Positions 1 through 32,563 of a stretch of DNA of 32,563 nt are shown one piece after another. The notes below the pieces were generated by a model, which was given only the letters and a program-made list of their open reading frames with translations, was not told the DNA's origin and did no database searches. Source of the DNA: Fusobacterium perfoetens (GTDB taxonomy: Bacteria > Fusobacteriota > Fusobacteriia > Fusobacteriales > Fusobacteriaceae); the NCBI RefSeq assembly GCF_021531475.1, contig NZ_JADYTX010000026.1, forward strand, positions 1 to 32,563, given 5' to 3'. Each line of letters opens with the position of its first letter. The stretch's first letter is position 1. Made by a program: the position numbers and the translations under genes.

Positions 1-60
1 ATGCCAAAAGTAGAAGCATGTGCAAAAATGATAGACGAAGCAATGAAAAAATTCTTCTAA
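1..60 (+). CDS. C-terminal end of an unidentified protein (partial)
   Basis: An open frame runs from the left edge to a TAA at 58-60 and encodes about 19 residues ending in a basic, Phe-rich tail (EAMKKFF). The ATG at position 1 is probably an internal codon, because no ribosome binding site can be seen and the peptide reads like the last helix of a larger enzyme. A strong hairpin follows at 111-134, as expected after a gene end. The family cannot be told from so few residues. Confidence 0.45.
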   Translation: MPKVEACAKMIDEAMKKFF

Positions 61-110
61 TCAATTGAGTAAAAATATAACAAACACAAAATAAATTATA
101 TGAGTATTTA

Positions 111-134
111 AGAGGGATAAAATTTTATCCCTCT
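111..134 (+). terminator. Rho-independent terminator after the left-edge gene
   Basis: A perfect 12-bp inverted repeat (AGAGGGATAAAA paired with TTTTATCCCTCT, no spacer) is followed on the plus strand by a pyrimidine and T-rich tail up to about position 150. It lies between two convergent genes. The minus-strand side has no clear U-tract, so it should act mainly on plus-strand transcripts. Confidence 0.7.
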
Positions 135-150
135 CTTTTCCTTTTGTTTC

Positions 151-1419
151 TTATTTATTTTTAAATATATCAACTATAACTTTTTCTGTTTCAATCATTC
201 CTGGTGAAGCGATTTTTCCCATGTTCATCATTGTTTTTTCTGGAGTAGCTCCATTTATTCCATGTACATTAAAAATATATACATTATTCATTGCCATTTC
301 TACAGCCCTAAAAGCTGCATCAACAGCTACTATTCCTTTCATTGTACAACCTTGATTTCCTCCATCGCAAATCATTCCTGTTATTCCAGAAGCCATATTA
401 TTAATTATATTAGTAATTTCTTGTAAACCTGCTCCTCTTAAATATCCAAGTCCACAAGCTACCCCTGTTCCTCCAGCTATTCCACAACCACAAAAAGCTG
501 ATAATCTTCCAGAATATTCTTTTATATATGTACAAATTAAATAACTTAACATTGTTGCTCTTCTAAGTTTTTCTTCACTTAAGCCTTTTACTTTATACTC
601 TGCTAACAATGGAAGAGTTGTTATTATTCCATGAGCTCCTGAACCTGTTATACTCATTGCTGGTTTACTAAGTCCTATAACTCTAGCTTCTATAGCCCCA
701 TTACATATAAGTTGTGCTGTATTTAGTGAGTTATCTGAAAATATTTTCCCTCCATTCATTTTCAAAAGCTCTTTTACAAAAGTAGTTCTTTCACTATCCA
801 GTCCCTCTTGAAATAACTCCATATTCACTTTATGAGCTTCCATTACAAAAGCTATCTCAGAAATACTAACATTTTCTATATAATCTAGAATATCTTTTAC
901 AGTATATCTAGATAAAATGATTTCTTCTGACACTTCTTCTTTTTTATCTAATTCTTTTGAAAATATTTTTTCTCCATTTTTAGAAATCTCAACTATATTA
1001 GTATGAGTTCCCTCTATTTTTACGATACAACTATCTTTTTTAGTTTTTACCTCTGTTTCTATAAAAATATCTGAACTAATTCTATCTAATAAAACTTTTA
1101 TTTTTCCCTCATTTATCAGTTGTTCAGCTTTTTTATTATCATTAATAGTTACATCTTCTAAAGACTCTAAACCTTTTTCAGCTTTTCCAGCTACAACTCC
1201 AAGAGCTGCAGCAAAACTATTTCCAACTTCATTGGAGTTTGGTATCCCACAAGTAAAAGCATTTTTATAAATTCCTGAATTTAATTTTACAACTACACTT
1301 TCTACTTCTCCCTCTAAATAACTTTTTGCCTTTGCCACAGAAAAAGCTATAGCTCCCGGTTCTGTTACCCCCAAAGCTGGTTTCATATCATCTTTTATTA
1401 TTCTGGTTAAAATATTCAC
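151..1419 (-). CDS. L-cysteine desulfidase family protein (UPF0597/CyuA-like)
   Basis: This 422-residue protein has the hallmarks of the UPF0597 / L-cysteine desulfidase family (CyuA/YhaM of E. coli, CdsA-type of methanogens), which splits cysteine into pyruvate, ammonia and sulfide with an oxygen-sensitive [4Fe-4S] cluster. Visible family blocks are KPALGVTEP near the N-terminus, SGSGAHGI in the middle, LSAFCGCG, and GMICDGGNQGC near residue 360. The usual GCTEP cysteine is Val18 here, codon GTA. Another cysteine (AFTCGIP, about residue 57) might take its place. The start is GTG at 1417-1419, with GGAGGG five bases upstream. It lies 19 bases after the broken C-S lyase gene on the same strand, so the two probably share a transcript for cysteine catabolism. 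Family assignment is firm; the exact substrate is inferred. Confidence 0.85.
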   Translation of the reverse strand: MNILTRIIKDDMKPALGVTEPGAIAFSVAKAKSYLEGEVESVVVKLNSGIYKNAFTCGIPNSNEVGNSFAAALGVVAGKAEKGLESLEDVTINDNKKAEQLINEGKIKVLLDRISSDIFIETEVKTKKDSCIVKIEGTHTNIVEISKNGEKIFSKELDKKEEVSEEIILSRYTVKDILDYIENVSISEIAFVMEAHKVNMELFQEGLDSERTTFVKELLKMNGGKIFSDNSLNTAQLICNGAIEARVIGLSKPAMSITGSGAHGIITTLPLLAEYKVKGLSEEKLRRATMLSYLICTYIKEYSGRLSAFCGCGIAGGTGVACGLGYLRGAGLQEITNIINNMASGITGMICDGGNQGCTMKGIVAVDAAFRAVEMAMNNVYIFNVHGINGATPEKTMMNMGKIASPGMIETEKVIVDIFKNK

Positions 1420-1438
1420 AATATCCCTCCATATAATA

Positions 1439-2619
1439 TTATTTTAAATTTTTTAAAGCTTTTTCTATTCTTTCCATAGCCTCTTTTACCATATATCTAG
1501 GACAAGCTACATTCATTCTTGCAAATCCTTTTCCGTTACTTCCAAAACTTCCACCATCATTCATAGCAACTTTTGCTTCATTTATTAAAAATTCTTGAAT
1601 TTTATCTTGAGGAATTTTAGTTCCATTAAAATCCAGCCACATTAAATAAGTTCCCTCTGGTTTTACTACTTTTATTTCTGGTAATTTTTCAGCTATAAAG
1701 TCTACTACATATTGCATATTTCCGTCTATGTGTAATATTAATTCTTCTAGCCAATCTTCACATTTTTCATAAGCTGTTTCAAAAGCCACTAAGCTAAATG
1801 GATTATTTCTTTTTACGTCCATTTGCCCTAAAATATTATCAAACTCTTTTCTCTCTTCTGCTCTTGGGAAAGTAGCAAAAGATGCTTGAAGTCCTGCTAA
1901 GTTAAAAGATTTTGTTGGTGAAAATAGTGTTATAGTTATATCTTCTATATCTTTACTTAGTGATGCCATTGGAGTATGTTTATAACCTGGCATTATTAAA
2001 TCTCTCCAAATTTCATCTGCTAAAATTCTTACATTATATTTTTTACAAAGCTCTCCCATTTTTAATAGCTCTTCTTTTTTCCAAACTCTTCCTACTGGAT
2101 TATGTGGATTACATAAAATAAATAACTTTACTTCATCTAATGATAATTTTTTTCTAAATCTTCAAAATCTATTGTGTAATATCCTTTTTCATCTTTTACT
2201 AATGGATTTTCAACTAATTCTCTTCCATTATCCTTTACTGCTGATGCAAATGGTGGATAAACTGGAGTTTGAATAAGAATTTTATCACTATTTTTAGTTA
2301 ACATTTTTACAAGTATTGACATACTAGGAACAACACCTGGACTATGAATTAAACTACTTGGAGAAATCTCATATCCAAATCTTTTCTTTAACCATTCTGT
2401 TGCTGTTTTATAATATGAATCTGGTCTGTATACATATCCAAAAATCTCTTGTTCAACTTTTTTCTTCATACTTTCTACTATTTCTGGAGCGGCTTTTATA
2501 TCCATATCAGCAACCCACATAGGTATCAAATCATTTCTTCCGAATTTCATCTCCATTTCAGCCCATTTAGCAGAATGATTTTCACTTCTGTCTATTCTTT
2601 CATTAAAATTATATTTCAT
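1439..2619 (-). pseudogene. PatB/MalY-type cystathionine beta-lyase / C-S lyase, frameshifted
   Basis: Two frames together form one PLP-dependent fold-type I C-S lyase of about 393 residues, the usual family length. The upstream part (2137-2619) starts MKYNFNERIDR and carries the MWVADMD block. The downstream part contains NPHNPVGRVW and the PLP-lysine motif SPTKSFNLAG and ends at 1439. They are joined at an A run (T run at 2147-2153 on the plus strand) that has seven As where eight would keep the frame; one added base restores DLEKKLSLDEVK with no stop. The upstream part alone ends at TAG about 160 codons in and would lack the catalytic lysine. The family releases sulfide, pyruvate and ammonia from cysteine or cystathionine. 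ATG at 2619 has AGGAGG upstream. The break may be real decay, a homopolymer sequencing error, or slippage-dependent expression. Confidence 0.85.
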
Positions 2620-2673
2620 TTTCCCCTCCTAAAAATCATACATTTTCTTAATCATTTTTACTTCCCTATCAAA

Positions 2674-2702
2674 ATTATACATTCTTTTAAATTATAAATC
2701 CA
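2674..2702 (-). promoter_or_regulatory. Candidate sigma70-type promoter for the C-S lyase/desulfidase genes
   Basis: On the minus strand a TATAAT at 2674-2679 is preceded at 17 bases by a weak -35 match, TGGATT (2697-2702). It lies about 55 bases upstream of the C-S lyase start. The perfect -10 box supports it; the -35 box does not. Confidence 0.4.
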
Positions 2703-2745
2703 GTATTTTTATTAAATAGGTTTTATAATTATAAATTCCATAAGA

Positions 2746-2779
2746 AAAAAGCTACTGCAGCAATCTGCAATAGCTTTTT
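2746..2779 (-). terminator. Rho-independent terminator of the DUF3798 ABC transporter operon
   Basis: Ten-base arms (2751-2760 and 2765-2774, one G-U pair) enclose a four-base loop and are flanked by A and T runs on both sides, so it can work in both directions. It begins just after the stop of the last gene of the transporter operon at 2783. The core GCTACTGC is also used in the terminator at 25680. Confidence 0.85.
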
Positions 2780-2782
2780 CCC

Positions 2783-3151
2783 TTATCTTTTTTCTTTTGT
2801 ATATTTTAACCAATCTTTTTCATTGTTAGCGATTTTAGAAAGATCTATCTCTTCTCTCTCTCCAATTTTTGCTTTAAATTTTTGAATTATCTCTTTTTTC
2901 TCTCCATTGATGTCTTCAAATCTTATTGTGATTGTATGTCCAACTCCTTTTATATCAGCAGCACCTTTTTTAAATGCTCTAACTTTTTTAAATGGAGATT
3001 TATCAATACTATATTCTATTACTTTAGGAACTTCTTGTCCTTTTTTTCCATTGCTTAATATTACTTTATGAAGTCTTCCTGTCATAAATAACATAATTGA
3101 TATTAAGATTGTAATTCCTATTACAACTATCCAACTTACTAATCTTTTCAT
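2783..3151 (-). CDS. Small membrane-anchored protein of the DUF3798 transporter operon
   Basis: A 122-residue protein with one N-terminal membrane segment (about residues 5-24, IVVIGITILISIMLFM) and a basic, soluble C-terminal part with alternating charged and hydrophobic residues, suggesting a small beta-rich domain outside the membrane. I do not recognise a catalytic motif. It is the last gene of the ABC importer operon. Its ATG overlaps the stop of the preceding permease gene by one base (TAATG), so it is translationally coupled and probably works with the transporter, for example as an accessory or assembly factor. Function unknown. Confidence 0.75.
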   Translation of the reverse strand: MKRLVSWIVVIGITILISIMLFMTGRLHKVILSNGKKGQEVPKVIEYSIDKSPFKKVRAFKKGAADIKGVGHTITIRFEDINGEKKEIIQKFKAKIGEREEIDLSKIANNEKDWLKYTKEKR

Positions 3152-4260
3152 TATTTATCACCCTCTGCCTTCTCAGAATTTCTCTCTAAAGTAGCTCTTC
3201 TTTGTTCCTCTTGCTCTTTTTCTCTTATTCTTTGATGTAAAACAAGTGTTAAAGCAACTACTCCATAAGAAACAAATACTCTAAAATATTCTCCTATATA
3301 AGCTGAACCCATTAACTCTTTACCAGCATTTGGTGAAACTATAAATAGCATATGGAATAAAAATACTCCACTTATCGCATTGACGATACTTGCTTTTGAA
3401 GCATTAGCTCCTCCAACTAAAAGAGCTGCTATTGAGAACATTCCTATTTGCTCGTGGCTGTTGTAAGTATTCATTGTTCCCATATTTTGTAAATATATTA
3501 TTTGTCCAAAACCTGCTAGTACAGTTGAAATAACTATCGCAATTATTCTTGTTTTATCAACATCTATTCCAGCTGTTTTTGCAACCTCTATATCTTGACC
3601 GATAGCTCTCATATCTTGACCTAGTTTTGTTTTTCTAAACCATACAGTAAAAAATCCAAGAACCATTATAATTAAAAATGTAAATACTGGAATTTCTACT
3701 CCGCCTATTGAAAATGATAGAAAACTATCTAAAGACTGTCTAATATTTACTAAGTCTATAGCATTTCTAACTCCATATCCTCTTGATAAAAGAAGTTTTT
3801 TATCACTTAAAGGTATCACTTTTCCCATACCATATAAAACAACAAGTTGATAAACTCCATTTATAAAAAATCCTAGTATCATAGAAGTTATCATCTCTCT
3901 ACCTTTAGCCTTATTTAAAATACTTCCTCCCATTATTCCTAAAAGAATTGAAAATGGTATTGAAATTATACTTGCTAAAAATATTCCCTGCATTCCTACT
4001 ATTTGCCAATCTGTTATAAATATCAAAGCTATTTGACCTGCCATAGCTCCAAGAACTATTCCAAAGTTAAGTCCCATACCTGCTACAACTGGAATTAAAA
4101 GTGATAACACTAAAAATAAATTTCTAGAAAATCTTTGCACTATTTCTTGCATTGTTGAAACAAATCCTAATCCTGAAAGTGGAAAAGCTATAACTATTAA
4201 TGTTAGCATTAGGATAGGTACTAAATTACTAATTAAAGATTTTTTTAAATTGCTATTCAT
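3151..4260 (-). CDS. ABC importer permease (BPD_transp_2 family), second permease
   Basis: A 369-residue polytopic membrane protein of the sugar/nucleoside-type permease family (BPD_transp_2, as in RbsC and guanosine-type systems). About ten hydrophobic segments are visible. The GLNFGIVLGAMAG stretch and the later block GMFSIAALLVGGANASKASIVNAI match the conserved regions of the family. The tail after the last membrane segment is unusually charged, rich in Glu, Arg and Lys (about residues 345-369). It is one base away from the other permease gene and overlaps the small anchored protein gene by one base. With the other permease it should form a heterodimeric channel. The substrate cannot be read from the sequence. 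Confidence 0.88.
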   Translation of the reverse strand: MNSNLKKSLISNLVPILMLTLIVIAFPLSGLGFVSTMQEIVQRFSRNLFLVLSLLIPVVAGMGLNFGIVLGAMAGQIALIFITDWQIVGMQGIFLASIISIPFSILLGIMGGSILNKAKGREMITSMILGFFINGVYQLVVLYGMGKVIPLSDKKLLLSRGYGVRNAIDLVNIRQSLDSFLSFSIGGVEIPVFTFLIIMVLGFFTVWFRKTKLGQDMRAIGQDIEVAKTAGIDVDKTRIIAIVISTVLAGFGQIIYLQNMGTMNTYNSHEQIGMFSIAALLVGGANASKASIVNAISGVFLFHMLFIVSPNAGKELMGSAYIGEYFRVFVSYGVVALTLVLHQRIREKEQEEQRRATLERNSEKAEGDK

Positions 4261-4261
4261 C

Positions 4262-5287
4262 TTATCTTTCCCCCTTTCTAGTTAAAGCATAAAGTATCAT
4301 TCCATTTGATACTATTATTCTTATAGTTTCTGACATATCTGTTTTTATAACTGCATTTACTACACTTGGTGTCATTGTAAGTATTCCTTGAAATAAAAAA
4401 GTCCCAACTATTACATTTACAATTGTAGCTTTATTAACTGAAGCCCCTCCAATTAATATTGCAGCTATAGCAGGAAACGCCATATAAAAAGGTGCTAAAT
4501 AAAGTTGAACAAATCCAAAACTTTGTTGATAGATTACTATTCCCACTGCCGCTAAAACACTTGAAAATATTACAGATTTTATTCTTTCCTTATCTATATT
4601 TATTCCTGTTGCTTTAGCAAATTTTTCATTAGTTCCAACAGCTTTCATTGCAAGTCCTGATCTAGTTCTAAAATATATCCATATTATTCCAGCTATCACA
4701 GTAAAAATTAAAAGTTCCCCAACTGGAAAATTTCCAAGATTAATATGTAAAGTTTTTTCCAATACTCTATGCCAATAGTTTTCAACACTGACAGTTGTAC
4801 GAAGTCCTTCTCCACCATATGCCCAAATCATATCAGCACTTTTAAATGGAAGAATAAGCCACATTATACACATTAAAGCAACTGAAGAGAATCCTATATA
4901 AGTTGCTATCATCATCTCTCCACCTTTTACTTTATTTAATATCAAACCATAAAGCCAACCAAATATCACTCCAAAGAAAGCTCCCACAAGTATTGCAACT
5001 AAAAATCCTCCTATTCCTACAAGTCCCATCTCTATACTTATAACAGCTCCTAAAAGTCCAGCTTCAACTCCTAATGGCATACCAAAGTTTAATCCTGTTC
5101 CAGCTTGTATCATTGGAACTAATGATAAAACAAGCACAACATTCATTCCAAATCTTACAAAAGTGTCTCCTAAAGCTGATTTTAAATCCAAACCTATAAA
5201 AGGACAAGCCACATACATACTTAGTAGAAACAGACCTATTATTATTCTTGGCCAACCAAATTTCTCAATATATTTATTTATATTCAT
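4262..5287 (-). CDS. ABC importer permease (BPD_transp_2 family), first permease
   Basis: A 341-residue polytopic membrane protein, paralogous to its neighbour. It shares the GTGLNFGMPLGVEAG block near residue 65, the KVKGGEMM loop in the middle, and AIAAILIGGASVNKATIVNVIVGT near residue 280, all typical of BPD_transp_2 permeases in carbohydrate and nucleoside importers. The ATG overlaps the stop of the ATPase gene by one base (TAATG), which suggests translational coupling and fixed subunit ratios. The paired permease genes downstream of a double-domain ATPase follow the same order as nucleoside and simple-sugar uptake systems. Confidence 0.88.
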   Translation of the reverse strand: MNINKYIEKFGWPRIIIGLFLLSMYVACPFIGLDLKSALGDTFVRFGMNVVLVLSLVPMIQAGTGLNFGMPLGVEAGLLGAVISIEMGLVGIGGFLVAILVGAFFGVIFGWLYGLILNKVKGGEMMIATYIGFSSVALMCIMWLILPFKSADMIWAYGGEGLRTTVSVENYWHRVLEKTLHINLGNFPVGELLIFTVIAGIIWIYFRTRSGLAMKAVGTNEKFAKATGINIDKERIKSVIFSSVLAAVGIVIYQQSFGFVQLYLAPFYMAFPAIAAILIGGASVNKATIVNVIVGTFLFQGILTMTPSVVNAVIKTDMSETIRIIVSNGMILYALTRKGER

Positions 5288-6882
5288 TATTTACTTCCTC
5301 CTACTCCAGTCATATATTTACCAAACTCTATAATATTAGCTTCTGGTGATAATACTCCTGCCACTTTTCCTTCATTTATTACTGCTATTCTGTCGCAAAC
5401 AGATCTTAATTCTTCCACTTCAGAAGAAGTAATTATTATAGTTGTACCTTTCTTTTGATTATATTCTTTTAAAATATCCAAAACTAATTTTTTAGCTCCA
5501 ACGTCTATTCCCCTTGTTGGTTCTGATACAAACATAAGTTTTGGATCCATTGTAAAAGCTTTTGCTAAACATACTTTTTGTTGGTTTCCTCCACTTAGCT
5601 CATGTACTTTTTGCTTAGAGCTCATACATCTTATTTCTAATTGATCAATATATTTTTTTGCATTTTCTTCTATAGCTTTTTCATCAGAATATTTTATGCA
5701 CCCAAAAAGTTTTTTTAGGAACATCTCTTTTATTTGAATTGCTGGATAAGCAATATTCATCTCTATTGATTTATCTAATAAAAGTCCTACACCTTTTCTA
5801 TCTTCTGACACAAAAAACATTCCTTTTTTTAATGGATCTTCAGGGTCATTTATTTTTATCTCTTCGCCATCAAATTTAACTGAACCTGTTGAATAATAAA
5901 GTCCCATTACTCCATTAGCAACTCCTATTTTTCCTTGTCCAGCCATTCCAGCAAGTCCTAAAATCTCCCCTCTTCTAACTTTTAAATTAAGATTTTTTAC
6001 TGTTTCTCCTGGCATATCCACACAAAGATTTTTTATATCTAAGATTGCTTCTGAATCATCTACTTTTAATTTATGTTCTTCATTGTGAACTTCTTCTGTT
6101 TCTTCTATTTTTCTTCCTATCATCCATTGAGTTATCTCATCAACATTTGTTTCTTTAGCTGGTACAGAGTTTATCATAACCCCATCTCTTAAAACTACAA
6201 CTTTATCACAAGCATCTATTATTTCATTTAATCTATGAGTGATAAATATTATTGCAATTCCCTTTCTAGAGAGATTTTTTATTGTGCTAACTAAAACTTC
6301 AGCTTCACTTTCTGTCAATACCGCAGTAGGTTCATCTAAAACCAATAATTTTATTTTTTCTCTTTCTATCTCTCTTGCAATCTCTGTAAATTGCATATGA
6401 GCTACTGGCATTTGTTGAATATATTCTTCATCATCTATTGTAATTCCTAGTTGGTTAATTGCCCCTTGAGCTCTTTCTTTTGTTTTGCTTTCATCTATTA
6501 CTTTTATTCTTTCACCAAATAATAACTCTAATAAACTTTGTTTTGTAGTTTCTCTATTAAGAACTATATTTTCTCCAGCAGAAAAACCAGGAATTAATGA
6601 AAATTCTTGGTGAACCATTCCAATACCAGATACTAAAGCATCAAAAGGACTATTAAAATTAACTACCTCATCTTCTAGCCTAACTTCTCCGTTATATCCT
6701 CCTGTTTCTTTTATAACAGGCATACCGAAGATTATTTTCATAAGAGTAGATTTTCCAGCTCCATTTTCTCCTACAAGCCCTACTATCTCTCCCTCTTTTA
6801 TTTCTAAATTTATATCTTTTAAAACTATATTCTCTCCAAAAGATTTTGATAGATTAGATATTTTCAGTAATGTTTTACTCAT
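5287..6882 (-). CDS. ABC importer ATP-binding protein with two nucleotide-binding domains
   Basis: A 531-residue protein with two ABC domains, as in RbsA/MglA and nucleoside-type importers. Domain 1 has an intact Walker A (GENGAGKST, about 38-46) and Walker B (LLVLDEPT) but a degenerate signature (MPVAHMQ). Domain 2 has a degenerate Walker A (GMAGQGKIG), a canonical signature (LSGGNQQK), and Walker B read as MFVSEPTRG, with Ser in place of the usual Asp but the catalytic Glu kept. This predicts one fully active composite ATP site (Walker A1 with signature 2). The ATG has GGTGGAGGT upstream. It is separated from the binding-protein gene by a strong hairpin, and downstream it is coupled to the permeases. 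Confidence 0.92.
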   Translation of the reverse strand: MSKTLLKISNLSKSFGENIVLKDINLEIKEGEIVGLVGENGAGKSTLMKIIFGMPVIKETGGYNGEVRLEDEVVNFNSPFDALVSGIGMVHQEFSLIPGFSAGENIVLNRETTKQSLLELLFGERIKVIDESKTKERAQGAINQLGITIDDEEYIQQMPVAHMQFTEIAREIEREKIKLLVLDEPTAVLTESEAEVLVSTIKNLSRKGIAIIFITHRLNEIIDACDKVVVLRDGVMINSVPAKETNVDEITQWMIGRKIEETEEVHNEEHKLKVDDSEAILDIKNLCVDMPGETVKNLNLKVRRGEILGLAGMAGQGKIGVANGVMGLYYSTGSVKFDGEEIKINDPEDPLKKGMFFVSEDRKGVGLLLDKSIEMNIAYPAIQIKEMFLKKLFGCIKYSDEKAIEENAKKYIDQLEIRCMSSKQKVHELSGGNQQKVCLAKAFTMDPKLMFVSEPTRGIDVGAKKLVLDILKEYNQKKGTTIIITSSEVEELRSVCDRIAVINEGKVAGVLSPEANIIEFGKYMTGVGGSK

Positions 6883-6955
6883 TGACCTCCACCTTTCAAC
6901 TTTTAAAATATACTAAATAAAATCTCACTAAATTTTATTTAAAATATTTTAAAAA

Positions 6956-6990
6956 ATATGACAAATATAGAAAATCTATATTTGTCATAT
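6956..6990 (-). terminator. Intercistronic terminator/stabilising hairpin between binding protein and ATPase
   Basis: Perfect 16-bp arms (6956-6971 and 6975-6990, ATATGACAAATATAGA and its complement) enclose a three-base loop. On the minus strand the hairpin is followed by six Us and more A/U. It lies 23 bases after the binding-protein stop at 7014 and before the ATPase gene. Partial termination or 3'-end protection here would leave more binding protein than ATPase and permeases. Confidence 0.8.
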
Positions 6991-7013
6991 TCATCATTTT
7001 CTATTATTTTTTA

Positions 7014-8192
7014 CTATTTAACACTAAAGTATTTTTCAGGTACTTCTAAACCTGTCATACCTAAATATCCTTTACCAAATACATAAGTATCTTGATATAT
7101 TAATATGAAGTTATCTCTCTCTACTCCGTCACTATCAACAAAGTAACTTCCGTTCCATCCAGCTCCCGGTGTATTAGCTTTTAATGAATCCATCACAGCA
7201 TCAAAGTCTAACATTTCTGATTTTCCTTCAACTACATTTACTGCGTGGTCAGCTAATGCTTGAGCTCCTGCAAAGTTGTAAGAGTATGCCCAAGTTCCCA
7301 TTCTTCCACCAGCACCTTTATCAACTACTGCTTTTTCTACTTTTGCAAGTATTTTTGGCCAATTTCCTCTTTCATCTTCAGAGAATTTTATTCCTAAAGC
7401 TCCAGGGTATCCCATTGTTGGAGATGGTAAATCTGCTTCTACAAAGTATCCTCCCTCTTCAGCAACTCTTTTTAATAGTGGCTCTGTATGAGCATCGTTT
7501 GTACAGAAGAAAGCAGTTTCTTTTCCATATTGTTTTAACCAGTTAGGAACTTGCTCTAAAATATATTGTTGTGCTCCTGCTACTCCAACATCACTTACTG
7601 GGTCTGGAGCAGATACTTCATAGAATCCCATTCCTAAATCTTTTGCTGCTTCTTTCATTATATTTCTTCTTCTTGACATCATTTCGTAGCTTAAATGTCT
7701 TGGGAAAGAAACGTGAACAAAGTTTTTAGCTCCCATATCCTTCGCTGCTTTTACCATTAAATATCCTCTAGCTATTGAGTCTGGATATAGAGTTAAATCT
7801 GTAACATCAGCTACCATTTCTGGATCTTCGTGTGGATTATTTGCTAATAAAACAATATCAGGTCTTTTATCTCTAACTCTTCTGAATGCTTCCACTGTTC
7901 CAGGAATTGCTTCTGTCATAATTATAGCTTTCATTTTTGGGTCATCAGCAAGAGAAGTTATTTGAGTTATAGTTGTTTCCATCTCCTGCATAAAGTTATC
8001 TGGATAAGTTAGATGTATAACTTTTCCTCCTTTGTCAGCTCTACCATATTTTTCCATTACAGCTTCTGCTCCTCTTAAAGCATCTTCAGATTGAGATACT
8101 GTTCCACTTAATACACCTATATGATAGTCAGCTTCTGAAAATGAAATGGCAGACATTCCCATTAATAAACAACTAAACAATACTTTTTTCAT
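7014..8192 (-). CDS. DUF3798 family substrate-binding protein of an ABC importer
   Basis: A 392-residue exported protein. A Sec signal peptide (MKK, hydrophobic core LFSCLLMGMSAISFS) is probably cleaved near residue 19-20. There is no lipobox, so it should be free in the periplasm. The mature part begins YHIGVLSGTVSQSEDALRGAE, the first strand and helix of a periplasmic-binding (type I) fold, and later segments (KAIIMTEAIPGT, DIVLLANNP, AFFCTNDAHTEPLL) fit this fold. I recognise it as DUF3798, a family found beside ABC genes in fusobacteria, spirochaetes and clostridia; the ligand is not known to me. RBS AAGGAGGG precedes the ATG. A perfect-consensus promoter lies upstream and a terminator-like hairpin downstream. 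Confidence 0.85.
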   Translation of the reverse strand: MKKVLFSCLLMGMSAISFSEADYHIGVLSGTVSQSEDALRGAEAVMEKYGRADKGGKVIHLTYPDNFMQEMETTITQITSLADDPKMKAIIMTEAIPGTVEAFRRVRDKRPDIVLLANNPHEDPEMVADVTDLTLYPDSIARGYLMVKAAKDMGAKNFVHVSFPRHLSYEMMSRRRNIMKEAAKDLGMGFYEVSAPDPVSDVGVAGAQQYILEQVPNWLKQYGKETAFFCTNDAHTEPLLKRVAEEGGYFVEADLPSPTMGYPGALGIKFSEDERGNWPKILAKVEKAVVDKGAGGRMGTWAYSYNFAGAQALADHAVNVVEGKSEMLDFDAVMDSLKANTPGAGWNGSYFVDSDGVERDNFILIYQDTYVFGKGYLGMTGLEVPEKYFSVK

Positions 8193-8258
8193 ATTTCCCT
8201 CCTTAACGACCCCATTTTTTTATTTTTTGTTTTATTTTATAGTATCACTGTATCTATT

Positions 8259-8279
8259 TCACAAACAGTTTTGTTGTGA
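8259..8279. promoter_or_regulatory. Candidate operator at the DUF3798 operon start site
   Basis: Inverted repeat TCACAA-N9-TTGTGA placed directly after the -10 box, so it covers the expected transcription start and the first bases of the leader. It could bind a repressor or form a short 5' hairpin. The half-sites are in the opposite orientation to CRP and Rex sites. Confidence 0.4.
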
Positions 8280-8282
8280 GAT

Positions 8283-8311
8283 ATTATACTCTTTATTTTC
8301 TTAATTGTCAA
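8283..8311 (-). promoter_or_regulatory. Consensus promoter of the DUF3798 ABC operon
   Basis: Minus strand TTGACA (8306-8311), a 17-base spacer, and TATAAT (8283-8288): a perfect match to the sigma70/SigA consensus. The untranslated leader to the ATG at 8192 is about 85 bases. Confidence 0.85.
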
Positions 8312-8820
8312 TTTTTTTTAGTGGCTTATTTTTCTAAATTTTATATCACATCATTTCATTTAGTCTCATATTTTATATAATTTTAAAACTTTTAATTTGA
8401 TTATTTTTTTATAAAATTGCCATTTTTATTACTTAATTAAACGATATTCATTTTTTAGATAACATATATTTATTTTTTATATTTTTTATTTTTTTATTCT
8501 AAAATTTATGATTTTTTATAAAAATATATTAAAATATAAAATTTTTTGTTTTTTCACATAATAAAGTTTTTTTACAATCTAACTTTTTTAATATTTTTAT
8601 TTTTTATCATTATATTTTATTCTATCCAAACTATAATTTTAAATTTTTCACTCTATTTTAAAATGTCATTTATTTTTTTTATAATTAATATCATCTTTAT
8701 TTATACTAAAGGACTATTTTTTTAATATAGTAAAAATATTTTTTTCTTTTATAATTCAAATAAAAATATAATTTAATAATAAATTTCCTACATTTTAATA
8801 AAAAAAATTAAAAATTTTTC
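8312..8820. other. AT-rich intergenic stretch without recognisable genes
   Basis: About 500 bases between the divergent DUF3798 operon and the liv leader consist almost only of A and T with long T runs. No open frame with a ribosome binding site, no tRNA and no clear hairpin with GC pairs can be seen. It could hold upstream promoter elements or curved DNA, but nothing specific can be supported. Confidence 0.6.
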
Positions 8821-8849
8821 TTGCTTTTTTGTTTATTTTGTTTTATACT
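8821..8849 (+). promoter_or_regulatory. Promoter of the liv leader
   Basis: TTGCTT (8821-8826), a 17-base spacer and TATACT (8844-8849) give a good SigA-type promoter. The start site would be near 8856, about 35 bases before the small ORF. No comparable promoter is visible directly before livJ, so this is the likely promoter of the liv operon. Confidence 0.65.
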
Positions 8850-8891
8850 TACCTCAACAAATAAAAAACGAATTTAAAAAGGAGGAAGAAT

Positions 8892-8981
8892 ATGTCTTTA
8901 ATACTTAGCATAATATTTGTCATATGTATAATACTGATTATAATAAAAAATACAATCAAATATGCAGATGTTTATTGTTAG
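8892..8981 (+). CDS. 29-aa Ile/Leu/Val-rich small protein, candidate liv leader peptide
   Basis: A 30-codon ORF (29 residues plus TAG) with a very good ribosome binding site: GGAGG at 8881-8885, six bases before the ATG, behind a good promoter. It begins MSLILSIIFV and ends YADVYC. Ten residues are Ile, three Leu and two Val, so 15 of 29 are branched-chain; eight of the ten Ile codons are ATA, whereas livJ just downstream uses almost only ATT and ATC. The next features are a terminator (9113-9141) and the branched-chain amino acid importer genes, which suggests a leader peptide read by the ribosome to control transcription. The alternative is a small single-span membrane protein or the remnant of a transporter N-terminus, since such peptides are also Ile-rich. 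Confidence 0.6.
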   Translation: MSLILSIIFVICIILIIIKNTIKYADVYC

Positions 8982-9031
8982 GGAAAATTTCGGTCATATT
9001 CTGTCGCTTCTATTTAAAATAAATTTTGTAT

Positions 9032-9071
9032 AGTTTAAACTAAAATTTTAAAGGATTTTTTAGATTAAACT
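9032..9071 (+). promoter_or_regulatory. Leader hairpin between the small ORF and the liv terminator
   Basis: Arms of 14 bases (9032-9045 and 9058-9071) pair at 13 positions with one A-A mismatch around a 12-base loop. It sits between the leader ORF and the terminator. It is AT-only in the stem apart from two G-C pairs, so its stability is modest. It may be part of the leader's alternative folding. Confidence 0.35.
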
Positions 9072-9112
9072 TTAATTTTCAGGAATGTGATTTTTAATAT
9101 TAGAAGATTTTG

Positions 9113-9141
9113 GGATAACCTAACAAGGTTGTCCTTTTTTT
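9113..9141 (+). terminator. Rho-independent terminator upstream of livJ (possible attenuator)
   Basis: GGATAACCT (9113-9121) pairs with AGGTTGTCC (9126-9134; one U-G pair) around a four-base loop and is followed by seven Ts. It lies 51 bases before the livJ ATG, with no convincing promoter in between, so transcription must pass it to reach the liv genes. This is the position expected for an attenuator. Confidence 0.8.
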
Positions 9142-9191
9142 ATAAAAAAATTTTTAATTGAAATTTTAAATATATTAAGGGAGGGATTTTT

Positions 9192-10337
9192 ATGAAAAAA
9201 CTAAATACTTTTTTAATGGGTGCTTCTTTATTTCTTGTAGCTTGTGGGGGAACAAAAGAAAATTCTACTGATTCTAACGTTATGAAAGTTGGAGGAATTG
9301 GACCTTTAACAGGACCTCTTGCTATCTATGGTGTAAGTTCTACAAATGGTTCTAAACTTGCTATGGAAGAAATCAATAAAAACGGTGGAATTCTTGGAAA
9401 ACAAGTTGAATACATTGTTCTTGATGAGAAAGGAGACTCTACAGAGGCTGTTACTGCTTACAATAGATTAGTTGATGAAGGAGTTGTAGCTCTTATTGGA
9501 GATATCACTTCTAAACCATCACTTGCTGTTGCTGAAGTTGCTGCCCAAGATAATCTTCCTATGATTACTCCAACAGGAACTCAATTTAATATTACTGAAG
9601 CTGGAGCAAATGTATTCCGTGTATGTTTTACTGACCCTTATCAAGGTGTCGTTCTTGCAAACTTTGCTAAAAATAACTTAAATGCAAAAACTGTAGCTGT
9701 TGTAGTTAATAACTCAAGTGACTATTCTGATGGAGTTGCAAAGGCATTTGTTGAACAAGCTGAAAAACTTGGTTTAAAAGTTGTAGCCAAAGAGGGATAT
9801 TCTGATGGAGATAAAGATTTCAGAGCTCAACTTACAAAAATTCTTCCAACTAATCCTGATGTTCTTGTAGTCCCAGATTATTATGAACAAGTAGCTTTAA
9901 TTACTGTTCAAGCTAGAGAAGTTGGACTAAAATCTACTTTCATCGGTCCTGATGGTTGGGACGGAGTATCAAAAACTCTTGACTCTAGTGCTTATGGAGC
10001 TGTAGAAAATTCATATTTCACTAACCATTATTCATTACAAGATACTTCTCCAAAAGTTCAAAATTTCTTAAAAGCATATAGAGAAACTTATAATGAAGAT
10101 CCTTCTGCTTTCTCTGCTTTATCATATGATGCTGCTTATATGTTAAAAGCTGCAATGGAAAAAGCTGGTTCTACTGATAAACAAGCTGTAGTGGATGCTC
10201 TTAAAACTCTTGATTATGATGGTGTAACAGGACATTTAACATTCGATAAAAAAAATAACCCTGTTAAAGCTGTTACAGTTTTAAAAATTGTAAATGGTGA
10301 ATACACATTTGACTCTGTTGTGGAACCTACTAAATAG
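9192..10337 (+). CDS. livJ: Branched-chain amino acid ABC transporter substrate-binding lipoprotein
   Basis: A 381-residue binding protein of the LivJ/LivK type (periplasmic-binding fold type I, Peripla_BP_6). The signal peptide ends in a lipobox LVAC with Cys18 as the lipidated residue, so the protein is membrane-anchored. Family blocks include KVGGIGPLTGPLAIYG near residue 32, ALIGDITSKPSLAVA, PMITPTGTQ, and FSALSYDAAYMLKAAMEKAG near residue 310. It captures Leu, Ile and Val, or related amino acids, for LivHMGF. GGGAGGG precedes the ATG. It is the first gene of the operon, and a hairpin separates it from livH. The exact ligand is inferred from family and context. Confidence 0.92.
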   Translation: MKKLNTFLMGASLFLVACGGTKENSTDSNVMKVGGIGPLTGPLAIYGVSSTNGSKLAMEEINKNGGILGKQVEYIVLDEKGDSTEAVTAYNRLVDEGVVALIGDITSKPSLAVAEVAAQDNLPMITPTGTQFNITEAGANVFRVCFTDPYQGVVLANFAKNNLNAKTVAVVVNNSSDYSDGVAKAFVEQAEKLGLKVVAKEGYSDGDKDFRAQLTKILPTNPDVLVVPDYYEQVALITVQAREVGLKSTFIGPDGWDGVSKTLDSSAYGAVENSYFTNHYSLQDTSPKVQNFLKAYRETYNEDPSAFSALSYDAAYMLKAAMEKAGSTDKQAVVDALKTLDYDGVTGHLTFDKKNNPVKAVTVLKIVNGEYTFDSVVEPTK

Positions 10338-10357
10338 ATAATAATTATGTTAGGAAT

Positions 10358-10396
10358 AGAGCTGAAAATAAAATATAATTTTACTCTCAGCTCTCC
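10358..10396 (+). terminator. Intercistronic hairpin between livJ and livH
   Basis: AGAGCTGA (10358-10365) pairs with TCAGCTCT (10389-10396), and the interior can extend the stem through TAAAAT/ATTTTA. The tail after it is only moderately T-rich, so it may be a partial terminator or an RNA-stabilising element that raises livJ over the downstream genes, like the hairpin at 6956-6990. Confidence 0.55.
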
Positions 10397-10426
10397 TACT
10401 TTAAATAAATTTTTAAGGAGAGAAAT

Positions 10427-11311
10427 ATGGAATTTTTACTTCAAATTATAAATGGTTTACAGATAGGAAGTATCTATGCTCTTATATCACTTGGATATAC
10501 AATGGTTTATGGTATTGCTCAATTGATTAACTTTGCTCACGGAGATATTATTATGGTAGGAGCATATGTTTCTCTTTTCAGCATTCCAGCTTTTGCAAGA
10601 ATGGGATTACCCGTATGGCTTACTATGATACCAGCTATTTTTATTTGTGTTCTTTTAGGTATGCTTACAGAAAGAATAGCTTATAGACCTCTTAGAAATT
10701 CTCCAAGAATTTCCAATCTTATTACAGCCATAGGAGTAAGTCTATTCTTAGAAAATCTTTTTATGAAATTATTTACTCCAAATACAAGACCTTTCCCAAA
10801 AGTTTTCACTCAACCTCCTTTGACTTTTGGAGGACTTCATTTAAACTTTGGAACTGTGGTTACTATTGCAGTAACACTTGTTCTTTCTATGGGATTACAA
10901 TATTTTATGAAAAAAACAAAATATGGTAAAGCGATGCTTGCTACGAGCGAGGATTATGGAGCAGCAAAACTTGTTGGAATAAATGTAGATCACACTATCC
11001 AACTTACATTTGCAATAGGAAGTGGACTTGCTGCAGTCGCTGCTGTTCTTTATGTAGCTTCTTATCCACAAGTTCAACCTCTTATGGGGTCTATGCCAGG
11101 AATTAAGGCATTTATTGCTGCTGTTCTTGGAGGAATTGGAATTCTTCCAGGAGCTGTATTAGGAGGATTTATTCTTGGAATAGTTGAAAGTCTTACAAGG
11201 GCATATCTTTCTTCTCAACTTGCAGATGCTTTTGTTTTTGCAATATTAATTATTGTACTTTTAGTAAAACCTACTGGTATTTTAGGTAAAAATATAAGAG
11301 AAAAAGTATAG
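10427..11311 (+). CDS. livH: Branched-chain amino acid ABC transporter permease LivH
   Basis: A 294-residue inner-membrane permease with about eight hydrophobic segments. The N-terminal block LISLGYTMVYGIAQLINFAHGDIIMVGAY is diagnostic for LivH. The cytoplasmic ATPase-contact loop lies around KYGKAMLATSEDYGAAKLVGINVD (near residue 165-190), and the C-terminus has VKPTGILGK. It pairs with LivM to form the translocation channel. AAGGAG lies just before the ATG, and the gap to livM is 15 bases. Confidence 0.93.
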   Translation: MEFLLQIINGLQIGSIYALISLGYTMVYGIAQLINFAHGDIIMVGAYVSLFSIPAFARMGLPVWLTMIPAIFICVLLGMLTERIAYRPLRNSPRISNLITAIGVSLFLENLFMKLFTPNTRPFPKVFTQPPLTFGGLHLNFGTVVTIAVTLVLSMGLQYFMKKTKYGKAMLATSEDYGAAKLVGINVDHTIQLTFAIGSGLAAVAAVLYVASYPQVQPLMGSMPGIKAFIAAVLGGIGILPGAVLGGFILGIVESLTRAYLSSQLADAFVFAILIIVLLVKPTGILGKNIREKV

Positions 11312-11326
11312 GAGGAGTTTTAAATT

Positions 11327-12304
11327 ATGGATAAATATAAAAAATTAAGTTATATATTTACTCTTGTACTGGTTTTAGTACTTTATGCAGTTATTGGTGG
11401 ACTTATTGGTCTAGGAATAATCTCAAGATATCAGACAGGTATATTAATTATCATTTGTATCAATATTATTTTAGCTGTTAGTCTTAATATTACAGTTGGT
11501 TGTCTTGGACAGATTACAATTGGTCATGCTGGTTTTATGTCTGTGGGAGCTTACGCTGCTGCACTTTTCTCAAAATCAGGAATTATTGACGGAATTCCTG
11601 GATATATTTTAGCACTTATTATTGGAGGAATAGTTGCTGGTATAATTGGAGTTATCATAGGTATTCCAGCTTTAAGACTTAACGGAGATTATCTTGCAAT
11701 AATTACATTAGCCTTTGGAGAAATTATAAGAGTTTTAATAGAATATTTTAAATTTACTGGTGGAGCTCAAGGACTTCGTGGAATTCCACGCACAAGTAGC
11801 AGTTTTACGATAATTTATTTTGTGACAATTATTTCTGTTGTGATAATGTTTTCTCTTATGACTAGCCGCCATGGACGTGCTGTTTTAGCTATCCGTGATG
11901 ATGAAATAGCTAGTGGAGCATCTGGGGTAAATACTACTTATTACAAAACATTTGCATTTACAGTATCAGCTATCTTTGCAGGTGTTGCTGGGGCAGTTTA
12001 TGCTCATCATTTAGGAATTTTAGGGGCAAAACAATTTGACTTCAATTACTCAATCAACATTCTTACAATGGTTGTTCTTGGAGGAATGGGAAGTTTTACA
12101 GGTTCTATTCTTTCTGCTATTGCCCTTACTATTCTACCAGAAATTCTTCGTGGATTTTCTGATTATCGTATGATTATTTATTCATTACTTTTAATTCTAA
12201 CTATGATATTCCGTCCAACTGGTTTATTTGGACGTAAGGAATTTCAAATCACACCAATTATCAGAAAATTTGTAAAGAGCAAGGAGGAGAAAAAAGATGA
12301 ATAG
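11327..12304 (+). CDS. livM: Branched-chain amino acid ABC transporter permease LivM
   Basis: A 325-residue inner-membrane permease. The conserved LivM block GQITIGHAGFMSVGAYAAAL lies near residue 65, the ATPase-contact loop with RHGRAVLAIRDDEIASGASG near residue 190, and FRPTGLFGRKEF near the C-terminus before a basic tail. It forms the channel with LivH. GGAGG precedes the ATG, and the 3' end overlaps livG by 8 bases, so LivM and LivG translation are coupled. Confidence 0.93.
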   Translation: MDKYKKLSYIFTLVLVLVLYAVIGGLIGLGIISRYQTGILIIICINIILAVSLNITVGCLGQITIGHAGFMSVGAYAAALFSKSGIIDGIPGYILALIIGGIVAGIIGVIIGIPALRLNGDYLAIITLAFGEIIRVLIEYFKFTGGAQGLRGIPRTSSSFTIIYFVTIISVVIMFSLMTSRHGRAVLAIRDDEIASGASGVNTTYYKTFAFTVSAIFAGVAGAVYAHHLGILGAKQFDFNYSINILTMVVLGGMGSFTGSILSAIALTILPEILRGFSDYRMIIYSLLLILTMIFRPTGLFGRKEFQITPIIRKFVKSKEEKKDE

Positions 12305-13076
12305 CGATAAAGTAATACTTAGTGCAAAATACATCTCAATCACCTTTGGTGCATTAAAAGCTGTAACAGATTTTAATCTTGAAATAAAGGAAAATGAACT
12401 TGTTGGTCTTATTGGTCCAAACGGAGCTGGAAAAACGACTGTCTTTAATATTTTGACAGGAGTTTATTCTCCTACAAGTGGAAAATATCAGTTCAATGGA
12501 GAAAATATTACAAAAACTCCTACATACAATCTTGTAAAAAAAGGACTTGCTAGAACCTTTCAAAACATAAGACTTTTTAAATATCTATCTGTTCTTGATA
12601 ATGTTCTTGTAGCAAATAATTTTAATATGAAATATGGTATTTTAAGTGGTATTTTCCGTTTTCCAAATTATTGGAAAGAAGAAAATGAGGCAAAAGAAAA
12701 AGCAATGAAACTTTTAAAAATATTTGATCTTGATGGATATGCTGATACTGCAGCTGGAAATCTTCCATATGGAAAACAAAGAAAGCTTGAAATTGCCCGT
12801 GCTATGGCAACAAATCCAAAACTTCTTTTACTTGATGAACCTGCAGCTGGTATGAATCCCACTGAAACTGAAGAACTTATGAATACTATTCGTTTAATAA
12901 GAGATCGCTTTAATATTGCAATTCTTTTGATTGAACACGATATGAAACTTGTTCTTGGAATCTGTGAAAGATTGGTAGTTCTTGATCATGGAAATATTAT
13001 TGCATCTGGAAAGCCTGTAAATGTAATCAATGATCCTGCAGTTATTACAGCTTATCTAGGGCAAGAGGAGGAATAA
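12297..13076 (+). CDS. livG: Branched-chain amino acid ABC transporter ATP-binding protein LivG
   Basis: A 259-residue single-domain ABC ATPase. Walker A is GPNGAGKTT (about residues 40-48), the signature is LPYGKQRKLEIARAM with Pro-Tyr in place of the usual Ser-Gly, as often in LivG, and Walker B is LLLLDEPAAGMNP followed by the switch His in LIEHDM. The long insert between Walker A and the signature is typical of LivG. GGAGG inside the end of livM precedes the ATG. Confidence 0.94.
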   Translation: MNSDKVILSAKYISITFGALKAVTDFNLEIKENELVGLIGPNGAGKTTVFNILTGVYSPTSGKYQFNGENITKTPTYNLVKKGLARTFQNIRLFKYLSVLDNVLVANNFNMKYGILSGIFRFPNYWKEENEAKEKAMKLLKIFDLDGYADTAAGNLPYGKQRKLEIARAMATNPKLLLLDEPAAGMNPTETEELMNTIRLIRDRFNIAILLIEHDMKLVLGICERLVVLDHGNIIASGKPVNVINDPAVITAYLGQEEE

Positions 13077-13080
13077 TTTT

Positions 13081-13803
13081 ATGGAAAATAAAACAATGCT
13101 TGAAATAAAAGATTTACATGTTTATTATGATAATATTCACGCTCTTAAAGGTGTTTCTTTAAAAGTAAAAGAGGGAGAAATTGTTTCTCTTATCGGAGCT
13201 AATGGAGCTGGAAAAACTACAACTTTACAAACCATTTCTGGACTAATTTCTTCTAGAGAGGGAAAAATTGTTTTTCATGGAAAAGATATTACAAAAGAAA
13301 AGCCTCACTTAATATGTCAGGCTGGAATTGCACAAGTTCCAGAAGGAAGAAGAATTTTTACAAAATTAGCTGTTAAAGATAATTTAAAGTTGGGAGCATT
13401 TACAGTGAATGATACTCCTGAAAATCTTGAAAAGGACAGAGCAAAATTCTATAAAAATTTTCCTAGAATGTCTGAAAGAAAAAATCAGATGGCAGGTACA
13501 CTTTCTGGAGGAGAACAACAGATGCTTGCAATGGGTAGAGCTATTATGAGTAGACCAAAACTTCTTATTTTAGATGAGCCATCTATGGGACTTTCTCCTT
13601 TATTTGTTAAAGAAATATTCTCAGTAATCAAAAAATTAAGAGATGACGGAGTTACTATTCTGCTTGTTGAACAAAATGCAAAAATGGCTCTTTCCATAGC
13701 CGATTATGCTTATGTTATTGAAACTGGAAAGATCACTCTTGAGGGAAAAGCACAAGATTTATTAAATAATCCTGAAATTAAAAAAGCTTATCTTGGAGCT
13801 TAA
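13081..13803 (+). CDS. livF: Branched-chain amino acid ABC transporter ATP-binding protein LivF
   Basis: A 240-residue ABC ATPase with Walker A GANGAGKTTT (about residues 38-47), the LivF block VPEGRRIFTKLAVKDNL, signature LSGGEQQMLAMGRA, Walker B LLILDEPSMGLSP and LLVEQNA. It forms the ATPase heterodimer with LivG. It begins four bases after the livG stop and is the last gene of the operon, followed by a terminator shared with the opposing atp operon. Confidence 0.94.
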   Translation: MENKTMLEIKDLHVYYDNIHALKGVSLKVKEGEIVSLIGANGAGKTTTLQTISGLISSREGKIVFHGKDITKEKPHLICQAGIAQVPEGRRIFTKLAVKDNLKLGAFTVNDTPENLEKDRAKFYKNFPRMSERKNQMAGTLSGGEQQMLAMGRAIMSRPKLLILDEPSMGLSPLFVKEIFSVIKKLRDDGVTILLVEQNAKMALSIADYAYVIETGKITLEGKAQDLLNNPEIKKAYLGA

Positions 13804-13817
13804 AAGAAAATATTATA

Positions 13818-13856
13818 AAAAAATTGAAAGGGGAAAACTCCTCTTTCAATTTTTTA
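13818..13856. terminator. Bidirectional terminator shared by liv and atp operons
   Basis: TTGAAAGGGGA (13824-13834) pairs with TCCTCTTTCAA (13839-13849; one G-U pair) around a four-base loop. An A run on the left and a T run on the right give a U-tract in either direction. It lies between the ends of livF and atpC, which face each other. Confidence 0.88.
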
Positions 13857-13859
13857 TTA

Positions 13860-14267
13860 TTATAATAATTTTTCTGCTACTTTTACTTTCATTAAAGCAT
13901 CTTGAAGAGATTTTTGAGCTAACATAATTTGTTTATCTTCATTTAATTTCTTCAATTTTTCTTGAGCTAATTGAACTTCTCTTTTAGCAGTTTCTATATC
14001 TATTTCTTCTGGAAGTAGAGCTTCATCTACTATTATTACAACTTTATTGCTATTTACTTCAATAAATCCATTTGAAATATAATATTTTACTTCATTACCT
14101 TTTTCTATTCTGACTTTTATCTCCTCAGGTTTTAATCCAGCTACAAATGGAGCGTGATTTGGTAAAATTCCCATATCTCCCTCTGTAGTTCTAACCTTTA
14201 AAAACTCAATGTCTTGAGAAAATTTTTTTCCAATAGGAGTTACTATTTCAAGTCTAAAGTTTGCCAT
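13860..14267 (-). CDS. atpC: F1Fo ATP synthase epsilon subunit
   Basis: A 135-residue subunit of the F1 central stalk. It has the N-terminal beta-sandwich (FRLEIVTPIGKKF, GDMGILPNHAPFVAGL near residue 40) and the C-terminal helical hairpin rich in Lys, Glu and Leu (residues about 90-135). It couples the c-ring to the catalytic head and can inhibit ATP hydrolysis. It is the last gene of the atp operon, two bases after the atpD stop. Confidence 0.95.
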   Translation of the reverse strand: MANFRLEIVTPIGKKFSQDIEFLKVRTTEGDMGILPNHAPFVAGLKPEEIKVRIEKGNEVKYYISNGFIEVNSNKVVIIVDEALLPEEIDIETAKREVQLAQEKLKKLNEDKQIMLAQKSLQDALMKVKVAEKLL

Positions 14268-14269
14268 AA

Positions 14270-16550
<2,281 letters not shown>

Positions 16551-16564
16551 ATGCTCACCTCTTT

Positions 16565-18070
16565 TTATTTAATATATGATTTTTTAAATTCAGTTATTGC
16601 ATCTGATATTTTCTTTTCTAATTCCTCATCAAGAGCTTTTTTCTCTCTTATTGTTTTTAATATATCTGTTGTATTTTTTAATTCTTTTATTAATGATACT
16701 TCAAAATCTAGAACTTTATCAACAGGAATATCATCAAAGAAACCTTTAGTTACTGCGTAGAAAGATATTACTTGTTCTTCTACTGGGTAAGGTTTGTTTT
16801 GAGGTTGTTTTAACATAGCCATTATTCTATGTCCTCTTTCTAATTGAGCCTTAGTTGATTTATCTAGGTCTGATCCAAATTGAGCAAATGTTAAAAGCTC
16901 TGTATATTGTGCAAGTTCTAGTTTAACTTTTGCAGCAACTTGTTTCATAGCTTTTATTTGAGCTGCTCCTCCAACCCTTGATACAGATATACCTGCGTCG
17001 ATAGCTGGTCTGAATCCTGAGTTGAATAGTTGTGAATCAAGGAATATTTGTCCGTCTGTAATTGATATTACGTTTGTTGGAATGTATGCTGCTACGTCTC
17101 CAGCTTGTGTTTCAATGATAGGTAAAGCTGTTATAGAACCTCCACCTAATTCATCAGAAAGTTTTGCTGCTCTTTCAAGAAGTCTTGAGTGTAGATAGAA
17201 TACGTCTCCAGGATATGCCTCTCTTCCAGGTGGTCTTTTTAATAGAAGGGACATTTCTCTATAGGCAACAGCATGTTTTGTAAGGTCATCATATACTATT
17301 AATACATGTTCCCCTTTGTCCATAAAATATTCTCCCATAGCAACTCCTGCATATGGTGCCATATATTGTAATGGTGCTGCTTCAGAAGCTGTAGCTGCTA
17401 CTATTGTAGTATATTCCATAGCTCCTAAATCTTCTAATTTTTTATAAATTTGAGCTACTGTAGATCTTTTTTGTCCAATAGCTACATAGATACATTTTAC
17501 TCCTGTACCTTTTTGGTTAATGATAGCGTCAACTGCAACAGCAGTTTTTCCTGTTTGTCTATCTCCAATTATAAGTTCTCTTTGTCCTCTACCAATAGGA
17601 ACCATTCCGTCAATTGATTTTATTCCTGTTTGTAGTGGTTCAAATACTGGTTTTCTTGATATTATTCCTGATGCTTTTCTTTCAAGTTCCATGTATTTAA
17701 CAGGAGTGATTTCTCCTTTTCCGTCAATAGGTTCTCCTAAAGCGTTAACTACTCTTCCTAAAAATTCTTCACCAGCTGGTATTGAAACTATTCTACCAGT
17801 TGATTTTACTTCGTCTCCCTCTCTGATTTGAGAGAAATCTCCGAATATAATAACCCCTACGTTATTTTCTTCTAGGTTAAGTACCATTCCCATTATTTTG
17901 TTAGGGAATTCTAGTAACTCTCCAGCTTTTGCATCGCTAAGTCCATAAACTCTGGCAATACCGTCTCCTACTTCCAATACAGATCCTGAAGTTTTAATAT
18001 CAAGGCTTTTTTTATAGTTTTCTATTTCAGTTTTTATAATATTACTAACCTCTTCTGGTCTGATTCTCAC
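16565..18070 (-). CDS. atpA: F1Fo ATP synthase alpha subunit (GTG start)
   Basis: A 501-residue nucleotide-binding subunit of F1 with P-loop GDRQTGKT (about residues 169-176), the alpha-specific N-terminus ([17 protein letters not shown]), and [11 protein letters not shown] near residue 34. The start codon is GTG at 18068-18070, with GGAGG eight bases upstream. It lies 25 bases after atpH. Confidence 0.96.
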
Positions 18071-18095
18071 CTAATACACCTCCAATATGTGTATG

Positions 18096-18623
18096 TTAAT
18101 TTTGTTTAGCCAATGTTGATAGTTGAGTTTTAATAGTTCCATCTATTATTTTATCTCCTATTTTTAGGATTCCTCCACCTATTATTGACTTATCTACATT
18201 TACTTTAATATTTACTTTTTTCTTTGTACTCTTTTCCAAATTAGCTACAAGTTTAGCTTTTTGAGCTTCAGTAAGTTCCATAGCAAAAGTAGCTTCTACA
18301 TCTAAAATTTGATTTTTTGCATAATATATTTTTAGATATTCTGCCACAATCTCTCTTATATCAGAAACTCTTCCCTTATCTAATAGATAAAATAATATGT
18401 TTTTTACCTCTTGAGATTCATCAACAAAAATTTTATCTAAAAAGCTCTTTTTCTCTTCCAATGAGATTAATGGGTGGTCTATAAGATTTTTAAACTCTTT
18501 ATCTTTTAGATACATTTCCATTAAACTGTTAAGTGCTTCGTATATCTCTTGTAAATTATTATTAGATTCTCCTACAGAAAAGATAGCTTCTGCATATCTT
18601 CTTCCGACTTTATTGTCTGCCAT
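18096..18623 (-). CDS. atpH: F1Fo ATP synthase delta subunit
   Basis: A 175-residue OSCP/delta subunit that holds the F1 head to the b-stalk. The N-terminal helical domain begins NKVGRRYAEAIFSVG, and the conserved C-terminal block is KSIIGGGILKIGDKIIDGTIKTQL. The ATG overlaps the atpF stop by one base (TAATG), which couples their translation. Confidence 0.94.
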   Translation of the reverse strand: MADNKVGRRYAEAIFSVGESNNNLQEIYEALNSLMEMYLKDKEFKNLIDHPLISLEEKKSFLDKIFVDESQEVKNILFYLLDKGRVSDIREIVAEYLKIYYAKNQILDVEATFAMELTEAQKAKLVANLEKSTKKKVNIKVNVDKSIIGGGILKIGDKIIDGTIKTQLSTLAKQN

Positions 18624-19126
18624 TATAGTTCTCCCATTTCATCTATAAAGTTATCTACAAGAGCACTTCCTTTTTTAGAATCTAATTTTTCGTTTATGAT
18701 TTTTTCAGCAAGTTGGATAGCAAGTTTTTGCATTTCTTCTTTTACTTCTTTTCTTGCTCTTTCTTTCATTTTTACAACTTCTATTTCAGCACTTTTAAGC
18801 ATTTTATCTCTTTGGAATGTAGCACTTTTTATTATTTCTTCTCTTCTTTCATCTGCTTTTTTCTCAGCATTTGTAATTATTTCATGAGCTTCATCTTTAG
18901 CTTCTCTTAATATTATTTTAGCCTTTTCTATTTCAGAATTAGCTATTTCTCTATCTTTTTTAGCTTCCTCTAAATCTCCTGATATTTGTTCTCTTCTCTC
19001 TTTTAAGATTTTAGCTAATGGTTTTTTAAAGAATTTATTAAACACAACTACTAAAATAAAGAAGTTTATTATTTGCCAAAACATATTGATATCAATTGAA
19101 ATAGCGGGCATTGTTTGTGCTGCCAA
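18623..19126 (-). CDS. atpF: F1Fo ATP synthase b subunit (TTG start)
   Basis: A 167-residue peripheral stalk subunit: one membrane helix near the N-terminus (about residues 13-31, MFWQIINFFILVVVFNKFF) followed by a long charged coiled coil with many Lys, Glu and Arg. The start is TTG at 19124-19126, supported by AAGGAGGG upstream; an ATG five codons later is the alternative. A single b gene is present, so the stalk is a homodimer. Confidence 0.93.
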   Translation of the reverse strand: MAAQTMPAISIDINMFWQIINFFILVVVFNKFFKKPLAKILKERREQISGDLEEAKKDREIANSEIEKAKIILREAKDEAHEIITNAEKKADERREEIIKSATFQRDKMLKSAEIEVVKMKERARKEVKEEMQKLAIQLAEKIINEKLDSKKGSALVDNFIDEMGEL

Positions 19127-19163
19127 AATGCTCCCTCCTTTCCATTTTTAAAATATCAATTCA

Positions 19164-19442
<279 letters not shown>

Positions 19443-19470
19443 TTACCTCCTAAAATTTTTATTTTTTATA

Positions 19471-20283
19471 TTAATTATTTACCAACTCATTAGGCTCAGA
19501 ATCACCTAATGCTCCTTGTATATGTACAAGGGCTAGCATTGTAAATACAAAACTTTGTACCGCTCCACTGAATAAGTCAAAATATAAATGAAGTGGTGCT
19601 GGTATTACTGCTGGAACAGCTTTATATAAAAGTCCTAATATAACCATTCCTGCGAACATATTTCCAAACAATCTGAAAGACATATTTACTGGTTTAGCTA
19701 ACTCTCCAATTATATTAAGTGGTAATAATATTGGTACTGGTTCTGTAAAACCTTTAAAATATCCTAACACACCTATCCTTGATATATTAGTTCCAACAAA
19801 TACTATTGTTGTCAATAAAGCTAATCCAACTGTAGTATTCAAATCTGCTGTTGGAGCTCTAAAAGCTGGAGCTAATACCATTCCTGTGGCATCTTTTGAA
19901 AGCCAAGGTATTGGGAAAAACGTTAGAATATTTCCTGTAAATATGAACAGACACAAACAAGAAATAAAACTGAAGTATTTCTTTTTCCATTTACCTATCA
20001 TCTGATTTATAATTCCGTCTAAGAAATTATATAATGACTCAAGTAAGATTTGTAATTTAGATTCTGGAACTAGCTTCATATTTCTTGTTCCCATCTTAAA
20101 TAATAAGAATAGGACAAATATACAGAACCAACTTCCTACTACTGTCATTGTAACAGGTAAACCCACTCTTCCATTTCCCATTGCTACCCCTAGAGGTAAT
20201 TTTTCAAGAAACTCTGGAAGTGGAATGAAAAAAGCTATCTTTGGTCCTTCCACTAGAGGTGGAGTAATAAATGTTACGCTCAT
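19471..20283 (-). CDS. atpB: F1Fo ATP synthase a subunit
   Basis: A 270-residue stator membrane protein with the essential arginine (Arg204 in MSFRLFGNMF), NIIGELAKPVN before it, and several membrane helices, the last near VQSFVFTMLALVHIQGAL. It provides the ion path to the c-ring. GGAG lies upstream of the ATG. It follows the AtpI-like genes and precedes atpE in the standard order B-E-F-H-A-G-D-C. Confidence 0.95.
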   Translation of the reverse strand: MSVTFITPPLVEGPKIAFFIPLPEFLEKLPLGVAMGNGRVGLPVTMTVVGSWFCIFVLFLLFKMGTRNMKLVPESKLQILLESLYNFLDGIINQMIGKWKKKYFSFISCLCLFIFTGNILTFFPIPWLSKDATGMVLAPAFRAPTADLNTTVGLALLTTIVFVGTNISRIGVLGYFKGFTEPVPILLPLNIIGELAKPVNMSFRLFGNMFAGMVILGLLYKAVPAVIPAPLHLYFDLFSGAVQSFVFTMLALVHIQGALGDSEPNELVNN

Positions 20284-20301
20284 AAGAATCTCCTCTCTTT
20301 T

Positions 20302-20676
20302 TTATTTTAAGTACTTATCTTTCCATTTTAAAAGATTTTTATATAAAACCACTAGTAATATATTAAATTTTACATTTAACAAACCTATGGCAGTACCTAA
20401 CATCATTGCTAAGTCAAAGAAATATGATGCTCCTGCTAAAACCAAAAGATATATAGCATATCTTTTTAGATATCCCAAAACTCCTGATTTAAAATTCGCT
20501 CCCTTGATTATACTTGTTTTTACATCTATGTATATCATATAAAAACAAAGGATAGAAACTAAAGAACCCCCAAACATTCCTATATATACTTCTCTACTTC
20601 TAATTAAAACTCCATAAATAAGAATTACTAAAGAAGTGATAGTTGAATTTTTTATAATTTTTTTTACCTCTTCCAT
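20302..20676 (-). CDS. ATP synthase I-like membrane protein
   Basis: A 124-residue membrane protein with about four hydrophobic segments and a Lys-rich C-terminus. Sequence similarity to known AtpI is not strong by eye, but size, topology and position directly before atpB fit the AtpI family, which helps assemble the c-ring. Segment 4 contains GTAIGLLNVKFNILLVVLYKN, and such a small polar-residue-containing pair of C-terminal helices is common in this family. It lies 18 bases upstream of atpB. Confidence 0.7.
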   Translation of the reverse strand: MEEVKKIIKNSTITSLVILIYGVLIRSREVYIGMFGGSLVSILCFYMIYIDVKTSIIKGANFKSGVLGYLKRYAIYLLVLAGASYFFDLAMMLGTAIGLLNVKFNILLVVLYKNLLKWKDKYLK

Positions 20677-20684
20677 AATTCTCC

Positions 20685-20903
20685 TTATTTTTTCATTATC
20701 ATTCTATAAACGTTATAAAACCCACTTGCTACCCCTAAAAATAAAAAAATTATGAATAGCAACTGGCTTTTAAACAAAAATTTTTCTATTAATTTATAAA
20801 TTCCTAAAGATACCAATATATTTCCCATTATTGTAAAACCTAAAGTTCCCAATAAGGCAAAATATTTAAAAAAATCTTTATTAAACTTTAACATTTTTAT
20901 CAC
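20685..20903 (-). CDS. AtpZ/AtpI-family small membrane protein
   Basis: A 72-residue protein with two membrane helices joined by a short basic turn, ending GVASGFYNVYRMIMKK. That ending is typical of the AtpZ / 'ATPase gene 1' family found at the head of atp operons and thought to help with Mg2+ handling or assembly. The longest frame starts with GTG at 20901-20903, which has no good ribosome binding site; ATG at 20892-20894 is an equal candidate. Because the methyltransferase stop is only four bases upstream, translation is probably coupled to it. Confidence 0.7.
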   Translation of the reverse strand: MIKMLKFNKDFFKYFALLGTLGFTIMGNILVSLGIYKLIEKFLFKSQLLFIIFLFLGVASGFYNVYRMIMKK

Positions 20904-20907
20904 TTTT

Positions 20908-21624
20908 TTATTTATTTTTTAAAATATAAAAATATCTTTTCCCTGCCAAATCTTGATTTTCTTCACATTTCTCCAAAGAAAGACCTGAATTTTTTACACA
21001 GTCTTCAATCTCTTTGTAAGTAAATATTCTTTTTTCATAAAACTCATTTAGTCTATCATAAGTTCCATTTTTATTTTTTATAAAATATGAAGCCTCTATC
21101 TGATCTAAGTTTTCCTCTTCGTCATAAAAATGCTCCCATATCATTGCAAAATCTTTTCTTGAATCTGCATAAATATCATTTGGAAACATCTTTTCCATAA
21201 ACTCTCTATCCACTACATCAAAAATATAGATACCATTTTCATTTAAAGAATTTTTTACACTATTAAACAAATCATTTAAATCTTCTAATGAAGTAAGATG
21301 ATTTACTGTATCGAAAAATGAATAGATTACATCATATTTTTCATTTGTGTCAAACTCTCTCATATCTCCAAGAAATAGAGGAACATTTTTTCCTTTTAGT
21401 TTTATCTTAGCTTTTTTTAACATTCCCTCTGAAAGATCTAACCCAGAACATTGATATTTTTCACTAAGTCTTACTAAAGTCTCTCCTGTTCCACAACCTA
21501 AATCTAAAATTTTATTTCCTGATTGATTATAATCCTTAATATAACTTTCTAATAAAGAAACCCATTCATTATAATCACAAATTTCCATAAATTTATCATA
21601 AACTTTCGAAAAATTTTTATACAT
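20908..21624 (-). CDS. Class I SAM-dependent methyltransferase
   Basis: A 238-residue Rossmann-fold methyltransferase. The SAM motif I is ILDLGCGTGE (about residues 39-48), motif II is SGLDLSEGMLKKAK, and motif III region is DVIYSFFDTVNHL. The C-terminal part (ASYFIKNKNGTYDRLNEFYEKRIFTYKEIEDCVK) is the variable substrate-recognition region seen in many small-molecule methyltransferases. The substrate is unknown. It sits four bases upstream of the AtpZ-like gene and so seems to be the first gene of the atp operon. GAGG lies upstream of the ATG. Confidence 0.85.
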   Translation of the reverse strand: MYKNFSKVYDKFMEICDYNEWVSLLESYIKDYNQSGNKILDLGCGTGETLVRLSEKYQCSGLDLSEGMLKKAKIKLKGKNVPLFLGDMREFDTNEKYDVIYSFFDTVNHLTSLEDLNDLFNSVKNSLNENGIYIFDVVDREFMEKMFPNDIYADSRKDFAMIWEHFYDEEENLDQIEASYFIKNKNGTYDRLNEFYEKRIFTYKEIEDCVKNSGLSLEKCEENQDLAGKRYFYILKNK

Positions 21625-21682
21625 AAATATCCTCTATTTTTTATATCTTTTTTATATTATAATAATTTATTTTTTATATGAT

Positions 21683-21707
21683 TAGGTAAAACTTAACATT
21701 CCACCTA
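21683..21707. promoter_or_regulatory. Imperfect dyad upstream of the methyltransferase-atp operon
   Basis: TAGGT-N15-ACCTA, with the half-sites extendable by purine/pyrimidine transitions, lies about 60-85 bases before the methyltransferase ATG. It could be an operator or a hairpin in the leader. I could not place a convincing -35/-10 pair in this interval. Confidence 0.25.
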
Positions 21708-21830
21708 CAATATACCCATTATCTCACAAAATTTTTTATATAGCAAGTTAAATTAAATCTTTTAATTTTTTTATATTAAATTTTTCTTCCTGAAATATCA
21801 AATTTTAACCACACTTTTTTATGTAACATA

Positions 21831-22208
21831 TTATCTTTCCACAGTTTCTTTGTCATCAGGTATATCCATTTTGAAATTTTTATAATCCATTGAGTGAGCG
21901 TAATTTTTCCCCCATTCTATCAAAGAGGTCAGAATCGGAATTAAACTTTTTCCACATTCGGTTAAAGAATATTCTACCTTTGGTGGTACGACTGGATAAA
22001 CTTTTCTTGTTATAAGCATATCATTTTCTAATTCTCTCAACTGTCTTGTTAACATTCTTTCATTTATACTAGGAATAAATCTTTTTAAATCGCTGTGTCT
22101 TGCTACTCCATTATGATTTATGTAATATAAAATTATTGGTTTCCACTTTCCACCCATTATATCAAGTGTCATTTCAAAATAGCAGTTATATTGTTTTTTT
22201 AAATCCAT
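21831..22208 (-). CDS. HxlR-family winged-helix transcriptional regulator
   Basis: A 125-residue HxlR/MarR-like regulator. The family block GGKWKPIILYYI lies at about residues 19-30, the recognition region is HSDLKRFIPSINERMLTRQLRELE, and VPPKVEYSLTECGKSL is the wing. A cysteine near the N-terminus (Cys9) is at the position used by redox or electrophile-sensing members such as YodB. It is transcribed away from the CoA-disulfide reductase gene, and a dyad covers its own promoter, so autoregulation and control of the neighbour are likely. GAGGAGGGGAG precedes the ATG. Confidence 0.9.
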   Translation of the reverse strand: MDLKKQYNCYFEMTLDIMGGKWKPIILYYINHNGVARHSDLKRFIPSINERMLTRQLRELENDMLITRKVYPVVPPKVEYSLTECGKSLIPILTSLIEWGKNYAHSMDYKNFKMDIPDDKETVER

Positions 22209-22265
22209 ATTCTCCCCTCCTCATATATTATTATAAAAAAAATTTTATTTTTTCTAATATAATAT

Positions 22266-22294
22266 ATTTTATAACTTACTGATAAAAAAGTAAA
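22266..22294 (-). promoter_or_regulatory. Promoter of the HxlR-family regulator gene
   Basis: Minus strand TTTACT (22289-22294), a 17-base spacer and TAAAAT (22266-22271). The -35 box and spacer are overlapped by the dyad at 22276-22293, as expected for autorepression. Confidence 0.6.
22276..22293. promoter_or_regulatory. Candidate HxlR operator (TTACT-N8-AGTAA)
   Basis: The inverted repeat TTACT-N8-AGTAA lies between the divergent regulator and reductase genes. A third half-site, TTTACT (22316-22321), forms the -35 box of the reductase promoter. The half-sites resemble TTAC/GTAA and TACT/AGTA elements known for redox-sensing HxlR members. Binding is inferred. Confidence 0.5.
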
Positions 22295-22315
22295 TATGGA
22301 CAAAAAAGACTGTAC

Positions 22316-22344
22316 TTTACTTTAAATGATAATTATTTTATAAT
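22316..22344 (+). promoter_or_regulatory. Promoter of the CoA-disulfide reductase gene
   Basis: TTTACT (22316-22321), a 17-base spacer and a perfect TATAAT (22339-22344). The leader to the ATG at 22433 is about 80 bases. The -35 box repeats the operator half-site. Confidence 0.7.
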
Positions 22345-22432
22345 TGAAATATACACAATTTTTAAAAAAATAAAATTAAAAATTTTAAAATAAAGATATC
22401 TTTTCATTGTTATAATTTAAGGAGGGATAGTT

Positions 22433-24859
22433 ATGAAAAAAGTTTTAATTGTTGGTGGAGTTGCTGGTGGAGCTTCTACTGCCACTAGACTTAGAAGATT
22501 AAATGAAGATTTAGAAATAATTTTATTTGAAAAAGGACAACACGTTTCTTTTGCCAATTGTGGTTTACCATATCATATTGGTGGAGTAATTGAAAATAGA
22601 GAAAGTTTATTAGTTCAAACTCCTGAAAGTTTAAAAGAAAGATTTAATCTTGATATAAGAGTTAATAGTGAGGTTATCTCAGTAAATTCTCAAGAAAAAT
22701 CTGTAATGGTTAAAACTAAAAATGGAGAAGAGTACAAAGAATCTTTTGATTATCTTGTATTAGCTCCTGGAGCAAAACCTTTAGTTCCTCCTATTGATGG
22801 AATTGGCGGAAAAAATATCTATACTCTTAGAAATGTAACTGACCTTGATAAAATTATGGAAAAAATAAAATCTGTTAAAGAGGCTATTGTTATTGGTGGA
22901 GGATTTATCGGAGTAGAAGTTGCTGAAAATCTACAAGAGATAGGTATCACAACAACTCTTATAGAGGCTGCTCCTAATATATTAGCTCCTTTCGACAGCG
23001 AGATGTCAAATATTTTAGAGGCTCAGCTTGCAAACAACGGAATTAATCTACTAACAAATAATAAAGTTATAAAATTCCAAAATGAAGATGAAGAAGTTTT
23101 AGTTTCTCTTGAAAATGGAAATGTTATTAAAGGAGATATCGTAATTTTAGCTATTGGTGTTTCTCCTGATACAAAGTTTTTAAATAATTCTGGAATAAAT
23201 CTTGGAGAGAGAGGTCATATATTAGTAAATGAGCATCTTGAAACTAACATAAAAGATATTTACGCCCTTGGAGATGCTATCCTTGTAAAACATTTTGTAA
23301 CTGGTCAAGATGTGGCTATCGCCCTTGCTGGTCCTGCTAATAGACAAGGAAGAATTGTAGCTGGAAATATTTCTGGAAAAGATGAGATTTATAAAGGAAG
23401 TTTTGGAACTTCTATAATAAAAGTTTTTAATCTTACTGGAGGAGCTACTGGATTAAATGAAAGAAGTTTAAAATCTCTTGGTAAAAACTTTGAAAAAATC
23501 TATCTTCACCCTAATGACCACGCTGGATATTATCCAGGAGCTACACCTATCTCTATAAAACTTTTATATGAAAAAGAAACTAAAAAAGTTTTGGGAGCTC
23601 AAGCTGTTGGACTTAATGGTGTTGATAAATTTATAGATGTTATTGCAACGGTTCTTAAATTTAGAGGAACTATTGATGATTTGTCTGAACTTGATTTAGC
23701 TTATTCTCCACCTTATTCTTCTGCAAAATCTCCTGCAAATATGAGTGGATTTATTGGTCAAAATATAGAAGATGGTTTAATAGAGCAATCATATGTTGAA
23801 GATCTTGAAAATTTCGACAGAGAAAAACAAATAATTTTAGATGTAAGAGAAGAGCTTGAACTTATTGGCGGAAAATTTGAAAATTCTATAAATATTCCTC
23901 TTAGCCAATTAAGAAAAAGATTTTCTGAACTTCCAAAGGATAAAGAAATTTTAACTTATTGTGCTGTTGGGCTTAGAGGGTATATTGCTAGTAGATTTTT
24001 AATATCTAAAGGGTACAAAGTAAAAAATATTGCTGGTGGATTTAAAAGCAAATTATCTGAAATAAAAGTTTCAAAAAAAGAAATAAATAATGAAATAAAA
24101 AATGATAATAATACTCCCATTGATGAAAAAGATTATCTAAATCTTTCTGGACTTTCTTGCCCAGGACCACTTGTAAAAATAAAAAATAAAATCGACGAAC
24201 TTAACCAAGACGATATTTTAAAAGTAAAAGTTACTGATCCAGGATTTTATAACGATATTCAAAGTTGGGCTAAGGTTACAAAAAATAGATTGGTTGAACT
24301 TAAAAAACAAGATAAAACAATCTATGCTACTTTACAAAAAGGTTTGGGAAATGAAATAAATTCTAATAACAAAGAAAATAAAATTATTGAAACTAATGAT
24401 GCTATGACTATTGTAGTTTTTAGTGGAGAGCTAGACAAAGCTATCGCGGCATTTATTATTGCAAATGGAGCTTTAGCAATGGGAAAAAAAGTAACAATGT
24501 TCTTTACTTTCTGGGGATTATCAATCCTTAGAAAAAAATCTCTACCAAATAAATCAAGCTTAGAAAAAATGTTTGATATGATGCTTCCAAAAAATAGCAA
24601 AGGTTTACCTCTATCAAAAATGAACTTCTTCGGAATGGGATCTAAAATGATCAGAGATATAATGAATAGGAAAAATATTATGTCTCTTGAAGAACTTATG
24701 AAAAAAAGTATAGAAGATGGAGCTAACTTAGTGGCTTGTACTATGTCAATGGACGTTATGGGAATAAAAGAGGAAGAATTAGTTGATGGAATCTCTTTTG
24801 GTGGCGTAGGACAATATCTTGGTGAAGCTGACAAATCAAATAATAATCTGTTCATTTAA
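22433..24859 (+). CDS. CoA-disulfide reductase fused to rhodanese, TusA and DsrE-like domains
   Basis: An 808-residue multidomain enzyme. Residues 1-450 are an FAD/NAD(P)H disulfide reductase: FAD motif VGGVAGGAS (7-15), the single redox Cys43 in SFANCGLPYHIGG, and NAD motif VIGGGFIGVEVAE near 151-165. Next are a rhodanese domain (about 455-555) with active-site loop CAVGLRG, a TusA/SirA domain with CPGP near 575, and a DsrE-type domain (about 655-808) with Cys near 767 in VACTMSMD. The fusion links persulfide formation, relay and reduction in one chain and suggests reduction of polysulfide, CoA-persulfide or similar sulfur species in the cytoplasm. GGAGGG precedes the ATG. It is probably controlled by the divergent HxlR regulator. 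Confidence 0.92.
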   Translation: MKKVLIVGGVAGGASTATRLRRLNEDLEIILFEKGQHVSFANCGLPYHIGGVIENRESLLVQTPESLKERFNLDIRVNSEVISVNSQEKSVMVKTKNGEEYKESFDYLVLAPGAKPLVPPIDGIGGKNIYTLRNVTDLDKIMEKIKSVKEAIVIGGGFIGVEVAENLQEIGITTTLIEAAPNILAPFDSEMSNILEAQLANNGINLLTNNKVIKFQNEDEEVLVSLENGNVIKGDIVILAIGVSPDTKFLNNSGINLGERGHILVNEHLETNIKDIYALGDAILVKHFVTGQDVAIALAGPANRQGRIVAGNISGKDEIYKGSFGTSIIKVFNLTGGATGLNERSLKSLGKNFEKIYLHPNDHAGYYPGATPISIKLLYEKETKKVLGAQAVGLNGVDKFIDVIATVLKFRGTIDDLSELDLAYSPPYSSAKSPANMSGFIGQNIEDGLIEQSYVEDLENFDREKQIILDVREELELIGGKFENSINIPLSQLRKRFSELPKDKEILTYCAVGLRGYIASRFLISKGYKVKNIAGGFKSKLSEIKVSKKEINNEIKNDNNTPIDEKDYLNLSGLSCPGPLVKIKNKIDELNQDDILKVKVTDPGFYNDIQSWAKVTKNRLVELKKQDKTIYATLQKGLGNEINSNNKENKIIETNDAMTIVVFSGELDKAIAAFIIANGALAMGKKVTMFFTFWGLSILRKKSLPNKSSLEKMFDMMLPKNSKGLPLSKMNFFGMGSKMIRDIMNRKNIMSLEELMKKSIEDGANLVACTMSMDVMGIKEEELVDGISFGGVGQYLGEADKSNNNLFI

Positions 24860-24877
24860 CTTATCATAGTTTTTCTC

Positions 24878-24912
24878 AAAAATACTGGTATTTATTTTGC
24901 CAGTATTTTTTT
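24878..24912 (+). terminator. Terminator of the CoA-disulfide reductase gene
   Basis: AATACTGG (24881-24888) pairs with CCAGTATT (24900-24907) around an 11-base loop; flanking As and Ts extend the stem, and a run of Ts follows on the plus strand. It separates the reductase from the next promoter. Confidence 0.85.
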
Positions 24913-24919
24913 ATTTTTG

Positions 24920-24948
24920 TTGACAAATAAAAAAAATAGGAATATAAT
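24920..24948 (+). promoter_or_regulatory. Consensus promoter of the DUF134-NifX/MinD operon
   Basis: TTGACA (24920-24925), a 17-base spacer and TATAAT (24943-24948): a perfect SigA consensus, so repression rather than weak promoter strength must set expression. The palindrome at 24948-24973 covers the start site. Confidence 0.88.
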
Positions 24949-24973
24949 TATATTGTGCATATGCACAATATAA
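24948..24973. promoter_or_regulatory. Perfect 26-bp palindrome, candidate operator
   Basis: A perfect palindrome with core TTGTGCATATGCACAA begins at the last base of the -10 box and runs across the start site to just before the ribosome binding site (AAGGAGGAG). As RNA it could also fold, but the zero-base centre argues for a protein-binding site on DNA. The first gene of the operon encodes a DUF134 HTH protein, the obvious candidate to bind it. Confidence 0.75.
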
Positions 24974-24988
24974 AAAAGGAGGAGATTT

Positions 24989-25669
24989 ATGCCTAGATGT
25001 AAAAAAGTAAGATGTTGTAGAACTCTTAATGGTGAATATATTTTTAAACCAAATGGTATTCCTCTTTCTGAAACTGAAATAATTGAAATAGAGATTGATG
25101 AGCTTGAGGCTTTGAGACTCTGTGATTATGAAGGAAAAAATCAAATTGAAACTGCTGAGATTATGAAAGTTTCTAGGGGAACTATCCAAAGACTTTTAAA
25201 TAGTGGAAGAAAAAAAATCTTAGAGGGACTTTTATACCAACAATCAATTAAACTAAAAAATACACATTTAGAATATACAAAAGAAAATATAGGAGATGAT
25301 ACTATGAGTAATGAAATTTTAAGAGTTGGATTTCCAACAAATGATGAAATAACTGTTGAGGAACATTTTGGACATTGTGCAAAATTTGCTGTATTCTCTA
25401 TTGAAGACGGAAAAATTGTAAAAAAAGAAATACTTGTTGCACCTGAACACGCACCTGGAGTTTTCCCTAAATTTATCGCTGCTAATAATATAAATGTAGT
25501 TATAACAGGTGGAATGGGACAAAGAGCAATCGACCTTATAAAAGCTAACGGTGGAGAAGTTATACTTGGAGCTTGTGGAAATATTGAGGACGTTTTAAAA
25601 GTATATCTTGAAGGAGAACTTTACTCTAAAGGATCAGCTTGTACTCATCATCACCACGACCACGAATAA
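24989..25669 (+). CDS. DUF134 DNA-binding domain fused to a NifX/dinitrogenase-cofactor-type domain
   Basis: A 226-residue protein. The N-terminal part (about 1-90) is a DUF134/UPF0251 domain with MPRCKKVRCCRTL, the acidic ELEALRLCDYEG and an HTH (QIETAEIMKVSRGTIQRLLNSGRKKI). From residue 106 follows a NifX/NifB-like metal-cluster domain (VEEHFGHCAKFAVFSIEDGK, ITGGMGQRAIDLI), ending in a His/Asp-rich tail, CTHHHHDHE, likely to bind metal. An internal ATG at 25304 with AGGAG eight bases upstream marks the join, so the NifX part may also be made alone. It heads the ORP-like operon and is probably its cluster- or metal-responsive regulator. The DUF134 and NifX families commonly neighbour each other; function inferred. 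Confidence 0.87.
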   Translation: MPRCKKVRCCRTLNGEYIFKPNGIPLSETEIIEIEIDELEALRLCDYEGKNQIETAEIMKVSRGTIQRLLNSGRKKILEGLLYQQSIKLKNTHLEYTKENIGDDTMSNEILRVGFPTNDEITVEEHFGHCAKFAVFSIEDGKIVKKEILVAPEHAPGVFPKFIAANNINVVITGGMGQRAIDLIKANGGEVILGACGNIEDVLKVYLEGELYSKGSACTHHHHDHE

Positions 25670-25679
25670 TAATTTTTAT

Positions 25680-25712
25680 AGCTACTGCTACAATTTTTGC
25701 AGTAGCTTTTTT
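25680..25712 (+). terminator. Internal terminator after the DUF134-NifX gene
   Basis: AGCTACTGC (25680-25688) pairs with GCAGTAGCT (25699-25707) around a 10-base loop and is followed by six Ts. It lies inside the operon, 14 bases before the next ATG. No second promoter is evident, so the downstream genes probably receive only read-through transcripts. Confidence 0.82.
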
Positions 25713-25725
25713 ATAAGGAGGAAAA

Positions 25726-26094
25726 ATGAAACTTGCAATAGCACTTAAAGAAAATGATTACAATTCATTTGTTGATGAAAGATTTGGTAGAACACCTTTT
25801 TTTATTATTATTGATAGTGATACAAAGGAATTTGAAATAATAGAAAATGAGGCAAAAGATGAGGCAACAGATGCTGGATTAAAAGCTGTAAAAAATCTTT
25901 TAAAGTATGAAATAGATACGATAATAGCTAGAGAAATTGGACCAAAAGCTGGAGAGTTAATCTACGATTTAGAAATTCCTACTTTCAAATTTAAAGATTT
26001 AGAAAAAGTTGATGAAATAGTTAAGGCTTTCAACGAAAATACTCTAGAAAAATATGACCTTTCTTCAAAACCAATGGGGCTTAGAAAAGCTTAG
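25726..26094 (+). CDS. NifX/NifB-like (dinitrogenase iron-molybdenum cofactor family) protein
   Basis: A 122-residue protein of the dinitrogenase Fe-Mo cofactor-binding fold: MKLAIALKEN, VDERFGRTPFFIIID, and DTIIAREIGPKAGELI match the strand-helix pattern of NifX, NafY and ORP-type proteins. There are no cysteines, so any cluster would be held by other ligands or by a partner. AAGGAGG precedes the ATG. It lies 12 bases before the first MinD-type ATPase gene and is probably its cargo or scaffold partner. Confidence 0.85.
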   Translation: MKLAIALKENDYNSFVDERFGRTPFFIIIDSDTKEFEIIENEAKDEATDAGLKAVKNLLKYEIDTIIAREIGPKAGELIYDLEIPTFKFKDLEKVDEIVKAFNENTLEKYDLSSKPMGLRKA

Positions 26095-26106
26095 GAGAGT
26101 GATTTT

Positions 26107-26937
26107 TTGAAACTTGCAATTTTAAGTGGTAAAGGTGGTACAGGTAAAACAACCGTAAGTTCAAACCTTGCCTATATTACAAAAAATCTTTTAATTGATA
26201 CAGATATTGAAGAGCCTAACTCACATATATTTTTAAAACCAAAAGATATCGAAACTACTCCTTGCTTTACTCATTACCCAATAGTTGACGCTGAAAAATG
26301 TAATTTATGTGGAAAATGTGGGGATTTTTGTAGATTTAATGCTATTATTCCTAGTAGAAAAAAAGTTTTAGTTTTTGAAGAAAGTTGCCACGACTGTGGA
26401 GGTTGCGAAATTATTTGCGACTTCAAAGCTATCACTTATGAAAAAAGAGAGATTGGAAATATTTTCTCAGGAAAAACTTTTTTTAATTCTCCAATGAAAT
26501 ATGGAAAACTGAATATAGGTGAGATGTCTGGAGTAAAAATCATAAAAGATATTTATTCTAAAACTAAAGAATCTGATTTTATAATCGACTGCCCACCAGG
26601 GACATCTTGTACAACTGTGGCTTCTGTTGAAGTAGCTGATTTTGCAGTTATTGTTACTGAGCCATCTCCTTTTGGTCTTAGTGATATGAAACTTGTAGTG
26701 GAACTTTTAAAAGATTTAAAAATACCTTTTGGAATAATAATAAATAAATCTTTGGGAGATGATAGAGAAATTTTAAATTTTGCATTAGAAAATAAAATAT
26801 CTATTCTTGGAAAAATCCCATTTGATAAAGATATTGCAAAAAATTATGCAAAGGGAGAGGTTTTATCTCATATAAGTCCAAAATATAAAGAGATTTTTGA
26901 AAATATCTTAAATGAGGTGAAGAAATATGAAATTTAA
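26107..26937 (+). CDS. MinD-superfamily ATPase with inserted ferredoxin domain (first)
   Basis: A 276-residue MinD/Mrp-type ATPase with deviant Walker A KGGTGKTT (about 10-17), two 4Fe-4S motifs in an insert (CNLCGKCGDFC from residue 65, CHDCGGCEIIC from residue 94), and the switch II motif DCPPGTSC. Such proteins (COG1149) occur in pairs in anaerobes, including ORP clusters. They are thought to couple ATP hydrolysis to Fe-S or metal cluster transfer. The start is TTG at 26107, with GGAGAG upstream. The 3' end overlaps the second ATPase gene by 11 bases. Confidence 0.9.
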   Translation: MKLAILSGKGGTGKTTVSSNLAYITKNLLIDTDIEEPNSHIFLKPKDIETTPCFTHYPIVDAEKCNLCGKCGDFCRFNAIIPSRKKVLVFEESCHDCGGCEIICDFKAITYEKREIGNIFSGKTFFNSPMKYGKLNIGEMSGVKIIKDIYSKTKESDFIIDCPPGTSCTTVASVEVADFAVIVTEPSPFGLSDMKLVVELLKDLKIPFGIIINKSLGDDREILNFALENKISILGKIPFDKDIAKNYAKGEVLSHISPKYKEIFENILNEVKKYEI

Positions 26938-27772
26938 TGAAATAGTTGTAATTTCTGGTAAAGGTGGTACTGGTAAAACCACTGTAACTGCTTCCCTTAT
27001 TCCGTATTTTGATAATCTTATAATAGGAGATTGTGATGTTGATGCTCCCAACCTAAAAATACTACTTTCTCCAAAGGATCTAGAAAAAAAAGAGTTCTTT
27101 GGAATGAAAAAATTTGTAAGGGATATGTCTCTTTGTAAAGAGTGTGGAAAATGTTTTAAAGTTTGTAAATTTTCTGCCATTGATAATCCTACAAAATGTG
27201 AGGGTTGCGGAGTTTGTCAGATTGTTTGTCCATTTGGTGCTATAAAAGAGATAGACAATAAAGCTGGAAATCTTTTTATATCTGATACTTCCTATGGAGA
27301 GATGGTTCACGCCTCTCTTATTCCGGGAGAAGAAAATTCTGGAAAACTTGTGGCAGAGGTTAGAAAAACTACAAAATCCATAGCTGAAAGAGAAAATAAG
27401 CAAAATATTATTTTAGATGGGGCTCCGGGGATTGCTTGTAATGTTATAAGCTCTTTAACAGGTGTTAAAAAAGCTGTAGTAGTTGTAGAGCCTACACTTT
27501 CTGGACTTCACGATTTAGAGAGAGTTTTGGATTTAATAAAAAGATTTAGAATAGAGCCTTTTTTTATAATCAATAAATATGATTTATCTTTGGAGATTTC
27601 TGAGAAGTTAGAAAAATTCCTAAATAAAAAAAATTATAAAATCTCTGTAAAAATTCCTTTTAATAAAGAGATTTTTGATAGTATAAACCAAAAACAAATT
27701 CCTTCAAAATATATTCCAAAATTTTTTGAGGAAATTGACTTTGATAAATTAGCTGAAGATTTAAAAAAATAG
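26927..27772 (+). CDS. MinD-superfamily ATPase with inserted ferredoxin domain (second)
   Basis: A 281-residue paralogue of its neighbour: Walker A KGGTGKTT near residues 11-18, ferredoxin insert with CKECGKCFKVC (from residue 70) and CEGCGVCQIVC (from residue 91), and switch II DGAPGIAC. It overlaps the first ATPase gene by 11 bases in another frame, so the two are probably made in equal amounts and act as a heterodimer. The gene's own stop codon lies in the arm of the operon terminator. Confidence 0.9.
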   Translation: MKFNEIVVISGKGGTGKTTVTASLIPYFDNLIIGDCDVDAPNLKILLSPKDLEKKEFFGMKKFVRDMSLCKECGKCFKVCKFSAIDNPTKCEGCGVCQIVCPFGAIKEIDNKAGNLFISDTSYGEMVHASLIPGEENSGKLVAEVRKTTKSIAERENKQNIILDGAPGIACNVISSLTGVKKAVVVVEPTLSGLHDLERVLDLIKRFRIEPFFIINKYDLSLEISEKLEKFLNKKNYKISVKIPFNKEIFDSINQKQIPSKYIPKFFEEIDFDKLAEDLKK

Positions 27773-27798
27773 CAGGATTGTTAGTCCTGCTATTTTTA
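27767..27798. terminator. Bidirectional terminator between the MinD operon and glmM
   Basis: Eleven-base perfect arms (27767-27777 and 27785-27795, AAATAGCAGGA and its complement) enclose a 7-base loop, with an A run on one side and a T run on the other. It includes the stop codon of the second ATPase gene and faces the end of glmM three bases away. Confidence 0.87.
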
Positions 27799-27800
27799 TA

Positions 27801-29162
27801 TTATGCTAATTCAGCTTTTACTACATCAGCTATCTCATTAGCTATTCTTTTTACCATTTCTCCATCTTTTCCCTCAACCATTACTCTTACTATTGGCTCA
27901 GTTCCAGATGTTCTAACTAAAACTCTTCCTTGACTTGCCATCTCTTTTTCTTTTTCAAGAATTACAGCTTCTATTTTTTTATTAGAGCTCCATGAATTTT
28001 TAGCGCTATTATCTTTCGCTCTTACATTTATTAATACTTGTGGCCAATCTTTTATTTTTTCAACCACTTCAGCTAAAGATTTTCCAGAATCTCTTAATGT
28101 TTCAACTAATTTTAATGAAGTTTGAATTCCATCTCCAGTAGTTCCATAGTCTAGCATTATAATATGTCCTGATTGTTCTCCACCAAGATTTAGACCTTGA
28201 AGTTTCATTTTTTCAAGAACATATCTATCTCCAACATTTGCTCTTACTAAAACTATTCCATTTTCATTTAGGAAAGATTCAAGACCCATATTACTCATAA
28301 CAGTTGTTACTACTCTATTTCCATTTAAAAGATTTTTCTTTTTCATTTCAACAGCAAGAGTAGCTATAACTTTATCTCCGTCTACTATATTTCCATTTTT
28401 ATCAACAGCAATTAATCTGTCAGCATCTCCATCATAAGCAAGTCCTAAATCAGCCTCGTATCCAACAACAACTTTTGATAAAATTTCTGGGTGAGTAGAA
28501 CCACATTTTACATTTATATTTGTTCCATTAGGAGCGTCATTTATAACTACAATTTCAGCTCCAAGTGATAAAAATACATCTTTTGCAGCTCTATAAGCTG
28601 AACCATTAGCTGCGTCTAATATGATTTTCATTCCTGAGAAATCACCTCTAACAATTGATTTTAAGTGATCTCTATATAGGAAATAATCATCTTGAGCATA
28701 TTTGAATTTTCCTAATTCATCTCCAGCTATTGGATTTTTAGTTATTTCTTCTAAAGAATCCATATATCCTTCTAATTCTTCTTCTATTTCATCAGGAAGT
28801 TTGCAACCATCTTTTCCAAAAATTTTGATTCCATTGTCTTTTGCAGGATTGTGTGATGCAGATATCATTATTCCAGCTTCAGCTTCTTTTACTTGAGTGA
28901 TATATGCAACTCCCGGTGTAGGAATTACACCAACGAAATCAATATTTATTCCCATTGAGTTTAATCCTGCTGTAAGAGCTGATCTTAACATATAACCAGA
29001 TATTCTTGTGTCAGATCCCATTATAACTTTTATTTTTTTCTTATCAGGATTATTTTTCTTTAAATAATATCCCAAAGCATATCCAAGTCTCATTGCTAGA
29101 TCTGCCGATAATTCTCTATTTGCCTCTCCTCTAATTCCATCTGTTCCAAAGTATTTTCTCAT
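27801..29162 (-). CDS. glmM: Phosphoglucosamine mutase
   Basis: A 453-residue enzyme that converts glucosamine-6-phosphate to glucosamine-1-phosphate for peptidoglycan and LPS precursors. It begins MRKYFGTDGIRGEAN. The phosphoserine loop ISASHNP lies at about 100-106 (active Ser103), the Mg2+ loop is YDGDADRL, the sugar-binding loop is GEQSGH, and the phosphate loop is RTSGTEPIVRVM near the C-terminus. All four catalytic loops are intact. Its ATG overlaps the stop of the Gx transporter gene (ATGA). Confidence 0.96.
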   Translation of the reverse strand: MRKYFGTDGIRGEANRELSADLAMRLGYALGYYLKKNNPDKKKIKVIMGSDTRISGYMLRSALTAGLNSMGINIDFVGVIPTPGVAYITQVKEAEAGIMISASHNPAKDNGIKIFGKDGCKLPDEIEEELEGYMDSLEEITKNPIAGDELGKFKYAQDDYFLYRDHLKSIVRGDFSGMKIILDAANGSAYRAAKDVFLSLGAEIVVINDAPNGTNINVKCGSTHPEILSKVVVGYEADLGLAYDGDADRLIAVDKNGNIVDGDKVIATLAVEMKKKNLLNGNRVVTTVMSNMGLESFLNENGIVLVRANVGDRYVLEKMKLQGLNLGGEQSGHIIMLDYGTTGDGIQTSLKLVETLRDSGKSLAEVVEKIKDWPQVLINVRAKDNSAKNSWSSNKKIEAVILEKEKEMASQGRVLVRTSGTEPIVRVMVEGKDGEMVKRIANEIADVVKAELA

Positions 29163-29686
29163 AATTTTTTACTCCTTCTCAATAATAATTTTTCTCCTAT
29201 TATTCCGGTTATCAATCCAGATATACACCCTAGTATCAAAAATCCAAAGATGAAGAACATTATATATTTAGAATTGATATTTATATTTCTAAAAAGTAGA
29301 AAATATACAACCAATAGCTGAATAATATTGTGAGTCAACGCCGAAAGCATACTTATTGACACCAGTGTTAATTTATTTCTAAAATGATATAAAAATATCA
29401 TTATTGAAAGACTACCCATTCCAGATACAAAACTTATAATAAATCCAGGGGTAAATAAAGTTCCCAGCATAAGTCCCTGAATTAATATTCTAAGTACAAC
29501 AACTTCAACAGCCATTTGTTTACCAAATTTTTCCAGAGCTATTATTCCACCTATATTGGCAAGTCCTACTTTTAACCAAGGAAATGGTTTTGGTATCAAT
29601 GTTTCAGCCAAAGAAAGATAAAGTGATAATAATATAAGTAAAATTAAATATTTCTCATATCTTTTTTTGTCCTTTACTGTATCCAT
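29159..29686 (-). CDS. Gx transporter family / heptaprenyl diphosphate synthase component I-like membrane protein
   Basis: A 175-residue membrane protein with about five hydrophobic segments. The conserved opening is LSLAETLIPKPFPWLKVGLANI, typical of the Gx transporter family (COG4769), which resembles ECF transporter S components and is often annotated as heptaprenyl diphosphate synthase component I. The substrate is not known. It overlaps glmM by four bases and follows the RimI-like gene by 12 bases, so the three form one transcription unit. Confidence 0.83.
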   Translation of the reverse strand: MDTVKDKKRYEKYLILLILLSLYLSLAETLIPKPFPWLKVGLANIGGIIALEKFGKQMAVEVVVLRILIQGLMLGTLFTPGFIISFVSGMGSLSIMIFLYHFRNKLTLVSISMLSALTHNIIQLLVVYFLLFRNININSKYIMFFIFGFLILGCISGLITGIIGEKLLLRRSKKL

Positions 29687-29698
29687 CTATAACCCTCT

Positions 29699-30124
29699 TT
29701 ATTTTTGCCACATCATTAAAATAGCACTTTCCCCAGTATCACTATAATAATTTTTTCTTTTTCCAACAACTGCAAAAGAATTTTTTTCATAAAATTTTAT
29801 GGCACTCATATTATTTTCCCTTACTTCTAAAAAAATATCACGGTCTTTTCTTTTTACCTCATCTATCAGTAAACTAGCAATTCCCCTTTGTCTTACCTCT
29901 GGTAAAACTCCAATCTTCATAATTTCCAAAGAATCACTATTATCAAATAAAATAATATATCCTACCATTTTATCTTCTTCATCTTTTGCTGAGAAAAAAC
30001 TATAAAGCTCTTTCTTCTGGTTCATTTCACAAAGTTCCTTGTAAGAATATCCACTAAACTTAAAGATCTCTTTTTCAAGTTTTGCAATATCCTCCATATT
30101 AGTTTCATTACAAATCTTATACAT
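29699..30124 (-). CDS. GNAT acetyltransferase, RimI-like
   Basis: A 141-residue GNAT-fold acetyltransferase. Motif A is GVLPEVRQRGIASLLIDEV (acetyl-CoA pyrophosphate loop Q/R-x-x-G-x-A/G), followed by LEVRENNMSAIKFYEKNSFAVVGKRKNYY, the RimI hallmark. It probably acetylates the N-terminus of ribosomal protein S18 or other proteins. The ribosome binding site (AGAGAG) is weak. Confidence 0.85.
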   Translation of the reverse strand: MYKICNETNMEDIAKLEKEIFKFSGYSYKELCEMNQKKELYSFFSAKDEEDKMVGYIILFDNSDSLEIMKIGVLPEVRQRGIASLLIDEVKRKDRDIFLEVRENNMSAIKFYEKNSFAVVGKRKNYYSDTGESAILMMWQK

Positions 30125-30180
30125 TTCTCTCTTACCCTATATTTATTTTTTATTAGTTCGTTAAAACCAACATTTTATTT

Positions 30181-30198
30181 ATGATATTATAATATCAT
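30181..30198. repeat. Perfect 18-bp AT palindrome upstream of the rimI-like gene
   Basis: ATGATATT and its complement AATATCAT meet around AT, with a TATAAT in the centre. It lies between lepB and the rimI-like gene. It may be a protein site or chance in AT-rich DNA; no -35 match was found for the embedded -10-like box. Confidence 0.35.
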
Positions 30199-30232
30199 AT
30201 TTTACCAAATCTTTAAATAATATTTTATTTTC

Positions 30233-31159
30233 TTATTTTAATAATTTTATTTTGTTAATAGGCCAAAATCTTACAAAAGCTTTTCCTCTTATTCTATCCT
30301 CTTTTACAAATCCCCACATTCTTGAATCATAACTTCCATTTGTATTATCTCCAAGAGCTAGATAATAATCATCTTCCAATGTAGTTTCAATAGTTTTTCC
30401 GTCCATAAGATCTTTTATAACTTTTTTATCGTGAACCAAATCAAGTATCATTCCTGTTCTTTCGCCATTTACATAAAATTCAAGACTTGGAATAGCCTCT
30501 TTTATCTCTCCTGGATTTTGAAGAAGTATATCTTGGATTCTTCCAACATTTATATTTCTTCTCATATATTCTTCTGTATAATTTCCTCCAGGTATAATAG
30601 TCACTTTGTCACCTTTTTTAGGAACAATCCAAGTATTATTTCCTAAATCTCCAAGTGGGGAATAATTTCTACTTTCTATTTTATTATTGTTTATATACAA
30701 ATAATTATCTTTTATACAAACATTTTCTCCAGGAAGTCCCATTATTCTTTTTGTATAAAGAACTTTATTTTGAATAGGCTCTTTAAATACAACTATCTCT
30801 TCTCTTTTTGGAGCTCTAAATTTATATGAAACCATATTTCCAAAAAGTCTATCTTTTGGCATAATAGTTGGTTCCATTGAACCTGTTGGCACCATAAAAT
30901 TTCCTAAATAAAATCTTTGAATAATAAGAACCAATACTATTGCTGTAATAATAGATTCAATTCCATTCAAAACAGATGCTATATTTTTTCTCTTTTTCTC
31001 CTCTACAATTCCCAACGAATCACAGATATTTTCAGAAAAATTTTCTATCATACTTTTTATTTTAGCAGATAAAGTTTTTTCCTTAACAAAAAGATATAAA
31101 AAAAATAAACTTAAAATAATATAAAATATTATATTGAATATAAAATTTTCTCTACTCAT
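30233..31159 (-). CDS. lepB: Signal peptidase I
   Basis: A 308-residue type I signal peptidase. Two membrane helices (about 7-25 and 66-84) precede the catalytic domain. The nucleophile is Ser94 in PTGSMEPTI, the general base is Lys137 in LYTKRIMGLPGE, and the conserved box E is GDNTNGSYDSRMWGFV. It cleaves Sec and Tat signal peptides, such as that of the DUF3798 binding protein in this window. AAGGAG precedes the ATG. A TTGACA at 31219-31224 (minus) may be part of its promoter, but the -10 box is poor. Confidence 0.95.
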   Translation of the reverse strand: MSRENFIFNIIFYIILSLFFLYLFVKEKTLSAKIKSMIENFSENICDSLGIVEEKKRKNIASVLNGIESIITAIVLVLIIQRFYLGNFMVPTGSMEPTIMPKDRLFGNMVSYKFRAPKREEIVVFKEPIQNKVLYTKRIMGLPGENVCIKDNYLYINNNKIESRNYSPLGDLGNNTWIVPKKGDKVTIIPGGNYTEEYMRRNINVGRIQDILLQNPGEIKEAIPSLEFYVNGERTGMILDLVHDKKVIKDLMDGKTIETTLEDDYYLALGDNTNGSYDSRMWGFVKEDRIRGKAFVRFWPINKIKLLK

Positions 31160-31292
31160 ATTTTCTCCTTAAATAATTTATTCATAATCTTTAATTAAGA
31201 CAGTTTTTTTCCTTATTTTGTCAAAAATAACATAAATATTTTATCATAGAAAAGATTTTTATTCAATAAAATGGATTTTTTTATAAAAACTC

Positions 31293-31321
31293 TTTACAAA
31301 TTCTAAACTTAGTGGTATACT
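31293..31321 (+). promoter_or_regulatory. Promoter of tRNA-Lys
   Basis: TTTACA (31293-31298), a 17-base spacer and TATACT (31316-31321), 20 bases before the tRNA, the usual distance for a stable RNA gene with a short leader. Confidence 0.75.
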
Positions 31322-31340
31322 TTATCCGTTAAATTTATTT

Positions 31341-31416
31341 GCATCATTAGCTCAGTTGGTAGAGCATACGACTCTTAATCGTACGGTCATCAGTTCAAGT
31401 CTGATATGATGCACCA
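31341..31416 (+). tRNA. tRNA-Lys (anticodon CTT)
   Basis: A 76-base cloverleaf with CCA encoded. The acceptor arms GCATCAT/ATGATGC pair fully, the D arm is GCTC-AGTTGGTA-GAGC, the anticodon loop is CTCTTAA (anticodon CTT, reading AAG), and the T loop is TTCAAGT. It is a single gene with its own promoter and terminator. Confidence 0.95.
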
Positions 31417-31430
31417 TTTAAAATATTAAG

Positions 31431-31455
31431 CCACTTTTTACTAAGTGGTTTTTTT
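31431..31455 (+). terminator. Terminator of tRNA-Lys
   Basis: CCACTT (31431-31436) pairs with AAGTGG (31443-31448) around a six-base loop and is followed by seven Ts, 14 bases after the tRNA end. Confidence 0.85.
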
Positions 31456-31842
31456 ATTACTTAATTTTCTTTATCTCTACTTATCATACCTAAATTTTTT
31501 ATTTTTATACCTCTTAAAAAAATTATACTTCAACTTAAATCATTAAAATGATAAAATTTATCTTAATTATTTTTTTATATTCGTACCTACAAAAATATAA
31601 TAATTCTTCTCAAATTATTAATAAATTCTCAATTATTTTTTATTATTCTCTAAAAATCTAAATCTTTTTTGATTATACAATATTTTATATTTTATAAAAA
31701 ATTAAATTTAATTATTACAAATACTAGTAATTGATTTTTAAAAGTAACTACTAGAAAAACCAACAGTTTTTTAATGATTTTTATAAAAATTTAAAAGTAT
31801 TTTTAAAAATTATTTTTTGAAAAAACTTAATATAATCTAAAA
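31456..31842. other. AT-rich intergenic stretch without recognisable genes
   Basis: Nearly 390 bases between the tRNA-Lys terminator and the rplS terminator, almost only A and T. No ORF with a ribosome binding site, no RNA gene and no GC-bearing hairpin is visible. Confidence 0.6.
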
Positions 31843-31843
31843 T

Positions 31844-31876
31844 AAAAAAACCAAAGGATAAACCCTTGGTCTTTTT
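31844..31876 (-). terminator. Terminator of rplS
   Basis: On the minus strand ACCAAGGG pairs with CCTTTGGT (one G-U pair) around a short A/U loop and is followed by seven Us. It starts about ten bases after the rplS stop. A T run on the plus-strand side makes it possibly bidirectional. Confidence 0.85.
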
Positions 31877-31883
31877 TATTTTA

Positions 31884-32234
31884 CTATTTTCTAAGTTCTT
31901 TGATTCTAGCTTTTTTACCAGAAAGTCCTCTTAAGTAGTAAAGTTTAGATCTTCTTACTCTTCCTACTTTAACTACTTCGATTTTATCGATCATTGGAGA
32001 GTTTAAAGGTATGATTCTTTCTACTCCTACACCGTCTACTACTTTTCTAACTGTGAAAGATTTAGCGATTCCTGATCCAGCAACTCTGATTACTGTTCCT
32101 TGGAATAATTGTACTCTTTCTTTGTTTCCTTCTTTTACTTTGTAGTAAACTCCTACTGTATCTCCTGCTTTGAATTGAGGGATATCAGTTCTTAAATAAT
32201 TTTGCTCAACTAGAGCGATTAATCTTTCTTTCAT
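31884..32234 (-). CDS. rplS: Ribosomal protein L19
   Basis: A 116-residue 50S protein of normal length. Diagnostic blocks are [60 protein letters not shown], and [24 protein letters not shown]. It lies at the 30S-50S interface. GGGAGG precedes the ATG. It is a single-gene unit here with its own promoter and terminator, apart from the usual rpsP-rimM-trmD-rplS operon. Confidence 0.97.
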
Positions 32235-32281
32235 TTATAATCCTCCCTTAAGATATTCATATAATATTTTTGGTGTTTATA

Positions 32282-32294
32282 GCGGAATATCCGT
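32282..32294 (-). promoter_or_regulatory. Short hairpin at the 5' end of the rplS leader
   Basis: ACGGA-N3-TCCGC-type pairing near the start of the roughly 65-base rplS leader. It is one of the few GC-containing elements in the interval. It could be part of an autoregulatory L19 leader, but the match to described leaders was not tested. Confidence 0.25.
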
Positions 32295-32308
32295 TTATTA
32301 ACTTAGGT

Positions 32309-32337
32309 ATTCTATCATAAAAACTCTTTATTGTCAA
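32309..32337 (-). promoter_or_regulatory. Promoter of rplS
   Basis: Minus strand TTGACA (32332-32337), a 17-base spacer and TAGAAT (32309-32314). Both boxes are close to consensus, as expected for a highly expressed ribosomal protein gene. Confidence 0.82.
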
Positions 32338-32358
32338 TGATTAGTTTTATAATAGGGT

Positions 32359-32384
32359 AAAAAAAAACAACCCTCAAAGGTTGT
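32359..32384 (-). terminator. Terminator of the rRNA operon end
   Basis: On the minus strand ACAACC (32379-32384) pairs with GGTTGT (32367-32372) around a six-base loop and is followed by eight or more Us. It ends transcription coming from the 5S rRNA and tRNA-Asn, 16 bases after the tRNA. Confidence 0.85.
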
Positions 32385-32399
32385 CTATATATTCTTTAA

Positions 32400-32475
32400 T
32401 GGCGCTTCTTGCTGGACTCGAACCAGCGACAACACGATTAACAGTCGTGGGCTCTACCAACTGAGCTAAAGAAGC
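32400..32475 (-). tRNA. tRNA-Asn (anticodon GTT)
   Basis: A 76-base cloverleaf with encoded CCA. The acceptor arms GCTTCTT/AAGAAGC pair fully, the D arm is GCTC-AGTTGGTA-GAGC, the anticodon loop is CTGTTAA (GTT), and the T loop is TTCGAGT. It follows 5S rRNA by only a few bases, a common arrangement at the end of rRNA operons. Confidence 0.95.
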
Positions 32476-32479
32476 ATTT

Positions 32480-32563
32480 GGTAGAGTTGGCAAGTTCCTA
32501 TCCTCCCAGAGGGCTGCCCCCCAAGTACTTTCAGCGTTTACGAGCTTAACTGCTAGGTTCGGT
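32480..32563 (-). rRNA. rrf: 5S ribosomal RNA, 3' part (runs off the window)
   Basis: On the minus strand the sequence contains CCGAACCTAGCAGTTAAGCTC, the conserved CGCTGAAAGTACTTGG, and the 3' part GGGAGGATAGGAACTTGCCAA, all typical of bacterial 5S rRNA loops B to E. The 5' end lies beyond the right edge. The 3' end is placed to within about ten bases. Confidence 0.9.

Follow-up and report, generated by a model that had tools for sequence, protein, structure and literature searches.

Classical ribosome-mediated attenuation of transcription is best known from Proteobacteria and Actinobacteria, and the trp, leu, ilvGMEDA and his attenuators of the enterobacteria are its standard examples. In the E. 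coli trp operon, the leader RNA also pairs back on its own ribosome binding site (RBS) and thereby limits translation of the leader. Amino acids and peptides are the main nutrients of Fusobacteriota, and how these bacteria sense branched-chain amino acids (BCAAs) is therefore a basic physiological question. BCAA leaders have been described in Actinobacteria, where two reports (PMC11857589, PMC11109978) cover the Corynebacterium ilvBNC attenuator and the ilvB-II uORF motif and a third (PMC1262725) treats the ilvB and leuS leaders, and in Staphylococcus aureus, where a leucine-rich attenuator peptide of the ilv-leu operon is combined with control by CodY (PMC5794164). Papers that treat Fusobacteria among other bacteria (PMC11109978, PMC8632094, PMC7247131, PMC4833913, PMC11005410) describe no such attenuator in the passages searched, and keyword searches of the main text of open-access papers returned no earlier report of one in Fusobacteriota.

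In this study, we analysed a stretch of 32,563 nucleotides from Fusobacterium perfoetens (hereafter the window), in which a preliminary description had proposed ribosome-mediated attenuation ahead of a BCAA importer operon. That interpretation gains support from homologous leaders in relatives, from an antiterminator and from a competing hairpin. We consider it highly probable that the locus is a classical ribosome-mediated attenuator that senses the supply of charged Ile-tRNA and controls the livJ-livHMGF operon, with Leu and Val probably contributing to the signal.

Results

The features of the locus are collected in Table 1. Between the promoter and the structural gene lies a short ORF, predicted to be translated from a good RBS and conserved in the family described below; both the RBS and the length of the ORF were confirmed in the sequence as they had been reported. 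The promoter, which had been called good, deserves the word in part: its spacing and -10 element are conserved, with TTGnnn-N16-18-TAnnnT upstream of 51 of 53 family leaders and a 17-nt spacer in 44, but its -35 hexamer agrees with the consensus at only three of six positions, which is why a consensus scan did not list it.

The leader peptide contains 10 Ile (eight of them ATA), three Leu and two Val, so that a recount again gives 15 of 29 residues as Ile, Leu or Val. Across the family these three amino acids take up 55% of leader codons versus 27% in genes, and the leaders are thus enriched for the amino acids of the operons that they precede, with runs of Leu before leuA. The contrast in ATA usage pointed out earlier holds as a count, since eight of the 10 leader Ile codons are ATA as against none of 13 in livJ, but it is weaker than it appears because ATA is not rare in the genome, where it makes up 50% of Ile codons (26 window genes). 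Two rare codons are enriched in the leaders, CTC (19.5% of Leu codons versus 0.2% in genes) and GTC (50% of Val codons versus 1.4%), figures whose weight is lowered by the common descent of the leaders.

An intrinsic terminator, a hairpin of 10 pairs followed by six T, lies between the leader ORF and the first gene. It is the only one in the 1.2-kb stretch scanned, in which 0.1 would be expected, and its distance from the leader stop, earlier put at about 130 bases, measures 130 nt. In the window, about 50 nt separate the terminator from livJ; in a close relative the terminator ends about 30 nt before the livJ start codon, which leaves no room for a separate livJ promoter. The names of the livHMGF-like genes were inferred from sequence and gene order, and these genes are presumably co-transcribed with livJ.

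Table 1. Elements of the leader and of the operon behind it, in window coordinates
Feature	Position	Strand	Basis
Leader promoter (-35 TTGCTT 8821-8826, -10 TATACT 8844-8849, 17-nt spacer)	8821..8849	+	Sequence
Transcription start, predicted	~8856	+	From leader promoter
Shine-Dalgarno AGGAGG for leader ORF	8880..8885	+	Sequence
Helix 0 strand AGAATATG, end of leader RBS and start codon	8887..8894	+	Pairs with 8995-9002
Leader ORF, 29 codons and TAG, MSLILSIIFVICIILIIIKNTIKYADVYC	8892..8981	+	Homologs found by profile search
Region 1 CTTAGCATAAT, leader codons 5-8	8904..8914	+	Pairs with 8976-8982 absent ribosome; P(1:2)=0.96
Control codons ATA ATA TTT GTC ATA TGT ATA ATA CTG ATT ATA ATA	8910..8945	+	Sequence
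Region 2 TTATTGTTAGG, overlaps leader stop codon	8972..8982	+	Folding; three reading frames in family
Antiterminator 5' half TTGTTAGG, within region 2	8975..8982	+	Pairs with 9119-9126
Element 2' CATATTCT, partner of leader RBS and start	8995..9002	+	Extends 1:2 hairpin, predicted to close leader translation start
Region 3 CCTAACAA, terminator 5' arm and loop, antiterminator 3' half	9119..9126	+	P(2:3)=0.84; covariation
Intrinsic terminator (3:4), stem-loop 9112-9135 and U-tract 9136-9141	9112..9141	+	Terminator scan; folding P(3:4)=0.98 with ribosome at stop
livJ, BCAA ABC transporter substrate-binding protein, first controlled gene	9192..10337	+	NF011933 8e-55, PF13458 1.5e-70
livHMGF-like permease/ATPase genes (10427-11311, 11327-12304, 12297-13076, 13081-13803)	10427..13803	+	ORF list, order

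Elsewhere in the window, a PatB/MalY-like aminotransferase on the minus strand (1439-2619) falls into two ORFs (1439-2059 and 2137-2619), which points to a frameshifted pseudogene or to an error in the assembly. On the plus strand, 22433-24859 encodes an 808-aa protein that, from its translation read by eye, is apparently a CoA-disulfide reductase with rhodanese-, TusA- and DsrE-like parts joined to it.

No convincing antiterminator had been seen in the preliminary description. One is now apparent, in which TTGTTAGG pairs with CCTAACAA and the pairing covaries across the family; the antiterminator (2:3) and the terminator (3:4, region 4 being the 3' arm) are mutually exclusive. A protector hairpin, 1:2, competes with 2:3 and fills out the classical four-region design, with region 1 placed where a ribosome stalled at the control codons would cover it. 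The window helices weigh against the reading, 1:2 being bulged with only seven contiguous pairs and 2:3 having only 8 bp across the 130 nt that separate region 2 from the terminator.

Computation of alternative folds reproduced the switch, both in the window and in the 44 aligned members. When region 1 of the window was masked as by a ribosome at the Ile codons, and RNA polymerase placed directly beyond region 3, P(2:3) was 0.84; with no ribosome, P(1:2) was 0.96 and P(2:3) was 0; and with a ribosome on the stop codon, P(3:4) was 0.98. Over the 44 members, mean P(2:3) was 0.86 with region 1 masked versus 0.08 with the leader free, and mean P(1:2) with the leader free was 0.78. Equilibrium folding of the full-length window transcript favours the terminator, and the antiterminator must therefore win kinetically, as it does in known attenuators.

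About 60 loci (53 compiled and seven more read) in five genera of Fusobacteriaceae make up the family to which the leader belongs, and the recurrence of the leader with conserved parts at so many loci places the feature far beyond chance. Used as a protein query, the 29-residue peptide recovered copies in its own genome (contig C60) and two in a sister genome; the first copies aligned have in common the promoter, the leader start, a ATAATATTTGTCATATGT block, TGTTAGG where the leader ends and, within the terminator, CCTRRCA. Pattern searches with two mismatches returned many chance matches in these AT-rich genomes, and profiles were therefore used. With a first profile (R1), about 43 matches reached E<1e-5 in genera g1, that of the window, and g13, and a wider profile (R2) added or confirmed members in g8, g11 and g12. 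Most matches from an exact-pattern scan of named genomes were due to chance: one of 17 re-scored by R1 was clearly real, a member in Fusobacterium mortiferum An814 (L189), and the next best (L206, E=4e-5) is partial. Weak profile matches that fell in coding sequence or lacked a terminator were rejected (L115, L116, L123, L125, L127, L128, L217, L220, L221 and L225-L228). The ORF is thus conserved in relatives together with its RBS, promoter and terminator, mostly ahead of BCAA genes. The livJ upstream regions examined in other Fusobacteriaceae genera contain no leader; a livJ gene therefore does not by itself entail the element.

Covariation was measured on an anchor alignment of 44 members, with 33 distinct rows and the offsets of some rows set by hand; MAFFT leaves region 1 out of register. 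Helix 2:3 is paired in 95.5% of cells, and helix 1:2, of 11 bp over the 33 distinct rows, in 86.5%. In shuffle tests on the composite alignment, which kinship among the sequences inflates, two-sided changes occurred in seven cells of 2:3 versus 1.2+/-0.9 shuffled and, at six of the 11 pairs, in 10 cells of 1:2 versus 3.0+/-1.4, levels that 0 of 500 shuffles reached in either case. When partners were permuted, the observed Watson-Crick pairs (273 versus 253+/-3.7 for 1:2; 175 versus 163.5+/-2.1 for 2:3) were reached in 0 of 20,000 permutations for each helix. The two halves change together, with CTTAACATAAT/ATTATGTTAGG, CTTAATATAAT/ATTATATTAGG, GCTAACGTAAT/ATTACGTTAGG and CTAACATTT/AAATGTTAG among the 1:2 variants and GTTAGG/CCTAAC, ATTAGG/CCTAAT, GCTAAG/CTTGGC and GTTAAG/CTTAAC among those of 2:3. 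Divergent members retain 2:3 in other letters (AGTTATCTGTTG/CGACAGATAACT before ilvD; TTCTAAG/CTTAGAA), at a combined Fisher value of 3e-9 for members that are not fully independent; region 1 is not evident in five of the divergent members (L112, L119, L120, L126, L215).

The GTTAGG of region 2 occurs in all three reading frames, in 31 (frame 0), 4 and 9 members, and is therefore conserved as RNA and not as peptide. A further helix, 0:2', joins the leader RBS and start to a stretch that begins 6-19 nt past region 2 in most members. Its letters change from AGAATATG/CATATTCT in the window to GGTTTGAAGAATG/CATTCTTCAAATC and GAGTTCAG/CTGAACTT elsewhere, and pairing scores 16.6 for a member's own partner versus 12.7+/-0.5 for exchanged partners (permutation, p=5e-5); 0:2' covaries across the family, as 1:2 and 2:3 do.

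Family leaders precede livJ, ilvE (identified by NF009897, 3e-152), ilvD, ilvB, leuA followed by leuC, oppA/M20 peptidase genes and transporter genes. Family searches named among the downstream genes an OppA-type binding protein, an M20 amidohydrolase, a lactate-permease-like transporter, a MATE gene, a BASS-family transporter with a glycerol-dehydrogenase-like gene behind it, and a YheO-like regulator ahead of a 2-oxoacid:acceptor oxidoreductase subunit. Most of the downstream genes serve BCAA supply; the MATE and lactate-permease-like targets have no obvious link to BCAAs. The MATE target belongs to a second copy in the window's genome (L026/L124, G000 contig C60), which points away from a BrnQ-like transporter gene and has a small ORF between its terminator and the MATE gene.

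Control codons change with the target. They are rich in Ile before livJ, ilvE, ilvD and oppA, and become Leu runs before leuA (L218, L222 and L224, the last reading MILTNILSINLLLLLLLLLLPLGCKQLNRL...) and before one livJ paralog (L114, L122); regions 1, 2 and 3 are present in these leuA leaders in sequences of their own (CTAATATC, GATATTGG, CTGATATTA). Codons that change while the RNA parts stay constant are predicted by codon sensing and not by a conserved membrane peptide or by a peptide that acts as a sensor in the ribosomal tunnel. In the three leuA leaders, all from genus g12, a near-identical second terminator-like hairpin (e.g. GGCAGCTATAATTATAGCTGC) follows about 40-60 nt downstream, as if the terminator had been duplicated.

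Two further kinds of leader depart from the Ile-rich type. The livJ2 leaders of g13 (L159-L161, with L162 a variant; MYSANICWTTVYGLSLSLNNLSQFSYTLLKC) contain only 25-29% Ile, Leu or Val; L159-L162 have the same regions 1, 2 and 3 and the terminator, with a conserved N-I-C-W-T-T block and CTC Leu codons. A Leu- and Met-rich leader (L216, G005 contig C6; MTVSFMLLNLMMILMLLMLLLSS...) precedes a 395-aa membrane protein that has no NCBIfam match at E<1e-30, and is possibly a Leu or Met attenuator.

Discussion

Sequence and comparison provide the parts of a switch, their conservation, the covariation of helices 1:2, 2:3 and 0:2' and the alternation that folding predicts. From these we infer the role of the ribosome, the direction of control and the amino acid sensed, the last from the control codons. 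In the proposed mechanism, a ribosome would start on the leader while RNA polymerase moves on. When charged Ile-tRNA is plentiful, the ribosome would reach the stop codon inside region 2 and hide that region, so that 3:4 forms and transcription stops before livJ. When it is scarce, the ribosome would stall on the Ile codons after region 1, covering region 1; region 2 would then be free to capture region 3, no terminator would form and livJ would be transcribed. With no ribosome on the leader, region 1 would take region 2, leaving the terminator as the default.

Helix 0:2' would extend the 1:2 hairpin and shut the leader RBS after the pairing of regions 1 and 2, so that each transcript would probably be read by only one or a few leader ribosomes. 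The same helix may matter for another part of the family. In many members the leader stop lies 30-70 nt beyond region 2, so a terminating ribosome would leave region 2 uncovered and 1:2, together with 0:2', must act; in these members the hairpin would re-form behind the ribosome.

An arrest peptide, as in TnaC and the Erm leaders, would operate the same RNA switch downstream through a nascent I-I-F-V-I-C segment that senses a metabolite or antibiotic in the exit tunnel. The near invariance of ATAATATTTGTCATATGT in many members, one of them before the MATE efflux gene (L026), is what such a peptide would predict, but shared ancestry accounts for an invariant block in dispersed copies, and the block is wholly replaced by Leu runs or other Ile-rich strings in L114, L122, L112, L117 and L218. 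These members precede functionally similar genes, and what stands in place of the block fits the amino acid under regulation, as with a Leu run before leuA; we regard an arrest peptide as very unlikely.

The preliminary description had named an Ile-rich membrane micropeptide as its main alternative, a stand-alone product with its own transcript and terminator, livJ then having a separate promoter. The peptide is hydrophobic and its I-I-F-V-I-C block is well conserved. Against a micropeptide stand the end of the leader, conserved as RNA with GTTAGG in three frames, the livJ2 leaders, which with 25-29% Ile, Leu or Val have the same RNA parts and are not membrane-like, the short gap before livJ (about 50 nt in the window and 30 nt in the relative) and the lack of any Pfam match for the leader peptide; a stand-alone membrane protein is on these grounds extremely improbable.

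A ligand- or tRNA-binding riboregulator (a T-box or riboswitch) with an incidental ORF would fit a long structured 5' UTR and terminator before amino acid genes, but has a negligible chance of being correct, given that the compiled members keep an ORF with its start, that the RBS itself pairs in helix 0:2', that Rfam scans of 8700-9300, run with the gathering score and again with E relaxed to 10, returned nothing meaningful, that none of the covariance models for amino acid operon leaders in Rfam (Leu, His, Thr and ilv leaders) matched the window, and that the T-box (RF00230), with no match in the window or in G000, was not found in g1 and g13 genomes except G006 and G073. Among the 61 family genomes, T-box matches above cut-off were confined to L208 (G006) and L207 (G073, an incomplete genome), and the T-box was rejected as the BCAA control of g1 and g13, not being found outside these two.

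Beyond the single locus, codon-sensing attenuation may have spread as a unit. An ancestral cassette of promoter, leader and attenuator would have been copied across the Fusobacteriaceae, its control codons re-specified from Ile to Leu and its RBS lock admitting a single ribosome, to give an RNA-based regulon of uptake, transamination, synthesis, oxidation and peptide use. As a joint reading this is tentative, with a chance that we would place a little short of even. If it is true, the RBS lock would be a functional attenuator element displayed at the scale of a family. The set of leaders itself suggests that classical attenuation serves as a multi-operon control system in Fusobacteriota. The roughly 60 natural variants, in which control codons and helices change independently, offer direct tests of what determines the amino acid specificity of an attenuator and of whether leader self-sequestration belongs to attenuation in general.

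Altogether, a match to no Rfam model and to no description found in the literature suggests a known type of mechanism in a new family and a new phylum, with a regulon-wide spread. Like the enterobacterial trp, leu, ilvGMEDA and his attenuators, the Fusobacteriaceae leaders combine an ORF with control codons, competing 1:2, 2:3 and 3:4 helices and a terminator ahead of amino acid genes. They differ in phylum and sequence, in having region 2 within the ORF or at its end, about 60-140 nt from the terminator, in the recurrence of one leader sequence family before many operons of the same genome, and in targets that include transport and peptide-use genes. With the leaders of Corynebacterium and other Actinobacteria they share a BCAA-rich ORF, a terminator, a complementary antiterminator and control of BCAA genes, whereas those systems belong to another phylum and serve biosynthetic or synthetase genes, and the window is without an Rfam match. 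The S. aureus ilv-leu operon likewise has a BCAA-rich leader before a BCAA operon and responds to a Leu signal, to which the Leu-run leaders L218, L222 and L224 may be compared; it is that of a Firmicute and works with CodY, whereas the leaders described here form a multi-operon set in Fusobacteriaceae. Finally, pairing of the leader RBS recalls the self-sequestration of the E. coli trp leader, and in the Fusobacteriaceae this pairing, helix 0:2', is widespread and covaries across the family.
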